Assembly: GCF_003259675.1 (NCBI RefSeq)
Contig: NZ_PZJG01000003.1
Coordinates: 62,001-126,000, forward strand
Direction of reading: 5' to 3'
Source: Macrococcoides bohemicum
GTDB taxonomy: Bacteria > Bacillota > Bacilli > Staphylococcales > Staphylococcaceae
Length of the DNA: 64,000 nt
The notes under the pieces are model-generated. The model did not search any database and was not told where the DNA came from. It was given only the letters and a program-made list of their open reading frames with translations. This document shows, in pieces, positions 1 through 64,000 of the stretch; the first letter of the stretch is position 1, and every line of letters begins with the position of its first letter. Position numbers and translations under genes: made by a program.

Positions 1-1510
1 TATACTGGCTTGCGATAGATATCATTGGATGATTTTTATCTATGGTTATGAATTCACGATTTCTGCAATGTGCACAAATACCACACTTTTCCTGTTTGTC
101 TGGTGCATCAAGTTCATCGGCGATATACTTCATATAACAACCGTCGTAATTGATAAATCGCTTTAAATGCTCGAGTTCCTGTAAACGTGTTACGTTTAAC
201 TGCTGCTGTAATTGTGCATTCTCTTCAGCATTAAAGTGTTTATCTGGATTAATGACGTATTTTCGCTTATCCATTAATATATATTCATGGACGAATAAGT
301 ATTTAAGTACCGACCCAAGCTTTGTGACATTCATATTGAAGTGAGGCAGAATATCGTTTCTGGACATACCTTCAGGATGCTGGCTAATGAGTGTTAATAT
401 TTCAGATAGTAATTTTGGGTCTTTATTCGCACCTTCTATAAATGCGTTGATGATAGCTTCATCTTCATCACCATGAAGTAGAATTGCAAGTGCAGGTTTA
501 CCATTACGTCCTGCACGTCCAATCTGTTGATAATATGAGATTAAGTTTTGTGGCAGCTGGAAATGAATAACGAATCCGATATTTGATTTATCGTACCCCA
601 TACCAAGCTTCACTGTCGCAACAATCACTCTGAAGTCACCGTTATGAAATGCTTCAAGTGTAGTCTCTGTAGTATCTTCTCCGAATGCATTCTGCATGCC
701 TGAATAATAAGGAGCGGCCGAGATACCTTGTTCAATTAAGAACTGTGTAACAGATTCACACTCTTTCTTTGTAAGACAATAGATAATACCTTGTTCTTTG
801 TTCAGAAAAGGATGTTCTGTGAGTGAAGCTGCTAAGAAAGCAAGTCGTTCCGCTTTCGATTGCGCTGGATTCACTTGAATCGAAATATTTGAACGGATTA
901 AATCACCACGGAATACCTGGAGATTTCCGAGTTGCGATTTAATATCTTCAATGACACGATCGTTTGCTGTTGCAGTTGTACCAAGAATTGCGATTGAGTC
1001 TGGTAAATCTTTAACGAGGTTCACAATACGCTGATAATCAGGTCTGAAGTCATGCCCCCAGTCTGAAATAGAGTGTGCTTCGTCTACTACAATAAGCTCG
1101 ATATCATTCACTTGTGATAATGCTTCAATAAATCTTGCATCAGATAATTTCTCGGGAGAAACGATAATGGCATCAACCGCACTGAGACGAGCATAAATAT
1201 CATCCCATTCATCTTTGTTGTTACTATTGATCGTAACGACATCTAAACCGAGTTTAGCAGCAGCATCAATTTGGTTATGCATTAAAGCAAGTAAAGGACT
1301 GATGATAACAGCTGGACCACTACCATTTTCTCGTAATAACTTGGTAGCAATGAAGTATACAATTGATTTCCCCCAGCCCGTCTTTTGAATCACCAGCGTC
1401 TTCTGTTTATTTACTACTGCTAATATTGCTTCCAGCTGACCTTCTCGAAAGTTAGCTTCAGCTCCGTATGTTTCATGTAACATCTCTATCGCGCGCTGTT
1501 TGAAATCCAT
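1..1510 (-). CDS. recQ: RecQ-family ATP-dependent DNA helicase, 3' end beyond the window
   Basis: Reverse-strand gene starting at ATG 1508-1510 behind a good ribosome site (ggaggt, about 1514-1519) and running off the left edge; about 503 codons are visible. RecQ enzymes unwind DNA 3' to 5' in repair and recombination. Seen here: Walker A QKTGWGKS near residues 42-49, the DEAH box in VVDEAHSISDWGHDFRPDY near 141-159, motif VI-like QQIGRAGRNG, and a RecQ zinc-binding region with CGICAHC near the edge. The HRDC domain, if present, lies outside. The family call is secure; whether this is the main RecQ or a second paralogue cannot be told from here. Confidence 0.93.
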   Translation of the reverse strand, partial: MDFKQRAIEMLHETYGAEANFREGQLEAILAVVNKQKTLVIQKTGWGKSIVYFIATKLLRENGSGPAVIISPLLALMHNQIDAAAKLGLDVVTINSNNKDEWDDIYARLSAVDAIIVSPEKLSDARFIEALSQVNDIELIVVDEAHSISDWGHDFRPDYQRIVNLVKDLPDSIAILGTTATANDRVIEDIKSQLGNLQVFRGDLIRSNISIQVNPAQSKAERLAFLAASLTEHPFLNKEQGIIYCLTKKECESVTQFLIEQGISAAPYYSGMQNAFGEDTTETTLEAFHNGDFRVIVATVKLGMGYDKSNIGFVIHFQLPQNLISYYQQIGRAGRNGKPALAILLHGDEDEAIINAFIEGANKDPKLLSEILTLISQHPEGMSRNDILPHFNMNVTKLGSVLKYLFVHEYILMDKRKYVINPDKHFNAEENAQLQQQLNVTRLQELEHLKRFINYDGCYMKYIADELDAPDKQEKCGICAHCRNREFITIDKNHPMISIASQY

Positions 1511-1715
1511 TTAGGTGACCTCCGTAGTTAATGATATTTATATTATAACATTTGTGATATTTGATTTTGTTTGTGCAGCCATTGTAGAGATTGAGTATAC
1601 AGAATTTATGGAAATTAATATTTTAATTTTTATTAATAATAATATAATTTTAAATCGTCTAATTAATATTTATAAGATATAATTACACTAAATAATATAT
1701 GAATCGAGGACGAAG

Positions 1716-2504
1716 ATGAGAAAATTAGTATCTATTATAGGCGTTACGATAATCATGCTTGCAGGTTGTGGAGAGGAAGAAGTCAAAGAAAAAGGTGCAA
1801 CAAAGATAGAAAGCAATACAACTTCAAATAGTGATACGTCGAATCAAAAAACATCGAATAGTCAAACGAAAGAAAAATCTGAACAAAAAGAAATCGTTGA
1901 ACAAACTACTGAAAATAAAGAAACAGTTGAAACGACAACTGAAGGAAAGGCATTAGAACAAAGTAACAACTACTCAAAAAGAGAGTTTACTCAGGAAGAA
2001 CAACAAGCAATGACCGATGAATTTTACGCATGGGGAGCAGAACGAGCTGAAATTGGTGGGATGGCATTATCTAAAGAATGGTTTAACCATGGTGCAGCAG
2101 GTCGTGGTGATTGGTATGCAGAAACTCCTGATGGTGATGTACAAGTTCAAGATAATGGTAATCCAGGTAAAAGCGCATTTATTACTAGTGCTGTCGGTGG
2201 CGTAGTTTTTTATTATCGTCAAGATGGACTGACTGGTGCTAAAGAATTAGATGACTATTTTTTACCTGTTGGCTTTAGTCAGGAAGCAAGGGAGGATAAA
2301 GATATTCATAAATACTTACTTGCCGACAATGGGAAAGTTTATGAACTGATCTTACCATATGAACATGCATGTTTCTCATGTGGTTTCGGTGAATATGATG
2401 ATAATGGTAATCGAGGAAATTTCACTCCTGATGCGCGTTTCGAAGTTTCAGGCGATAGTGCTGCACAAGCTAAATGGCAGGAGATTTTAAGGAAATATCA
2501 ATAG
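1716..2504 (+). CDS. Uncharacterised secreted lipoprotein
   Basis: 262 residues with a lipoprotein signal peptide: charged start, hydrophobic stretch, lipobox LAGC with Cys at about residue 18. A Ser/Thr/Gln/Glu/Lys-rich linker (about residues 20-90) leads into a globular domain (about 95-262) rich in Trp, Tyr and Gly, with a CFSCGFGEYDDNGN segment whose two cysteines could form a disulphide. I do not recognise the domain. It should be anchored to the outer face of the membrane, the low-complexity linker holding the domain in the wall. It stands alone between recQ (divergent) and a small gene, with a ribosome site gaggacga before the ATG. Function unknown. Confidence 0.8.
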   Translation: MRKLVSIIGVTIIMLAGCGEEEVKEKGATKIESNTTSNSDTSNQKTSNSQTKEKSEQKEIVEQTTENKETVETTTEGKALEQSNNYSKREFTQEEQQAMTDEFYAWGAERAEIGGMALSKEWFNHGAAGRGDWYAETPDGDVQVQDNGNPGKSAFITSAVGGVVFYYRQDGLTGAKELDDYFLPVGFSQEAREDKDIHKYLLADNGKVYELILPYEHACFSCGFGEYDDNGNRGNFTPDARFEVSGDSAAQAKWQEILRKYQ

Positions 2505-2581
2505 TAGATTTATTAAATATATTAAGCATAAATTAACAGTTAAAGGGTATAGTTAACTATCAAAAAATGGAGGCGATGAAG

Positions 2582-2731
2582 ATGTCAAACGTTGATAAAG
2601 ATACAACAAGTAACAGACGTGAAGTCATGCCGGAATCAGTTATTGATGGTGAAATGAACGAGAAGGTTAAAGATCAACTTGAATTACAGCCTGGTGAGAA
2701 GAAAGTAAGTAAAGAAGATCAAGATAAATAA
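2582..2731 (+). CDS. Small hydrophilic protein, 49 residues
   Basis: Short ORF with a strong ribosome site GGAGG (2569-2573) eight bases before ATG 2582; an in-frame ATG at 2576 is too close to that site. The product begins MSNVDKDTTSNRREVMPESV and is charged and polar throughout, with no membrane segment, signal or cysteine. A terminator follows directly. The good ribosome site and the terminator argue for a real gene; I do not recognise the family. Confidence 0.6.
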   Translation: MSNVDKDTTSNRREVMPESVIDGEMNEKVKDQLELQPGEKKVSKEDQDK

Positions 2732-2738
2732 TGTTTAG

Positions 2739-2768
2739 ACGTCCTGACAAGGGCGTTTTCTTTTTATA
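2739..2768 (+). terminator. Rho-independent terminator
   Basis: Stem acgtcc (2739-2744) with gggcgt (2751-2756), including one G-T pair, loop tgacaa, followed by a T-rich run. It ends the small gene at 2582. Confidence 0.75.
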
Positions 2769-2831
2769 GTCAATATCATATTTATCTATTTAATGTATAA
2801 TGACGGAAGTAAAAGAGAGATGAATGTTGAA

Positions 2832-2936
2832 ATGAAACGCGCATTATTCAGTTTAAGTGCGATATTTTTATTATCGATAGCAGCGTTTTTTGTAGTTCAT
2901 AATAAGCAGAAAGAAATCGATTGTTACGAAGGTTAA
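2832..2936 (+). pseudogene. Truncated small membrane peptide
   Basis: A 34-residue ORF (MKRALFSLSAIFLLSIAAFF then a short charged tail) with a -10-like TATAAT near 2796 and a purine-rich ribosome site. It reads like the N-terminal signal or membrane segment of a longer protein that stops abruptly at TAA 2934-2936. The stop lies where the reverse-strand ORF at 2848-3150 changes character. I infer the 5' end of a gene whose remainder was deleted. It could instead be a genuine short membrane peptide. Confidence 0.4.
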
Positions 2937-3150
2937 CCATATTTGCTTTATGAATCACTATTTTGTTTGCGGGATCTATCATTTTAGTTTTATACTCAGC
3001 AATTAATTGTCTTACAGATGTAAAGTAATAAAGAATCATAAACGAAAGTAATATGAGATCTTTATATATTCCGATATTAATCATCCATATCATTAAGACG
3101 AAATAGAATAATGAGAACATGAGGATTTTAAAAGAAACCTTTTTAGTCAT
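2848..3150 (-). pseudogene. Small membrane protein gene, C-terminus replaced by antisense sequence
   Basis: Reverse ORF of 100 residues with a good ribosome site (agaggtg) before ATG 3150. Residues 1-70 form two or three hydrophobic segments and a basic tail, like a real small membrane protein. From about residue 71 on it is simply the antisense of the forward peptide at 2832. The natural 3' end therefore appears lost at a junction near 2935-2940. I do not recognise the family. Start and promoter side look intact; the product is probably truncated. Confidence 0.4.
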
Positions 3151-3189
3151 AACGCACCTCTTTTACTTTTTATGTATATTATATCTTGA

Positions 3190-3384
3190 AATGGTTATAA
3201 AAGGAAGCGTGATAGTTTTCAACTTATTGCATTTGTTGTAAATTTAGTACTCACTATATGGTGCAACGTGTGGTGTGCTCAAGATTCTGAACCTGGAACA
3301 AACAAATGGGGACCAAATCCGAAAGAAACAGGGCAAGATAGATACTACAATCCTTATCAGCAAAATAATCCGTATCGCAGATGA
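3190..3384 (+). pseudogene. DUF805-family remnant (C-terminal part only)
   Basis: An open frame with no start codon, following an in-frame TGA at 3187-3189. It encodes a last membrane helix (IAFVVNLVLTIWCNVWCAQ) and a tail containing GTNKWGPNPK, which matches the GPNKYGEDPK tail of the DUF805 protein at 4530-5039. About two thirds of the protein is missing. A terminator overlaps its stop. It marks a fifth, dead member of the DUF805 cluster spread over 3-10 kb. Confidence 0.6.
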
Positions 3385-3396
3385 TACGGGTCTTTT
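3370..3396 (+). terminator. Rho-independent terminator
   Basis: Perfect stem ccgtatc (3370-3376) / gatacgg (3383-3389) followed by a T run; it overlaps the stop codon of the DUF805 remnant. Confidence 0.8.
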
Positions 3397-3444
3397 TTAT
3401 TACATTTTAGTATGATAAATATAAAATGATAAGGGGAGAATAAC

Positions 3445-4239
3445 ATGGGAGATCAAAATATAAACAAAGAAGTAATTCAACCTAGTTTTGCAAATACGCA
3501 TAATGACTCTGACGTATTTGAAGAAAGCGAAAGATATGTTCATTACCACACACCGAGCCAGCTCGTTAAATATTATGCTAATTACTTTCAATATAAAGTG
3601 ATGCCGGATGTTGATATATTTATGACAGACTATGAAACGCAAAAGATATTTCATGAACAACGTGGACAAAAACACGCGCTGTTTATATTTCCGGAGAATG
3701 AAGTGCTGAATGATGCGTTGCAGGAGAAAGCAAAGGCTTTAGGATTTACTGTTGAAAAGATGGAACTTTATTTGTTGAAAGAGATGCCTAAAACAAAAGA
3801 TACAGAGATTGAAGTTGTTCAAGTATTAAACGATGATGATGTCTTCCTGGATTTTCTTCAAGTTTGTCGTGAGGGGGAATTAGAGTATGGTGAGGATTTT
3901 GCTAATCTTAAAGAGAGAACGCATCGACGTGATTTATTAAATCCACAAATCCTGCAGTTTGTTGGTTATCAGCACGGATTTCCAGCTGGTAAAGTTGAAG
4001 CGATAGAAAGCACGCAGTATGTGGAACTAGATGACTTCTATGTGCTGGATGCGATGCGTAAGCAGGGCGTTGGAACAGCATTACAACAAGCAATATGGCA
4101 TTATGCAGAACAAGTTGGTAAACAAGTCATCTTAATTGCTGACGGTAACGATTCACCGAGAGAAATGTATCAAAGACAAGGGTACGAGTTAGTGAGTGGA
4201 CGTTATGAATTGTTAAGAGTGCCGTCAGCGGATAAGTGA
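3445..4239 (+). CDS. GNAT-family N-acetyltransferase, two-domain size
   Basis: 264 residues with ribosome site aaggggag before ATG 3445. The C-terminal half (about 130-260) is a GNAT fold: DDFYVLDAMRKQGVGTALQQ near 190-210 is the acetyl-CoA binding strand and loop, of the R/Q-x-x-G-x-G/A type, followed by REMYQRQGYE near the end. The N-terminal half is unlike the GNAT core and may be a degenerate second GNAT domain or a substrate-binding part. Substrate unknown. A single-gene unit closed by a 16-bp palindrome at 4256-4292. Confidence 0.8.
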   Translation: MGDQNINKEVIQPSFANTHNDSDVFEESERYVHYHTPSQLVKYYANYFQYKVMPDVDIFMTDYETQKIFHEQRGQKHALFIFPENEVLNDALQEKAKALGFTVEKMELYLLKEMPKTKDTEIEVVQVLNDDDVFLDFLQVCREGELEYGEDFANLKERTHRRDLLNPQILQFVGYQHGFPAGKVEAIESTQYVELDDFYVLDAMRKQGVGTALQQAIWHYAEQVGKQVILIADGNDSPREMYQRQGYELVSGRYELLRVPSADK

Positions 4240-4255
4240 ACAGTGTTATTGCGTG

Positions 4256-4292
4256 ATTCATGGCCGATAAATTGAATTTATCGGCCATGAAT
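4256..4292. repeat. Single hairpin of the TCGGCC repeat family, terminator-like
   Basis: Perfect 16-bp inverted repeat attcatggccgataaa (4256-4271) / tttatcggccatgaat (4277-4292) with loop ttgaa. The core matches the three-copy array at 47222-47372. No strong T run follows. It lies directly after the GNAT gene and may end its transcript. Between here and the next gene a ribosome site at about 4336 opens a 14-codon peptide (4344-4388); I see nothing else supportable in that stretch. Confidence 0.75.
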
Positions 4293-4529
4293 ATTACGTG
4301 TAAATATAATTATTTTTAGCTAAGAAAATCATAAGAAGGAGTGATGGCAGAATCTTCTTTAATGGAAAGACATTTAAAGAATGACTGACATCTGGTAAAT
4401 AATAAAGAACATAGCATTGATACTTAATGATTAAAAAGGCACTACAATCTTGGGGGAGTTTTTTTAAGGTAATTTTAAGGTTCACTGCTTCTTTTCAATG
4501 CTAGAATAATATAAAAGGAGTGGTTATTT

Positions 4530-5039
4530 ATGGAAAGAGAAATGTCGATGAAAGATGCTGTCATCAGTTTCTGGGTGAACGGATTTAAATTTAACGGACG
4601 TTCACGTCGAAGAGAGTATTGGTTATCTGGTTTAGGGCACTTATTAATATTTTTATTAGTGGGTGCGATATTTTTAGTTTTAGATATTATTACGCAGGAA
4701 AAATTCAATCTTGATGATATTTATAATTTTATTATAGGCGATCTATTTTACTGGATAGCATTCATTCCGGGTATGGCACTAGGCTGTCGCAGATTACAAG
4801 ATATTAATGTTAATGGTATTTACTGCATCATTTTTTCAGTATTATCAATACCATTTACCATCCTAGGTTATTACTATTCAGTCGATGAATTATTCTCATT
4901 CAATGGACCTATGGTTATATTTATTCTCGTTCTGAACGTGCTTATTTTCATTTTTGCAATTGTATTATTTATTATGGCTTGTATCGAAGGTACACGTGGT
5001 CCAAATAAATATGGTGAAGATCCAAAATACATAGACTAA
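4530..5039 (+). CDS. DUF805-family inner membrane protein
   Basis: 169 residues, start ATG 4530 after aaggagtgg. DUF805 proteins are small membrane proteins of unknown function. Seen here: an N-terminal segment FWVNGFKFNGRSRRREYW typical of the family, about four hydrophobic helices, a GCRRLQDINVNG loop (the conserved R-x-x-D-x-G element), and the tail GTRGPNKYGEDPK. Followed at 38 bases by a second family member with its own ribosome site, so the two probably form an operon. Some related proteins in other species sit beside phage or secretion genes, but nothing here points to a role. Confidence 0.85.
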   Translation: MEREMSMKDAVISFWVNGFKFNGRSRRREYWLSGLGHLLIFLLVGAIFLVLDIITQEKFNLDDIYNFIIGDLFYWIAFIPGMALGCRRLQDINVNGIYCIIFSVLSIPFTILGYYYSVDELFSFNGPMVIFILVLNVLIFIFAIVLFIMACIEGTRGPNKYGEDPKYID

Positions 5040-5077
5040 TAAGGTCTGGTGAAAAATTGAAATAGAGGAGTGGTAAC

Positions 5078-5560
5078 ATGGAGACATATATCAAATTCTG
5101 GGAAAATACTTTTAATTTCAAAGGTCGTTCAAACAAAACTGAATTTAATATGGGATTCTGGCCACACATTTTATGTATTATCTTAGTGTTTACGATTGGA
5201 CCTATGCTTGGATTACCGAAATTAGGATTTAATTTGAAGAAGCCTTTGTTTGAAATGTTATTCGATTTAAACTGGCAGTTATATCATCTTTTGATTGTAG
5301 TTGTATTTTTAATTCCGCTCATCTCATTAATGATGCGTAGATGTAATGATTTAAAGATTGAGGGTATTCATGCGATGGTAATTGGATTTTTTCCAGTATG
5401 TTATACATTCTATATTTTATTATTTGCGATTATGGGGCAAGGTTTGCCTGGTGATGTGATATGGGTAGAAATAATATTTTATGTTATTTTACTGCTGCCG
5501 ATTATTTATATAGTCTATATGTTATATGTTTTTTCATTTAAGCAAGGTAGTAAACATTAA
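5078..5560 (+). CDS. DUF805-family membrane protein, second copy
   Basis: 160 residues behind gaggag and ATG 5078. It shares the N-terminal FWENTFNFKGRSNKTEFN block and the MMRRCNDLKIEG loop with its upstream neighbour but lacks the G-x-N-K-Y/W-G tail, ending in FSFKQGSKH. About four membrane helices. The divergence suggests an old duplication rather than a recent one. A bidirectional hairpin at 5641-5665 separates it from the convergent small gene. Function unknown. Confidence 0.82.
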   Translation: METYIKFWENTFNFKGRSNKTEFNMGFWPHILCIILVFTIGPMLGLPKLGFNLKKPLFEMLFDLNWQLYHLLIVVVFLIPLISLMMRRCNDLKIEGIHAMVIGFFPVCYTFYILLFAIMGQGLPGDVIWVEIIFYVILLLPIIYIVYMLYVFSFKQGSKH

Positions 5561-5640
5561 TGTTATATTTATTGTAAATATGTTGTAAATTATCCTTGAA
5601 ATTAAGGAGAGTATAGAAGGAGTTAGTATTTAGTAAGAAT

Positions 5641-5672
5641 ACGTATAACCATAAAGGTTATACGTGTTTATT
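5641..5672. terminator. Bidirectional terminator
   Basis: Perfect stem acgtataacc (5641-5650) / ggttatacgt (5656-5665), loop ataaa, then tgtttatttt on the + strand. It contains the stop codon of the reverse gene at 5658. Confidence 0.75.
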
Positions 5673-5822
5673 TTGCTTCAGTAAGGCGATGATTTCTTCG
5701 TTCTGTGCAATAATCTTCTCTGAATTTAGCTTCGTTCTGTAACCATCCATCAGGATAAGGAAAATAATAATCATTGGAATAAGTCCTGCGAGTGCTATCC
5801 CGAATGAGCCAATGAAATCCAT
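5658..5822 (-). CDS. Small single-span membrane protein, 54 residues
   Basis: Reverse ORF MDFIGSFGIALAGLIPMIII.. with one strong membrane helix (about residues 8-25) and a charged tail (NSEKIIAQNEEIIALLKQ) that could form a coiled coil. The ribosome site (agcggtg) is modest. The gene ends inside the hairpin it shares with the DUF805 pair and follows the GntR gene at 5873 on the same strand, about 50 bases downstream. The fold resembles small membrane proteins of Firmicutes that I cannot name. Confidence 0.6.
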   Translation of the reverse strand: MDFIGSFGIALAGLIPMIIIFLILMDGYRTKLNSEKIIAQNEEIIALLKQNKHV

Positions 5823-5872
5823 ATGAACACCGCTTTCTACATTTTTATTTAATTATAACATAAAATGTATAT

Positions 5873-6577
5873 TTAGTAGTTTGTAGCCTGTACAAAGAAT
5901 TTCGAATGTTTATAGTGATACGTAATCTTTGAGAAATCAAATGGCTCACCTGTTGCTAGATAGACAACTTGTTCTAAAAACAGAGCAGGATTACCTTGTT
6001 TCAGTTCAAGTTTCTTAGCATCAACGTCATTGAGTTCATCAATATGCATATAAATATCAGCAAAACTAATATTAAACTTTAAAGCATCTGTTAAGTAATT
6101 AAAGATGGATCCTTCAGCAATCTCATTGTTCAAATATGGTACAAGTTTAACCGGGAAGTAAGACACTTCAATACATAAAATATCGTTATCAATTCTTCGC
6201 AGGCGTTCTACGTAATAAACTTCTTCATTCCCTTCCAGATGAAGATTCATCTTCACTTCGTCATCTGCTTTCATTCTTTTTAATTTCAGAACTTCAGATG
6301 TAATATTGAATTCCTTTAAATCTGCAGTAAATCCTCTATTCGTCAGCAAACTGACATATCCTTCACGACGTTGACGTCTCACAAATATCCCGCTTCCACG
6401 CTGCTGAAATATTGCACCACGTTTCTCAAGTGTATCGAGCGCTTTCGTGATGGTGCTTTTAGAAACATTATGTTCTTTCATCAACTGATCTAAACTTGGT
6501 AATTTTGTACCTTGTTCTAATTTATTGTCATGTATATATTGTTCGATTGAGTTTGCAATAATTTCGTATTTATTCAT
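5873..6577 (-). CDS. GntR/HutC-type repressor with UTRA domain, probable beta-glucoside regulator
   Basis: 234 residues. An N-terminal winged helix-turn-helix (about 1-70; PSLDQLMKEHNVSKSTITKA) is followed by a UTRA ligand-binding domain (about 80-230) with LRRIDNDILCIEVSYFPVKL and a C-terminal FDFSKITYHY segment. HutC-type members bind sugar phosphates or related effectors. It is transcribed away from the 6-phospho-beta-glucosidase at 6702, with a CCGG-centred dyad over the bglA -10 in between, so I infer that it represses bglA and responds to a phosphorylated beta-glucoside. The effector is inference. Confidence 0.85.
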   Translation of the reverse strand: MNKYEIIANSIEQYIHDNKLEQGTKLPSLDQLMKEHNVSKSTITKALDTLEKRGAIFQQRGSGIFVRRQRREGYVSLLTNRGFTADLKEFNITSEVLKLKRMKADDEVKMNLHLEGNEEVYYVERLRRIDNDILCIEVSYFPVKLVPYLNNEIAEGSIFNYLTDALKFNISFADIYMHIDELNDVDAKKLELKQGNPALFLEQVVYLATGEPFDFSKITYHYKHSKFFVQATNY

Positions 6578-6630
6578 AATAAATGCCTCGCTTCTTTATT
6601 CTATCTTAATTATATCGTTTTTTTAATTGT

Positions 6631-6660
6631 ATGACACTTGCTAAATTGTACCGGTATAAT
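6631..6660 (+). promoter_or_regulatory. bglA promoter with overlapping GntR-type operator
   Basis: A -35-like atgaca (6631-6636) is followed after 18 bases by a consensus TATAAT (6655-6660). A 16-bp near-palindrome attgtaccggtataat (6645-6660, one mismatch, centre CCGG) overlaps the -10. A repressor bound there would block polymerase; the divergent GntR at 5873 is the obvious candidate. Confidence 0.65.
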
Positions 6661-6683
6661 TATAATGTATATATATAATATGA

Positions 6684-8141
<1,458 letters not shown>

Positions 8142-8151
8142 TTAAAACAAT

Positions 8152-8184
8152 AAGGATTTTGACAATTGTCAAAGTCCTTATTTT
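8152..8184 (+). terminator. Terminator after bglA
   Basis: Imperfect stem aaggattttgaca (8152-8164) pairing with tgtcaaagtcctta, followed by tttt. It separates bglA from the HAD gene. Confidence 0.65.
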
Positions 8185-8203
8185 CAAATAGGAGTGTGTA
8201 TTT

Positions 8204-9019
8204 TTGGCTAATGATATTAAATTAATTGCTTTAGATTGTGATGGAACATTAATAGCTGATGATAGAACGATTACAGAAAGAACGAAAAAAGTGGTGATGA
8301 AAGCTCAAGATCAAGGTATAAAAGTAGCACTTGTATCAGGACGCCCGAGAACAGGGTTTAAATTTGAGATAGAACAATTAGCGCTTGATAAACATCATGG
8401 CATAATAGGTGCTTACAATGGCGGTATGGTTATAGATATTGAAACGAATGAAGTGAAATATAAACAGTCATTAACGAATCAGGACGCGAAAGATTTTCTG
8501 AAGGCAATAGCGCATTTAAACATTATCCACATCGTTGATAACGGTACAGATTTATATGCAAATGACGCAGATAATCAATATGTAATTCATGAATACCGCG
8601 AACATGGACTGAATTTTAATCTCACACATGATTTACATGAAACACTTGATTTTGATCCGATGAAGATTTTACTTACAGCAGATTCTTCCCGTATTGATGA
8701 AATTGATGAAGAAATATTGGAAATCTGTGGTGATACATTTGGTGCAATCCGTTCAACACCATTTTATTTAGAGATTACTGCTAAAGGTGTAAATAAATCG
8801 AGTGCACTCGACCATATTTGCGAAGGATTAAATATTGATAAAGACAATGTCATTGCATTTGGCGATCAATTAAATGATATGGAAATGGTTCAAGATGCAG
8901 GCATCGGTGTTGCCATGGGAAATGCTCATCCGGATCTAAAACAGGTTGCTGATATTGTAACGGATGATAATAATAACGATGGTATCGCAAAAGTACTGGA
9001 AGAGATACTTGATTTATAG
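8204..9019 (+). CDS. Cof-type HAD hydrolase (sugar-phosphate or FMN phosphatase class)
   Basis: 271 residues. The start is TTG 8204, set by the ribosome site aggagtg at about 8190-8196. Motif I DCDGTL (about 11-16) carries the two catalytic aspartates, motif II VALVSGR, motif III lysine in the C-terminal third, and motif IV AFGDQLNDMEM. A large type IIB cap lies between motifs II and III, typical of Cof/YidA/YcsE proteins. Substrate cannot be read from sequence. Close to bglA, it may handle a sugar phosphate, but a terminator lies between them. Confidence 0.9.
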   Translation: MANDIKLIALDCDGTLIADDRTITERTKKVVMKAQDQGIKVALVSGRPRTGFKFEIEQLALDKHHGIIGAYNGGMVIDIETNEVKYKQSLTNQDAKDFLKAIAHLNIIHIVDNGTDLYANDADNQYVIHEYREHGLNFNLTHDLHETLDFDPMKILLTADSSRIDEIDEEILEICGDTFGAIRSTPFYLEITAKGVNKSSALDHICEGLNIDKDNVIAFGDQLNDMEMVQDAGIGVAMGNAHPDLKQVADIVTDDNNNDGIAKVLEEILDL

Positions 9020-9030
9020 TTTTTGTGATG

Positions 9031-9058
9031 AAGGGCGTGCGAGAGTACGCCTTTTTTT
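9031..9058 (+). terminator. Rho-independent terminator
   Basis: Stem aagggcgt / acgcctt around a gcgagagt loop, then seven T. Ends the HAD transcript. Confidence 0.8.
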
Positions 9059-9071
9059 ATTTGATTATTTT

Positions 9072-9121
9072 TCAGTCTTTTCTGATAATTACTTTTACTT
9101 TATTTTAACTAGATGTATAAT
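9072..9121 (+). promoter_or_regulatory. Promoter of DUF805 gene 3, duplicated upstream cassette (copy 1)
   Basis: TTTACT (9094-9099), 16-base spacer, TATAAT (9116-9121). Upstream lies a TCAG..CTGA dyad (9072-9085). The same arrangement, with nearly the same bases, precedes the next DUF805 gene (9635-9684), so the control region was copied together with the gene. Confidence 0.6.
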
Positions 9122-9152
9122 ATTGTTAATAAGGTTGGAAGAGGTGGGTTAT

Positions 9153-9629
9153 ATGGGAGAAGCATATAATAGGTTTTGGAATCTTACTTTTGAATATGAT
9201 GAACGAGACACACGATTTCAATTTTGGTCGTCTATATTAATCCAGTTCATTTTATTAATCGCTTTTACAGGAATATTTGTATTTTTATATACGAATCGGT
9301 TCCTTTTATCATTTGTATGGTTACTTTTATATTTAGCTGGATTTACTATGATCGTATGGCCAGTAACAAGTGCTGTAATACGAAGAGTGAATGATGTTGG
9401 TACTAATTCGTTTTTGTTTAAGCGCATGAAATTTTTGTATTCTATTTTGGTATTAGTTGGAGCGATAATTTATTTATTAAGAATATTTTTTAACATTCAG
9501 CTATTAGGAATGGGTCATTTCAATACATATGCGATGGTTGTATTTTTAAGTTATTTCATATTTTTATTATGGTATTGCACATTACCTTCAAACTTTTACA
9601 AATCTAATCATGAATTGAATAACTCATAA
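9153..9629 (+). CDS. DUF805-family membrane protein, third copy
   Basis: 158 residues from ATG 9153, chosen because gaggtggg lies just upstream; a longer frame opening inside the HAD gene has no ribosome site. The protein has the FWNLTFEYDERDTRFQFW N-terminal block, about four membrane helices, and the VIRRVNDVGTN loop of the family. It is much closer to the next gene (9716) than to the 4.5-5.5 kb pair, which points to a second duplication round. Function unknown. Confidence 0.82.
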   Translation: MGEAYNRFWNLTFEYDERDTRFQFWSSILIQFILLIAFTGIFVFLYTNRFLLSFVWLLLYLAGFTMIVWPVTSAVIRRVNDVGTNSFLFKRMKFLYSILVLVGAIIYLLRIFFNIQLLGMGHFNTYAMVVFLSYFIFLLWYCTLPSNFYKSNHELNNS

Positions 9630-9634
9630 TATTT

Positions 9635-9684
9635 TCAGTCTCTTCTGATAATTATATTTACTTTTTTTAAAGAAGTTGTATAAT
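9635..9684 (+). promoter_or_regulatory. Promoter of DUF805 gene 4, duplicated upstream cassette (copy 2)
   Basis: TCAG..CTGA dyad (9635-9648), TTTACT (9657-9662), 16-base spacer, TATAAT (9679-9684), then gttaat and gaggtgggtta before the start. All elements match copy 1 in order and spacing. Confidence 0.6.
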
Positions 9685-9715
9685 ATTGTTAATACAACAA
9701 AAAGAGGTGGGTTAA

Positions 9716-10186
9716 ATGTTAGACACATACAAAAGGTTCTGGTCGCTCACATTCAATAATGAAGAAAGGGATAACAGATTTCAGTTCTGGGTATCGTTTT
9801 TATTGAATATAGCTTTATTATTTTTGCTGACTTTTTCAATCCGCTGGATAGAGAAAATTGAATATAATATTTTGTTCTTACCAGTAATAATCATATTATT
9901 TTTAGTACTCAGTATGCCGATGTTATCTGCAGTCACTCGAAGAATAAATGATGTTGGAAAAGATAATCAATATTATAAATATGCTATGGGAATATGGAAA
10001 ATTTTTATCGGTATCATGTGTATTATTATTTTGGCAAAGTATATGTTTGAAATTAAATTCAACCTTTTAGAGTCTGAACTTTTTATTAATACTTATTTCG
10101 CTATAGTTATAATTGCTTTTGTATGCTACGCCCTTCTTCCAACGAATTATTTTAATAAGAATAACATTAAAAATCGCATAGTTTAG
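9716..10186 (+). CDS. DUF805-family membrane protein, fourth copy
   Basis: 156 residues, ATG 9716 behind gaggtgggtta. Paralogue of 9153: FWSLTFNNEERDNRFQFW, about four membrane helices, VTRRINDVGKDN loop, short basic C-terminus. It has its own promoter, a copy of the one upstream of its neighbour, so the pair can be expressed separately yet in parallel. Ends at a strong terminator shared with the reverse gene at 10268. Confidence 0.82.
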   Translation: MLDTYKRFWSLTFNNEERDNRFQFWVSFLLNIALLFLLTFSIRWIEKIEYNILFLPVIIILFLVLSMPMLSAVTRRINDVGKDNQYYKYAMGIWKIFIGIMCIIILAKYMFEIKFNLLESELFINTYFAIVIIAFVCYALLPTNYFNKNNIKNRIV

Positions 10187-10226
10187 TTTGATGGATAATC
10201 ATAATAAAATATATTATTGAAAAATC

Positions 10227-10269
10227 AAAAGTACTGCTGACGCCAGGTGTGGTCAGCAGTACTTTTTTT
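10227..10269. terminator. Strong bidirectional terminator
   Basis: Fourteen-pair stem, gtactgctgac (10231-10241) / gtcagcagtac (10252-10262) extended by A/T pairs, with A run before and T run after. Serves the convergent genes at 9716 and 10268. Confidence 0.9.
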
Positions 10270-10693
10270 ATTGCATCATATCTTTATTTAATGAGACACT
10301 GTGATGCGCTGTTTCGTATAACGTTAAAGTTTGAACTGTAGATGTTTGATCGAGTATATTCTCAAACTGTTCCCATATAAAATAAGCAATATTCTCTACA
10401 GTTGTATTCATTTCTGGGAGCGATTCATTGAGGATTGGTGCATTAAGTTGTGGTGCAATTTTTTCATTATAGTCACGTTCTATCTGATAGAAGTCTATAG
10501 CGAGGCCATATGTATCAACTGGACTTTTGATGCTGAGATCAAATTTGTAGTTATGATTAAATAGATCTTTGTGTTTGCCTTTTGGAAAGAAGATACGGTT
10601 GGTTGTTGTAAATGTGAAGGATAGGTTCAGTAAGATATCTTTTTGATAATAAGAAGTTTGCTGTGGTTGTTGAATATGTTCTAATGGATTCAT
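10268..10693 (-). CDS. 6-pyruvoyl-tetrahydropterin synthase/QueD-family protein with altered metal site
   Basis: 141 residues. The fold signature of the PTPS/QueD superfamily is visible: HNYKFDL near residue 49, YGLAIDFYQIE near 62-72, MNTTVENIAYFIWEQFE near 95-112, and LYETAHHSVSL with the conserved Glu near 127. QueD enzymes convert 7,8-dihydroneopterin triphosphate in queuosine synthesis using a zinc held by three His, plus a catalytic Cys. Here the first His region reads FTTTNRIF and the usual C-x-x-x-H-G-H is LFNHN, so at least two ligands and the Cys seem missing. Either a divergent enzyme or a protein with a new role. Confidence 0.7.
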   Translation of the reverse strand: MNPLEHIQQPQQTSYYQKDILLNLSFTFTTTNRIFFPKGKHKDLFNHNYKFDLSIKSPVDTYGLAIDFYQIERDYNEKIAPQLNAPILNESLPEMNTTVENIAYFIWEQFENILDQTSTVQTLTLYETAHHSVSLNKDMMQ

Positions 10694-10914
10694 TTTACGC
10701 TCCTTTCAGAGTTTAATACATTGTTATTTTAATCTATTTTCATCGTAAGTTATTACTTTTATTTATTCAAATATATTTTGTAGTAGATGTAGGTTTTATA
10801 ATATTTCATTATTTTATAAACTAAAATTTCAGAAAAAATGATTAATATTATGCTAAAATAATGATTATTCGGGTATATAAGAATTGGAAAAAGAGAAAAA
10901 AGGGAGTCTTTTGC

Positions 10915-12294
10915 ATGGATACACCTTATAAGGGTGGTAGAAAATTAGTTCTAGGTATTGTACTTGGTATATTAACATATTGGTTATTTGCTCAGTCGCT
11001 TGTTATTGTTGTACTAGATTTGAAGCATCATTTTAACAGTAGTCTTGACGTCATTAATATCGCGGTCAGTTTAACGGCATTATTTTCAGGAATGCTTGTC
11101 GTTGGTGCGGGTGGTTTAGCGGATAAAGTCGGTCGCGTAAAGATGACGCAGATCGGTTTAATATTAAGTATCATCGGTTCATTTACAATGATTGCTACAC
11201 ATATGACTGCTTTTTTATTAATTGGTCGTATCATTCAAGGTATTTCTGCAGCATGTATCATGCCAGCTACGTTATCAATTATTAAAGCATATTACGATGA
11301 TAAAGATCGCCAACGAGCGCTGAGTTATTGGTCATTTGGTTCTTGGGGTGGTTCTGGTTTATGTTCTTTATTTGGGGGGATGATTGCTAAGAATTTTGGC
11401 TGGGAATGGATATTTATCATTTCTATTATATTCTCGAGTCTTTCTATGATCTTAATTCATGGCACACCGGAAACGAAATCTGATGAACCAAACGATATGA
11501 AGTTTGATTTAATTGGTTTAATTACGTTGATTGTTCTATTGTTAAGTTTAAATATCGTGATTACGCAGGGTGGTACACTTGGTGTTACGTCTCCAATATT
11601 TATCGGACTTATTATATTAAGTATTGTGAGCTTTGTTGCTTTTATTATGGTAGAGAAACGTCAAATCAATCCGTTGATAGATTTTCATATATTTCAGAAT
11701 AAACCGTATTTAGGTGCTGTTATTTCTAACTTCTTATTAAATGCAGTTGCAGGTACGTTGATTGTAGCGAATACATATATTCAGGAAGGTTTAGGCTTTT
11801 CTTCTAGTAAGACTGGTATGCTTTCTATTTTATATGTGGTAACAGTATTGTCGATGATTATCGTTGGTGAAAAGTTACTACAGAGGATGGGTGCTAAAAA
11901 ACCGATGTTACTTGGTTCTGCGATAGTATGCGTTGGTATCGTGATGATTTCACTCACATTCTTACCGGAAAATTTATATATCATTAGTTGTGTAATTGGA
12001 TTTGGTTTATTTGGTTTAGGACTTGGCCTTTATGCAACACCATCTACTGATACAGCAGTTGCAACGGCACCTGAAGAAAAAGTAGGAGTCGCATCAGGTA
12101 TTTATAAGATGGCTTCAGCTTTAGGTGGTGCTTTTGGTATTGCAATTAGTATGGCAATCTACAGTTTCTGTATGAAATTTGGTTTAGCAACGAGTGCGAT
12201 GATCGGTATTCTGGCAAATGCTTTGATGGCTATCATTTCTTTTGTTGCCATTCAAATTACAGTTCCTAAAGATGATTTAAGAAAGAAGATATAA
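10915..12294 (+). CDS. norB: NorB-type multidrug efflux MFS transporter (DHA2, 14 helices)
   Basis: 459 residues from ATG 10915, preceded by agggag (10901-10906); the upstream in-frame ATG 10861 lacks a ribosome site. Major facilitator of the drug:H+ antiporter 2 family. Motif A GGLADKVGRVKM lies after helix 2, and SYWSFGSWGGSGLCSLFGG is antiporter motif C-like. The whole sequence resembles S. aureus NorB as I remember it, including WLFAQSL and CIMPATLSIIKAYY and the region ATPSTDTAVATAPEEK, and NorB has about the same length. In S. aureus it exports quinolones and other compounds. Single-gene unit with a clear terminator. Confidence 0.88.
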   Translation: MDTPYKGGRKLVLGIVLGILTYWLFAQSLVIVVLDLKHHFNSSLDVINIAVSLTALFSGMLVVGAGGLADKVGRVKMTQIGLILSIIGSFTMIATHMTAFLLIGRIIQGISAACIMPATLSIIKAYYDDKDRQRALSYWSFGSWGGSGLCSLFGGMIAKNFGWEWIFIISIIFSSLSMILIHGTPETKSDEPNDMKFDLIGLITLIVLLLSLNIVITQGGTLGVTSPIFIGLIILSIVSFVAFIMVEKRQINPLIDFHIFQNKPYLGAVISNFLLNAVAGTLIVANTYIQEGLGFSSSKTGMLSILYVVTVLSMIIVGEKLLQRMGAKKPMLLGSAIVCVGIVMISLTFLPENLYIISCVIGFGLFGLGLGLYATPSTDTAVATAPEEKVGVASGIYKMASALGGAFGIAISMAIYSFCMKFGLATSAMIGILANALMAIISFVAIQITVPKDDLRKKI

Positions 12295-12300
12295 ATTTTG

Positions 12301-12329
12301 AAGACCTCATTGATTGAGGTCTTTTTTTA
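12301..12329 (+). terminator. Terminator after norB
   Basis: Stem aagacctca (12301-12309) / tgaggtctt (12315-12323) and a run of seven T. Confidence 0.9.
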
Positions 12330-12475
12330 GGCTTCAATCGGCTAATATTTGAAGAAATAATAATAAAATAATGAATACGGTTACAATATTTTTGGATTTT
12401 CATTATACTAGTATTACAAATGATGAAAAAAGGTCTATAATGGAAATATATTATAGATGTGTTGGGGGATATAAA

Positions 12476-13966
12476 ATGAAAAAAGTATTTAAACAAACTG
12501 ACGTAATATTAATCGGTGGCGGGATAATGAGCGCGACTTTAGGTGTATTACTTAAAGAACTTGATCCGGCAATTAATATTAAAGTATTTGAAAAACTTTC
12601 AGCACCTGGTCTGGAAAGTTCAAACGTATGGAATAACGCAGGAACGGGTCACTCTGCATTATGTGAATTAAACTATACGACTGAAGATAAAGATAAGAAT
12701 ATCAATATCGATAAAGCCGTGAATGTTAATGAGCAGTTTCAATTATCTAAACAGTTCTGGTCTTATTTAGTTAATGAAGGTAAATTAAAGCATCCTCAGG
12801 ACTTTATTATGCCGGTACCGCATTTAAGTTTTGTAGAAGGTGAAGACGATATTCGTTTCTTAAAGAATCGTTTAGCAGCATTTAAAGATAATCCATTATT
12901 CCAAGGTATGGAGTTAACTGAAGATCATGATAAAATACGTGAATGGGCGCCATTAATGATGGAAGGTCGTGACCCGAATGCGCGTATTGCTATCACACGT
13001 ATGGCAGCAGGAAGTGATGTGAACTTCGGTGCATTAACACAAGATTTATTTGATGTGATGAAATCTTTTAATGGTGCTGTAACGCACTATGAACATACAG
13101 TAAAAGATATTAAGCGTGCTGAAGATGGTAGCTGGAATGTTAAAGTGTATGACCAAAATAGTAAACAGACAGAAATTCACAATGCTAAATTTGTCTTTAT
13201 CGGTGCAGGGGGTTATTCATTACCTTTATTACAAAAGACAAAGATTCCAGAAGCACGTGGTGTTGGTGGATTCCCGGTAAGTGGTCTATTTTTAGTGTGT
13301 AAGAACCAGGAAGTTGTTGAACAGCATTTAGCTAAAGTTTATGGTAAAGCTAAAGTTGGTGCCCCACCGATGTCAGTACCTCATTTAGATACGCGTTATA
13401 TCGATGGTGAACGTGGGTTATTATTTGGACCCTTTGCTGGATTTAGTCCGAAGTTCTTAAAGACTGGTAAATATACTGATCTATTAGCTTCAGTCAACCC
13501 AGGTAATGTTACAAACATGTTGTCTGCTGGTGGTAAAGAGATGAAATTAACACAATACTTAATCTCTCAAGTGTTACAAACACATGAACAACGTATGGAA
13601 GAGTTACGTGAATTTGTTCCAAATGCTGAATCGAAAGATTGGGAAATCGTTGTTGCAGGTCAACGTGTACAAGTAATCAAGGAAACTGAAGATGGTGGTA
13701 AAGGTACATTACAATTTGGTACTGAAGTTATTACTGCTGAAGATGGCAGCGTTGCAGCATTACTTGGTGCATCTCCTGGTGCTTCAACTGCAGTACATGT
13801 TATGTTACAAGTAATCGATAAATGCTTTAAAGATAGAATGCCTGAATGGGAACCTCAAATTAAGAAGATGATTCCATCGTATGGCCTGAAGTTAGCAGAG
13901 CACAAAGCACTATTTGAAGAAATTAATGCAAACACTGCTAAAACACTAGGTTTAAAAGAGAAATAA
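12476..13966 (+). CDS. mqo: Malate:quinone oxidoreductase
   Basis: 496 residues from ATG 12476, with gggggat just upstream; a longer frame from 12371 lacks a ribosome site. Membrane-associated FAD enzyme that oxidises malate to oxaloacetate and passes electrons to quinone, replacing soluble malate dehydrogenase in the TCA cycle. The FAD-binding [10 protein letters not shown] lies near residues 14-23, followed by [24 protein letters not shown] typical of Mqo, and C-terminal [12 protein letters not shown]. Length fits the family. Staphylococci carry one or two Mqo paralogues; I cannot tell which this is. Monocistronic, ended by a 16-bp perfect palindrome. Confidence 0.95.
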
Positions 13967-14270
13967 TAAAGATAAGGCAATGCCAAATTTGGCATTGCCT
14001 TATACTAATTTTGATGACTTCAGTCGCACCACCATCTCCTCCGCGAGAGTCACAACCAGTGTCGAAGAAAGATGAATCATTGCAGTCTTTATCAACAGTG
14101 CCTGATTGAGTTAAAGTACTAGTAGAACCATCATATATTGTATCATTTGAATGTATTTGTTTTTCATTCATAAACATAATAATTTTTTTAGAGAAATTAA
14201 CCAGTATTATCATGCCAATTGTGTATATAACAATATAGAGAAGGATTTCGAATGTTATCATTTTAATCAC
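13938..14270 (-). CDS. Small membrane protein with Cys/Asp/Gly-rich tail, probably frameshifted end
   Basis: Reverse ORF with ribosome site gaggtg before ATG 14270. Residues about 3-25 form one membrane helix; the tail contains [22 protein letters not shown] (about 62-83), a pattern of short Firmicute proteins that usually end soon after the Gly-rich stretch. Here the frame continues through the mqo terminator into the mqo gene itself. One extra base near 14023 would give ..GCD and a stop, so I infer a one-base deletion and an extended, artificial C-terminus. The start and N-terminal part look genuine. Confidence 0.5.
13972..14003. terminator. Perfect 16-bp palindrome ending mqo
   Basis: ataaggcaatgccaaa (13972-13987) followed at once by its exact complement tttggcattgccttat (13988-14003). 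Not one of the TCGG repeat families. Confidence 0.8.
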
Positions 14271-14357
14271 CTCATTTATATATTGTGCTACATTTTTATC
14301 ATACCCAGGTTTTTATGATAAATGATAGATAATAATTATTATTTTAGGAGAAAATCG

Positions 14358-15317
14358 TTGATTGATTTAATGAATAAATTTTTACAGAAAAATATTGCAT
14401 TGCTTACAGTAATAAGTTTATCTTTAGGCGTCATTTTTGATGAATTTGGTCATCACTTTTTAATTTTAGTACCGTATTTGTTCGCATTTATGACGTTTTC
14501 AGGCAGTATGAAGATGAAGTTTAGTGATTTGAATATTTTCTACAAAGCACCGAGAGACATATTGTTTTGTATGATTGTTCTGCATTTGATTATGCCGGTG
14601 TTAAGCTATCTCATTGCAAATCTAATTTTTGATGATCATTTACTCGTGATTGGTTTTGTAATGTTGATGTGCATACCTACGGGTGTTACGAGCATCATCT
14701 GGATAAATGTCGGTCGAGGAGACTTACCATTAGGCTTGGCTGTTGTATTGCTTGATACATTTTTAGCACCAGTGATCATTCCTTTGACGATGCATATTGT
14801 TTCGGGCAAATCGGTGAAAATAGACACAGGAGATTTAATTTTTGATCTTATACTGATGATTGTTGTACCTACTATAGTTGCCATTATCATCAATGAAGCG
14901 AGTCATGGAAAAATACCTGACAAGATAGGTAATAGATTAAATCCGTTCAGTAAACTTGCATTGTTTGGTATTATCTTTGTCAATGGTGGTGCGATTGCAC
15001 CGTATATGAAAGATTTCTCGATAGAATTAGTTATTATCATTGCGGTTGTATTCGTTGTTGTAGTGAGCGGTTATGTCATTAGCAGTGTAATGAGTCACTT
15101 TATGCAATGTAGTTATGCACGTCATGTAAGTATTACATTTTTATGTGGCATGCGTAATATTTCGACTGGTGTCATTGTAGCGACAACTTACTTTCCACCT
15201 AAAGTTGCATTACCAGTTGCTTTTGGCATGCTCTTTCAGCAACTTTTAGCAAGTATCGTGAGTACCCAGCTTGAGAAGAGAAGACCAATCAAAGAAAATC
15301 ATTTAGATGTTATTTAA
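14358..15317 (+). CDS. Bile acid:sodium symporter-family (BASS) transporter
   Basis: 319 residues from TTG 14358, placed by aggag (14346-14350); the upstream in-frame ATG 14322 would put that ribosome site inside the gene. About nine or ten membrane helices. Family signs: GHHFLILVPYLFAFMTFSGSM, CIPTGVTSIIWINVGRGDLPLGLA in the middle, and FLCGMRNISTGVIVATTYFPP near the C-terminus, which matches the unwound-helix crossover of BASS carriers. Members import bile acids, pantoate, keto acids or other organic anions with sodium; substrate unknown here. Its last 15 bases overlap the convergent GNAT gene. Confidence 0.82.
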   Translation: MIDLMNKFLQKNIALLTVISLSLGVIFDEFGHHFLILVPYLFAFMTFSGSMKMKFSDLNIFYKAPRDILFCMIVLHLIMPVLSYLIANLIFDDHLLVIGFVMLMCIPTGVTSIIWINVGRGDLPLGLAVVLLDTFLAPVIIPLTMHIVSGKSVKIDTGDLIFDLILMIVVPTIVAIIINEASHGKIPDKIGNRLNPFSKLALFGIIFVNGGAIAPYMKDFSIELVIIIAVVFVVVVSGYVISSVMSHFMQCSYARHVSITFLCGMRNISTGVIVATTYFPPKVALPVAFGMLFQQLLASIVSTQLEKRRPIKENHLDVI

Positions 15318-15767
15318 TGTTTTTCGCATCTTCAGAAATTCATGTAATACACCGTGAGCTGCCATAAGTTCATAGTCGAGTGCTTCGAAACCACATCGTT
15401 CGTACACTTTAATCGCACGTTCGTTGAAAGTAGCAACGGCAAGCTCGATTATTGTCGTATCAGGATATGTCGTTTGAATAAATGCGATTGCCTCTCTGAC
15501 GAAAGTTTCACCATAACCTTTACCTGTATATTCTGGCTTAAGTCCAAGTCCGAGTGTACAGGTATTATTGTTGTGATGCACTTCTATGAGTCCGATGAGT
15601 TCTTGCTGATACACACTAAAGAAATGATTTGTGCGAATTGCATCGTTCAGTATTTCAGCTGGATGTTCTTCGGTATTAACGATATTGTAGAAATCATAAG
15701 GTGAATCATATTGCCATGTTAATATTTCTTTAGCATCTGTAAGTGTCATTGGTTGAATAGTAAACAT
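15303..15767 (-). CDS. GNAT-family N-acetyltransferase
   Basis: 154 residues from the ATG at 15767; the ribosome site aaggagtg lies inside the longer frame, which rules out the upstream ATG. RimI-like fold: LGLGLKPEYTGKGYGETFVREA (about 70-92) is the acetyl-CoA loop (Q/R-x-x-G-x-G as K-Y-T-G-K-G-Y-G), followed by VATFNERAIKVYERCGFE. Substrate unknown. Tail-to-tail with the BASS gene, overlapping it by 15 bases with no terminator between. Confidence 0.85.
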   Translation of the reverse strand: MFTIQPMTLTDAKEILTWQYDSPYDFYNIVNTEEHPAEILNDAIRTNHFFSVYQQELIGLIEVHHNNNTCTLGLGLKPEYTGKGYGETFVREAIAFIQTTYPDTTIIELAVATFNERAIKVYERCGFEALDYELMAAHGVLHEFLKMRKTLNNI

Positions 15768-15930
15768 ATTTTCACTCCTTTTTATCAAAGTAACATATTC
15801 AAAATGATTTTAGAAGAAAGTAATAGGTTAAGGTTATTGATTTTTAAATTACATGAGAATAACCTATAAAAGTGATTATATACTTCGCATATTGTTCACT
15901 AAATCACAATCAACTATATTTAAATAGTGA

Positions 15931-16374
15931 TATGATGATGATAAATTGGCATTAGTGAAAGAAGTTGGAGCTGATTTAACTTTTAATCCTACAAATGGTG
16001 ATGCTGGTGAATGGATTCAAAATGAAGTAGGTGGGGCTCATTCAGCAGTTGTTACAGCTGTTTCTAAAGTAGCGTTCAATCAGGCATTAAATAGTGTGCG
16101 TGCAGCTGGTAAAGTAGTGTGTGTTGGTTTACCACCAGAAACAATGGATTTAGCAATCGTAAAAACTGTATTAGATGGTATTGAAATCGTTGGCTCTTTA
16201 GTAGGAACACGTGAAGATTTACGTGAAGCATTTGAATTCGGTGCAGAAGGTAAAGTTGTACCAATTGTTGAAACACGTTGTCTACATGAAGTGAACGATG
16301 TATTTAAAGAAATGCATGACGGAAAAATACAAGGTCGTATGGTTATTGATATGCATAAACAATGTAGCCATTAA
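15931..16374 (+). pseudogene. Zinc alcohol dehydrogenase remnant (C-terminal third)
   Basis: Open frame from 15931 (after TGA 15928-15930) to TAA 16374. It aligns by eye with the cofactor half of AdhP/AdhA-type enzymes: DDKLALVKEVGADLTFNP, AVSKVAFNQAL, AAGKVVCVGLPPE, GSLVGTREDLREAFEFGAEGKV and GRMVIDM at the end. The first ~195 residues, with the catalytic zinc site and the Rossmann G-x-G-x-x-G, are absent. The sequence upstream is AT-rich and shows no coding trace. Codons in the remnant look undamaged, so the deletion may be recent. A terminator follows. Confidence 0.8.
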
Positions 16375-16400
16375 AAAATTTGAATGAAATGCTGATTTTA

Positions 16401-16437
16401 AGAAACTGCAATGAAAGTGCTGCAGTTTCTTTTTTTA
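16401..16437 (+). terminator. Terminator after the adh remnant
   Basis: Perfect stem agaaactgca (16401-16410) / tgcagtttct (16421-16430) followed by seven T. Confidence 0.88.
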
Positions 16438-16545
16438 TTTGTTCCAAAACTCATTTTCTGCATTGAAAGCTCTGCAATTATTGAATTGCTGCAATTTGCA
16501 CACAATTTCTTTCCTTTATATGATATGTGGAAAGGAGGGCTTAAA

Positions 16546-17448
16546 ATGTTACTCAAGACACATCATCCATCGCGGTATTTATCATATTTATTAGAAGTTG
16601 ATCAGCGCATATTCTTTAAGAAAAGAGACTACCTGGCATTATCACATTATAGGAAAGGATTAGAAGGTGAAGAAAAGTTTCTTCATCTAATAAGCGATAT
16701 AGAAAATATTATTATCTTATGGGACATCAGAATAGAAATGCCTGGTGAAATACAATACGACTTTATCGTTATAACAGAAGATACTGTATTTCATTTTGAT
16801 ATTAAGAACTTTAGTGGTCGATATGATTATGAAGATGGCATATTTACAAGTGAGAACGGATATGTGGAAAAGGATCTTATGTCTTCATTAATGAAGGGAC
16901 ATAAGAAATTGAAACAAATCGTTAAGGAGAATGGTTTTCACTTTAATGTAATTAGTAAGATTATATTTATTAATGAGACATTGGACTTAAGGAACTTTCC
17001 GGGAAGTAAAGATATAAATTTTCATTTTGATGTACATAAAATAGTGAATCATCTTAAGCGTTATCAGCATATTAATTCAGAGATGCAGCGTTTTGCAAAT
17101 ATATTGGTCGAACAGCATAAAAATGATTCTGAACATGAGGAGATCAATTACTATGATTTTGAACGAATGAAAGTCGGGATAAAATGTAGTAAGTGTGGAA
17201 AACTAGGGATGAGTCATAAGTTTAAGAAACAATATTTTATTTGTAGCTGTGGTCATAAAGAGAAGAATAAAGAAGTGATGATAAGAACATTTGATGCCAT
17301 TGCAGCGATAAAGAAGGGAAGGGCTAAAACGACTGAAATTGCCAAATGGACAGGTTTAAATGAAAGGACGATACGATATTTTTTATCGAAGCACTATCAA
17401 AAAGTCGGTGAAGCAAGGTCAACTTGTTATATTGAATATGATTTTTAG
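16546..17448 (+). CDS. NERD nuclease-related protein with zinc ribbon and C-terminal HTH
   Basis: 300 residues from ATG 16546 after aggagg (16533-16538). NERD domain (about 45-175): EGEEKFLHL, then QYDFIVI..VFHFDIKNFSG, which carries the D..(D/E)-x-K core of PD-(D/E)xK nucleases. A zinc ribbon follows (CSKCGKLG..FICSCGHK, about 225-250) and then a helix-turn-helix-like segment TTEIAKWTGLNERTIRYFLSKH (about 268-290). NERD proteins are suspected DNA-processing enzymes, but their role in staphylococci is not established as far as I know. A four-copy hairpin array starts 13 bases after its stop. Confidence 0.82.
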   Translation: MLLKTHHPSRYLSYLLEVDQRIFFKKRDYLALSHYRKGLEGEEKFLHLISDIENIIILWDIRIEMPGEIQYDFIVITEDTVFHFDIKNFSGRYDYEDGIFTSENGYVEKDLMSSLMKGHKKLKQIVKENGFHFNVISKIIFINETLDLRNFPGSKDINFHFDVHKIVNHLKRYQHINSEMQRFANILVEQHKNDSEHEEINYYDFERMKVGIKCSKCGKLGMSHKFKKQYFICSCGHKEKNKEVMIRTFDAIAAIKKGRAKTTEIAKWTGLNERTIRYFLSKHYQKVGEARSTCYIEYDF

Positions 17449-17461
17449 GATTTCACCGTTT

Positions 17462-17692
17462 CATCTTTTCCGATAGTTGGAGAATCCGGAAAAGATCAAG
17501 GGTATAAGCATAAAATATAGCCCAACATTTCCGGATACTAAGAGAATCCGGAAAAGATCAAGGGTATAAGCATAAAATATAGCCCAACATTTCCGGATAC
17601 TAAGAGAATCCGGAAAAGATGAAGTGCATAAGCATTAAATATGATCCAACATTTCCGGATAGTTGGAGAATCCGGAAAAGATGAAAAACTAA
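17462..17692. repeat. Four-copy hairpin array, TTCCGGAT family, 62-bp period
   Basis: Hairpins tttccggat..atccggaaa with cores at 17470 (one G lost), 17531, 17593 and 17655, spaced 61-62 bases. Loops are actaagaga or agttggaga. Spacers of about 32 bases are nearly identical (..agggtataagcat..) between copies 1-2 and 2-3 and diverged between 3-4. A lone member of the family is at 41472-41510. The rest of the gap up to 17820 is AT-rich with no feature I can support. Confidence 0.85.
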
Positions 17693-17820
17693 TTCAATAT
17701 ATTATTCTATATTATTTTTATTATTTAATATTGTATGATATTTTTTTATAAATTAATAAATTATGTTCATTATCATTGTACATTTGTTCTATTTAAAGTG
17801 AAATTATTCTCATAAATATT

Positions 17821-17842
17821 ATATGTATTCGGTCATACATAT
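17821..17842 (+). promoter_or_regulatory. Dyad in the leader of the CAP gene
   Basis: Perfect 8-bp arms atatgtat (17821-17828) / atacatat (17835-17842) with loop tcggtc, ending five bases before the ribosome site agaggag. Could be an operator or a leader hairpin; no T run follows. Confidence 0.4.
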
Positions 17843-17860
17843 CAAAAGAGGAGATTTATA

Positions 17861-18418
17861 ATGAAAAAATTATTATCAGTTTCACTTACAAGTGCAATAC
17901 TTTTCTCAGGTGTATCTTACGTTGCTCCAAAATCAGCAGATGCTGCAACTAATTCTGAATTTAATACGAGTAATAAATTAAGTAACTACCGTTTAAATGT
18001 TGAGTTATTAAAACTTATCAATAAAGAAAGAAAAGCAAATGGTGTTGCGCCTATTAAATACATCAGCGATAAAAAGATTAAAACTGGTGCGAATAAAAGA
18101 GCAGAAGAAGTAACAAAAGTATTCTCACATTATCGTCCAGATGCCACACTTTATAAAACAGCGTTTCCTAAATCTGTTCAACCGATCATTAAAGGTGAGA
18201 ATGTTATGAAACGTAGCATTAAAAGTACTGAAACAGCTTCTACTGATGAAAAATATTTAGCAAAGTTAATGTTTAATCAATGGTTACAAACTAATGATCA
18301 TAAAGAAAATATGTTGCGTAAAACATTCAAAAGAAGTTCTATCGCAATGAAAGTGGCATATGACCTTAACAAACAACGTAATTACTATTATGCGGTACTG
18401 ATCTTTACTACTAAATAA
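17861..18418 (+). CDS. Secreted CAP/SCP-domain protein
   Basis: 185 residues with a Sec signal peptide (MKKLLSVSLTSAILFSGVSY.., cleavage after ADA near residue 30). The CAP domain spans about 45-183; its putative metal-binding tetrad is visible: H in FSHYRPD, E in KGENVMK, H in NDHKENML. Bacterial CAP proteins are secreted or wall-associated with poorly known roles. The signal peptide and ..ADAA cleavage region resemble those of the two NlpC/P60 proteins at 20335 and 22101, suggesting shared export and perhaps shared regulation. Single gene, own terminator. Confidence 0.88.
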   Translation: MKKLLSVSLTSAILFSGVSYVAPKSADAATNSEFNTSNKLSNYRLNVELLKLINKERKANGVAPIKYISDKKIKTGANKRAEEVTKVFSHYRPDATLYKTAFPKSVQPIIKGENVMKRSIKSTETASTDEKYLAKLMFNQWLQTNDHKENMLRKTFKRSSIAMKVAYDLNKQRNYYYAVLIFTTK

Positions 18419-18430
18419 AACGAAAAAATG

Positions 18431-18461
18431 TCCCGCTACAAATTTGTAGCGGGATATTTTA
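18431..18461. terminator. Strong terminator between convergent genes
   Basis: Perfect 12-bp palindrome tcccgctacaaa / tttgtagcggga (18431-18454) followed by tatttt. Serves the CAP gene and the convergent aldA. Confidence 0.88.
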
Positions 18462-18473
18462 TTTTAAACGCTC

Positions 18474-19952
18474 TTATTTATAGATACCTTTTGCTGCATC
18501 AGAATAATCGATGTATAAGTTTTTAACTTGTTGATAGTGACGTAAAGTTTCTTTATACGTTTCACGACCGATACCTGATTTTTTGTAACCACCAAATGGT
18601 GATCCAGCCTGGATTTGGTTGTAAGTGTTAATCCAGATACGTCCTGTATCCATTTGATTAGCTACTTGTAACGCACGGTTAATGTTAGAAGTGAAGATAC
18701 CACCAGCTAAACCGTAGATTGAATCATTAGCTTTCTCAATTACTTCTTCTTGTGTTTTGAATTTAGAAACAACAACGACCGGTCCAAAGATTTCTTCTTG
18801 CACTAAACGAGATTTGTTGTCATCGAATTCAATAATTGTTGGTGGGAAGAAGAATCCTTTATCGCGTCCATTGTCCATTAAGCGTTCTCCACCAGTAACA
18901 ATGTTTAATCCTTCTTGTTTCGCAATTTCAATGTATTCTTCGATTTTATCGATTTGAGCTTGTCCAGTTTGAGAACCGTAGTGATTGTTTGGATCTAATG
19001 GATCACCTACATTGATTTTCTCAAAAGCTTCTTTTAATTTACCAACAAATTCATCATAGATGCCTTCTTGAACATAAAGTCTTGAACCAGCTGAACATAC
19101 TTCACCTTGGTTAAATAAAATACCTAATTGTGCACCTTCGATTGCTTGTTCGATATTAGCGTCATCAAAGATAATGTTCGCTGATTTACCACCTAACTCT
19201 AAAGTTGCTGGTACTAAACGTTCAGCTGCAGCTTTCGCTACACCGTATCCAACTTCAGTAGATCCTGTAAATGAAACTTTTGCAACGTCTTCATGATTGA
19301 AGATTGCATCTCCGGATTCTGAACCTTTACCACTTAATACGTTTAATACACCTTTAGGTAATACATCTTTGATTAACTCTGCTAAATGTAATAAAGAAAG
19401 TGGAGTAGATGATGAAGGCTGAATAACAACAGTGTTACCAGCAGCTAATGCAGGTGCTAGCTTCCAGGATGCAAGTAACATCGGGAAGTTCCATGCTACT
19501 ACTGCCCCAACGACACCGATAGGTTCATGACGAATAATACTTAATGTATTTTCAGCTAAGTCTTTACTCGTTCCTTCATCAGCCATGATTACGCCAGCAA
19601 AGTAGCGGAAGTGATCCGCAGCCATTGGAATATCAATATTAGCTGATTCACGGATTGCTTTACCTGAGTTTATAGATTCAATCATTGCTAAATCATCTTT
19701 ATTTTCATAAATAATATCTGCAATCTTATTTAATAAGGCAGCACGTTCTGTATTTGTTGAATATCTCCATGTTTTAAAAGCTTCACCAGCTGCTTTGACA
19801 GCTTTATCTACATCACCTGTAGTTGCTTTTGCTATCTTCGCTAATACTTCACCTGTTGCAGGACTCTTAACTTCTAACGTTTCATTGTTTTCTGCATCAA
19901 CAAATTCTCCGTTAATAAATAAACCATATTGTTCTTTTAATATGTTACTCAT
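18474..19952 (-). CDS. aldA: NAD(P)-dependent aldehyde dehydrogenase, AldA-like
   Basis: 492 residues from the ATG at 19952, set by taggagg upstream; the frame's earlier ATG includes the ribosome site. Class I aldehyde dehydrogenase: [12 protein letters not shown] near 230, [12 protein letters not shown] (catalytic Glu) near 255, and the nucleophile in [11 protein letters not shown] near 290. The protein resembles S. aureus AldA along its length as I recall it ([38 protein letters not shown]). It oxidises aldehydes to acids, the substrate being uncertain. Monocistronic and divergent from the NlpC/P60 gene. Confidence 0.9.
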
Positions 19953-19979
19953 GTTTTTTCCTCCTATATTTAACAATTA

Positions 19980-20334
19980 TTTTAATGATAGTGCTTACAT
20001 AATTATAAACGATAGTATTTAAATATTGCAAAAAATCAGTTTGTATATTGAAATCAATCTAATTAAACATCTTATTTATATTAAATTTTGTAATATTTAA
20101 ACACAAAAAACGATTTAATTTCAATACACAAATGTCTTTAAAGCTTGTCATATCGATGTTTTACGAATGTTACAACGTCTAAAGCAATTTTGTAACATTG
20201 TGTCATAAAACGTATAAGTTTTGTAACAAGTTTATTACAACGTACATTTTGATATTTTTCGGTGTTATGATTATTTCAAGAAGACGAACAGACAATCAAA
20301 CTTATAAAAGAAAATTCTGGAGGAAATATATATA
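19980..20334. other. Divergent promoter region with repeated TGTAAC/GTTACA elements
   Basis: About 380 bases between aldA and the NlpC/P60 gene. Four TGTAAC or complementary elements occur at about 20169, 20191, 20221 and 20235. WalR boxes in staphylococci (TGTWAH-N5-TGTWAH) control wall hydrolases, but no pair here has the exact spacing, so this is only suggestive. The ribosome site ctggagg precedes 20335. Confidence 0.35.
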
Positions 20335-20808
20335 ATGAAAAAATTATTATTAGCAGCAGTTACATCAGCATTAGTATTCACATCTGTACCAACGCATGAC
20401 GCAGACGCAGCAACTAAAAAGACAACAACTTATAAATATAAAAAAAATAAAAAGCATAAAAAATATAATTCATATAATGTAGCATCAGTAGCACGTTCTA
20501 TCGCAGCAAACAGAGTATACGTATACGGAGCAAACAATCGTTACGCAGTAGATTGTTCAGCATTTGCACAACAAGTTATGCGTGCTATGGGGAAATCAAT
20601 CCCTCGTACAACTTATGCACAAATGGCAGCAGGTAAACGTGTTTACAATCCGAGACCTGGTGATTTAGTATACTTCAACGGTGGAAGCCACGTAGGTGTT
20701 TATATTGGTAACGGACGTATGGTAGATGCTTTAAACCCAAGAGCTGGTGTTGGTGAGCGTTCAATTAAATACTTTTACGGTACAGTTACTGGATATTACA
20801 GATTCTAA
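20335..20808 (+). CDS. Secreted NlpC/P60 peptidoglycan endopeptidase
   Basis: 157 residues. Sec signal peptide (about 1-27, ending DADAA), a Lys-rich spacer (KKTTTYKYKKNKKHKKY), then an NlpC/P60 domain (about 48-157). Catalytic Cys in YAVDCSAFAQQ, His in GGSHVGVYIG, and a third polar residue just after in VDALNP. Such enzymes cut stem-peptide bonds in the cell wall. The basic spacer may bind wall polymers. The catalytic domain is closely related to that of 22101, so the two arose by duplication. Own promoter region and terminator. Confidence 0.88.
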   Translation: MKKLLLAAVTSALVFTSVPTHDADAATKKTTTYKYKKNKKHKKYNSYNVASVARSIAANRVYVYGANNRYAVDCSAFAQQVMRAMGKSIPRTTYAQMAAGKRVYNPRPGDLVYFNGGSHVGVYIGNGRMVDALNPRAGVGERSIKYFYGTVTGYYRF

Positions 20809-20822
20809 TAACTTATATACAA

Positions 20823-20852
20823 AATACATCACGTAATGTGGTGTATTTTTTT
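20823..20852 (+). terminator. Terminator after the first NlpC/P60 gene
   Basis: Stem aatacatcac / gtggtgtatt (20823-20847, one G-T pair) and eight or more T. Confidence 0.85.
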
Positions 20853-20900
20853 TGTTATATAAAATTATTGCATTATAATAGAAGGAAAGGAGATTTAACA

Positions 20901-21167
20901 ATGATTTTAAATTATTTAATGTACATATTAATGTTAGCAATGGGGGGATATTTAATTTATCTCAGTAAACAAATCGCTAATGCAAATGTAAATACGAAAT
21001 ACAAAAAAGAGAATTATAGAAAATTATATTTATATATGGGATATACATTTATAATATTTGCAATCATTTCATGTATTACCCGTATGACAGCACCACAATA
21101 TGAATTTATTATGCCCTTCTCAATGATTATTATATTAGTTGTACTAAATAAAAAGTATAAGAAGTAA
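20901..21167 (+). CDS. Small membrane protein, 88 residues
   Basis: From ATG 20901 behind aaaggag; the longer frame from 20838 starts inside the upstream terminator. Three hydrophobic helices (about 3-22, 46-64, 70-84) with basic loops. Not recognised. It ends four bases before the GNAT gene at 21172, so the two are probably co-transcribed. Confidence 0.65.
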   Translation: MILNYLMYILMLAMGGYLIYLSKQIANANVNTKYKKENYRKLYLYMGYTFIIFAIISCITRMTAPQYEFIMPFSMIIILVVLNKKYKK

Positions 21168-21171
21168 TCAT

Positions 21172-21675
21172 ATGCATATTAGACAGGCTACTTTACAAGA
21201 TTTAAAAGAAATCATGTGCACAACAGAACTTGCCTTTGAAAATGAACCGACGAGAGATAATCAGGAACATACATTGGTAGAAGAATTAATGCGATCAGAT
21301 AGTTATATTACAGAATTAACATTAGTAGCAACAATTGATAATAAGATTGTAGGACATATTTTGTATTCAAAAATAAAAATAGATGGATATGATGGTTTTG
21401 CGATGGCACCATTATCTGTGCATCCCGATTATCAAAAACAAGTGATAGGTACCGCGTTAATGCATTATACCTTGTCAATGATCCAATTATCAGTTCCAGT
21501 TGTTATATTAGGTCATCCAAGTTATTACACTAAATTTGGATTTGTAAAAACATCAACATATAATATTAAAGCCCCATTTGAAGTGCCTGATGATGTATTT
21601 TTGGTACGAGCATCAGATGAAGTTAAAGAAAAAGGGATTCAGGGGACAGTTATTTATTCGGAAGTATTTCAGTAA
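21172..21675 (+). CDS. GNAT-family N-acetyltransferase, YhbS-like
   Basis: 167 residues, ATG 21172, no strong ribosome site of its own, consistent with translational coupling to the membrane gene four bases upstream. GNAT fold: IVGHILYSK, MAPLSVHPDYQKQVIGTALMHY (about 82-104; the usual G-x-G/A loop reads Q-V-I-G-T-A), and VILGHPSYYTKFGF, which is characteristic of YhbS-type members. Substrate unknown. Confidence 0.85.
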   Translation: MHIRQATLQDLKEIMCTTELAFENEPTRDNQEHTLVEELMRSDSYITELTLVATIDNKIVGHILYSKIKIDGYDGFAMAPLSVHPDYQKQVIGTALMHYTLSMIQLSVPVVILGHPSYYTKFGFVKTSTYNIKAPFEVPDDVFLVRASDEVKEKGIQGTVIYSEVFQ

Positions 21676-21755
21676 ATATAATAAAACATAATCAATTTTG
21701 CACTAAATAATTATGATCTGGAATAGTAAAAAAAGTAATACCACTAAAAAAGTAT

Positions 21756-21795
21756 AAAAGCGCACTGTAACAACTATGTTACAGTGCGCTTTTTT
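21756..21795 (+). terminator. Strong terminator
   Basis: Seventeen-pair perfect stem aaaagcgcactgtaaca / tgttacagtgcgctttt around loop acta, T run after. Confidence 0.92.
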
Positions 21796-22100
21796 GAATT
21801 AAAGTTTCGTAATATTCTTGGATAATGTTTACAAATTCTATATTAAAAAAACTTCTCTCTATACTATAGGTATGGGATTTCTGACAAAATTACTAATATT
21901 ACAGCGTTTGAAAAAATATATCACTTCGTTAACAAAACATTTACATCACACTTTTTCATGTTTATCCATGTTATAGTTGGACATGTGATTACGACGACTT
22001 GAAATTATGTATCGATATCGAGTTCGACAAAATTGCAAGCGAAATAATTAAATTAAATACTATACTAATATATAAACAATTCTTGGAGGAATTAAACATT
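21796..22100 (+). other. Long leader/promoter region of the second NlpC/P60 gene
   Basis: About 300 bases without a gene. Contains atattacag, gttaacaaaac and acatttacatc elements reminiscent of, but not matching, WalR boxes, and AT-rich promoter-like stretches such as actatact (about 22063-22070). An in-frame ATG at 21999 has no ribosome site. No promoter can be fixed with confidence. Confidence 0.3.
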
Positions 22101-22808
22101 ATGAAAAAAACTTTCTTAACTTTAACGACAGCAGCAACAGTAGCAACATTAGTACCAACAAACTCAGCAGATGCAGCAGCAGAACTAAGAACTGATATCT
22201 ATACAACATCAACATATTCAGCACCAGTTCAAGCATCAACATATTCAGCACCAGTTCAAGCATCAACATATTCAGCACCAGTTCAAGCATCAACATATTC
22301 AGCACCAACAAATACTTACCATGCATCAGTTGCACAAACTTCAACATCAAATAATACTTTTAATACTTATAATACTTATAACACAAATAATACAACTTCA
22401 AACATTTCTAATAACGCAGTAACTGAAAGTACACGTGTTGTACAAAAAGCACCAACTTCAGTGGCTGTAAATAATGATGTAGCTTCAGTAGCATTATCAA
22501 TTGCAGCAGGAAAATCATATGTATATGGGGCAAACTCAGCAACAGCAGTTGACTGTTCATCATTTGCGCAACAAGTATTAGCAGCGATGGGTAAATCAAT
22601 TCCACGTACAACTTATGCTCAAGCAGCAGCTGGTACACAAGTATCAGCACCGCAACCAGGTGACTTAGTATTCTTTAACAACTACAGTCACGTAGGTGTT
22701 TATATCGGTGGCGGACAAATGGTTGATGCGTTAAACCCATCAGCAGGAATCGGCCAACGTTCAGTATCATTCATCTCTGGATCAGTTGATGGATATTACA
22801 GATTCTAA
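22101..22808 (+). CDS. Secreted NlpC/P60 endopeptidase with STYSAPVQA repeats
   Basis: 235 residues from ATG 22101 after cttggagga. Sec signal peptide ending near ADAAA (about 26). A Ser/Thr/Ala/Pro region carries three full and one partial copies of the nonapeptide STYSAPVQA (about 37-69), then an Asn/Thr-rich linker, then an NlpC/P60 domain (about 125-235): Cys in AVDCSSFAQQ, His in NYSHVGVYIG, and VDALNP. The domain is very close to 20335, but the basic spacer there is replaced by the repeat and linker. Wall hydrolase with a flexible surface stalk is my inference. Confidence 0.9.
   Translation: MKKTFLTLTTAATVATLVPTNSADAAAELRTDIYTTSTYSAPVQASTYSAPVQASTYSAPVQASTYSAPTNTYHASVAQTSTSNNTFNTYNTYNTNNTTSNISNNAVTESTRVVQKAPTSVAVNNDVASVALSIAAGKSYVYGANSATAVDCSSFAQQVLAAMGKSIPRTTYAQAAAGTQVSAPQPGDLVFFNNYSHVGVYIGGGQMVDALNPSAGIGQRSVSFISGSVDGYYRF
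22209..22307 (+). repeat. 27-bp coding tandem repeat
   Basis: Units start at 22209, 22236 and 22263, with a partial fourth at 22290; the unit begins tcaacatattcagcaccag and the copies are nearly identical at DNA level, so copy number can change in frame by slippage. Confidence 0.9.
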
Positions 22809-22835
22809 TTAGAACTTAATATTAATTTCTATTAT

Positions 22836-22869
22836 CTCTCACTTGAATATTAGTGAGGGATATTTTTTT
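22836..22869 (+). terminator. Terminator after the second NlpC/P60 gene
   Basis: Stem ctctcact (22836-22843) / agtgaggg (22852-22859), one G-T pair, then seven T. Confidence 0.8.
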
Positions 22870-22880
22870 GGGGGGAATTT

Positions 22881-22943
22881 GTGTAAAGATATCTTTACAC
22901 TTGATGTTAATTATTGTATATTATCTGTAAAGATATATTTACA
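22881..22943 (+). promoter_or_regulatory. Promoter flanked by twin palindromic operators
   Basis: Operator 1 is a perfect 20-bp palindrome gtgtaaagatatctttacac (22881-22900). Operator 2, tgtaaagatatatttaca (22926-22943), is the same motif with one changed pair. Between them lie -35 TTTACA (22894-22899, inside operator 1), a 17-base spacer and -10 TATATT (22917-22922). A protein on either site would block transcription of the 22966-24051 operon; the XRE regulator encoded in it is the natural candidate. Confidence 0.75.
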
Positions 22944-22965
22944 CTTTTAACAAAGGGGGATTATT

Positions 22966-23394
22966 ATGATTGCCAAAAATTTAACGAGAAAAAAGCAAAT
23001 TAGAAATTCACTGATAGCTTGTTTAGGAATATTAATGAGTAATTATTATATTAATTATTTTATGTATCCAGAAAAATTGTATGATATAAATGCTTATATG
23101 CCAATGTTTATAGGAGCATTAACAGGAACTATTATTGTCTACTTCATATCAAAAAAGAAACACCCGGGAAACTTGAATACTAAAGTTACGGATGAGCGAG
23201 ATGAAATGTTATCAAAGGAATATAATACATTAGTATTTCCTTTTCTATTTTTATACTTACCATGTATATTTATGTTGTTAGCATTACCATTTAAAATTGA
23301 AAGCATATCTTTTTTTCAACTTTCGATTGTATGGTGGATTTTATTAATGATTTACGCAATCGGATATACTATTTTTCATAAAATTAACTCGTAA
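22966..23394 (+). CDS. Four-helix membrane protein of an XRE-controlled operon
   Basis: 142 residues from ATG 22966 behind aaaggggg. Hydrophobic segments near 15-32, 44-60, 88-106 and 115-136; a soluble loop HPGNLNTKVTDERDEMLSKEYN sits in the middle. The TDERDE element and topology recall DUF2178-type membrane proteins that often lie beside small XRE regulators, but I am not certain of the family. Its paralogue is the broken gene at 23626. First gene of the operon behind twin operators. Confidence 0.75.
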   Translation: MIAKNLTRKKQIRNSLIACLGILMSNYYINYFMYPEKLYDINAYMPMFIGALTGTIIVYFISKKKHPGNLNTKVTDERDEMLSKEYNTLVFPFLFLYLPCIFMLLALPFKIESISFFQLSIVWWILLMIYAIGYTIFHKINS

Positions 23395-23414
23395 AATAAG
23401 TATTATCTAAGTAG

Positions 23415-23624
23415 GTGATCACCATCGTTATCAATTATATTAAAGAACATCGGACGTCACGTAATATTTCTCAGGTTCAAATGGCCAAGGATCTAGATAT
23501 TACACGCCAAACGATTAACGCAATAGAAAACCATAAATATAACCCAAGTTTAGAACTTGCTTTAAAGCTTATGCAGTACTTCGATGTACCAATTGATGCG
23601 CTATTTAAACTGGAGGAGGAATAA
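23415..23624 (+). CDS. Small XRE (Cro/CI-type) regulator, probable autoregulator
   Basis: About 69 residues. HTH: NISQVQMAKDLDITRQTINAIE (about 17-38), then YNPSLELALKLMQYFDVPID, the usual small YozG-like XRE protein. The start is uncertain: GTG 23415 lies inside the ribosome site aggtgat (23413-23419), while the codon at the right distance is ATC 23424, where homologues would be expected to have ATG. It sits between two paralogous membrane proteins and one base before the next start. I infer that it binds the twin palindromes at 22881-22943. Confidence 0.8.
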   Translation: MITIVINYIKEHRTSRNISQVQMAKDLDITRQTINAIENHKYNPSLELALKLMQYFDVPIDALFKLEEE

Positions 23625-23625
23625 A

Positions 23626-24051
23626 ATGAAAAAAGGTATCACACTTCGTAAACAGATTCATTATTTTCTTTTGTATCTTGTAATATTGGTACTTACAACG
23701 ATGTTCATCAACTATTTCAAAAGACCAGATCAATTATATAATATAGAACAATATTGGCCGTCACTTTTAGGAGCTATAATTGGATGGGGTGTCATGTTTT
23801 ATATTCAGTATAAGAAGAACCCTGGTGGGCTGGACATTAAGATTACTGATGAGAGGGACGAATTAATTGCAAATCAATATAATTAGATAATGCTGTCTAT
23901 ATTATTATTTTATGTACCAAGCGCATTTATTTTATACGCTATTGCAATGGAGATAGAAAAGTTTTCGGTCATGTCATGTTCAATCGTTTTATGCTTGGTA
24001 TTTTTCGTTTATGGGATAGGTTTTTTATTATATAAGAACGCAAAGTCTTAA
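23626..24051 (+). pseudogene. Membrane protein paralogue of 22966, interrupted by in-frame TAG
   Basis: ATG 23626 after tggaggagg. The first 86 codons match the 22966 protein (KNPGGLDIKITDERDELIANQYN against HPGNLNTKVTDERDEMLSKEYN). Then TAG at 23884-23886 stops the frame, but reading on in the same frame gives 54 more residues with two membrane helices and a normal TAA at 24049-24051. The total, 141 codons, equals the length of the intact paralogue almost exactly. A single nonsense substitution explains it. A two-helix truncated product could still be made. Confidence 0.85.
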
Positions 24052-24063
24052 ATTGGAGAAAAT

Positions 24064-24155
24064 CAAGTCCGATATCTGACTTAAATCGGACAAGACGCAC
24101 ACCATAATCGCATAAATTCAAAAAACAAGTCCGATATGCTCAAATTATCGGACTT
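24064..24155. repeat. Two-copy hairpin array, TCCGAT family, 62-bp period
   Basis: Hairpins caagtccgatatctgactta..atcggacaag (core 24068) and aagtccgata..tatcggactt (core 24130), exactly 62 bases apart. The spacer (acgcacaccataatcgc..) is unlike that of the same family at 57766. The last copy runs into tttttct and could terminate transcription. Confidence 0.8.
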
Positions 24156-24226
24156 TTTCTATTTAACCTTTATTATTTTCCTTCCTTATAATACAATCAA
24201 ATAAACATATAAAGGGGTTGAGGTGT

Positions 24227-24688
24227 ATGTGGCATTATAAATTTTTCGAAGAGCTTAAATCTTTGGAGATTTACAAGATATATAAACTTAGAGTGGATAC
24301 TTTTATCGTAGAGCAGCAGTGCTATTATGAAGAAATCGATGAGAAGGATTTAAATTGTGTACATATATATAAAGAAGTAGAAGGTGTGATTGCTGCATAC
24401 GCGCGTATTATTCCTGAAGCGGATACGGTGCATATTGGTCGTGTTATCGTGCATCCTGATTTCCGTGGTATGGGTCTTGCTAAAGAATTGATGGATCAGG
24501 CGTTACAATATATTGATACACATCATCATTATTTAAATTTACACCTGCAAGGTCAGGCACATTTAGAAAGATTTTACGGTAGTTTTGGGTTTAATACAGT
24601 ATCTGACGTTTATTTTGTAGATTTAATTCCACATGTTGATATGGAGCGTCCTGCTTTTGGTTCGAACTCACCGTTAAAAGGAGCGTAA
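24227..24688 (+). CDS. ElaA-type GNAT acetyltransferase
   Basis: 153 residues from ATG 24227, with aagggg nine bases upstream; the earlier in-frame TTG is poorly placed. ElaA-like features: LYKLRVDTFIVEQQC-type N-terminus (here YKLRVDTFIVEQQCYYEEID), IGRVIVHPDFRGMGLAKELM with the acetyl-CoA loop (about 78-98), and LHLQGQAHLERFYGSFGF. Substrate unknown. One base separates it from ogt, so they form an operon. Confidence 0.87.
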   Translation: MWHYKFFEELKSLEIYKIYKLRVDTFIVEQQCYYEEIDEKDLNCVHIYKEVEGVIAAYARIIPEADTVHIGRVIVHPDFRGMGLAKELMDQALQYIDTHHHYLNLHLQGQAHLERFYGSFGFNTVSDVYFVDLIPHVDMERPAFGSNSPLKGA

Positions 24689-24689
24689 T

Positions 24690-25205
24690 ATGAATATTTA
24701 TATTAGTCAGTTTGATATTAATGAACGCGGTTTCGTATTAGCATCAAGCGACTTAGGTGTTATCTTCTTTGCAAATGATGATACGACAGAATATGTTGAT
24801 CATCATATCAAGCGATTTATTTCTGATGCAGAACGTATTACTGGTTACCCTGCTGATGAGAAGAATAGCGAATATATAAGAGATATTGAAAGATATTTTC
24901 GCGATAAGTTAAAGACCTTTAACTGGCCGCTTGATTTACACGGTACTGACTTCCAGAAATCAATCTGGGATGCACTTTTAAAAATACCTTTTGGTGAATC
25001 AAGAAGTTATAGTGATATTAGTGAAATGATCGATAACCCAAAAGCGATTCGTGCTGTCGGTGGTGCGATCGGTGCAAATCCTGTTATGATTGTAGTACCA
25101 TGTCATCGTGTAATCGGAAAGCGTGGAAAGCTCACTGGTTTCAGCGGGGGTTTAGATATGAAGATAGAATTATTGGTTATAGAAGGTATACCATATGTTA
25201 ATTAA
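24690..25205 (+). CDS. ogt: Methylated-DNA-protein-cysteine methyltransferase
   Basis: 171 residues, ATG 24690 immediately after the GNAT stop. Suicide repair protein that removes alkyl groups from O6-guanine onto its own cysteine. The active site PCHRVIG is near residue 138, with the helix-turn-helix arginine region [30 protein letters not shown] before it and GFSGGLDMK after. The N-terminal domain is short, as in single-function Ogt. Sits in a GNAT-ogt-yjdM-DUF418 run. Confidence 0.93.
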
Positions 25206-25219
25206 TAGGAGGAAATATA

Positions 25220-25561
25220 ATGAGTTTACCAAATTGTCCGAAATGTGGTTCAGAATATACATATGAGGATGGCTTAAATTATGTATGCCCAATGTGTGCA
25301 CATGAATGGTCGATTAATCCTGAAGTTGAAGAGGAAGCGGTTATTAAGGATAGTGTAGGAAATATTTTAAATGACGGTGACAGTGCTACTATTATAAAAG
25401 ATTTAAAGGTTAAAGGGACTTCATCAGTGATTAAGAAAGGTACAAAAGTTAAGAACATCCGTATTATCGAACCGGAAAATGGTCATGATATCGACGGTAA
25501 AGTGGATGGCTTCGGTCAGTTAAACTTAAAAAGTGAAGTTGTGAAAAAGTTAAATGAATAA
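25220..25561 (+). CDS. yjdM: YjdM/PhnA-family zinc ribbon protein
   Basis: 113 residues behind taggagg. N-terminal zinc ribbon [21 protein letters not shown] (cysteines near 6, 9, 25 and 28), then the conserved [37 protein letters not shown] block of the PhnA family. Once named for phosphonate use, but its actual function is unknown. Overlaps the DUF418 gene by eight bases. Confidence 0.92.
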
Positions 25562-26696
25562 ACGTATCGATAGCATTGATATACTTCGCGGTATGAGTAT
25601 TATCGGGATATTATTTATGAATATCGTAGGATTCCATATGAATGAAGTTTATACAGATCCTTTAGTGTATTTTAATTCAACACTTGATCAGTGGTTATAT
25701 AAGTTAAATATTATTTTTATTCATAACTCATTTTATCCGATATTCGCATTTTTATTTGGTTTCGGTTTAGCGATAATGGCTGAGAATATTAAAGGTCGTG
25801 GTGGTAACTTTATTCCAGTGTTGTATAGAAGGATGGCTGCATTACTCGTATTTGGACTTTTACATGGTTTCTTCTTATTTTATGGGGATATTTTAAATGT
25901 ATATGCTGTCATTGGATTCGTTGCAATAGTATTTTTATTGTTTCCAAATAGTATTACGCTCATCGCAGCAATAATATTAATTGTATTGAATATGATGAGA
26001 GCATTACCGAGTATGTTTGCGATATTTATGCAGCCGGATTTCTTCGGTAAAGAACTCGTGAGTTTTGAAACTTCGCAAAATGAATGGATAAAAGTGATGT
26101 CGAGCGGTAACTTGAGCAAGATTATTCAATATAATAGTGATTTCTTTTATCAGGGGTTTGCAATCATAAATCCTGGTACAACATTGAGTTATTTCTTAAC
26201 GATTATGCCTTTTATATTGTTAGGAATGTATGTGAAACGTGCGAATCTACTGAAGGAAATTACTGAACATAAAGTTACGATGTTCGTGATTTCGATCGTC
26301 TTTGCATTTGTTGGCATTACTTTGAAATATTTAATGATTGCTTATGAGATCAATGCAATGGCTTCTTATGATTTTATTTATTATGGCGGGGTATTGTTAT
26401 CTATAAGCTATATTATATGGGTCACATTACTATGCGAATATCCAGCAATAAAGAAATTATTTGAGCCATTTCAACGTATGGGTAAAATGAGCTTTACATT
26501 ATATATTATGCAGAGTTTATTAATGTTCATCGTATTTTATGTATTTAGACAATATGGTCAATTATCAATTGCACACGTATATCTAGTTGCACTTGCAATC
26601 GTATTGTTCCAGATGATTTTTACAAATATTTATTTTAAAAAGTTTAAACAGGGCCCTCTCGAATGGATATGGCGCAAGATTACCTATTTGAAATAA
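25554..26696 (+). CDS. DUF418-family membrane protein, YeiB-like
   Basis: 380 residues, start ATG 25554 overlapping the end of yjdM, indicating translational coupling. About ten membrane helices. N-terminal [20 protein letters not shown] is the acyltransferase-3-like opening of DUF418 proteins, and the C-terminal half has [16 protein letters not shown] and [14 protein letters not shown], the hallmark of the DUF418 domain. Possibly moves or modifies an envelope component; function is not known. Confidence 0.88.
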
Positions 26697-26785
26697 TGTC
26701 ATTTTGCAATCAATTTTTAAAATAGGAATTTACTCGTATCTATGTTACAATAACATGGCTATTCAATCATGAGGAGGTGCATCAA

Positions 26786-27289
26786 ATGCACGTAGAATTA
26801 CAGGAAAAAATAGAATATTACGTGTTAAGTGGAGATTTTGAATCTGCTAAAGCATTGATGCAATCAACTGACTTTATGATGTTTGAAGAAGCATTTATAA
26901 GTGCATGTCATGATAGTGAATCTGTGATGTATTATACGTTTATATTAGAATGTATGAAAGATACAGAAACAGTGGAACTACACGATTTAGCTTTCTTGTT
27001 ATTAGTTTATCCTTTAAGCGAAGTAAACGGCGCATTTAACAGTGCATATTATCATGCAATGCGTTCTGTTGAAATGACCGATAGCAATGAAGTGAAAAGT
27101 TTATTACAATTATTATTCTTATACGCAGTTCCAGAGCCTGTAATTACAGATAAAGAAGCATTTGATACAGCGAAACAAATATTAAAGCTTGATCCTAAAA
27201 ATCAAGTGGCAAGAAATATGTTAAAACAGACTGCTAAGAAGTTAGATAAAGTAGTCGTTGACTTTAATCAAATATCAAAGAAAGCGTAA
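26786..27289 (+). CDS. Uncharacterised helical (TPR-like) cytoplasmic protein
   Basis: 167 residues from ATG 26786 with gaggaggtg directly upstream; a GTG at 26777 lies in that site. All-helical, acidic, with a last stretch DTAKQILKLDPKNQVARNMLKQTAKKL that reads like a TPR repeat. No signal, no cysteine cluster. I recall similar hypothetical proteins in staphylococci but no function. Stop codon lies within its terminator. Confidence 0.72.
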   Translation: MHVELQEKIEYYVLSGDFESAKALMQSTDFMMFEEAFISACHDSESVMYYTFILECMKDTETVELHDLAFLLLVYPLSEVNGAFNSAYYHAMRSVEMTDSNEVKSLLQLLFLYAVPEPVITDKEAFDTAKQILKLDPKNQVARNMLKQTAKKLDKVVVDFNQISKKA

Positions 27290-27310
27290 TGACTTAAGTC
27301 ATTACGTTTT
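27286..27310 (+). terminator. Terminator overlapping the stop codon
   Basis: Perfect 10-bp palindrome gtaatgactt / aagtcattac (27286-27305) then gtttttg. Confidence 0.85.
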
Positions 27311-27321
27311 TGCTTTGTCTA

Positions 27322-27568
27322 ACGCCTATTTACGGCGACAATAAAACAACCTCGAGGCATACTTCAACAAACTCATAAACAATCAAAGAGCGATTTTTAT
27401 GGTTTGTCTCCAGTCTGCTCGAGGCTGAACGTTTTATTTTACGCCTATTTACGGCGACAATAAAACAACCTCAAGGCATACTTCAACAAACTCATAAAAA
27501 ATCAAAGAGCGATTTTTATGGTTTGTCTCCAGTCTGCTCGAGCCTGAACGTTTTATTTTACGCCTATT
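27322..27568. repeat. Two tandem 119-bp units, each a long imperfect hairpin
   Basis: Units begin acgcctatttacggcgac at 27322 and 27441, with a partial third start at 27560: exact 119-base period. The copies differ at only a few positions. Each unit folds on itself: aataaaac..cctcgag near one end pairs with ctcgagg..gttttatt near the other, and acaaactcataaa with tttttatggtttgt inside. No ORF. It fills the gap between the convergent genes at 26786 and 27567. Confidence 0.85.
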
Positions 27569-27941
27569 ATTCTAACCATAATTCAATTGGTACGATAATC
27601 GGGAATTGTCCGCGGTCTTCAGATAATTTTGTAATAATTGATGATGCTTTTGCATATAAAGGAATTGCAAACATGCCTTCTTCCTTCTTGATTTCTGCAA
27701 TAACATCTACTTCACTGCCGTCTTCACTTTGGATTAGGATTGCAGCTTCGATAACGCCGTCAACTTGTGTACCAAAGTGTCCGAACATAAACGTAAGTTT
27801 AAATTCATAAAGATTTGGATCTTGATCACTTTGTACATAATCTAATCGGTGCATTGTTGTTGGTTCTGGTGACATATCTTCAAAATCTCTTACATGCGCT
27901 TCTTTTAAAAACATGTGTACAACCTGTTTGTTTAATTCCAT
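27567..27941 (-). CDS. SecB-like protein
   Basis: 124 residues from the ATG at 27941, with aagggag upstream. The middle (YEFKLTFMFGHFGTQVDGVIEAAILIQ) and the end (LYAKASSIITKLSEDRGQFPIIVP) follow the SecB fold, in which a long helix is followed by R-G-x-F-P. SecB is an export chaperone in Gram-negatives; Gram-positive SecB-like proteins include antitoxin-linked chaperones and DUF1149-type proteins. No toxin-antitoxin pair is visible beside it. Role unknown. Confidence 0.65.
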   Translation of the reverse strand: MELNKQVVHMFLKEAHVRDFEDMSPEPTTMHRLDYVQSDQDPNLYEFKLTFMFGHFGTQVDGVIEAAILIQSEDGSEVDVIAEIKKEEGMFAIPLYAKASSIITKLSEDRGQFPIIVPIELWLE

Positions 27942-28134
27942 TTTAATCGCTCCCTTAATATAAGTTATTTTCATTATAATATTATTTTAATGATTCACAA
28001 AGTTATTGATTGTATAATGATTATTTAGTTTGTAAAATTTAGTGGTGAGAATGTAATTTTGTACTTATCTGATGTTTTGATATTGATTCATATAATTTAA
28101 TGTTGTAAGATGTATAGACAAATATATGGTGATT

Positions 28135-28160
28135 AGTGAGCGAAAGCTCATTATTTTTTT
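28135..28160 (+). terminator. Terminator-like hairpin directly before the efflux gene
   Basis: Stem agtgagc (28135-28141) / gctcatt (28146-28152), GAAA tetraloop, then a T tract ending one base before ggagg (28161). No gene ends upstream on this strand, so it may be an attenuator in the leader of the MFS gene. Confidence 0.5.
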
Positions 28161-28169
28161 GGAGGAAAC

Positions 28170-29609
28170 ATGAAAAAATCAACAATTATAATGATTACTT
28201 TTTTAATTGGGGCATTCTTTACGTTCTTAAATGAAACGTTATTGAATATTGCATTAACGGAAATAATGCGTGTATTCAATGTAGATGCACCTACTGTTCA
28301 GTGGCTCGCTACTGGATTTATGCTGGTCATGGGTGTACTGATGCCATTATCTGCATCGCTTATACAATGGTTTACAACACGACAGTTGTTTATCGGTTTA
28401 ATGTCTTTATTTTTAATTGGTACATTGATTGCAGGTTTTGCTGTTAACTTCCCAATGATTCTTGCTGGCCGTATGATACAAGCTGCAGGTACAGGATTAC
28501 TTATTCCAACGATCATGAACGCTATGCTGAATTTATTTCCACCGCATGAGCGTGGTAAAGTAATGGGGAATTTTGGTCTTGTGATGATGTTCGCACCAGC
28601 GATTGGCCCGACTTTATCAGGCGTCATCGTTGATACGTTAGGCTGGCGCTGGTTATTTTTCTCGGTTGTTCCTTTTGTCATCTTCTCAATTGTATTTGCA
28701 ATGCGTTACCTTGAAAATGTAGGAGAAGTTACGAAACCTAAGATTGATATTTTTTCTGTCGTGTTATCGACTATCGGTGTGGCTGGTATAATCTATGGTT
28801 TCAGTTCAGTAAGTACAGCTAAAGGTGGATTTGGTAACCCGATGATTCTTACTTTTATTATTGTCGGAATTATTGCGATGGTATTGTTCGCACTAAGACA
28901 ACGCAAACTTACGGAACCTTTACTTGATCTTTCTGTATTTAAATATGCCAATTATGCACGTGGAATGTTCATTTTCGTAGTTGTAGTAATGGCTATGTTT
29001 GCGTCAGAAATCGTAATGCCGATGTATTTACAAGGACCGATGGCATTTAGTGCAAAAGTTGCAGGAATGATTTTATTACCCGGGGCATTATTAAATGGTG
29101 CGATGAGTCCTGTTATGGGACGTATCTTTGATAAACTTGGGCCAAGAAAGATGATTATTCCCGGAATGTTTATTCTGGCACTCGTCATGTTATTCTATTC
29201 AACCATTCATCCTGGTATCAGCATTTATGTCTTCATCATGGTCTATATGGTATTGATGTTGAGTATTTCAATGATTATGATGCCGAGTCACACGAATGCG
29301 ATTAACCAGTTACCGAGAAAATTATATCCACATGGTACGGCTATCGGTAATATGATTCAGCCAATTGCAGGTGCAATGGGTATTTCAATATTCGTAAGTA
29401 TTATGACGCATGGTCAAAAGAAAGCTTTGGAAGGTATTTCAAACCCTACATTGACCCAAGTTAATGAAGCGTTAACAACGGGTGTGCATCATGCATACTG
29501 GTTTGCGATTGCCTTAACAGTTATCGGTTTGATTACTGCTTTATTCATTACAAAATCGGTTGCACCTGAGGGCGAAACGTTCGGCCTTCCAGAAGAATCT
29601 CAAAAATAA
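28170..29609 (+). CDS. DHA2-family multidrug efflux MFS transporter, MdeA/LmrB-like
   Basis: 479 residues, ATG 28170 after ggaggaaac. Fourteen predicted helices. Helix 1 region FLNETLLNIALTEIM and VQWLATGFMLVMGVLMPLSA are typical of the EmrB/LmrB/MdeA group; motif C-like APAIGPTLSGVIVDTLGWRWLF (about 133-155) marks drug antiporters. Length equals that of staphylococcal MdeA as I recall. It is related to the larger transporter at 53101 but lacks its N-terminal extension and adaptor. Preceded by a terminator-like hairpin. Confidence 0.87.
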   Translation: MKKSTIIMITFLIGAFFTFLNETLLNIALTEIMRVFNVDAPTVQWLATGFMLVMGVLMPLSASLIQWFTTRQLFIGLMSLFLIGTLIAGFAVNFPMILAGRMIQAAGTGLLIPTIMNAMLNLFPPHERGKVMGNFGLVMMFAPAIGPTLSGVIVDTLGWRWLFFSVVPFVIFSIVFAMRYLENVGEVTKPKIDIFSVVLSTIGVAGIIYGFSSVSTAKGGFGNPMILTFIIVGIIAMVLFALRQRKLTEPLLDLSVFKYANYARGMFIFVVVVMAMFASEIVMPMYLQGPMAFSAKVAGMILLPGALLNGAMSPVMGRIFDKLGPRKMIIPGMFILALVMLFYSTIHPGISIYVFIMVYMVLMLSISMIMMPSHTNAINQLPRKLYPHGTAIGNMIQPIAGAMGISIFVSIMTHGQKKALEGISNPTLTQVNEALTTGVHHAYWFAIALTVIGLITALFITKSVAPEGETFGLPEESQK

Positions 29610-29639
29610 TGTTTTATTAATAGAATAGCAGGGTAAACC

Positions 29640-29671
29640 AAACATGTCTGTCTTTACAGGCATGTTTTTAA
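29640..29671 (+). terminator. Terminator after the efflux gene
   Basis: Stem aacatg..ctg / cag.catgtt with one internal mismatch, loop tcttta, then a T run. Confidence 0.7.
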
Positions 29672-29692
29672 ATAGATTAAGGGAGCGTTTTG

Positions 29693-30793
29693 ATGAGTAA
29701 AAATAATACAGAAGCAATAAAAATTGGCTTCGCGTATGTAGGTGTTATTGTAGGTGCAGGTTTTTCTACAGGTCAAGAAGTTTTAACATTTTTTACGAAC
29801 TATGGTATATATAGTTACCTTGCCATATTAATCGCTGGCTTGATGCTCACTTTCTTTGGACGCCAAACTGTAAAGTTAGGTTATGGTCTAGATGCAGAGA
29901 ATCATGAATCAACGATTCAATACCTATTTGGTAAAAAATTTGGAAAAGTGATTGACTATCTTTTAGTATTTTTCTTATATGGTTTAGCTACAATCATGGT
30001 TGCTGGTGCAGGTAGTGCAGCACATGAAAGTTTTGGTCTACCTATATGGTTAGGATCGCTAATTATGGTAATAGCGATTATTATCACTTTATTATTAGAT
30101 TTTAGTAAAATAATTGGTGCATTAGGTATGGTTACACCTTTTTTAATAATTGTAGTAACAACAATTGCTGTATATTATTTCTTTAAAGGCTCGATATCAT
30201 TTGGAGAGATTCAAAATCATATTAATACTGATAAACAACCATTTAAACTTTCATTCTTACCAGAAAGTTCATTGTGGTGGTGGTCAGGACTTAATTATGG
30301 AGGTCTTGCTTTTGCAAGTGGATTTAGTATACTTGCAGCGATAGGCGGAGACGCTAGTCGTATGAAAGTTGCAGGAAAAGGCGCAACAATTGGTGGGGTT
30401 ACGTTATTAGTACTTTTATTGATGGTGAACTCAGGACTATTAAGTGAATTAGATAAGATTAATAATTCTGCAATACCAACGTTAATATTAGGTAAAGCAA
30501 TCCATCCAATTCTTGGAATTGCTTTAAGTATTATTATGTTGATGGTAATATATAATACCATTGCAGGATTAATGTATTCATTTATCGCAAGATTTTCTGA
30601 ACCATATTCGAAAAAATATAAAATAATGCTATTTAGTTTAATGGGATTATCATATTTATTAAGTTTTGTAGGATTTTCAAAATTAGTACAAACTGCTTAT
30701 CCATTATTAGGCTATGTGGGTATTATTTTATGTATCGGTATTGCAAAGAAGTACTTTGATCGAAAGAAAAAAGGTAAAAATCATATTGCATAA
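29693..30793 (+). CDS. YkvI-family membrane transporter
   Basis: 366 residues from ATG 29693 after gggag. About ten or eleven helices. N-terminal IGFAYVGVIVGAGFSTGQEVLTFF, with the small-residue unwound first helix of the LeuT/APC fold, is the signature of YkvI proteins. The C-terminus ends in a short basic tail (YFDRKKKGKNH). Probably a sodium- or proton-coupled solute carrier; substrate not known. Monocistronic with a clear terminator. Confidence 0.85.
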   Translation: MSKNNTEAIKIGFAYVGVIVGAGFSTGQEVLTFFTNYGIYSYLAILIAGLMLTFFGRQTVKLGYGLDAENHESTIQYLFGKKFGKVIDYLLVFFLYGLATIMVAGAGSAAHESFGLPIWLGSLIMVIAIIITLLLDFSKIIGALGMVTPFLIIVVTTIAVYYFFKGSISFGEIQNHINTDKQPFKLSFLPESSLWWWSGLNYGGLAFASGFSILAAIGGDASRMKVAGKGATIGGVTLLVLLLMVNSGLLSELDKINNSAIPTLILGKAIHPILGIALSIIMLMVIYNTIAGLMYSFIARFSEPYSKKYKIMLFSLMGLSYLLSFVGFSKLVQTAYPLLGYVGIILCIGIAKKYFDRKKKGKNHIA

Positions 30794-30795
30794 TG

Positions 30796-30828
30796 ATAAA
30801 ATGGGGATTTCCCCATTTTATTTTTTTA
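30796..30828 (+). terminator. Terminator after the YkvI gene
   Basis: Stem taaaatgggg / ccccatttta (30797-30820) with a short loop and seven T. Confidence 0.88.
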
Positions 30829-30879
30829 TCATTATAATTGGTATGCTATAATAATGACCGGTGAGAAAGGGCGGTTGTA

Positions 30880-31911
30880 TTGAAGAAAAGATATTTAATT
30901 TACATAATTTTAATTGCATTGATAACGATGGGAATCAGTGTAATGATGGGATGGCATATCAATGATGATGCGAGATTATCAGAAAATGCTCTACTAAATG
31001 AACGAGCGATAGAAGCATCAAATGTAAAGATGGTAAAAAATGTTACTTACAGTGATGTTGCCCCGTTGTCACAGATGGATATCATTATGCCGAAAAATAT
31101 TAAAAAGGGTGATAAATTACCGCTTATTATGTGGACACATGGTGGTGGATTTATTGCAGGAGATAAACGACATAAAAATCCGTATCTTGCACAGATTGCA
31201 GAGAAGGGATTTATTGTTGCGAATATCAATTATGCATTGGCACCAGGAAACCAATATCCAACACCTATTCTGCAGGAATTAGAAGCGGCAAAATTCTTAA
31301 AGAAAAATGATCATCATTTACCGATTGATTTTACTCAGATTATTATCGGTGGGGATTCTGCTGGTGCTCAAATTGCAAGTCAGTTTGCAGCGATGCATAC
31401 GAATAATAAACTGATGCATGATATGCAGCAAAAACCTGTATTTAAAGCCAGTCAACTCAAAGCGGTAGTGTTATTTGGAGGACTTTATAATATGCAGACA
31501 GTGCGTGCGACAAAGTTCCCACGTATAGAATTGTTTATGGAGAGCTATACCGGTGAAAAGCATTGGGAGAAGCAATTCAAACCGATTGAACAGCTCAGTA
31601 CGACAGCAAATATTACGAAGCGATATCCACCGACCTTTTTAACAGTTGGCGATGCTGACCCATTTGATTCTCAGGCGCATGAACTGGTGAAAGTACTAAA
31701 AGCAAACGATGTACCATATGCCTATTCATTTTTTGATGGGACGCATGGATTACGCCATCAATACCAGTTTCATATGGAGCTGAAAGAATCTCGACTTACA
31801 TATCGTAAACTTATGATGTTTCTCGGAAATCATACGAGTCAGTCACCTTATTCATCAAATACTGTAAAAGAGAAGATGCCTGAAATTAAGGTGAAGCAGA
31901 ACAAAAATTAA
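30880..31911 (+). CDS. Membrane-anchored alpha/beta hydrolase, HSL-type esterase
   Basis: 343 residues from TTG 30880 with aagggcgg upstream. An N-terminal helix (about 4-24) looks like an uncleaved anchor or signal. Esterase signs: oxyanion HGGGF (about 87-91), nucleophile GGDSAGAQ (about 160), acid in GDADPFD (about 260), and His in DGTHGLRHQ (about 288). Outside-facing ester hydrolysis is likely; substrate unknown. Last 30 residues are Lys-rich. Confidence 0.85.
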   Translation: MKKRYLIYIILIALITMGISVMMGWHINDDARLSENALLNERAIEASNVKMVKNVTYSDVAPLSQMDIIMPKNIKKGDKLPLIMWTHGGGFIAGDKRHKNPYLAQIAEKGFIVANINYALAPGNQYPTPILQELEAAKFLKKNDHHLPIDFTQIIIGGDSAGAQIASQFAAMHTNNKLMHDMQQKPVFKASQLKAVVLFGGLYNMQTVRATKFPRIELFMESYTGEKHWEKQFKPIEQLSTTANITKRYPPTFLTVGDADPFDSQAHELVKVLKANDVPYAYSFFDGTHGLRHQYQFHMELKESRLTYRKLMMFLGNHTSQSPYSSNTVKEKMPEIKVKQNKN

Positions 31912-31977
31912 TAAATCATTTTTATGCAGATAAGAAATTGGGTACAATATAAGAAATAACCGTATGGAGGTCAAAAG

Positions 31978-32895
31978 ATGAAACCACGTTTATTACTAAC
32001 AGGTGCTACAGGTTATATCGGTAAAAACTTATATGAGTATTTAAAAGATGATTTTGAAATTTATGCAATGAGTAAATATCCTGCTGAAGACAGTAAAGAA
32101 GATATTCATTGGGTCACAGGAGATATGTTCTCATTGAATGACTGTATTGATGCACTTGGTCAAGTGGACTTTGGTGTATATTTTTTAGACCCGACAAAGC
32201 GCTCTAACAAACTTAATGATGCGACGTTTCAGGATATCAATGCAATCAGTGCCGATAACTTTGCACGTGCAGCAGAAGCGACAAACTTAAAGGCGATTAT
32301 TTATGTGAGCGGTACAGGTGATGACGAAGAAACAATTAATATCTTAAAAAGCTATAAAACACCAGTTCAAATTACAAAGACGCCAGTTAAACGAAAAGGT
32401 ATCGTTGCGCAGACCCAAAACTCTAAATCCAACGATGTTCGTAGTATTCAGCGTACATTAATGCCTTCCAGCTGGACGGTTGAACGTGTGAGTAAACATT
32501 ACTTTGCATGGTTAAGTGACATGGCACTGGACCTTATCGAAGTAAAAGGACATGCTGGACGCTTTGAAATATACGGTGTAAAAAAACATATCTTAACACT
32601 AGAAAAAGACGAAGACAAATCTGATGACAATCGCATTGTCTATAATATAACAGGTGGCGTATTATATCATGCACATGTTGATAGCAGGGCACGTATGGAA
32701 TTCCGACGACTAAAAGGTACGAATACACTGATCATTGCACTACATGATTATGAACCGATATTACCATGGCTTGTCTATATGCTGACAGAGGCACCTATTT
32801 ATCATTTAACGATGAAAATATTTGATGTGGAGATGCGTATCGAACGTTTCCAGGAAGAAAAGGAAAAAGGTATTGAGAAAAAATATACAAAATAA
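31978..32895 (+). CDS. NAD(P)-binding SDR-like protein, atypical/extended type
   Basis: 305 residues, ATG 31978 after atggaggt. Rossmann start LLLTGATGYIGKNLYEYL (T-G-x-x-G-x-x-G, about 5-22). Later parts follow NAD(P)H-binding epimerase-like proteins (VDFGVYFLDP, FARAAEATNLKAIIYVSGTG), but no Y-x-x-x-K is clear. Proteins of this layout with a C-terminal extension occur in staphylococci without a fixed function. Single gene, terminator follows. Confidence 0.75.
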   Translation: MKPRLLLTGATGYIGKNLYEYLKDDFEIYAMSKYPAEDSKEDIHWVTGDMFSLNDCIDALGQVDFGVYFLDPTKRSNKLNDATFQDINAISADNFARAAEATNLKAIIYVSGTGDDEETINILKSYKTPVQITKTPVKRKGIVAQTQNSKSNDVRSIQRTLMPSSWTVERVSKHYFAWLSDMALDLIEVKGHAGRFEIYGVKKHILTLEKDEDKSDDNRIVYNITGGVLYHAHVDSRARMEFRRLKGTNTLIIALHDYEPILPWLVYMLTEAPIYHLTMKIFDVEMRIERFQEEKEKGIEKKYTK

Positions 32896-32905
32896 ATACA
32901 AAATG

Positions 32906-32944
32906 GCATCCTGATGTACTATATATCAGGATGCTTATTTTTTA
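32906..32944 (+). terminator. Terminator
   Basis: Stem gcatcctgat (32906-32915) / atcaggatgc (32925-32934) then a T-rich run. Confidence 0.85.
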
Positions 32945-32954
32945 TTTTTCAGAC

Positions 32955-33014
32955 AAATTTACAATTCTGAAACACTAAATTTACAATGCTGTAATATAGT
33001 AAACGGTTACTATA
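32955..33014 (+). promoter_or_regulatory. Direct repeats and dyad upstream of the phosphate uptake genes
   Basis: aaatttacaattctg (32955-32969) recurs as aaatttacaatgctg (32977-32991), 22 bases on, which is two 11-base steps; PhoP sites in Firmicutes are TT-A-A-C-A-like repeats spaced by 11. A dyad tagtaa acgg ttacta follows (about 32998-33013). Regulation by phosphate is inference from the pattern and the genes downstream. Confidence 0.45.
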
Positions 33015-33119
33015 AATAGTTTACTTTATTTTTACAAAACACTATGCTTTCATTGTTTTTTCCTATAGAATATCGTTGTAGTCATAAAATATGTTTTTTT
33101 ATTAATGGGAGGATTTAAG

Positions 33120-33737
33120 ATGTTTAACAGAAAGAAAGATAAGTTTGCAGTGCAGTTAGAAGCGATGGCAGAAAATCTGAATCGTGCAGCGATTGCTTTT
33201 GGAGAATTGACGTTCCATAACGCATTTGATCTAAAAAAATATGCAGACACTATTAAGGCGTACGAAACAAATGGTGATGAGTTAATGCACCAGATGATTT
33301 CAGACTTAAATCAAACATTTATTACACCGATTGAACGTGAAGATATTCTGGCGCTATCTAATGCTATCGATGATGTCATGGACGCTATGGAAGAAACATC
33401 TGCAATGTTTGAAATGTACTCAATTGAATACTCAGATGAGTATATGGCTGAATTTGTTCAAAATATTCAAGGGTGCGCAAAAGAAATTAAGACCGCAGTG
33501 ACGCTCGTTGCTGAGAAGAAGTTATCTCATGTGCGTGTGCACTCTATTAATATTAAAGAGCATGAAACAAACTGTGATGGTATACTAAGACAATCGATTA
33601 AACATATCTTATCTGTAGAAACGGATCCGTTAACTGTGATGAAAGTAAAAGATATTTATCAGTCTTTAGAAGATATTGCTGATAAATGCCAGGCAGTAGC
33701 GAATATACTCGAATCTATCATTATGAAGAATAGTTAA
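33120..33737 (+). CDS. DUF47-family (PhoU-like) partner of the phosphate transporter
   Basis: 205 residues from ATG 33120 behind gggagg. All-helical PhoU-like fold: FAVQLEAMAENLNRAAIAFGEL, ERRDI-like EREDILALSNAIDDVMDAMEETS (about 75-97), and KVKDIYQSLEDIADKCQAVANILE near the end. DUF47 proteins are encoded next to Pit-type transporters, as here (11 bases before pit), and are thought to modulate them. Cytoplasmic. Confidence 0.92.
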   Translation: MFNRKKDKFAVQLEAMAENLNRAAIAFGELTFHNAFDLKKYADTIKAYETNGDELMHQMISDLNQTFITPIEREDILALSNAIDDVMDAMEETSAMFEMYSIEYSDEYMAEFVQNIQGCAKEIKTAVTLVAEKKLSHVRVHSINIKEHETNCDGILRQSIKHILSVETDPLTVMKVKDIYQSLEDIADKCQAVANILESIIMKNS

Positions 33738-33748
33738 GGAGCATTTTT

Positions 33749-34759
33749 ATGGAACCGATTATTATTTTTACATTTGCGATTGTATTCTTCGCGTTAGCTT
33801 TTGACTTTATCAATGGTTTCCATGATACGGCAAACGCAATAGCAACAGCAGTTTCAACAAAAGCGTTAAAGCCTCGTCATGCAATCTTGATGGCTGCTGT
33901 GCTGAACTTTATCGGGGCGATTCTTTTCCATGGTGTAGCGAAGACGGTTACGAAAGATATTGTAGACCCATTTACCTTACAAAATGGTCAAGTTGTCATC
34001 CTTGCGGCATTAATCAGTGCGATTACATGGAACTTAATCACATGGTATTTTGGGATTCCGAGTTCGTCATCACATACATTGATTGGCTCAATTGCAGGTG
34101 CTGCAATTGCATCAGGTGGTTTTGGAATTCTGGAATATGCCGGGTTTACGAAGATTATCGTCGGTTTACTTATTTCACCATTGCTTGCCTTTATTGTAGG
34201 TTATATTATGTATACAATTATTAAGATTGTATTCAAGAACGCAAACTTAACAAAGACCAATAGAAACTTTAGATTCCTGCAGATCTTTACAGCAGCAGCA
34301 CAAGCTTTTGCCCATGGTTCAAACGATGCACAAAAGGCGATGGGGATTATTACGATGGCATTAATCTCAGCAGGCATGCAGACCGGTAGCACTGAACCAC
34401 AAACGTGGGTACAGCTTTCATGTGCGGCAGCGATGGGATTAGGTACTGCAGTAGGTGGATGGAAGATTATTAAGACAGTTGGTGGCAATATCATGAAGAT
34501 ACGACCATCGAACGGTGTAGCAGCTGACTTATCATCAGCGTTAATCATCTTTGGTGCAACACACTTTCACTTACCAGTTTCAACGACACACGTTGTTTCA
34601 TCATCTATTTTAGGGGTTGGATCAAGCCATCGTGTGAAAGGTGTGAAATGGACGACGGCACAACGTATGATTATTACCTGGGTTATTACGATGCCGATTT
34701 CAGCCGTAATAGCAGCAGCAGTTTTTTATATCGTTAATTATGTTACACATATCTTTTAA
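33749..34759 (+). CDS. pit: Low-affinity inorganic phosphate transporter, PiT family
   Basis: 336 residues. PiT signatures appear twice in inverted-repeat fashion: DFINGFHDTANAIATAVSTKAL (about 19-40) and FAHGSNDAQKAMGIITMAL (about 188-206), each part of a sodium- or proton-coupled metal-phosphate carrier core. About ten helices. Co-transcribed with the DUF47 gene. Ends at a strong terminator. Confidence 0.95.
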   Translation: MEPIIIFTFAIVFFALAFDFINGFHDTANAIATAVSTKALKPRHAILMAAVLNFIGAILFHGVAKTVTKDIVDPFTLQNGQVVILAALISAITWNLITWYFGIPSSSSHTLIGSIAGAAIASGGFGILEYAGFTKIIVGLLISPLLAFIVGYIMYTIIKIVFKNANLTKTNRNFRFLQIFTAAAQAFAHGSNDAQKAMGIITMALISAGMQTGSTEPQTWVQLSCAAAMGLGTAVGGWKIIKTVGGNIMKIRPSNGVAADLSSALIIFGATHFHLPVSTTHVVSSSILGVGSSHRVKGVKWTTAQRMIITWVITMPISAVIAAAVFYIVNYVTHIF

Positions 34760-34771
34760 TTAAATGAAACA

Positions 34772-34810
34772 TATTCGGGTAAACTAATAATAGTTTATCC
34801 GAATTTTTTT
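34772..34810 (+). terminator. Terminator after pit
   Basis: Stem attcgggtaaacta (34772-34785) / tagtttatccgaat (34790-34803) followed by seven T. Confidence 0.92.
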
Positions 34811-34824
34811 GTGGAGGGATGAAG

Positions 34825-35358
34825 ATGCAACACATTGTATTCGTGCATAGTGCCGGTGTACAGTCGGTCACGAGTGGTAGTAATCCACTCATTAGAAAAA
34901 CTAAAGAAGACATACCAGATTACACCTGGCATGCAAGTGATTATCCGAGAGATGTCGGACAAATTTATGATAACTGGGTAAAAGTATTGATACAGAGTTT
35001 AGATGAAGTACCGATTGATGAACCTGTTATATTAATCGGTCATTCATTTGGTGGTACGGTTATCACAAAATATTTAACAGAAAACACAGTACAGCACAAC
35101 ATTGAAAAAGTAATCATGATTGGTTCACCATTCTTCGGTTGTGACGAGAAATTTAGTGACCCACAAAATATCATTACTGATGAATTAAAAGTAGCAGCAC
35201 CCATATATCATATACAGTCAGAAGACGATGACCGCGTGAATATCAATCATCAGAAGTGCTGGCAAGAAAAGTTCCCGGAAATACAGTTGATTACAGAACA
35301 AAGTGGGAAACATGAATTCCACGATGGAATTCAAGCACTGAATCAATTATTAAATTAA
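34825..35358 (+). CDS. RBBP9/YdeN-type serine hydrolase
   Basis: 177 residues from the second ATG (34825), because the first (34819) touches the ribosome site ggaggg. Small alpha/beta hydrolase: HSAGV near 8, nucleophile GHSFGG (about 74), acid in SEDDDRVN (about 135), His in KHEFHDG (about 164). Proteins of this size act on unknown small substrates. Monocistronic. Confidence 0.83.
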   Translation: MQHIVFVHSAGVQSVTSGSNPLIRKTKEDIPDYTWHASDYPRDVGQIYDNWVKVLIQSLDEVPIDEPVILIGHSFGGTVITKYLTENTVQHNIEKVIMIGSPFFGCDEKFSDPQNIITDELKVAAPIYHIQSEDDDRVNINHQKCWQEKFPEIQLITEQSGKHEFHDGIQALNQLLN

Positions 35359-35366
35359 AAATTTTT

Positions 35367-35400
35367 ACACGGTTTAATGATTAAACCGTGTATTTTTTAT
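35367..35400 (+). terminator. Terminator
   Basis: Stem acacggtttaa (35367-35377) / ttaaaccgtgt (35381-35391) then tatttttta. Confidence 0.88.
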
Positions 35401-35414
35401 ATTTTTTTTGACGA

Positions 35415-35483
35415 TTTTGTAAACGCTTTTAAGTAACCGTTTACAAAAACAAAATTTTAAAGTAATATACTTGTATACAAGTA
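35415..35483 (+). promoter_or_regulatory. gntRKP promoter with GntR operator and cre-like sites
   Basis: -35 TTTACA (35440-35445), 17-base spacer, -10 TAATAT (35463-35468). A perfect 16-bp palindrome tacttgtatacaagta (35468-35483) covers the start region and equals the Bacillus subtilis GntR operator as I remember it. Upstream, ttttgtaaacg (35415-35425) / cgtttacaaaa (35438-35448) is an 11-bp inverted repeat whose two halves each resemble a CcpA cre box with one mismatch. Gluconate induction plus glucose repression is the expected outcome. Confidence 0.75.
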
Positions 35484-35498
35484 GACGAGGTGGAAAGA

Positions 35499-36188
35499 AT
35501 GCTACCGAAACAGTGGATAGAAAATTTGTCGTCAGGAGAACGTATCGCTTTTCATTTAAGACATAAGATTATTTCTGGTGAGTTAAAAGGTAACGAAAAA
35601 CTTTCTGAAAATCAATTAGCTACATTATATGAAGTAAGTAGGTCACCTATTCGTGATGCATTAAAGATTCTTGCAAATGATCATCTGATTCGATTAGAAC
35701 GAATGGGTGCTGTAGTGTGTGCTTTATCGGATAAAGATATTCAGGAATTGTACGATATGCGTATTATGATTGAAGGGTTTGCATTTGAGAAAATTGAGCA
35801 GACAACAATAGAAACATTAGTACTCGAACTTGAAAAGAAACTTGAGATGATGCGTGTCGCAGTTAAATTTAATGATGCTGCAGAATTTGCGATGCAGGAT
35901 ATTTTATTTCATCAGACGATGATTGAATCCATTCATCATCAACAACTTGAAAAATTATGGCATGCAATCAAGCCTAATATGTTAATTCTTAATCTGATTG
36001 CAATGCAACATCGTATGAATGAAGATAAAGCAGATTTTGAACGAATATTTAATAATCATGAGATGTATATTAAAGCAGTACGCACTCAGGACAGAAAGTT
36101 ATATAAGAAAGTGCTGCATATTAATTTCGATGATTTAAATGATGAGGTGGATGATTTATTCTACTCTCAAACGAAGGAGGATATTTAA
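35499..36188 (+). CDS. gntR: Gluconate operon repressor GntR
   Basis: 229 residues from ATG 35499 behind gaggtgg; an in-frame GTG at 35490 is part of that site. FadR-type winged helix: SENQLATLYEVSRSPIRDALKILANDHLIRLERMGAVV (about 40-77), then an all-helical ligand domain with DILFHQTMIESIHH. It closely follows B. subtilis GntR as I recall that sequence. Gluconate releases it from the palindrome at 35468. Directly abuts gntK. Confidence 0.93.
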   Translation: MLPKQWIENLSSGERIAFHLRHKIISGELKGNEKLSENQLATLYEVSRSPIRDALKILANDHLIRLERMGAVVCALSDKDIQELYDMRIMIEGFAFEKIEQTTIETLVLELEKKLEMMRVAVKFNDAAEFAMQDILFHQTMIESIHHQQLEKLWHAIKPNMLILNLIAMQHRMNEDKADFERIFNNHEMYIKAVRTQDRKLYKKVLHINFDDLNDEVDDLFYSQTKEDI

Positions 36189-37736
36189 ATGTTTATGATC
36201 GGTGTTGATATCGGTACGACAAGTACGAAGAGTGTACTTTATAACATGCGTGGAGAAATCATTGCAGTCCACCATAAAGAATATCCATTACTCACGCCTC
36301 ATAGTGATATTGCTGAGCAAGATGTTCAGCAAATATTTGATGCAGTGATAGAGACGATTGCTCACGTTGTAAAGATAAGTGGAGCAAAAGTTGAGGAAAT
36401 AGCTTTTGTAAGTTTTTCGAGTGCCATGCATAGTCTGATTTTAATGGATGAATCACATCAACCATTGACGAACAGTATTACCTGGGCGGATAACCGTAGC
36501 TATAAATACAGTGAGCTACTCAATCGTGAACATGATGGGTTATCCATTTATCAGCGTACAGGGACACCGATACATCCGATGAGTCCGTTAAGTAAACTGA
36601 TGTGGTTTAAACATGAAGATGTAGATACATTTCGTGCCGCGAATAAATTTATCGGTATTAAAGGGTATGTGTTCTTCAAATTATTTAATCGTTACGTAGA
36701 AGATTATTCGATATTAAGTGCGACAGGATTATTTAATATCAATACATTAGACTATGATGAAAGCGTGCTTGAGCTCCTTGGACTTACGAAAGACAATTTC
36801 TCAGAAGCGGTAGATACGACAGAAGTTATTACCGGACTTAATACTGAATATGCCAAACTGATGGGGATTAGCCCTGATACGCCATTTGTCATTGGCGCAA
36901 GTGACGGTGTATTAAGTAACTTAGGTGTTGATGCCTTCAAATCTGGAGAAGTTGCTGTAACAATCGGTACGAGTGGGGCTATTCGTACTGTGATTGATGC
37001 ACCAAAGACAGATGCACATGGCAGATTATTTTGCTATGCGTTAACGAAAGACAAGTGGGTAATTGGCGGACCGGTGAATAATGGTGGCGTCGTGTTGCGC
37101 TGGATCCGTGATGAATTTGCATCCAGTGAAGTAGAAACTGCAAAGCGTCTAGGTATAGATAGCTATGAAGTGCTTACAAAGATTGCTGAACGTGTACCCC
37201 CAGCGAGTAATGGGTTGATCTTCCATCCATTTTTAGCTGGAGAACGTGCACCATACTGGAATGCCAATGTGCGTGGTTCATTCTTCGGCTTGACGTTATC
37301 ACATAAAAAAGAGCATATGATAAGAGCAGCTTTAGAAGGTGTCATTTTTAATCTATATACCGTATTTATCGCATTAGGTGTATTGATGGATGGAGAAGTA
37401 AAGACGTTGAAAGCGACAGGTGGTTTTGCAAAAAGTGCACTATGGCGACAAATGATGGCGGATATATTTGAACATGAAGTGATTGTACCAGAAAGTGTTG
37501 AAAGTTCTTGTTTAGGTGCAGTTACACTTGGACAAGTGGCACTTGGTATTAAACCTGATTTCAGTCATATCAGTGATATGGTAGGCGTAACAAAACCGCA
37601 CAAACCGATTCACGAGCATGTAGTGATCTACCGTGAAATATTACCGATTTATATGAAGGTAACGAATCAATTGATGGATGTTTATCTAGATATGGCAAAC
37701 TTCCAGAGAAATCATGAAGGGAATGAAACAGAATGA
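36189..37736 (+). CDS. gntK: Gluconokinase, FGGY family
   Basis: 515 residues, ATG 36189 starting the base after gntR's stop, with aaggagg at the end of gntR. Phosphorylates D-gluconate to 6-phosphogluconate. N-terminal GVDIGTTSTKSVLYN is the ATPase phosphate-binding loop; SSAMHSLILMD, WADNR, GASDGVLSNLG and TIGTSGAIR follow; KATGGFAKSALWRQMMADI is the second FGGY signature. Its last four bases overlap gntP. Confidence 0.95.
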   Translation: MFMIGVDIGTTSTKSVLYNMRGEIIAVHHKEYPLLTPHSDIAEQDVQQIFDAVIETIAHVVKISGAKVEEIAFVSFSSAMHSLILMDESHQPLTNSITWADNRSYKYSELLNREHDGLSIYQRTGTPIHPMSPLSKLMWFKHEDVDTFRAANKFIGIKGYVFFKLFNRYVEDYSILSATGLFNINTLDYDESVLELLGLTKDNFSEAVDTTEVITGLNTEYAKLMGISPDTPFVIGASDGVLSNLGVDAFKSGEVAVTIGTSGAIRTVIDAPKTDAHGRLFCYALTKDKWVIGGPVNNGGVVLRWIRDEFASSEVETAKRLGIDSYEVLTKIAERVPPASNGLIFHPFLAGERAPYWNANVRGSFFGLTLSHKKEHMIRAALEGVIFNLYTVFIALGVLMDGEVKTLKATGGFAKSALWRQMMADIFEHEVIVPESVESSCLGAVTLGQVALGIKPDFSHISDMVGVTKPHKPIHEHVVIYREILPIYMKVTNQLMDVYLDMANFQRNHEGNETE

Positions 37737-39100
37737 ATTTTATGACAGAACAATGGCCGCTAATCACCGTTTTTATCGCAATATTACTACTGTTATTTCT
37801 AATTATGGGACTGAAGTTAAATACCTTTATCTCTTTAATTGTTACAGCATTTACGACAGCATTGTTATTAGGGATGCCGCTAGATAAAGTAGTTGCAACA
37901 ATTGAAGCGGGTATGGGCGGAACGCTTGGACATATCGCGCTTATCTTTGGGCTTGGTGCGATGCTCGGGAAATTACTCGCTGATGGTGGTGGTGCAACGC
38001 GTATTGCGCACACATTGATCGACAAGTTTGGTTTAAAACATATTCAGTGGGCAGTTGTCGTTGCATCATTTATTATCGGTATCGCATTATTCTTCGAAGT
38101 TGGATTAGTATTGCTTATTCCAATCGTCTATACAATCGCAAAAGAAACGAAATTACCAGCACTTTATTTAGGTATTCCAATGGCTGCAGCTTTATCAGTA
38201 ACACACGGATTCTTACCGCCCCATCCAGGGCCGGTTATGATCGCCAAAGAATATGGTGCAAATTTAGGTGAAGTATTATTATATGGCTTTATTATCGGAA
38301 TTCCGGTTGCTATTATTGCTGGACCAGTCTTCAATAAAATTGCTCAGAAAATTGCACCGACTGCTTATACACGTGAAGGTGATATTTCATCACTCGGTAA
38401 AAATGTACATTTTAAAATTGAAGACACTCCAGGATTTTTTATCAGTACGTTAACTGCGTTATTTCCGGTAATCTTAATGTTAATTGCTACAGTAGTGAAA
38501 TTGATTGTTGAAGCTGGTGGTGTAGCGCCAAATGCATTGATGAAAACAATCTACTTAATTGGTGATGCATCAACTGCAATGTTGATTTCAATTATATTAG
38601 CGATATTTACGATGGGATTAAATCGCGGCAGACAGATGAAAGATGTAATGCAGTCTGTTACAGATGCAATCTATCCGATTGGGATGATGATTTTGATCAT
38701 CGGTGCAGGTGGCGCATTCAAACAAGTATTGATTGATGGCGGCGTAGGTAAACATGTAGAAACTTTATTTACGCATTCAGACTTTTCTCCAATATTATTA
38801 GCATGGCTTGTTGCAGCAGTATTACGTATCGCTTTAGGGTCAGCGACAGTTGCTGCAATCTCAACGACAGGTATTGTTATTCCAATCTTAGAATCAAGTG
38901 ATGTGAATTTAGCGCTCGTTGTACTTGCAACAGGTGCAGGTAGTGTTATTGCCTCTCATGTCAATGATGCAGGATTCTGGATGTTTAAAGAGTACTTTGG
39001 ATTAACTGTGAAAGAAACAGTGTTAACATGGACCTTACTAGAAACGATTATTTCAGTGAGTGGACTGATCTTTATATTAATATTTAGTATGTTTGTGTAG
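37733..39100 (+). CDS. gntP: Gluconate permease GntP
   Basis: 455 residues; ATG 37733 overlaps the gntK stop as ATGA. About twelve to fourteen helices. GntP-family marks: GMGGTLGHIALIFGLGAMLGKLLADGGGA (about 62-90), MAAALSVTHGFLPPHPGP (about 148-165), RIALGSATVAAISTTGIV and GSVIASHVNDAGFWMFKEYF near the end. It takes up gluconate with protons. No gntZ (6-phosphogluconate dehydrogenase) follows, unlike in B. subtilis. Confidence 0.95.
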   Translation: MNFMTEQWPLITVFIAILLLLFLIMGLKLNTFISLIVTAFTTALLLGMPLDKVVATIEAGMGGTLGHIALIFGLGAMLGKLLADGGGATRIAHTLIDKFGLKHIQWAVVVASFIIGIALFFEVGLVLLIPIVYTIAKETKLPALYLGIPMAAALSVTHGFLPPHPGPVMIAKEYGANLGEVLLYGFIIGIPVAIIAGPVFNKIAQKIAPTAYTREGDISSLGKNVHFKIEDTPGFFISTLTALFPVILMLIATVVKLIVEAGGVAPNALMKTIYLIGDASTAMLISIILAIFTMGLNRGRQMKDVMQSVTDAIYPIGMMILIIGAGGAFKQVLIDGGVGKHVETLFTHSDFSPILLAWLVAAVLRIALGSATVAAISTTGIVIPILESSDVNLALVVLATGAGSVIASHVNDAGFWMFKEYFGLTVKETVLTWTLLETIISVSGLIFILIFSMFV

Positions 39101-39102
39101 AT

Positions 39103-39129
39103 AAGACAGCCTTCGGGTTGTCTTTTTTA
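39103..39129 (+). terminator. Terminator after gntP
   Basis: Stem aagacagcc / ggttgtctt with TTCG tetraloop (39103-39124) and six T. Confidence 0.92.
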
Positions 39130-39273
39130 CTTTGAGTACTAATTTAATATATTGATAGGCCATCTTTATAGTATTGAGTTTGACTCTAAAGTCCACAATA
39201 TTTGTGTAATATGACTAAACAAAGTACAATAATATATACAAAAATAATAATTTTTATAAGAATGAGGGATTTA

Positions 39274-39915
39274 ATGAATAATTATAGTTATCAGGCTCCA
39301 CAACAAATGTCACATGGCTCTGCAATAAGAAATGCATGGCTATATTTTATGTATTACTGGGTGATTTTTGCGGTTGGAACGTTTGTCGGACAGTTCGTGC
39401 CACCAGGTATGCGTATGATAGTTTCAGTCTTAATATTCGCTTTAGTATTAATTTCTTTATTTGTTAAAGCTTCAAGAAAATTTGGCGCTGTCATTTCAAA
39501 CGTAATGGCATTTGCGCTTGGCGTAGTAAGTTATGCGTCATTTATGTATTATATCGGAACGCTTGGTCCAACTGTATTCTATCAGAACATTGGGTTAGCA
39601 ATTGGTGCATTCTTAGCATTCGGTGCAATGGGTTACTTCGTCGTTGGTGATGCAACAAACTTAGGACGTCTATTATTCCCGGCGCTTATTGTATTAGTAT
39701 TAGCAAGTTTTGCAGGAATTTTCATTCAAATTCCGATGTTCCATCTCGTGATTACGATTGCGGGTCTTGCGATTTTCTTACTATATACAATCTATGATTT
39801 TAATAGAATGAAACGTGGACAATTTTCACCACGTGAAATGGGCTTTAACTTATTTATTAACTTGTTAAATATCATCATGGATATTTTACGTTTAGCAAGT
39901 ATTTTAAGAGACTAG
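39274..39915 (+). CDS. Bax inhibitor-1/YccA family membrane protein
   Basis: 213 residues from ATG 39274 with gaggga just upstream; the longer frame from 39202 has no ribosome site. Seven helices. Family ending: TIYDFNRMKRGQFSPREMGFNLFINLLNIIMDILRLASIL, where the two aspartates form the pH-sensing pair of BI-1 proteins such as B. subtilis YetJ. Those act as pH-dependent calcium leak channels. Monocistronic. Confidence 0.9.
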   Translation: MNNYSYQAPQQMSHGSAIRNAWLYFMYYWVIFAVGTFVGQFVPPGMRMIVSVLIFALVLISLFVKASRKFGAVISNVMAFALGVVSYASFMYYIGTLGPTVFYQNIGLAIGAFLAFGAMGYFVVGDATNLGRLLFPALIVLVLASFAGIFIQIPMFHLVITIAGLAIFLLYTIYDFNRMKRGQFSPREMGFNLFINLLNIIMDILRLASILRD

Positions 39916-39931
39916 CATTATAGAATTTTGG

Positions 39932-39963
39932 GGAAACACGATTGTTGTGTTTCCTTTTTTTTG
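39932..39963 (+). terminator. Terminator
   Basis: Stem ggaaacac / gtgtttcc (39932-39954) then eight T. Confidence 0.88.
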
Positions 39964-40028
39964 TTTTGTGCTAATGAAAATATAAGTGTATAATAATGAC
40001 ATATTAATTTGAAAGAAGCGTGTATATA

Positions 40029-40742
40029 ATGGGGCGTAAGTGGAATAATATTAAAGATAAGAAAGCAGCAAAAGATAAAAATACGAGTCGAATTTATGCA
40101 AAATTTGGTCGTGAAATTTATGTTGCCGCAAAATCTGGTGAACCAGATCCAGAATCAAACCAAAATTTAAAATTCGTGCTTGAACGTGCAAAAACATACT
40201 CTGTACCAAAACATATCATCGATCGTGCCATTGAAAAAGCTAAAGGTGGCGGTGAAGAGGATTTTGATGAGTTACGCTATGAAGGTTTCGGACCAGGTGG
40301 ATCAATGTTAATCGTTGATGCTTTAACGAATAACGTAAACCGTACAGCAAGTGATGTGCGTGCAGCTTTTGGTAAGAACGGTGGGAACATGGGTGTTTCT
40401 GGTTCAGTAAGTTACATGTTTGAAAACACTGCAGTATTTGGTTTTGATGGTAAGACAGCTGACGAAACATTAGAATTATTGATGGAAGCAGATATCGATA
40501 TCCGTGACGTGTTAGAAGAAGACGAACATGTAATCGTATACGCTGAACCTGATCAATTTGCAGCTGTACAGAACGCTTTAAAAGAGGCTGGTGTCGAAGA
40601 ATTCACAGTAGCAGAACTTTCTATGCTTGCACAAAACGAATTACAGTTATCAGATGCTGACTTAGAAGTATTTGAGAAACTAGTCGATGCGATTGAAGAT
40701 TTAGAAGATGTACAAACAGTACATCACAATGTGGAATTATAA
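40029..40742 (+). CDS. YebC/TACO1-family translation or regulatory factor
   Basis: 237 residues from ATG 40029. Family opening [36 protein letters not shown], central [37 protein letters not shown], and C-terminal [16 protein letters not shown] with an acidic tail. The variant start ([12 protein letters not shown] rather than GHSKWANIKHKKA) marks the second bacterial subgroup (YeeN/YebC2 type). Members bind the ribosome and help translate difficult proline runs, or bind DNA; which applies here is open. Confidence 0.93.
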
Positions 40743-40751
40743 CAAAAAATC

Positions 40752-40777
40752 AGTCAGGATGCGTCCTGACTTATTTT
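40752..40777 (+). terminator. Terminator
   Basis: Stem agtcagga / tcctgact with loop tgcg (40752-40771), then tatttt. Confidence 0.85.
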
Positions 40778-40808
40778 TATGGAAAAATAAAATCAAACAG
40801 GTGATAAA

Positions 40809-41027
40809 ATGAGTCAGGAACAGGTGGTATCTGAAAAGAAATTTAGACCAGAAATAGAAGGTCTTCGTGCAGTTGCAGCATTGCTTGTTCGAATCTATCA
40901 TATATGGTTAGGTAAAGTTTCTGGTGGGGTTGAAGTGTGTTTTGTCTGTGCTTTGTCGAAAATCGTAGTATATTCAGATAAAGGACATATGACACGACGT
41001 TTTGTGAAAATATTGCCTTCATATTGA
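40809..41027 (+). pseudogene. OatA/OafA-type acyltransferase remnant (N-terminus only)
   Basis: ATG 40809 opens KKFRPEIEGLRAVAALLVRIYHIWLGKVSGGVEV, the unmistakable start of a type 3 membrane acyltransferase such as O-acetyltransferase OatA. After about residue 44 similarity ends, where VFFVLSGFLI would be expected, and a short unrelated tail stops at 41027. About 93% of the gene is missing. Note R for the usual A/V in LLVRIYH. The sequence to 41080 shows no coding continuation that I trust. Confidence 0.8.
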
Positions 41028-41080
41028 ACATGATTTAATGGCATTACTCAAAAATATTAAGTCAAAAGAAGGGGTTAAAT

Positions 41081-41458
41081 ATGATTAGACAATTTGAAGT
41101 TAATGATATAGATGCCGTTCAGCAGATGAATGCAGCAGAAGGTTGGGATAATCTAGTTGTGCGTCATGAACAGACACTTGCTGCATGGTTAAATAGTGAG
41201 AGTTACGTCTTTATTGAAGATGAGCAGGTCGTCGGGTGTGCTAGAGCCATTACGGATGGTCATGTTAGTCTGTATCTTTGTGAGTTGATTACACATCGCA
41301 ACTATAGAGGTCGTGGTATTGCAAAGGCATTGATTGAACATATTCACCAGTTATACCCGACAACACGCATGGAATTGCTGGCAACAAATGACTCTAAAGG
41401 CTATTATGGAAAAAGTTTTAGACCATTTTATGGTTTTAGAAGAACATTTGGAGAATAG
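41081..41458 (+). CDS. Small GNAT acetyltransferase
   Basis: 125 residues, ATG 41081 after agaagggg. GNAT core: VGCARAITDGHVSLYLCELITHRNYRGRGIAKALIEHI (about 48-85; acetyl-CoA loop R-G-R-G-I-A), then MELLATNDSKGYYGKSFRPFYGFRR. Shorter than most family members but complete at the motif level. Followed by a lone hairpin of the TTCCGGAT family that can end its transcript. Confidence 0.83.
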   Translation: MIRQFEVNDIDAVQQMNAAEGWDNLVVRHEQTLAAWLNSESYVFIEDEQVVGCARAITDGHVSLYLCELITHRNYRGRGIAKALIEHIHQLYPTTRMELLATNDSKGYYGKSFRPFYGFRRTFGE

Positions 41459-41471
41459 TGATAAAAATTGT

Positions 41472-41519
41472 GCATCTTTTCCGGATACTTGGATTATCCG
41501 GAAAAGATGCGCTTTTTAT
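41472..41519 (+). repeat. Single TTCCGGAT-family hairpin acting as terminator
   Basis: Perfect 16-bp arms gcatcttttccggata (41472-41487) / tatccggaaaagatgc (41495-41510), loop cttggat, followed by gcttttta. Same hairpin as the array at 17462, but complete in both arms and with a T run. Confidence 0.85.
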
Positions 41520-41595
41520 TTTAGTTTCGTAAAAAGGTAATTACTACTATCATCGCATGATTTTTGATATATTTTAGATAAAAGGAGCTGATACA

Positions 41596-42375
41596 ATGAA
41601 TTTAGGTTTACAAGGAAAAGTCGCAGTTATCACAGGTTCTAGTAAAGGTATCGGAAAAGAAACAGCAACAGTTCTGGCTGAAGAAGGTGCAAACGTCGTT
41701 ATTGCCAGCCGTCATGAAGATGAACTGATTAAAGTGGTAAAAGAAATTAAAGAGAAAACAGGCAAAGATGTCGCTTATCAAGTATGTGACGTAACAAAAG
41801 AAGCTGATTGTAATGCATTTGTTCAAAAGGCAATTGATACTTATGGCAAGCTTGATATATTAATCAATAACGCAGGTAGTGCGTTTGCTAAAAATTTTGA
41901 AGAAGTTTCTCTGAATGATTGGCAGGAGGATTTGGATCTTAAACTTTTTGGAGCATTGCATATGTTGCATGCCGCGATTCCAGAGCTTAAGAAAAAAGGC
42001 GGTGCGATTGTTAATCTTACAGCTGTAGCAGGTAAGAATCCACCTGCAAACACAACACCAACCTCTGTTACGCGCGCGGCAGGATTGGCATTAACAAAGA
42101 CACTCAGCAAAGATTTAGCACAATACAATATTCGAGTGAATGCTGTATGTATCGGTTTAATTCGTAGCGGACAAATTGAGAAACGCTGGCAGGAAGAAGC
42201 ACCGGAATTAACGTGGGAAGAATATGCAAGAGATCCGAAGTTTGGTATTCCATTAGGACGTATTGGCGATACACGTGAAGCAGCGAATGTCATTACATTC
42301 TTAGTAAGTGAAGCGGCAAGTTATGTGAGCGGTGTAGCAGTTAATATCGATGGTGGGAAATCACCGAGTTTATAA
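41596..42375 (+). CDS. SDR-family oxidoreductase with non-canonical active site
   Basis: 259 residues, ATG 41596 behind aaaggag. Classical SDR fold: VITGSSKGIGKE (T-G-x-x-x-G-x-G, about 12-23), D of CDVTKEAD, ILINNAGSA (about 88-96), and C-terminal YVSGVAVNIDGG. In the catalytic region Ser and Tyr-x-x-x-Lys are expected; here the text is VNLTAVAGKNPPANTTPTSVTRAAG, with no Tyr-x-x-x-Lys. The reaction is therefore uncertain. Monocistronic. Confidence 0.85.
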   Translation: MNLGLQGKVAVITGSSKGIGKETATVLAEEGANVVIASRHEDELIKVVKEIKEKTGKDVAYQVCDVTKEADCNAFVQKAIDTYGKLDILINNAGSAFAKNFEEVSLNDWQEDLDLKLFGALHMLHAAIPELKKKGGAIVNLTAVAGKNPPANTTPTSVTRAAGLALTKTLSKDLAQYNIRVNAVCIGLIRSGQIEKRWQEEAPELTWEEYARDPKFGIPLGRIGDTREAANVITFLVSEAASYVSGVAVNIDGGKSPSL

Positions 42376-42401
42376 TCTTAACTTCATATATGATTATCTT
42401 T

Positions 42402-42432
42402 GAACACACTAACGTGTGTTCTTTTTTTTTTT
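42402..42432 (+). terminator. Terminator
   Basis: Stem gaacacac / gtgtgttc (42402-42421), loop taac, then more than ten T. Confidence 0.92.
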
Positions 42433-42453
42433 TAAAATTTTTACAAATAATGC

Positions 42454-42494
42454 TTGCAATAATCCGTTCTAGGTGTATTATAATAAGTAGTACA
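42454..42494 (+). promoter_or_regulatory. Promoter and possible operator of the GntR-ABC operon
   Basis: TTGCAA (42454-42459) and TATAAT (42479-42484), with a long 19-base spacer, lie before the GntR gene. TGTA (42474-42477) and TACA (42491-42494) frame the -10 as an inverted pair; YtrA/PmtR-type regulators bind TGTA..TACA-like sites. Autoregulation is inferred. Confidence 0.45.
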
Positions 42495-42522
42495 GTTAAT
42501 ACAGTAGAAATGGAGGGGTTAT

Positions 42523-42903
42523 ATGATTTCAATTGATAATCGTAGCCGAATCCCAATATATGAACAACTCGTCAATGGATTTAAACTACAGATCATGAAT
42601 GGTGTATTACAAGCAGATGATCAATTACCTTCTGTTCGTCAATTGGCTCAGGAGCTAACGATTAATCCTAATACCATACAGAAAGCCTATCGTGAATTAG
42701 AACGATTAGGCTATACCTATTCAGTACCTGGTAAAGGAAGTTTTGTGAATAAAGTAGAAGACACGATGCAAAAGGAGCGAATTACAATGTTATCTGAATC
42801 TCTAGAGAAAATCGTTCAGGAGTTATTGTTCTTAGGCTTAACGAAGGAAGAGATAATAGAAAAGATAGAGTCGATGAGGGGTGATAACGATGATTCAAAT
42901 TAA
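42523..42903 (+). CDS. GntR regulator of the YtrA subfamily
   Basis: 126 residues, ATG 42523 after tggagggg. Winged HTH only: QLPSVRQLAQELTINPNTIQKAYRELERLGYTYSVPGKGSFV (about 31-72), followed by a short helical dimerisation tail and no ligand domain, as in YtrA. Such proteins repress adjacent ABC transporter genes and respond to envelope stress or amphipathic peptides in other Firmicutes. Overlaps the ATPase gene by 14 bases. Confidence 0.9.
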   Translation: MISIDNRSRIPIYEQLVNGFKLQIMNGVLQADDQLPSVRQLAQELTINPNTIQKAYRELERLGYTYSVPGKGSFVNKVEDTMQKERITMLSESLEKIVQELLFLGLTKEEIIEKIESMRGDNDDSN

Positions 42904-43792
42904 TGATGTAACGAAAAGATTTGGACATTTCACTGCGGTAAGTGATGCCACGTTAACAATTGAACCAGGGAGTATTCAAGGATTACTTGGAAGTAATGGT
43001 GCAGGTAAGACGACATTACTTAAGATGATTGCAGGGATTTACAAAGCTGATAATGGCAGCATTACTTTTAACGAACAAGATATCTTTGAGAATGAAGATT
43101 ACAAATCTAAGATGATTTTTATATCTGATATACCTTACTTTTTTGGGCATGCAAACTTAGAGGAGATGGCTGATTTTTATCATAAGTTATATCCTGATTT
43201 CAGTGTTGAACGCTTTAATCAGTTATCTGAACTGGTTAAGATGAACCCAAAGAAAAAGCTATCTAAACTTTCAAAAGGGATGCAGCGTCAATGCGCATTT
43301 ATATTAGCCATTGCAGCGCGTCCTGAAGTAATGTTACTGGATGAACCTTTTGACGGACTTGATCCGATTGTTAGACATACGATTAAAAATATTCTCATTC
43401 AGGACGTGAGTAATCACGATATGGCATTGTTTGTATCCAGTCATAACTTACGTGAGATGGAAGACTTTTGTGATTCAGTGACGCTGATGCATGAAGGACG
43501 TGTACTGATGACACGTGACCTCGATGATTTAAAAGGAAATGTAGCTAAGATTCAGATGGCTTTCAGTTCGTTACCTGATGAATCATTCTATAAAGGGATG
43601 AATGTGATTGATAAATCGATAAAAGGTCGTGTTGTGACTTGTATCGTAAAAGACAACCTGGACAGAGTAGAAGAATATATTACAAAAGCAGATCCACTGC
43701 TCTATGATATATTACCACTCACATTGGAAGAAATATTTACTTATGAATTAGGAGGGTACGGTTATGCAATCGAAAACATCATTGTGGAATAA
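42890..43792 (+). CDS. ABC transporter ATP-binding protein
   Basis: 300 residues from ATG 42890 after gaggggtgat. Walker A GSNGAGKTT (about 37-45), signature LSKGMQRQ (about 127-134; degenerate SKGM form), Walker B VMLLDEPFDGLDP (about 147-159), H-loop SSHNL. The last 70 residues are an extra domain. It pairs with the permease at 43764, which begins before it ends (29-base overlap). Layout matches YtrB or PmtA-type exporters. Confidence 0.92.
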   Translation: MIQINDVTKRFGHFTAVSDATLTIEPGSIQGLLGSNGAGKTTLLKMIAGIYKADNGSITFNEQDIFENEDYKSKMIFISDIPYFFGHANLEEMADFYHKLYPDFSVERFNQLSELVKMNPKKKLSKLSKGMQRQCAFILAIAARPEVMLLDEPFDGLDPIVRHTIKNILIQDVSNHDMALFVSSHNLREMEDFCDSVTLMHEGRVLMTRDLDDLKGNVAKIQMAFSSLPDESFYKGMNVIDKSIKGRVVTCIVKDNLDRVEEYITKADPLLYDILPLTLEEIFTYELGGYGYAIENIIVE

Positions 43793-45671
43793 ATCACTAT
43801 TCAAAAATTTATCTCGCAACATTATGTTTTTAACTGTGATTAATATCATCTGCACGTTTATTTTAGTGCCGTTCTCCTATTTTATGATGGATGTAGAAGG
43901 TACGAATAATATTAGTAAGTATATTATAGGCTCATTAAATACAGCAGGCATTTATTTCTTCGGCACAATGCTCTATGCAGGCTTATGCGGAATTTTCATC
44001 ACCTATTTTTTAAAGGGACAAGCTGCATCTGATTTTATTCATAGTTTGCCGATTAAACGCCATCGAATTTTAAATACAGTATACGTGACGTACTTTACGC
44101 ATGTATTCTTCAATTTATTGATAAATGGTATTATCACATTATTATGTGGCATTAAATTTTATGGGATTAATATAGAGAAAGTACTTATATGGATGCTATT
44201 AAGCTTATTGATTCATTTGTTTATCTTTAGTCTGACTGTATTATTAAGCTTATTGATAAATAATTATTTAAGTCATATAGTAGGGACAATTGCACTGCTT
44301 ATTTCCCCGGTAATCATGGGAACGCTAATCTATACGACACATATGGTGTTATTCAAAGGGCTTTCAGAATATCCGGAAATATTTCTAAATGATATAACGA
44401 TACCATTGAAGTTTATGGAGTATGTGGTGACCGATCGCTACAACTTTATCTATTTAGTTGTGATGTTTATTATTTCAATCGTTATGATAGCACTCTCTTA
44501 TTATGTATATATGCGACGTCAAAATGAACGTATCAATGAACCTTATGCAAATCAGTTTATCCATTTGATCATTTATTTTATTATGCTGCTTATTGCGACA
44601 CTACTTGGAGGTTTAATTTTTAGTTCTTTATTTAGTGAGACGAAGATTGTATCGTTAATTATATATATAATCGCGTTTACAGTTGCTTTCATGCTGATGG
44701 AAATGATTTCACAGAAATCTGCGCGAATCACATTTGATAAACGACTTTATATCACTTCATTTGGGATTGTAGCATTAGCTTTAATGTTAGTCATCATTTC
44801 AGGATATATGCGTGAACAATTTATACCTGATAAAAAAGAAATCTCATCTGTCGCAACAACTTTTGAAGATGCTAATCAAATGTACATGAATCAAAGTTTG
44901 CTGAACGATACGAAAGTAAGCAATCAAGCATTTATTGATAGTGTTGTCGATGCACATAAACAATTAAAGAACCCAAAAAAAGGTGTCTATAACAACGATG
45001 TAGCAGTCCGTACGATACATATTCAGTATATTATGAATAATGGTCGAGTAGTTGATAGAAATTATGAAGTCTTTGAAAAAGATTATGATAACTACATTAA
45101 GCGTGTCAATACAGAAGACAATATGAAAGCGCTAATCACTGCACTTGATCTTAGTAAGCATAAAAAAGATCAAATTTCTATTACCCATGAAGTGAATAAT
45201 GATTCATTTACGGGTGACAGCATGAATAACAAACAAAAAGAAAAGCTTATAAAAGTTCTGGAAACAAGTATTAAAGAAAGAAGTTTTAATTCAAATCTTG
45301 AAGCAGGAAGAACAAAGTATAGCATTACTTTCGATTATGAACATGTTAAATCGAATGGAATGGTTACCGAGTCTGGAAGTTATGACGTTCCGATTTCGAT
45401 ATACGATACGAAGTTAATACAATTTCTAATTGATGAGGAAATCATCTCTGAGCCGAGTGATGTAATAAAAGATGGTAACGTATATGAACTTCCTCGCAAA
45501 ACATCTTTTGAACATGTCAGAAATATTGAATCAATAAGTGATATTAAAGGTGCTAAAAAAATAGACAGAAAAGATTTTAAACGCATGGTAAACGCACAAC
45601 AGATTGATTCAAAAGGGCAACGAATCTTCGTTATTGATAGCCTGGAAAAATCATTTATATTTATGAAATAA
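43764..45671 (+). CDS. Large ABC transporter permease with extracytoplasmic C-terminal region
   Basis: 635 residues, ATG 43764 after ggagggt. Helices: two near 20-90, several to about 265, and more to about 345; the last ~285 residues (EFIPDKKEISSVATTF..) are soluble and probably outside the membrane. It has the layout of YtrC/YtrD-like permeases but is larger. Together with the ATPase it should form an exporter or an envelope-stress sensor unit. A short terminator follows. Confidence 0.82.
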   Translation: MQSKTSLWNKSLFKNLSRNIMFLTVINIICTFILVPFSYFMMDVEGTNNISKYIIGSLNTAGIYFFGTMLYAGLCGIFITYFLKGQAASDFIHSLPIKRHRILNTVYVTYFTHVFFNLLINGIITLLCGIKFYGINIEKVLIWMLLSLLIHLFIFSLTVLLSLLINNYLSHIVGTIALLISPVIMGTLIYTTHMVLFKGLSEYPEIFLNDITIPLKFMEYVVTDRYNFIYLVVMFIISIVMIALSYYVYMRRQNERINEPYANQFIHLIIYFIMLLIATLLGGLIFSSLFSETKIVSLIIYIIAFTVAFMLMEMISQKSARITFDKRLYITSFGIVALALMLVIISGYMREQFIPDKKEISSVATTFEDANQMYMNQSLLNDTKVSNQAFIDSVVDAHKQLKNPKKGVYNNDVAVRTIHIQYIMNNGRVVDRNYEVFEKDYDNYIKRVNTEDNMKALITALDLSKHKKDQISITHEVNNDSFTGDSMNNKQKEKLIKVLETSIKERSFNSNLEAGRTKYSITFDYEHVKSNGMVTESGSYDVPISIYDTKLIQFLIDEEIISEPSDVIKDGNVYELPRKTSFEHVRNIESISDIKGAKKIDRKDFKRMVNAQQIDSKGQRIFVIDSLEKSFIFMK

Positions 45672-45695
45672 GCAGGGATTTTCCCTGCTTTTTGT
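45672..45695 (+). terminator. Terminator overlapping the stop codon
   Basis: Stem agcaggga / tccctgct starting just after the TAA, then ttttt. Confidence 0.85.
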
Positions 45696-45721
45696 TATAA
45701 TTTTATATATGGAGGTGTGCT

Positions 45722-47209
45722 ATGCCGAAAAAAACGAAACAAGTAACTAAATCTAAGCCTAGAAATAAACGCAGAAAAAAGAAATTTGGTTTCAAAAAAA
45801 TTGCGCTCATCTGCTTTGGCGCATATATTGTTTGTGCGATATATGGTGCCAATAAGCCATTACCTGGTGGCGTGTCGAAATGGTTTGATTATAGTAAGAC
45901 GAATGATGCTGAAGTGTTGATTGATAATACATATGAGAAAGATAAAGTGATGCATTACGATCACGAAATCTTTAATGCTCAATTACAGGCAATTCGCGAT
46001 GCACAGGACTTTATTATTCTGGATATGTTTTTATTTAATAATGCTTATGATGGTGAAATTGAATTTCCTAAATTAACTGAACAATTAACGGATGCATTAG
46101 TTGCTAAAAAGAAGGCTCAACCGAATATTAGAATATATATGTTAACTGACCCGATCAATTCATTCTACGGCAGTTATACACCTGAGCATTATAAAAAGTT
46201 GCGCGCTAATGGTATTAACTTATACGAGACGAATTTAGTAGCACTAAGAGACTCTAATCCAGTATATTCAGGTTTCTGGCGCCCAACATTACGTTGGTTT
46301 GGTAATAATGAGAATGGATTAATTACCAATATTTTTTCTAAAGATGAACCGAATGTAACGGTTCGTGGATTTGGTAGATTGCTCAATATGAAAGCTAATC
46401 ACCGTAAAACGTTAGTAACAGAGAAGACTGCAATTATTGCTTCAAGTAACCCACATGATCCGAGTGGTCATCATCAAAATGTTGCATTAAAAGTAAGAGG
46501 TCAGATTCAGGAAGATTTAATCAATAGTGAAGTACATGCGATGAATATGAGTGGTGCAGATTTAAGAGTTGATGATTTTAAGATCAATGCACGCGCATTT
46601 AATAATGGTATGAATTATACGACAACACTAGTTACTGAAGGGAAGATTAAAGCTGCTCTGTTAGAAGAGATTGGTCGAATGAGTGATGGAGATTCTATTA
46701 AGATGGGCATGTTCTATATTGCTGATCGAGATATTGTAAAATCTTTAATTAATGCAAGTAAACGTGGTGTAGATGTGCAGTTAATTCTAGATATAAATAA
46801 AGAAGCATTCGGTAAAGAAAAACCGGGCATTCCGAATAAACCGGTTGCACACGAGTTAATTGCAAAGTCAGATGATAACATCAAGATTAAATGGGCAGTG
46901 AGTCATGGTGAACAGTATCATGCGAAATTTACATTGCTGAAAGATAACGATAAGCATGAATCGACTTTAATCTTAGGAAGTGCGAATTTAACAAGACGTA
47001 ATGTCGGTGACTTAAATCTAGAGACGGATGTTATGATTTCTGGACAATCGAACTTACCGGTATTTACTAAGATTGATCAGGATTTTGATGCGAAATGGGA
47101 TAATACTTATGCGCATGTAACAGATCATTATGATGTAAAGAAGGATCCTTCATTCTTGAAATCAGTAATATATCGTATTCAGGAATTTAGTGGATTATCA
47201 AGTTTTTAA
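45722..47209 (+). CDS. Phospholipase D-superfamily protein, cardiolipin synthase-like
   Basis: 495 residues, ATG 45722 after tggaggtg. A very basic N-terminus (about 1-22, many Lys/Arg) precedes one membrane helix (about 24-42). Two PLD motifs follow: ANHRKTLVTEK..ASSN near 223-241, with Glu at the usual Asp position, and YHAKFTLLKD..LGSANLT near 399-425. Enzymes of this type transfer phosphatidyl groups. It is not a standard Cls (one N-terminal helix instead of two). Substrate unknown. Followed by a three-copy hairpin array. Confidence 0.8.
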   Translation: MPKKTKQVTKSKPRNKRRKKKFGFKKIALICFGAYIVCAIYGANKPLPGGVSKWFDYSKTNDAEVLIDNTYEKDKVMHYDHEIFNAQLQAIRDAQDFIILDMFLFNNAYDGEIEFPKLTEQLTDALVAKKKAQPNIRIYMLTDPINSFYGSYTPEHYKKLRANGINLYETNLVALRDSNPVYSGFWRPTLRWFGNNENGLITNIFSKDEPNVTVRGFGRLLNMKANHRKTLVTEKTAIIASSNPHDPSGHHQNVALKVRGQIQEDLINSEVHAMNMSGADLRVDDFKINARAFNNGMNYTTTLVTEGKIKAALLEEIGRMSDGDSIKMGMFYIADRDIVKSLINASKRGVDVQLILDINKEAFGKEKPGIPNKPVAHELIAKSDDNIKIKWAVSHGEQYHAKFTLLKDNDKHESTLILGSANLTRRNVGDLNLETDVMISGQSNLPVFTKIDQDFDAKWDNTYAHVTDHYDVKKDPSFLKSVIYRIQEFSGLSSF

Positions 47210-47221
47210 AAATGGTATTTG

Positions 47222-47372
47222 ATGGCCGACAAACTGGATTTATCGGCCAAAAATCCACAAAATTATAGGGAAATCGAGACTGATGGCCGACAAACAGTAT
47301 TTATCGGCCAAGAATCCACAAAATTAGAGGGAAAATGAAAATGATGGCCGACAAACTGGATTTATCGGCCAA
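47222..47372. repeat. Three-copy hairpin array, TCGGCC family, 61-bp period
   Basis: Hairpins tggccgacaaa..tttatcggcca with cores at 47224, 47285 and 47346, each 61 bases apart; one internal C-A mismatch per stem in all copies. Loops ctgga or cagta. Spacers begin aatccacaaaatta. A perfect single copy of the family is at 4256-4292. Confidence 0.85.
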
Positions 47373-47410
47373 AAAAATCCCCATTTCAAACTTTTTTTAA
47401 AAAAATGTTG

Positions 47411-47439
47411 TTGACAGATAATTTGATTCACTGTAACAT
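47411..47439 (+). promoter_or_regulatory. Promoter of the metNIQ leader
   Basis: Consensus -35 TTGACA (47411-47416), 17-base spacer, -10 TAACAT (47434-47439) preceded by TG. It lies 24 bases before the riboswitch. Confidence 0.7.
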
Positions 47440-47462
47440 GTAAAACAAATTAATAATTATTT

Positions 47463-47612
47463 TATCAAGAGAGACAGAGGGATATGGCCCGATGAAGTCT
47501 CAGCAGCGGACTCTAATTTAGAGCACTGTGCTAATTCCATCAAGCTCACGCTTGGCAGATAAATTCGGACGTATAACGTGCATTTAGCTACCAGCTGAGT
47601 GCACGTTTTTTA
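47463..47612 (+). ncRNA. SAM-I (S-box) riboswitch with terminator
   Basis: S-box conserved blocks in order: tatcaagaga, agagggatatggcccgatga, agtctcagcagcgga, gcactgtgctaattcca and caagctcacgcttggcagat. An expression platform follows: aacgtgc..(47575) / gcacgtt then T run (to 47612), ending just before the metN ribosome site. When SAM is plentiful, transcription of metNIQ stops here. All the canonical elements are present. Confidence 0.95.
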
Positions 47613-47629
47613 TTTTGGGAGGAGAAAAA

Positions 47630-48652
47630 ATGGGAATCATTGAAATTGATCACGTGACTAAAACGTATCAAACAAAGAAAGGTTCGATCAATGCACTAGA
47701 TGATGTATCGCTTTCAATCGAGAAAGGTCAAATCTATGGCATTGTGGGATATTCAGGTGCTGGGAAATCAACTTTACTCAGGTTAATTAATCGACTTGAA
47801 GCGCCATCTTCTGGTCATGTATATGTTGAAGGTAGAGATATCGTTGGATTAAAGGAGAAAGATTTACGTAAACAGCGTCAAAATATTGGCATGATATTTC
47901 AGCAGTTTAATTTATTTAAAGCAAAGACAATCAGTGATAATATTCGTTATCCTTTAAAGCTAACGAAACAATATTCTAAAGCTGAAATCGAGCAGCGTGT
48001 GGACGAATTACTGGCATTTGTCGGTCTTGCTGATAAGAAAGACGATTACCCAAATCAGTTATCCGGTGGACAGAAGCAGCGTGTAGGTATTGCAAGAGCG
48101 TTAGCAACGAATCCTGATATATTACTTTGTGATGAAGCAACAAGTGCACTGGATCCTGAAACGACAGATGAAATATTAAACCTGTTAAAAGATATCAATG
48201 AAAAGCTTAATATCACGATAGTGATCATCACCCATGAGATGGAAGTTGTGAAATCAATTTGTGAAGAAGTAGCTGTAATGGAAAAGGGCAGAGTGGTTGA
48301 GAGTAACAAGGTATTTGAACTATTTACTACACCTGTTCATCCAACAACAAAGCGTTTTGTGCATAGTGTACTGAATGATGACATCCCTAAAGATATTAAT
48401 GTTACGAATCGTAAACTATATCGATTTATCTTTAATCATGAACAAATTCTTGAGCCGGTATTGAGTAAGATTGGTAGAGCAAATCATGTTGATTTTAATA
48501 TTTTGTATGGCGGTATCACCGAGTTAACTGATAGATTATTTGGTAATTTATTAATCGAAGCAGTTGGTGATGTTCAAAATATTCAAAGTGCCTTATCAGA
48601 AATAACACAGCACGGCATAGAAGTAAGGGAGGTAGAAGGATTTGAAAACTGA
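47630..48652 (+). CDS. metN: Methionine ABC transporter, ATP-binding protein
   Basis: 340 residues from ATG 47630 behind gggaggag; a TTG at 47615 precedes that site. Walker A GYSGAGKST (about 38-46), Q-loop FQQFNLF, signature LSGGQKQR (about 142-149), Walker B ILLCDEATSALDP (about 162-174), and a C-terminal NIL (ACT-like) domain (about 265-340) that senses methionine. Under SAM riboswitch control. Overlaps metI by 11 bases. Confidence 0.95.
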   Translation: MGIIEIDHVTKTYQTKKGSINALDDVSLSIEKGQIYGIVGYSGAGKSTLLRLINRLEAPSSGHVYVEGRDIVGLKEKDLRKQRQNIGMIFQQFNLFKAKTISDNIRYPLKLTKQYSKAEIEQRVDELLAFVGLADKKDDYPNQLSGGQKQRVGIARALATNPDILLCDEATSALDPETTDEILNLLKDINEKLNITIVIITHEMEVVKSICEEVAVMEKGRVVESNKVFELFTTPVHPTTKRFVHSVLNDDIPKDINVTNRKLYRFIFNHEQILEPVLSKIGRANHVDFNILYGGITELTDRLFGNLLIEAVGDVQNIQSALSEITQHGIEVREVEGFEN

Positions 48653-49307
48653 TTTAAGTACATTCTGGCCAGTAATATTAGAGCACACGATCAGCACACT
48701 CATCATGGTAGCAATAACACTAGTTCTTGCTACGCTGATTGGTTTACCGTTAGGCATACTGCTCTATGCAACTGGCAAAGGTAATATTTTAGAAAATAAG
48801 GTGTTAAATACAATTTTGAACGCAATCATCAATACAATTCGACCGATTCCGTTCATTATTTTCCTCGTAGCACTGATTCCGATTACTAGATTTTTAGTAG
48901 GTACATCTATCGGGATATGGGCAGCGATATTTCCGATGACGTTAGCTGCATCATTATCTATTGCGCGTGTTGTGGAAAACAATATCGTTTCAGTAGATCG
49001 TGGTGTAATTGAAGCAGCGCAGTCTATGGGTTCAAGTAAGTTTGATATTTTATTTAAAGTATTAATTCCGGAAGCAGCAGGAGCCCTCATTTTAGGGTTA
49101 ACCTTTACTACCGTATCACTCATCGAGTTCTCTGCAGTAGCAGGTCTTGTTGGTGCTGGTGGCATAGGGTATCTCGCTTTTACATATGGCTATCAGCGCT
49201 TTGACGTTGTAGTCATGTTTATTACAGTGCTTATATTAATTGTTTTAGTTCAGATCACACAATTTATCGGTAACAAAGTAGCAAGCATATATACAAGTCG
49301 TTTATAA
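48642..49307 (+). CDS. metI: Methionine ABC transporter, permease
   Basis: 221 residues from TTG 48642, with ggaggt in the end of metN. Five helices. The EAA loop is visible as DRGVIEAAQSMGSSKFDILFKVLIPEAAGALILG (about 122-155). Takes methionine from MetQ across the membrane. Confidence 0.95.
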   Translation: MKTDLSTFWPVILEHTISTLIMVAITLVLATLIGLPLGILLYATGKGNILENKVLNTILNAIINTIRPIPFIIFLVALIPITRFLVGTSIGIWAAIFPMTLAASLSIARVVENNIVSVDRGVIEAAQSMGSSKFDILFKVLIPEAAGALILGLTFTTVSLIEFSAVAGLVGAGGIGYLAFTYGYQRFDVVVMFITVLILIVLVQITQFIGNKVASIYTSRL

Positions 49308-49324
49308 AAAAGGAGAATGAAAAG

Positions 49325-50164
49325 ATGAAAAAGTTATTCGTTTTATTTTTAAGTTTAATCGTAGTTCTAGCAGCATGTGGTAGTAAAGAAGATGAAAAGA
49401 CAGTTAAGATTGGTGTAACTGGCGTGGACTCTAAAGTCTGGGATGTTGTTAAGAAAGAAGCAGAGAAGGATGGCATAAAAATTGAATTTGTTGAATTCCA
49501 GGATTACACAGCACCTAACAATGCGCTTGCTGAAGGTGAAATTGATTTAAATGCGTTCCAGCATTTCGCTTTCTTAGATCAGTTTAAAAAAGACCATAAA
49601 TTAAAATTATCTGTAGTAGGTACAACAGTATTTGCACCACTTGGCGCATATACTAAAAAGATTCAAGACATTAAAGATGTGAAAAAAGGCGATACAATTG
49701 CAATTCCTAATGACGTTACTAACCAGGCGCGTGCATTAAAGTTATTAGAACAAGCTGGATTGTTAAAGCTATCTAGTGACTTCGGTCTATTTGGTGGACC
49801 AGACAAAATTGAAGAAAACAAACTTGATCTAAAAATCAAACCGATTGATGCGCAGCAAACACCACGTGTATTAGAAGATGTAGCAGTTTCTATCATTAAT
49901 AATGGTGTAGCAGCGCGTGCTGGACTAAATCCAAAAGATGATCCGATTTATCTGGAAGATGCGGATAATAAAGATGTCGCACCATACATTAATGTTATTG
50001 CAGCGAAAACAGAAGATAAAGATAACAAAACATATAAGAAAATCGTTGAATTATATCACTCTGATTTAGCTAAAGATGCTTTAAAGGAAGATACGAAAGA
50101 CGGTGAAATTGCGAAAAACTTATCACAAGATGAAATCAATAAGATTGAAGAGGGTTTGAAATAG
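49325..50164 (+). CDS. metQ: Methionine-binding lipoprotein
   Basis: 279 residues behind aaaggag. Lipobox LAAC (Cys about residue 18). NlpA/MetQ domain: VKIGVTGVDSKVWDVVKKEA, FQDYTAPNNALAEGEIDLNAFQHFAFLDQF, LGAYTKKI, IPNDVTNQARALKLLEQAGLL. Substrate-binding partner of MetNI, bound to the outer leaflet. Last gene of the operon. Confidence 0.95.
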   Translation: MKKLFVLFLSLIVVLAACGSKEDEKTVKIGVTGVDSKVWDVVKKEAEKDGIKIEFVEFQDYTAPNNALAEGEIDLNAFQHFAFLDQFKKDHKLKLSVVGTTVFAPLGAYTKKIQDIKDVKKGDTIAIPNDVTNQARALKLLEQAGLLKLSSDFGLFGGPDKIEENKLDLKIKPIDAQQTPRVLEDVAVSIINNGVAARAGLNPKDDPIYLEDADNKDVAPYINVIAAKTEDKDNKTYKKIVELYHSDLAKDALKEDTKDGEIAKNLSQDEINKIEEGLK

Positions 50165-50246
50165 ATAGATTGCTCCTCGGCAATTAATGTTCACTTAGTG
50201 AGACTCTAGGTGAACAACCCCCTTTAACGCCATACCCATCCCAAAT

Positions 50247-50278
50247 AAACCCCCTTATTCAGCTGGATAAGGGGGTTT
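50247..50278. terminator. Bidirectional terminator
   Basis: Stem aaacccccttat (50247-50258) / ataagggggttt (50267-50278). A weaker hairpin gttcact..aggtgaac precedes it (about 50189-50215). Ends metQ and the convergent glucosaminidase gene. Confidence 0.85.
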
Positions 50279-50298
50279 GTGATATTATCGTTTAAATA

Positions 50299-51672
50299 TT
50301 ATTGTTGCTTTGCATAATGTACGAAATTGAATTTCCCACTTGAAATGCCTAACTTTTGATAATAGGCATGCATGTAGTTTGCATTTGCGCGTGCCCATAA
50401 TATATCAGTAGCATATTGACTGTCTCCTGGTGCAAATGGATTCCAGCGCATAGCATATAGTGTATTTTGATTTTCAGAAACAAATCCTTTTGAAATAAAT
50501 TTAGCACCGCCGATAATCGCTTCATTTGGTGTATCCCAACCAACGTTTGCTGCATATTTCGCACCATATTTTACTGCATCTTTATCATATGCTCCAACAC
50601 CATACATATTATAGAAACGTTTGTTCTTATCTTCACCATTAACTTTAACACCTTTAGCTAATGTACTTGTACCTTCAGCTGTTTCTAAAAAGGCATGACT
50701 GATTAAATAAATTTCATTAATATTATACTTTAAGCTAGCTTGTCTAAAGGCTTCACCATGTCCTTCTAAAATACCTTTTCCTTGTAATAAAATATTAAGC
50801 TGCTCTGCAGTGAGGTTTTGTGGTTCGTTTAGTACAAGAAATTGATACTTTTGTACAGAATCAGTCATAGCTTCTTCTGGATTCATCGCATCTAGTATAT
50901 CTTTACGATGTGCATTCTTCCATTTGATACCGTTAGAGCTTTGAGGTTTTGGATGTAGTGACATCTGAATTTTTAAAGCATCTTTAATTGAGATTGGTAA
51001 TTCGATATGGTTGATGCCTTCTCCTACAGGTCTTGGTTGAGCAGTGATATCTACTATTGTTTCATTTGGTTCAGCATCGATTGCTTTTTTATCTTCAGGT
51101 TTAACTTGAGGTTTAGCATTCTGCTGGATAGGATTACGCTTCACGGGCTTTCGGCCAACATCATTCGTAATATTAATCCAACCCTTCATACCAGTCGGTA
51201 ATGTTCCGTATATATATGTTGAAGCGTTAACACGTAAGGTCTTTTCTACATTAATCACTTCATTCTTATTGATTCTATCAATCACTTGTCTTGAACTGCC
51301 GTTTGGCACTTCAAATAGTTTTGTAGAAGCGGCTTTAATCGTATATGTTTTCATTTTTGTAGGAACTATTTTCGTTGAATTGATTTTAAGATCGCTTGCT
51401 TTCACATAACCGATCGCATTGTTAATATCATCTGTAGTCTGAACGCGATAATATTTCTCACCGTTAATCGTATGTTGATCGTTAATATATAGCGTGTATT
51501 GTGCGAAATCACCCGCTACTTTTTTTGACATCGCTGTTTTATTTGTAATGATGATCGCATTTTCGTCTTTAATCTTACCGACTTTAAGACTATCAGCCTT
51601 AGCAATGTGAGGCTGTGCAAAAAGTGAAGCAATCGCTAATGCTCCAATTGTAAGTGATTGATATAACTTCAT
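50299..51672 (-). CDS. Secreted N-acetylglucosaminidase with SH3/GW-like domains
   Basis: 457 residues, start ATG 51672. Signal peptide about 1-26 (cleaved after AKA). Residues about 27-190 hold two SH3_8/GW-like modules (YTLYINDQHTINGEKYYRVQT, and STYIYGTLPTGMKGWINI), which bind teichoic acids in Atl-type autolysins. The glucosaminidase domain (about 300-450) has the catalytic Glu in ISHAFLETAEGTS, followed by YNMYGVGA and WDTPNEAIIGGAKFI. It cuts the glycan strand during wall growth or separation. Like the C-terminal half of Atl but a separate smaller protein. Confidence 0.88.
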   Translation of the reverse strand: MKLYQSLTIGALAIASLFAQPHIAKADSLKVGKIKDENAIIITNKTAMSKKVAGDFAQYTLYINDQHTINGEKYYRVQTTDDINNAIGYVKASDLKINSTKIVPTKMKTYTIKAASTKLFEVPNGSSRQVIDRINKNEVINVEKTLRVNASTYIYGTLPTGMKGWINITNDVGRKPVKRNPIQQNAKPQVKPEDKKAIDAEPNETIVDITAQPRPVGEGINHIELPISIKDALKIQMSLHPKPQSSNGIKWKNAHRKDILDAMNPEEAMTDSVQKYQFLVLNEPQNLTAEQLNILLQGKGILEGHGEAFRQASLKYNINEIYLISHAFLETAEGTSTLAKGVKVNGEDKNKRFYNMYGVGAYDKDAVKYGAKYAANVGWDTPNEAIIGGAKFISKGFVSENQNTLYAMRWNPFAPGDSQYATDILWARANANYMHAYYQKLGISSGKFNFVHYAKQQ

Positions 51673-51747
51673 TGTGTGCCTCCATTTATTTAATATCTAT
51701 ATTATTATACTCGATATTTGTCGCGAGTGAAATAAAACACTTTTAAT

Positions 51748-52293
51748 TTAGCGGTTAATTTTGAGAATATTATTATAAATAATCTTACTGATAACTTCAG
51801 GAGATTCCGTACAGTCATTTTGCAGCCAGAAGTATAAAATACCAAATTGTCCACCGATTGTATAACTGACGAAATAGTCAGGGTAGTTTAATGAAATTGT
51901 ATTATTTAATACATTTAAATAATTTTCTCTCCAGCTACTTAATAATTTTTGTGTGAAGTTTTGAGCGGGATGAAGTGTAAGTAAGATTTTAAAGAATTGC
52001 TTATTTTCGAATATATACTGAAATGTTTCTTTTAAATATTTTTCGACAGATGGTCGTTTGTCTTCTTCATCTTTTAGATTATTTAGGTTATCAATCATGA
52101 ATTGTTCAATATTATGGATATGAAAATCAATCATACCGTCTAGCAAAGCATATTTATCTTCAAAATAAGCATAGAATGTTGAACGATTAATATTGCTTTC
52201 TTCACAAATCATTTTTATTGTAATATTTCTATATCGATGGTGTTCCATCAATTGAAGAAATGAATTTTCTATTAAAGTTTTTTTATCTGTCAT
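51748..52293 (-). CDS. TetR-family repressor of the adjacent efflux pump
   Basis: 181 residues from the ATG at 52293 (a longer frame adds 12 residues without a ribosome site). HTH: ITIKMICEESNINRSTFYAYFEDKYALL (about 25-52). C-terminal ligand domain of the type found with DHA2 pumps. Divergent from the emrA/emrB pair with an inverted repeat in between. Confidence 0.88.
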   Translation of the reverse strand: MTDKKTLIENSFLQLMEHHRYRNITIKMICEESNINRSTFYAYFEDKYALLDGMIDFHIHNIEQFMIDNLNNLKDEEDKRPSVEKYLKETFQYIFENKQFFKILLTLHPAQNFTQKLLSSWRENYLNVLNNTISLNYPDYFVSYTIGGQFGILYFWLQNDCTESPEVISKIIYNNILKINR

Positions 52294-52349
52294 TGTTTCA
52301 CTCTTTCTATTAGATGATAGCGTTACCAATACTTAATTGTAATCAAAAT

Positions 52350-52402
52350 CCAACAATTAAACAAATATTGTTGGTTGAATGCAAGTTGAATCTGACTATA
52401 AT
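52350..52402 (+). promoter_or_regulatory. Efflux pump promoter and TetR-type operator
   Basis: Inverted repeat ccaacaat (52350-52357) / attgttgg (52367-52374) with a 9-base gap, next to -35 TTGAAT (52375-52380), a 16-base spacer, and -10 TATAAT (52397-52402). A protein there would block both promoters. Confidence 0.7.
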
Positions 52403-52437
52403 AATGGTTATGCTAAAAAAATAAGGAGGAAATTATA

Positions 52438-53088
52438 ATGAGAAAACTTGTATTAATTAATATTTTAACTTTAATCATTCTTGTTGCAGGAGGATTTGCG
52501 GCTTTTCATTTTTATAATGAAGCAACAAACTATGTAAAAACAGACAATGCTAAAGTGGATGGTACACAATTAGTAATTGCTAGTCCGACAGCAGGTAAAT
52601 TAACAGCATTAGACAAAACTGTAGGAGACAAAATTTCTAAAGATGACAAAATCGGTACTGTTGTAGGCATGGGTCAAGACGGAAAGCCATCAAAAACTGA
52701 TATCACTATGCCTCAGGACGGAACAATCGTTAAAACGCAAGCCACTGAAAATGGGTTTGTAGGAGCAGGTACACCGATTGCTTACGCATATGACTTAAAT
52801 GATTTATATGTAACAGCAAATATTAAAGAGACACAAATCGATGGTATTAAAGTTGGTCAAGACGTAGATGTTTATGTAGATGGTTACAAAGATACAGATT
52901 TAACAGGTCAAGTAAAAGAAATTGGTTTAGCAACAGCATCAAGTTTTTCTATGTTGCCTTCTTCAAATGGTAATGCCAACTATACAAAAGTAACACAAGT
53001 AGTCCCTGTAAAAATTGAATTAGATAAAGATAAATCATTAGACATTATTCCAGGAATGAATGTAACTGTACGCATTCATAAAAACTAG
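52438..53088 (+). CDS. EmrA/HlyD-type membrane fusion protein
   Basis: 216 residues, ATG 52438 after aaggagg. One N-terminal helix (about 5-24), then biotinyl-lipoyl-like halves split as VKTDNAKVDGTQLVIASPTAGKL and ITMPQDGTIVKTQATENGFVGAGTPIAYAYD, then a beta-barrel region ending PGMNVTVRIHKN. The coiled-coil hairpin of Gram-negative EmrA is almost absent, as expected without an outer membrane. Partner of the MFS gene 12 bases downstream. Confidence 0.87.
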   Translation: MRKLVLINILTLIILVAGGFAAFHFYNEATNYVKTDNAKVDGTQLVIASPTAGKLTALDKTVGDKISKDDKIGTVVGMGQDGKPSKTDITMPQDGTIVKTQATENGFVGAGTPIAYAYDLNDLYVTANIKETQIDGIKVGQDVDVYVDGYKDTDLTGQVKEIGLATASSFSMLPSSNGNANYTKVTQVVPVKIELDKDKSLDIIPGMNVTVRIHKN

Positions 53089-53100
53089 GGAGGTTTTTGT

Positions 53101-54876
53101 ATGACCTCAGGATATATTCTATATATATTATTTAGCTTACTTGTGTTTTGGGCTGTAAACAGATTTATGATGCGAAGAACGAAGAAAAAAGCTGATATAA
53201 AAACAACGACACCGTTAACAGAAAGCAAGATGGATACACCAAATAATACGGTAAAAAGTTCTACTTATACGGCAAAAACAACAGGTGAAACAGCACATGT
53301 TACAAATACGGAATTAGATGTTAATAAACCTGTACATGAGCAAGTAAAATCACAAGGTGCACTTGTTGAATATGGTAAAGGTATAACGCTTGGTAAAGTT
53401 ATTACTGCTTTAATGATCGGTATGTTTGTAGCAATACTTAACCAGACGCTTATTAATGTAGCACTACCGGTATTAATCAATGATTTTAGTATTTCAACAT
53501 CTACAGCACAATGGTTAACAACAGGATTTATGCTCGTCAATGGTATTTTAGTACCGATTAGTGCATATATGATTCAGCGATTCACATATCGTCAGCTTTT
53601 CTTAACAGCGATGTTATTCTTTACAATCGGTTCAATTATTTGTGCCATTTCATTCAACTTCCCGTTAATGATGCTTGGACGTGTTATTCAGGCGGTTGGC
53701 GCAGGAATATTAATGCCGTTAGGAACAAACGTATTTATGACGTTATTCCCACCTGATAAACGTGGTGCTGCAATGGGTATGATGGGGATCGCAATGATAT
53801 TAGCACCGGCGATTGGTCCAACGGTAACAGGTTGGGTCATTCAAAACTATCATTGGAATGTTATGTTCTATGGTATGAGTATTATCGGGATTGTTTCCTT
53901 AATTATTGGTTTCTTCTGGTTTAAGATTTATCAACCGACTAAGGACGTTAAACTTGATATTCCCGGCGTAATATTCAGTACACTTGGATTTGGTAGTTTA
54001 CTATATGGATTCTCTGAAGCAGGAAATAAAGGATGGGATTCAGGTATCGTTATTTCAACGATGGTTATTGGTATTATCTTCATCGTGTTATTTATCTATC
54101 GAGAAATGACAATGAAGATTCCGATGATGGATTTACGCGCATTGAAATATAGTGGATTTTCATTCACATTACTCATCAATATTATTGTAACGATGAGTTT
54201 GTTTGGAGGTATGCTTTTATTACCTGTTTACTTACAATCTATTCGTGGATTCTCACCACTTGATTCTGGATTATTATTATTGCCTGGATCTCTTTTAATG
54301 GGTCTAATGGGACCAATATCAGGTAAATTACTTGATAAGATTGGTATTAAACCAATTGCGATTTTTGGTTTAGCTATTATGACCTATGCAACGTGGGAAC
54401 TTACGAAGTTAAGTATGGATACAAGTTATGGACATATATTAAGTATCTATATTCTGCGTTCGTTTGGTATGAGCTTTATTATGATGCCGATAATGACAGC
54501 AGGGATGAATGCATTACCACTTCGAATGATACCTCATGGTAACGCAATCAGTAATACTATTCGTCAATTAGCTGGTTCTATTGGCACAGCGATCTTAGTT
54601 ACCGTGATGACACAACAAACAACAGGACATATGGGAGATATTGCAAACCAATTAGATAAGACGAATCCAGCAATAGCTAATTCGATGACGGAAATTGGAC
54701 AGCAAATGGGTAACAGTAATTTAGGCTCACAAGTTGTAATGGGACAGTTACAGAAGATGGCGACGATTAACGGAATTAATGATGCGTTCTGGGTTGCAAC
54801 TGCATTAAGCTTCCTTGCATTTGTGCTGGCATTTTTCTTAAAAGGAAAAGATCATTACTCAACTGACGAAGTATAA
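53101..54876 (+). CDS. EmrB-type DHA2 efflux transporter with N-terminal extension
   Basis: 591 residues, ATG 53101 after gggagg. An extra N-terminal helix (about 4-21) and a polar linker (about 25-92) precede fourteen helices. LNQTLINVALPVLI, STAQWLTTGFMLVNGILVPISA, and motif C-like APAIGPTVTGWVIQNYHW mark the EmrB/LmrB group. The extension is uncommon for DHA2 proteins but I recall a similar one in a staphylococcal relative. Operates with the fusion protein at 52438 under TetR control. Confidence 0.88.
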   Translation: MTSGYILYILFSLLVFWAVNRFMMRRTKKKADIKTTTPLTESKMDTPNNTVKSSTYTAKTTGETAHVTNTELDVNKPVHEQVKSQGALVEYGKGITLGKVITALMIGMFVAILNQTLINVALPVLINDFSISTSTAQWLTTGFMLVNGILVPISAYMIQRFTYRQLFLTAMLFFTIGSIICAISFNFPLMMLGRVIQAVGAGILMPLGTNVFMTLFPPDKRGAAMGMMGIAMILAPAIGPTVTGWVIQNYHWNVMFYGMSIIGIVSLIIGFFWFKIYQPTKDVKLDIPGVIFSTLGFGSLLYGFSEAGNKGWDSGIVISTMVIGIIFIVLFIYREMTMKIPMMDLRALKYSGFSFTLLINIIVTMSLFGGMLLLPVYLQSIRGFSPLDSGLLLLPGSLLMGLMGPISGKLLDKIGIKPIAIFGLAIMTYATWELTKLSMDTSYGHILSIYILRSFGMSFIMMPIMTAGMNALPLRMIPHGNAISNTIRQLAGSIGTAILVTVMTQQTTGHMGDIANQLDKTNPAIANSMTEIGQQMGNSNLGSQVVMGQLQKMATINGINDAFWVATALSFLAFVLAFFLKGKDHYSTDEV

Positions 54877-54890
54877 CTGAATATTTTTAT

Positions 54891-54928
54891 AAACAAGGAG
54901 ATAAAATGATTTATCATCCTTGTTTATT
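54891..54928 (+). terminator. Terminator
   Basis: Stem aaacaagga.gataaa pairing with tttatc.atccttgttt, then a T-rich run. Confidence 0.8.
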
Positions 54929-54959
54929 TTTATATAATGATTGGTAAGGAGTGGGTTGT

Positions 54960-55490
54960 ATGAAAACCAAGTATATTGATAAACGCAGCTGGCGCCGTTT
55001 AATCAGAAAAGAATATCATGAAATTGATGTCAAAGATGAACAGTTTGAAGGCATTATCGGGGAAATTATCATGGAGAAAGTAAAGTCACCGTTAGTGGTT
55101 AATATTATTGGAGAAGACGTTGTCGTTGCAGATGATGGCTATCGCTGGCTACAAATATTACCCAAAGATAAACATTATAGTATAACAGTGATGTATAATC
55201 GTGAAAGTCAACCTATTCAATATTATATCGATATAAATGAAGCAAATTTTCCTGAACTTGGTCAGGCAAGAACGCATGATCTTTATTTAGATGTACTCGT
55301 ATTACCTGATGGTCGTTATGAACTGGTCGATGAACAAGATGCTAAACGTGCATTGCGTAAGAAAGAGATTACGAAGGCACAGTATGATTTTGCGTATCAG
55401 ACAGCAAATGAGATAATGCAGCATGTAAAGAACAACTTTGGCGATCTGGTAAAGTTGGCGGTCTATTGCAAAGAAAAAATAGAGAAATAA
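54960..55490 (+). CDS. DUF402-family protein (FomD/Ntdp-like)
   Basis: 176 residues from ATG 54960, eight bases after aaggag. DUF402 fold: DGYRWLQILPKDKHYSITVMYN, QYYIDINEANF and DLYLDVLVLPDGRYELVDEQD, with the acidic residues that bind metal in nucleotide phosphatases of this family. The S. aureus member hydrolyses nucleoside tri- and diphosphates. Here the N-terminal part is shorter and different, so it is a separate subgroup. Confidence 0.82.
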   Translation: MKTKYIDKRSWRRLIRKEYHEIDVKDEQFEGIIGEIIMEKVKSPLVVNIIGEDVVVADDGYRWLQILPKDKHYSITVMYNRESQPIQYYIDINEANFPELGQARTHDLYLDVLVLPDGRYELVDEQDAKRALRKKEITKAQYDFAYQTANEIMQHVKNNFGDLVKLAVYCKEKIEK

Positions 55491-55524
55491 AATGTGCCTA
55501 TCGAGGATGATAGGCACATTTTTT
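55491..55524. terminator. Bidirectional terminator
   Basis: Perfect stem aatgtgcctatc (55491-55502) / gataggcacatt (55509-55520) then T run; also ends the convergent SDR gene, whose stop overlaps the T run. Confidence 0.9.
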
Positions 55525-56392
55525 AGCTTGAAATATAATCTCCGCCATTGATGTGAATTGTTTGACCTGTAACATACGTAGAATCATTACTTGCTAAATA
55601 CACATATGCCGGTGCGTTTTCACTCGGTTGACCACGACGTCCTAAGGCAGTTTCGTGGCCATGCTTTTCAACCTTCTCAGCCGGGAATGTTGCCGGGATA
55701 AGTGGTGTGTAGATAGGACCTGGAGCAACAGAGTTTACGCGAATACCATCTTCAGCAAGACTTTGCGATAATGAGCGCGTAAATGCAGTGATTGCACCTT
55801 TAGTCGCTGAATAATCAATTAAAGTCTTAGAACCGCGATAAGCAGTAACACTACTTGTGTTAATAATCGTATCACCTTTAGCAAGATGAGGAAGTGCTGC
55901 TTTTGATAAATACATCATACCAAATACATTTGTCGCAAATGTTTCCTGAATTTGATCTGCTGTAATATCTAAAAGACTATCTTGTGGGAATTGTACACCA
56001 CCGTTATTAACTAATATATTAAGGCTGCCAAAGTCATTAACCACATTTTCAATCAATTGTTTACAATCATCTTCTGATTTTAAATCATGTTGATAAGCTT
56101 TTGCTTTTGCGCCGAGTTCTTCTAATCTCTTCACTGTATCATTAGCATCCGTTGATTCATCGAAATAACCGATTGCAACATTAGCACCTTCTTTAGCATA
56201 CAGAATAGCGACAGAACGACCGATACCTGAGTCACCACCGGTAATCAGTGCAACTTTACCTTTTAATTTGCCACTTGCTTTATAATTCTCATCTTCAGCG
56301 ATCGGCTTAGGATTCATGTCTTTCTCACTACCAGGCTGACTATCTTGAGTGTAACCTTTAATCTCTTTGTCGATCTTCTCGAATTTATCCAT
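55523..56392 (-). CDS. SDR oxidoreductase, stress-protein 39 type
   Basis: 289 residues from the ATG at 56392 after aggaggc. A polar N-terminal extension (about 1-40) rich in Lys/Asp/Pro precedes the classical SDR: LITGGDSGIGRSVA (about 50-63), D/H of YQHDLKSE, ILVNNGGVQ, catalytic Ser in INTSSVTAYRG, and Y-x-x-x-K in LIDYSATKGAI. Resembles B. subtilis YdaD/YhdF-type general stress proteins. Substrate unknown. Confidence 0.88.
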   Translation of the reverse strand: MDKFEKIDKEIKGYTQDSQPGSEKDMNPKPIAEDENYKASGKLKGKVALITGGDSGIGRSVAILYAKEGANVAIGYFDESTDANDTVKRLEELGAKAKAYQHDLKSEDDCKQLIENVVNDFGSLNILVNNGGVQFPQDSLLDITADQIQETFATNVFGMMYLSKAALPHLAKGDTIINTSSVTAYRGSKTLIDYSATKGAITAFTRSLSQSLAEDGIRVNSVAPGPIYTPLIPATFPAEKVEKHGHETALGRRGQPSENAPAYVYLASNDSTYVTGQTIHINGGDYISS

Positions 56393-56467
56393 CAATAACG
56401 CCTCCTAAGTAAGTATGATTATATTATTCCCTGATTGAAAATTATGAAACGACGTGCAAAATTTGAA

Positions 56468-56732
56468 TTGAAAATTAGATTAAGTTGGGTTAATATATAT
56501 ACAATTCAATAAGAATTTCTTCAGATGAGAAGAGTAACTTAATGACTTATGATAGAGAGCATGTGGCTGGTGGAAACATGTATAAGTTAAAAGTGAATGG
56601 GCTCATCATATGAATACTGGTTAACACATATACCAGTCGGAAACATGACCGTTACAACATGTGCGTTATGATAGTAGCGATTAGGTGGTATAGCGAGAGA
56701 CTCGTCCTTATTTAGGGACGAGTCTCTTTTTT
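56468..56732 (+). ncRNA. T-box leader of trpS with promoter
   Basis: Promoter TTGAAA (56468-56473), 17 bases, TAATAT (56491-56496). The leader follows: the T-box core aggtggta..gcg (56683-56695), then terminator stem gagactcgtcc / ggacgagtctc (56697-56726) with T run. In T-box leaders uncharged tRNA prevents termination. UGG at 56598-56600, in gtgaatggg, is a candidate Trp specifier; I could not fold the leader to prove it. Confidence 0.88.
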
Positions 56733-56755
56733 AGAAAAAAATGGGAGTGATGATT

Positions 56756-57754
56756 ATGAAAACGATACTTACAGGTATTAAACCAACTGGGGAGTTGCAC
56801 TTAGGTAATTATTTAGGAGCCATTAAACCGGCTGTCGATTTATCTCAGGATACAGCAAATCGTTATGCGTATTTTATCGCAGATATACATGCTTTAAACA
56901 ATGATCAGATTCGTAAAGAAGGTGCAATCAATACATTGTCGTATAAAATAGCAGCAGCATTTATTGCATTAGGCTTAGATACAGATAGATGTCTTTTCTA
57001 TAAACAATCTGATATACCTCAAATTACTGAAATGACGTTTTATTTAATGAATGAGGCATCTAAAGGTCTACTTAATCGTGCACATGCTTACAAAGCTAAA
57101 GTACAAGATAATATTGCAAACAATTTTGATCAAGATAAAAATGTAAATATGGGACTGTTTAATTATCCGGTATTAATGGCTTCAGATATATTAATAATGG
57201 ATACTGATATTGTGCCAGTTGGTAAAGATCAAATACAGCATATTGAGATCACACGAGATATAGCACAAAGTATCAATCACCAATATGGCGATATTTTTAA
57301 ATTACCGATTGCTCAAGTGGACGAAACGACAATGTTATTACCAGGAAATGATGGTCGTAAAATGAGTAAGAGTTATGGAAATACGATACCGCTATTTTCG
57401 ACCGAAAAAGAATTATATAAAAACATTATGAAAATTAAAACGGACTCTATTCCATTAGGGGAACCAATCCCAACTGAAAACTCAGTAGTTTACACTTTAT
57501 TTGAAGCATTTCTGGACAAAAGTGAAATGATTGACGTAAAGCGACAATTTGAATCGGGCGTTGGTTATGGAAATTTGAAGAAGAAATTATTTGAAGTGAT
57601 TTATAACGAATTGATAGATAAACGTGAGAAATATTTCGAATTATTGGATGACTATAAATATATTGATACAATATTAGAGAAAAATAAAATAATCGTGCGT
57701 GAACAAGCTCAAAAGAAAGTTGATCAACTTAAAAATAAAATGTTGAATCATTGA
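56756..57754 (+). CDS. trpS: Tryptophanyl-tRNA synthetase
   Basis: 332 residues from ATG 56756; the ribosome site gggagtgatg lies inside the longer frame from 56741. Class I synthetase: HIGH-like PTGELHLGNYLG (about 11-22), KMSKS in DGRKMSKSYGN (about 198-208). Charges tRNA-Trp. Under T-box control, which senses uncharged tRNA-Trp. The C-terminal end is helical and basic. Confidence 0.95.
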   Translation: MKTILTGIKPTGELHLGNYLGAIKPAVDLSQDTANRYAYFIADIHALNNDQIRKEGAINTLSYKIAAAFIALGLDTDRCLFYKQSDIPQITEMTFYLMNEASKGLLNRAHAYKAKVQDNIANNFDQDKNVNMGLFNYPVLMASDILIMDTDIVPVGKDQIQHIEITRDIAQSINHQYGDIFKLPIAQVDETTMLLPGNDGRKMSKSYGNTIPLFSTEKELYKNIMKIKTDSIPLGEPIPTENSVVYTLFEAFLDKSEMIDVKRQFESGVGYGNLKKKLFEVIYNELIDKREKYFELLDDYKYIDTILEKNKIIVREQAQKKVDQLKNKMLNH

Positions 57755-57765
57755 AAATATATCAA

Positions 57766-57923
57766 ACAAGTCCGATAAAAGTAATATATCGGACAAGAAA
57801 TCCCCAAATAGCCTATTTATCAATCAAACAAGTCCGATAAAAGTAGGATATCGGACAAGAAATCCCCAAATAGCCTATTTATCAATCAAACAAGTCCGAT
57901 AAAAGTAATATATCGGACAAGAT
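57766..57923. repeat. Three-copy hairpin array, TCCGAT family, 62-bp period
   Basis: Hairpins caagtccgat..atcggacaag with cores at 57771, 57833 and 57895, exactly 62 bases apart. Spacer text (aatccccaaatagcc..) is identical in the two full spacers. Other copies of this family, with different spacers, are at 24064-24155. Confidence 0.88.
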
Positions 57924-57952
57924 TCCATCGTGATATAAAGGAGAACAATACT

Positions 57953-58696
57953 ATGTACGACGCACATATTCATCTAGATAAATATTCTGAATCTAGGCAG
58001 CAGCATATTCTTCAAAACGAAGCGATTGACGGTTTGATTGCTGTGGCCATGGATTATCAAGGTTCTCAAAAGTTACTCGATTTATCTCAGCACAAGCAAG
58101 TTAATGTCGCACTCGGATTCCATCCTGAACAACCGTTAAATTATACTGAAATTAAGGAAATATTATCTCTGATCGATAATCATCATAATCAATTAACTGC
58201 TATCGGTGAGGTAGGTTTACCTCAATATTTAAGACGAGAACAGCCAAAGTTAAATGTACGACCATATATAGAGGTACTCGAACAATTTATTATTAAAGCG
58301 AAACAATATCGCTTACCGATTGTACTGCATGCTGTTTATGATGATGCACTTGTAACACTAGACTTACTGCAAAAACATGCAATTGAAAAAGCGCACTTTC
58401 ACTGGTTTAAAGCGAGTGATATTGTAATCAATCGATTATTAGCTACAGATTATATGGTGAGTGTTACACCTGATGTATTGTGGAATCCAAAGACACGTAA
58501 AGTTGTCACTTCTTTCCCGCTTGAAAGATTAATGGTTGAAACAGATGGTCCATGGCCCCACGATGGTTTTGAGCAGCATCACATTCATGCTCAGTTATCT
58601 GCTATAATAGAAGAAATTGGACATATAAAATCAATCGATACTGAAACTGTTAACCAGACAATAAAAGACAATACGATTCGATTTTATAATCTTTAG
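57953..58696 (+). CDS. TatD-family metal-dependent hydrolase
   Basis: 247 residues, ATG 57953 after aaggag. Metal site residues: YDAHIHLD (about 2-9), E in TAIGEVGLPQYL (about 87), H in LPIVLHAVYDD (about 125), H in KAHFHWFKAS (about 147), D in LMVETDGPWP (about 198). TatD proteins are 3'-5' DNases or D-aminoacyl-tRNA deacylases. Somewhat shorter than standard TatD (about 255). Confidence 0.9.
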   Translation: MYDAHIHLDKYSESRQQHILQNEAIDGLIAVAMDYQGSQKLLDLSQHKQVNVALGFHPEQPLNYTEIKEILSLIDNHHNQLTAIGEVGLPQYLRREQPKLNVRPYIEVLEQFIIKAKQYRLPIVLHAVYDDALVTLDLLQKHAIEKAHFHWFKASDIVINRLLATDYMVSVTPDVLWNPKTRKVVTSFPLERLMVETDGPWPHDGFEQHHIHAQLSAIIEEIGHIKSIDTETVNQTIKDNTIRFYNL

Positions 58697-58711
58697 AATT
58701 GAGGATTGTAT

Positions 58712-59602
58712 ATGAAAATTGATGATTACAGATTACTCGTTGCGCTTGCTGATGAAGAGACGTTACGTAAAGCAGCAGACACATTATATATATCACAGCC
58801 TGCAGTGAGTCAGCGTCTTAAATCTATTGAAACAGAGTGGGGTACTGAAATCTTTATACGTACGAAAAAGAAATTAATCGTTACAACAAATGGAGAAATG
58901 ATTATTCAGCATGCCAGAAAGATGTTAAAAGAAGAAACGAACTTAAAAGAGATGATTCATTCATCAGATGGTGTGGTCAACGGTAAACTTTCAATAGGTG
59001 TATCTTCTTTAATTGGTCATACTATTTTACCGATAGTTCTAGGAAGATTTGTAGAACGTTATCCGAATGTAAAAATACAGCTGCAAGTAGGTTCATCTGC
59101 ACGCATTACAAACAATCGACATGACTTTCATGTGTCAGTAATACGTGGGAGCAAGATTATGAATTTACATAACGAGTTATTAATGAGTGAGAAGCATTAC
59201 TTTATCTATCCAAAAAGTAAGGCACACGAACTTGATCAGTTGCCGATGATTGAATTTCAGGCAGATCCAATTTACCTAAAGGAAATTGAACATTGGTATA
59301 CCGAGCAGTTTAATAAGGAATATGCACCACAAATAAAGACCGATCAAATTTCCACTTGTAAATCATTGTTATTAAATGGTGTTGGTATGACCGTGTTGCC
59401 GGAAATCGTAATGAAAGATATTGACAATGACTTATTTGAAATCCAGTTGTTAGAAGTTGCTAACAACCCATTACTGCGTGAAACTTATCTTTGTTATGAA
59501 ACGGATATGTTAAGTTTACCGCAAGTGAGTGCCTACATAGAATTGATGAAAGAAGTAACTGCTGAATATCTTGATATAAAGAAATATGTGCCTATTATAT
59601 AG
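58712..59602 (+). CDS. ccpE: LysR-type regulator CcpE
   Basis: 296 residues from ATG 58712 with gagga upstream. HTH KIDDYRLLVALADEETLRKAADTLYISQPAVSQRLKSIE, then a substrate-binding domain. IEFQADPIYLKEIEHWY, DQISTCKSLLLNGVGMTVLPEI and IFIRTKKKLIVTTNGEMII strongly resemble S. aureus CcpE as I remember it. CcpE activates TCA-cycle genes in response to citrate. It lies ten bases after tatD and may share its transcript. Confidence 0.88.
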   Translation: MKIDDYRLLVALADEETLRKAADTLYISQPAVSQRLKSIETEWGTEIFIRTKKKLIVTTNGEMIIQHARKMLKEETNLKEMIHSSDGVVNGKLSIGVSSLIGHTILPIVLGRFVERYPNVKIQLQVGSSARITNNRHDFHVSVIRGSKIMNLHNELLMSEKHYFIYPKSKAHELDQLPMIEFQADPIYLKEIEHWYTEQFNKEYAPQIKTDQISTCKSLLLNGVGMTVLPEIVMKDIDNDLFEIQLLEVANNPLLRETYLCYETDMLSLPQVSAYIELMKEVTAEYLDIKKYVPII

Positions 59603-59632
59603 TGCGAATGCGATGTGTATTCGTACTTTTTT
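59601..59632 (+). terminator. Terminator after ccpE
   Basis: Stem agtgcgaat / attcgtact around a gcgatgtgt loop, one G-T pair, then six T. Overlaps the stop codon. Confidence 0.8.
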
Positions 59633-59675
59633 CTGTGTAAATTTGGTATATTAGTCTAGAAGAGAGGGAGTAAAT

Positions 59676-60332
59676 ATGGATGTAAATCAAATATTCAGCA
59701 AAATTGAAGAACAGACTGAGTTTGTAAAGATGGCAGAAGAATTTCAATATTTCTTTAAAGAATATGAAATGGGACTTCTGGAATTGACAAGTGATATTGA
59801 AATTATTAATCTTGAATGGCAGGCACGACATGGCTATTCACCATTTGAACATGTCAAATCACGTATTAAAGCACCACTTTCTTTACGCGAAAAATTAAAG
59901 CGTAAAGGCATTCCTATCACACTAGATGATATTAGATCAAATATATTCGATATTATTGGTGTACGCATTGTAACGACATTTGAAGAGGATGTTTATAAAA
60001 TATGCGAGCTTCTCAGTGGACGAAGTGACTTAAGGATCGTACGTGTAAAAGATTACATCAAAAATCCAAAACCAAGTGGCTATAAAAGTTTACATCTTAT
60101 TGTTGAGACTGAACTTGTACTGTCAGAAGGTGTGAAGTGGATACCTGCTGAAATTCAAATCAGAACACTAGCAATGGACTTTTTCGCATCAACTGAACAT
60201 AAATTACAGTACAAATATAATACGAAACAACTAAGTGATGAAATCCGAAAAGAACTAAGAGAAGTTGCTGATGCATCAGCTGAACTTGATCGTAAGATGA
60301 CTGAGGTACGTAATACAATTCTACTAGGGTAG
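59676..60332 (+). CDS. relP: Small alarmone synthetase, RelP type
   Basis: 218 residues, ATG 59676 after agagggag. Synthetase-only (p)ppGpp enzyme: HVKSRIKAPLSLREKLKRKG (about 50-69), DIIGVRIV (about 90), G-loop-like KNPKPSGYKSLHLIVETEL (about 130-148), EIQIRTLAMDFFASTEHKL (about 155-173). No hydrolase domain. The KNPKPSGYKSLH and AMDFFA-EHK text is of RelP rather than RelQ type. RelP in S. aureus is part of the cell-wall stress response. Eight bases before a PP2C-like gene. Confidence 0.9.
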   Translation: MDVNQIFSKIEEQTEFVKMAEEFQYFFKEYEMGLLELTSDIEIINLEWQARHGYSPFEHVKSRIKAPLSLREKLKRKGIPITLDDIRSNIFDIIGVRIVTTFEEDVYKICELLSGRSDLRIVRVKDYIKNPKPSGYKSLHLIVETELVLSEGVKWIPAEIQIRTLAMDFFASTEHKLQYKYNTKQLSDEIRKELREVADASAELDRKMTEVRNTILLG

Positions 60333-60340
60333 GTGTAAAT

Positions 60341-61156
60341 ATGATAACGTCAGTACTGGCACAAGGTGTTGGAATAATGAATGAGGATGCTGTTGTTATG
60401 AATGAAGCGGCAAATATTTATGGGGTAATTGACGGCGTTACAAGTTTGAAAGGTATTTTGATTGATAATATCACACCTGGAAAACGTGCTGCGGATGCTG
60501 TTAAAGCTTCATTCGAACAAGTTGATAACAGCATTACTTTAAATAATGCAACTGAACTTGCAAATGCCAGCATTCAAACGGAGATGGAAGCATTGAATAT
60601 CGCTATCAATCATCCAAAAGATAGATTCCAGTGTTGCCACGCAGTTGTAAAGCTTCATGACAATATAGCCGACTATACGAGTTCAGCTGACTGTGTTATC
60701 TACACGATTACAAAAGATAATAAAGTAAATCAAATCGTGCCTGATTATAGTAAGAAGAATGAAAGTGATCGCGTAAGGTACTGGCAGGATAAATATCCTG
60801 GTGTGTACGAATCAGATATATTACCTGAAGAAATGATTGAAGCCATTGATAATGCGAAAAGTACAGCAAATATTCCCGGGGGATATTCGGTAATGAATGG
60901 TGATGTAAATTTCAATCAGTCATATAATCGTGGACAATTTGATATAACAAATTTATCACATATCCTGATGACAACAGATGGGTTCTTTGATATAGAAAGA
61001 CTAGGCTTTGAGAAATTCGTTCAGAAATTTATTCATGATGGATTAGACGCTATGCTCGATTATATGATCACGAAAGAATTAGAAGATATCGAGAAAATTC
61101 ATTATCCACGAGTGAAATTGCATGATGATAAAGCAGCAGTATTAATCACATTTTAA
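60341..61156 (+). CDS. PP2C-like serine/threonine phosphatase domain protein
   Basis: 271 residues, ATG 60341 after taggtg. PPM fold: NEDAVVMNE (about 14), YGVIDGVTSLKG (D of the metal pair, about 27-38), LMTTDGFFDI (about 212-221), and HDDKAAVLITF at the end; the usual R-x-x-N-E-D, D-G-x-x-x, D-G and D-N-x-x elements are therefore matched. It probably removes phosphate from protein or another ligand. Eight bases downstream of relP, so likely co-transcribed. Confidence 0.78.
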   Translation: MITSVLAQGVGIMNEDAVVMNEAANIYGVIDGVTSLKGILIDNITPGKRAADAVKASFEQVDNSITLNNATELANASIQTEMEALNIAINHPKDRFQCCHAVVKLHDNIADYTSSADCVIYTITKDNKVNQIVPDYSKKNESDRVRYWQDKYPGVYESDILPEEMIEAIDNAKSTANIPGGYSVMNGDVNFNQSYNRGQFDITNLSHILMTTDGFFDIERLGFEKFVQKFIHDGLDAMLDYMITKELEDIEKIHYPRVKLHDDKAAVLITF

Positions 61157-61242
61157 ATAAACGTGACTATACAAATTATATTATTGCTTTATAATATAAC
61201 AGTATTGCAAGAAGTTATAATAAATAGAAAGTAAGTGTATAT

Positions 61243-62445
61243 ATGTTTAAAAATTTATTAAGTATAAAAAATTATGTCTTATTTCTTATTAATATGACAT
61301 TACTCGGTATGGCATTGGCAATTACGGTGCCATTCTTTGTGCTTTATGCAACACAGGAACTTGGTATGACACGTGGTCTATACGGTGTTATGATGGCGTT
61401 ATTTGCACTTGCTGGATTTGCTGTAAATACGATTGTTGCCAGATTTTCTGACAGAGCAGGATTTAGCAGAAAGTATATGATTATGTTCAGTTTAGCAATG
61501 GCATCAGTTGCATTTAGTATGTATTACCTAGTTTCTAATCCATACCTCTTTATTGCATTATATGTATTCTTTGGTGGTATGTCCGCACCTGCGATGCCTC
61601 AAATGTATGCATCTGCAAGAGAAAGTATCAATGCATCTGCTTCAAGTAAAAATGCAGTATTTGCAAACACCGTATTGCGTTCAATGTTTAGTTTTGGATT
61701 TCTGTTTGGACCATTAGTTGGTACAGTCTTACTTAAACAGTTTGGTTTTGGGGGCATTTTTGGAGGAACTGTAATCATCTACTGGATTGTATTGATTACT
61801 TTCTTAATCTTCTTCCACGAAGTAAAGCCTGAGAAAGTTGTCTACAGTTCTAATAGAATTGAGCCTGTTGCTCCAAATTTAGCAAAAGATATGTACTTAT
61901 TGATTCCGTTTCTAGCATTTGTATTCTTACATGTTGGGCAATGGATGTATACTTTGAATATGCCGCTTTTTGTAACAGAATTTATAAAAGAAGATGAAGC
62001 CAATGTAGGATATCTCGCGAGTTTATGTGCAGGACTTGAAGTACCGTTTATGATTATACTTGGCGTACTTGCAAGTAGATTTCAGACAAGGACATTATTG
62101 ATGATTGGTGCAGTTTCTGGTGGTGCCTATTACTTCTCGATCGGAGTATTTGATAATGTAACAGCAATGTTAATCGGCCAGGTATTGCTTGCGTTCTTCC
62201 TGGCGATATTACTTGGATTAGGAATTAGCTATTTTCAGGATATTCTACCTGACTTCCCGGGTTATGCATCTACATTGTTCTCAAACGCGATGATCGTCGG
62301 GCAATTAGTTGGTAATCTTTTAGGCGGCGTTATGAGTGGTATTGTTGGATTAGGTAACGTTTTCTTTGTATCAGCATCATTCATGTTGCTTGCATTTATT
62401 TTATTAATATTCACTAAACCTGTAAAAATGGAGGATTTAGGATGA
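61243..62445 (+). CDS. DHA1-type MFS transporter, sugar-efflux-like
   Basis: 400 residues, ATG 61243; ribosome site weak (aagtaag). Twelve helices. Motif A-like ARFSDRAGFSRKYMI after helix 2; SMFSFGFLFGPLVGTVL, GQWMYTLNMPLFVTEFI. The layout resembles SetA-type sugar or drug exporters. Overlaps the DUF456 gene as ATGA, so they are translated together. Confidence 0.85.
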   Translation: MFKNLLSIKNYVLFLINMTLLGMALAITVPFFVLYATQELGMTRGLYGVMMALFALAGFAVNTIVARFSDRAGFSRKYMIMFSLAMASVAFSMYYLVSNPYLFIALYVFFGGMSAPAMPQMYASARESINASASSKNAVFANTVLRSMFSFGFLFGPLVGTVLLKQFGFGGIFGGTVIIYWIVLITFLIFFHEVKPEKVVYSSNRIEPVAPNLAKDMYLLIPFLAFVFLHVGQWMYTLNMPLFVTEFIKEDEANVGYLASLCAGLEVPFMIILGVLASRFQTRTLLMIGAVSGGAYYFSIGVFDNVTAMLIGQVLLAFFLAILLGLGISYFQDILPDFPGYASTLFSNAMIVGQLVGNLLGGVMSGIVGLGNVFFVSASFMLLAFILLIFTKPVKMEDLG

Positions 62446-62924
62446 CATTCATACTATGGACATTAGTTATATTAGCTTTTTTATCAGCATTCGTAGCATT
62501 AGTGATGCCAATGATACCTGGTATATTGATGATGTGGGTTGGCTTTTTTATCTATCATTTTGCGATTAACAATAATGAACTATCATGGTTCTTCTGGATA
62601 GCGATGGCAACACTTACGATTATTATTTTACTAAGTGATTATGTATTAGGAAGTCGCTTTGTTAAGAAGTTTGGCGGAAGTAAAGCAGGGGAGCTTACGG
62701 CAGCAATCGGTATTATACTCGGTAGCTTCTTCTTCCCGCCATTTGGTATTATCATTCTACCGTTTGTTGCAGTATTCATTGTAGAACTACTGATTCAGCA
62801 AGATTTTAAACGTGCAATGGATGCGAGTATCGGATCGTTATTAGGCTTCCTTACAAGCACGGTGGCCAAGTTTATCATTTTAATTATTATGGTTATATGG
62901 TTTATATTTGATATCATCATTTAA
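62442..62924 (+). CDS. DUF456-family membrane protein
   Basis: 160 residues, ATG 62442 overlapping the MFS stop. DUF456: glycine-rich MPMIPGILMMWVGFFIYH, SDYVLGSRFVKKFGGSKAGELTAAIGIILGSFFFPPFG (the conserved G-x-x-x-F/P core, about 65-102) and a C-terminal helix pair. Four or five helices. Function unknown; coupling with an exporter suggests an accessory role. Confidence 0.9.
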   Translation: MTFILWTLVILAFLSAFVALVMPMIPGILMMWVGFFIYHFAINNNELSWFFWIAMATLTIIILLSDYVLGSRFVKKFGGSKAGELTAAIGIILGSFFFPPFGIIILPFVAVFIVELLIQQDFKRAMDASIGSLLGFLTSTVAKFIILIIMVIWFIFDIII

Positions 62925-62926
62925 AA

Positions 62927-62962
62927 AAATCATCCCAAAGCATAAACTTTGGGATGATTTCT
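62927..62962. terminator. Bidirectional terminator
   Basis: Stem aaatcatcccaaag / ctttgggatgattt with loop cataaa, A run before and T after. Shared with the convergent DUF1129-like gene. Confidence 0.9.
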
Positions 62963-63667
62963 TTATCTTATAAAGGCAATTTCCTTATCATTTCGTGAAG
63001 CATTAAATAATAGCTTATAGAGTAAGTAAAACGCTACGCCAATGCCGACATTAACATACCAGGGGATATGAACAACTGGGCCGATGTGTACTAAATCTGG
63101 TAAGAACATCGAAACGAGGAATGGAATAACCATCACAATCCATAATACAAAAAATATTGTAATTTTTTGTCCTCTTGTTTCATCATCTTTAAAAGCGCTA
63201 AGTTGTAAATATTTGAAGATACCAAAAATGATTGCACCGATAACAAGTGAAGTTATAAGATTAGCAGTTAATTCACTACCGAGATAAATCGCATTGTCTC
63301 TGTGTAACAGATTTACGATGATAAAATCAGCAATACCTGAAATACCTCTAAATATTGCAAATAGTAGAAATAACATTGAAGCACCAAATATCCACATATT
63401 ACGCTTCGATTCTTTAGGAATCTCAGCAACTAAATCTTTAGCAAATTGTTCTGGATCATTGCCGAAGAATTCCTCAGTCGTAACATCGTGCATCTGTGCT
63501 TCTAGTAAGTGATCTAATAAATCCATTAAAGTCACTTCTGTAACGCGCTCTGAAATTGATAAATCACAGCGTAAATACATCAATACTTGTTCGTAAACTT
63601 TTAAATTTTCTGGTGTCAGTTCTTCACGTTTTAAATTGTTTTGTTCGATAATATCTTTTGTTTTCAT
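62963..63667 (-). CDS. DUF1129-like membrane protein, PadR partner
   Basis: 234 residues from the ATG at 63667, with aaggagtg just upstream. A soluble helical N-terminal region (about 1-85; TPENLKVYEQVLMYLRCDLSISE) precedes five or six membrane helices. PadR regulators are often followed by such proteins, with a sensor-like cytoplasmic head. The stop of padR lies six bases before this start. Role unknown. Confidence 0.8.
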   Translation of the reverse strand: MKTKDIIEQNNLKREELTPENLKVYEQVLMYLRCDLSISERVTEVTLMDLLDHLLEAQMHDVTTEEFFGNDPEQFAKDLVAEIPKESKRNMWIFGASMLFLLFAIFRGISGIADFIIVNLLHRDNAIYLGSELTANLITSLVIGAIIFGIFKYLQLSAFKDDETRGQKITIFFVLWIVMVIPFLVSMFLPDLVHIGPVVHIPWYVNVGIGVAFYLLYKLLFNASRNDKEIAFIR

Positions 63668-63672
63668 GACAT

Positions 63673-63996
63673 TCACTCCTTATTAATCAAATGAGATATT
63701 GGTCCGACAATTGCATTCCATTCTTCGACCATGTTCTCGAGTTCTTCTTCACCCTCAGGCGTAATAAAGTAATATTTTCGTTTCGGTCCGACATCACTTG
63801 CCCGCATTTCACTGGTAATCAAATTTTTCTTTTGTAAACGAAGAAGAACTGGATAGATTGTCCCTTCGCTGATGTTACCAAGTCCGGAATCGAGTAACTT
63901 CTGTGAGAGTTCATAACCATAGACTTCTTTTTCTTTAATGATTGAAAGGACGCATGCATCGAGTAATCCTTTCAATAACTGAGTGCGCATACTCAA
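63673..63996 (-). CDS. PadR-family regulator
   Basis: 107 residues; start TTG 63996 or ATG 63990 cannot be settled because the ribosome site would lie past the window edge. PadR winged helix: QLLKGLLDACVLSIIKEKEVYGYELSQKL, GNISEGTIYPVLLRLQKKNLI and KRKYYFITPEGEEEL. Represses its own operon and responds to drugs, phenolics or envelope stress in other species. First gene of a two-gene operon with 62963. Confidence 0.9.
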   Translation of the reverse strand: MSMRTQLLKGLLDACVLSIIKEKEVYGYELSQKLLDSGLGNISEGTIYPVLLRLQKKNLITSEMRASDVGPKRKYYFITPEGEEELENMVEEWNAIVGPISHLINKE

Positions 63997-64000
63997 AAGT

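Follow-up and report, generated by a model that had tools for sequence, protein, structure and literature searches.

REP/BIME elements with RAYT transposases are palindromes located at the 3' ends of genes, where they are sometimes arranged in tandem. STAR-like repeats, known for two decades, have to our knowledge no assigned function. The STAR elements of Staphylococcus consist of a conserved 14-bp motif, T(G/A/T)TGTTG(G/T)GGCCC(C/A), around which lie spacers of 40-44 bp; the spacers are locus-specific with a distinct last spacer, the copy number changes by whole units, and no function is known (Purves et al. 2012, PMC3532100).

In the present study, a pair of hairpins was analyzed in a window of 64,000 nucleotides from the genome of Macrococcoides bohemicum, and all coordinates without a further label refer to this window. 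Literature searches revealed no description of such arrays in Macrococcus. The explanation that best accounts for the data as a whole, to which we assign a probability of roughly one half, is that this pair belongs, with two units, to a class of tandem hairpin arrays found between genes in Macrococcus and one or more sister genera, and that these are gene-end hairpin arrays with whole-unit turnover, stems kept as structures and a period held at the level of the DNA duplex.

The hairpin pair at 24067-24153

The C-family pattern, GTCCGATA-N9-WATCGGAC, starts at 24067 and 24129 with a period of exactly 62, each unit being a 25-nt hairpin (8-bp stem, 9-nt loop) plus a 37-nt spacer. The first-pass annotation had reported C-family cores exactly 62 bases apart at 24068 and 24130, which was confirmed, these positions marking the TCCGA cores just inside the two hairpin starts. 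The features of the locus are listed below.

23890-24051, + strand: small open reading frame, stop codon 15 bp ahead of the 24067 array
24067-24091, + strand: first C-family hairpin, GTCCGATATCTGACTTAAATCGGAC, 15 bp 3' of the stop codon of the 53-aa open reading frame
24092-24128, + strand: spacer of 37 nt, class AAGACGCAC..AATCG..
24129-24153, + strand: second C-family hairpin, GTCCGATATGCTCAAATTATCGGAC, with an 8-bp stem and a 9-nt loop, followed by TTTTTC
24218-24688, + strand: GNAT acetyltransferase gene, downstream of the array

The open reading frame at 23890-24051 gave no Pfam match, and a promoter-like site (24163-24192) is found 3' of the array. In the predicted fold the hairpin at 24067 has an 11-nt loop and 7 consecutive pairs, and hairpin energies of about -8 to -14 kcal/mol are predicted for both strands. 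The exact C-family pattern occurs 8 times in the 2.4-Mb genome as compared with 0 for the reversed control, and tandem hairpin arrays occur 6 times in 444 kb of the genome as compared with 0 in a shuffled copy. Hairpin arrays are therefore present beyond chance, and the pair at 24067/24129 is real and no artefact.

Two other repeats were noted in the window: an intergenic 119-bp direct repeat in two copies of 95% identity (27314-27551), and the palindrome TGTAAAGATATMTTTACA, present twice 44 bp apart at 22881-22946 ahead of the gene at 22966, which is operator-like.

Unit number at orthologous loci

Three further arrays of the window were used for comparison.

57770-57918, + strand: three C-family hairpins (57770, 57832 and 57894), period 62, flanked by a tRNA-synt_1b (class I W/Y) gene and a TatD gene
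17466-17679, + strand: A-family array of four hairpins, stem TTCCGGAT/ATCCGGAA, period 62, 17 bp 3' of a stop codon
47223-47371, + strand: G-family array of three hairpins, stem GGCCGA/TCGGCC, period 61, 13 bp 3' of a stop codon and before a SAM riboswitch

The first of these bears out the same 62-bp period that the first-pass annotation had seen there. The SAM riboswitch directly behind the G-family array (47459-47565; Rfam RF00162, 82 bits) was the only hit in an Rfam scan of the window.

The orthologous locus of the 24067 array contains 3 hairpins in M. goetzii and M. epidermidis versus 2 in M. bohemicum, and is composed there of two near-identical units and, after them, a final hairpin and T-run of the same type. 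M. epidermidis carries just one hairpin at the 57770 site, GTCCAATA-N9-TATTGGAC, whose stem shows a compensatory change; genome G003 has one longer hairpin there, and the G-family array at 47223 is missing from four relatives. Given this variation in unit number between relatives at 24067, 57770 and 47223, arrays emerge, grow and shrink at fixed places, and they do so by whole units. The 24067 locus had been offered as evidence that the period, rather than simple tandem copying, is what is kept. Since its orthologues in M. goetzii and M. epidermidis hold one more copied unit, the locus itself undergoes copying; the half of the proposal that stands is that the period outlasts the sequence.

Spacer text and spacer length

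Plotting period against spacer identity for 33 adjacent C-family hairpin pairs from four species gave a period of 62 in 29 cases, 61 in 2, 65 in 1 and 68 in 1, with a spacer of 37 nt in 30 of the 33. The value of 62 is not universal: the C family also includes 61, 65 and 68, the G family has 61, and other families have 39-41. A spread of periods among unlike spacers was looked for, and spacers whose cores are identical only at chance level were still equal in length.

The spacer at 24092 had been described as unrelated to that of the 57770 array. The two share 20 of 37 positions, chiefly in the common ends AAGA...AAACAA, and their 29-nt cores are 41% identical, which is at chance (p 0.19 versus shuffled), so the description holds for this comparison. 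It does not hold more widely: the 24092 spacer shares 68% identity with that of an array on contig C30 of M. bohemicum itself, and 89-92% with the spacers of the orthologous arrays in M. goetzii and M. epidermidis. Within one locus, spacers are near-identical copies of each other; for many pairs from different loci, core identity is at the shuffled level and length is equal.

Between M. bohemicum and two relatives, orthologous intergenic DNA showed a local indel rate of 0.10-0.12 per substitution. A minimum spanning tree of the distinct spacers comprises at least 142 substitutions, for which this rate predicts 14-17 length changes; about 3 were seen. Length changes are thus about 5 times rarer than predicted, as an approximate value, given that distances were ungapped, units are non-independent and local alignments undercount indels. 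These results favour a constraint on spacer length that is stronger than in neutral intergenic DNA, while the text drifts. A second hairpin within the spacer, hinted at by a 31-bp half period in TRF, was rejected, since spacers fold no better than shuffled ones.

Families and periods in related genomes

Among named genomes the C-family pattern was nearly confined to Macrococcus/Macrococcoides (goetzii, epidermidis, caseolyticum), the three single matches in unrelated records being near chance level. Sampled stretches were further searched with TRF and for tandem hairpins de novo (0 in the shuffled controls of the first set), a survey that represents a sample of hairpin families rather than an exhaustive list. 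Intergenic arrays with periods of 39, 40, 41, 61 and 62 were obtained, together with STAR (58), a 65-67 array in genome G011, a 130-bp composite in genome G020 and assorted short or two-copy repeats. In two additional Macrococcus species, arrays with a period of 62 or 41 are built on entirely different stems; across Macrococcus and the sister genus, the periods of arrays with unrelated stems fall at 39-41 or 61-62. The same GTCCGATA stem is found with period 62 in Macrococcus and with a period 21 bp shorter, 41, in g3. Comparison of the units gave about 10 groups without detectable similarity, and some families were linked by sequence; the linkage threshold is crude, the groups may share a deep common descent, and the independence of the families is uncertain. 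The phenomenon is more general than a single locus, with sequence-unrelated families falling on two period peaks.

A tentative alternative to the preferred reading, somewhat less probable, is pure descent, in which one ancestral 62-bp unit and one of 41 bp spread and diverged by substitution, slippage copied whole units, and the period is a functionless frozen accident. The near-identical spacers within loci, the common unit ends of C-family arrays, the stem change inside a single 41-bp array (L094) and the sequence links between some families are all in line with it. Against it, length changes are in about fivefold deficit relative to the local indel rate, whole-unit copying alone does not eliminate indels, and several families without detectable similarity share the same two periods.

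The combination of a repeat, a variable spacer and a fixed period also resembles CRISPR with unique spacers; here the repeat is merely a 25-nt hairpin with a variable loop, and spacers are copied within a locus. A CRISPR array was refuted by these identical spacers, and the probability of a CRISPR-like system is negligible. A plasmid origin of the arrays was rejected as no match was found, and a viral search gave one match, at a contig end, among 2.9 million contigs.

Several unusual arrays were recorded in the same genomes. In G020, mosaic arrays (L100:1-1000, L105:7280-7820 and L074:9455-10382) consist of successive blocks of different hairpin families, each with a period of 40-41 bp, in one intergenic region, and the 130-bp composite repeats (L096, L105, L107 and L098), with palindromes such as TCCCGTTAGAATTTCTAACGGGA, contain two 39-bp units and a longer stretch. 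In G011, a long array with a period of 66-67 bp and a CGCACCTC..TAGGTGCG hairpin (L125:10905-14580) has a CRISPR-like look.

Paired changes in the stem

Among 23 distinct Macrococcus hairpins, comprising the C, A and G families and single orthologues, 6 of the 8 stem pairs have changed on both sides and 95.7% of cells pair, a comparison made partly between families, the A family being of uncertain homology to the C family, with the orthologous change at 57770 lying within one locus. The covariation score was reached in 0 of 500 shuffles. The stem is kept as a structure through paired changes while its letters change. As a guide to the acting strand, G-U versus A-C pairs were inconsistent between arrays, and wobble pairs gave no consistent pointer to the sense strand.

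Two observations were made in G020. The stem shifts from TTGCTAGA to TTGCATGT within one 41-bp array (L094:1461-1788), both arms being altered and the period unchanged. Several g3 hairpin families, for instance those of L106:16917-17303 and L098:11659-12233, have one internal mismatch in every unit and are REP-like in this respect.

Spread of REP-like mobile palindromes by a Y1 (RAYT) transposase would explain dispersed palindromes at gene ends, and the single internal mismatch of some g3 hairpins is as in REPs. It is very improbable, as no Y1_Tnp was found in the M. bohemicum genome or in the array-bearing G002, G005, G006, G007, G017 and G020.

Position behind genes

Macrococcus arrays typically start 6-29 bp 3' of a stop codon, the exception being the AAATTGG array of M. 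bohemicum, 174 bp from the stop by the ORF caller. None of these arrays lies in a divergent gap, versus 43 of 136 background gaps that are divergent, in a count that lists orthologues separately and represents about 10 independent loci. In other genomes, arrays are often located between convergent genes.

The final hairpin at 24129 has a U-tract (6 T of 8) and occupies the site where relatives carry an ordinary terminator of different sequence. It was not called by the terminator scanner, which accepts loops of up to 8 nt and so passes over a 9-nt loop. Some final hairpins look like terminators. Read in the sense of the upstream gene, most inner hairpins and every hairpin of the arrays at 17466, 47223 and 57770 are without a U-tract and are therefore not intrinsic terminators.

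These positions also bear on a further alternative that is likewise somewhat less probable, namely selfish or neutral tandem repeats that arose from ordinary terminators and are tolerated only at gene ends, their palindromes being near-perfect through template-switch repair rather than RNA selection. The gene-end position, the terminator at the equivalent place in relatives and the inner hairpins without U-tracts would all fit; a constant period across families is not predicted, and several g3 families retain a conserved mismatch instead of being perfected.

Discussion

We propose that the arrays would act as gene-end hairpins, in which the last hairpin at 24129 may act as an intrinsic terminator for the gene upstream, and inner hairpins may be 3'-end hairpins or bidirectional barriers. 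Against a gene-end function, the position behind stop codons could simply mark sites where insertions are harmless. Because 41 and 62 bp correspond to about 4 and 6 helical turns, the period is proposed to be held in duplex DNA, where it would keep the palindromes on the same side of the helix for a protein or DNA topology. This reading of 41 and 62 as helical phase is suggestive only, with just two peaks, blurred by the periods 39, 40 and 61, which fit an exact phase less well. A stronger form appears improbable: in Macrococcus and sister genera, the arrays would follow a ruler of about 41 or 62 bp, equal to 4 or 6 helical turns and independent of sequence, which an architectural protein or topoisomerase would read in the duplex, with selection acting on length and the sequence left free.

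A class with complete sequence turnover and a held unit length offers a direct handle on the function of STAR-like repeats, and its whole-unit copy number makes the array loci usable as typing markers for Macrococcus.

Compared with intrinsic terminators, the arrays share the hairpin 3' of a stop codon and, at 24129, the T-run after the final hairpin; they differ in their tandem multiplication, fixed period and inner hairpins without a sense-direction T-run. REP/BIME elements are likewise palindromes of gene 3' ends and sometimes tandem, whereas the Macrococcus unit is one hairpin with a fixed spacer and no Y1 transposase was found. With STAR elements the arrays share intergenic direct repeats, locus-specific spacers, a distinct last spacer and whole-unit changes in copy number. 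The STAR motif, searched as TNTGTTGNGGCCC, has 0 matches in the M. bohemicum genome, and STAR periods are 55-59 (listed G027 and G029 coordinates) versus 62 in 29 of 33 cases here. STAR elements are the nearest known kind to the Macrococcus arrays.
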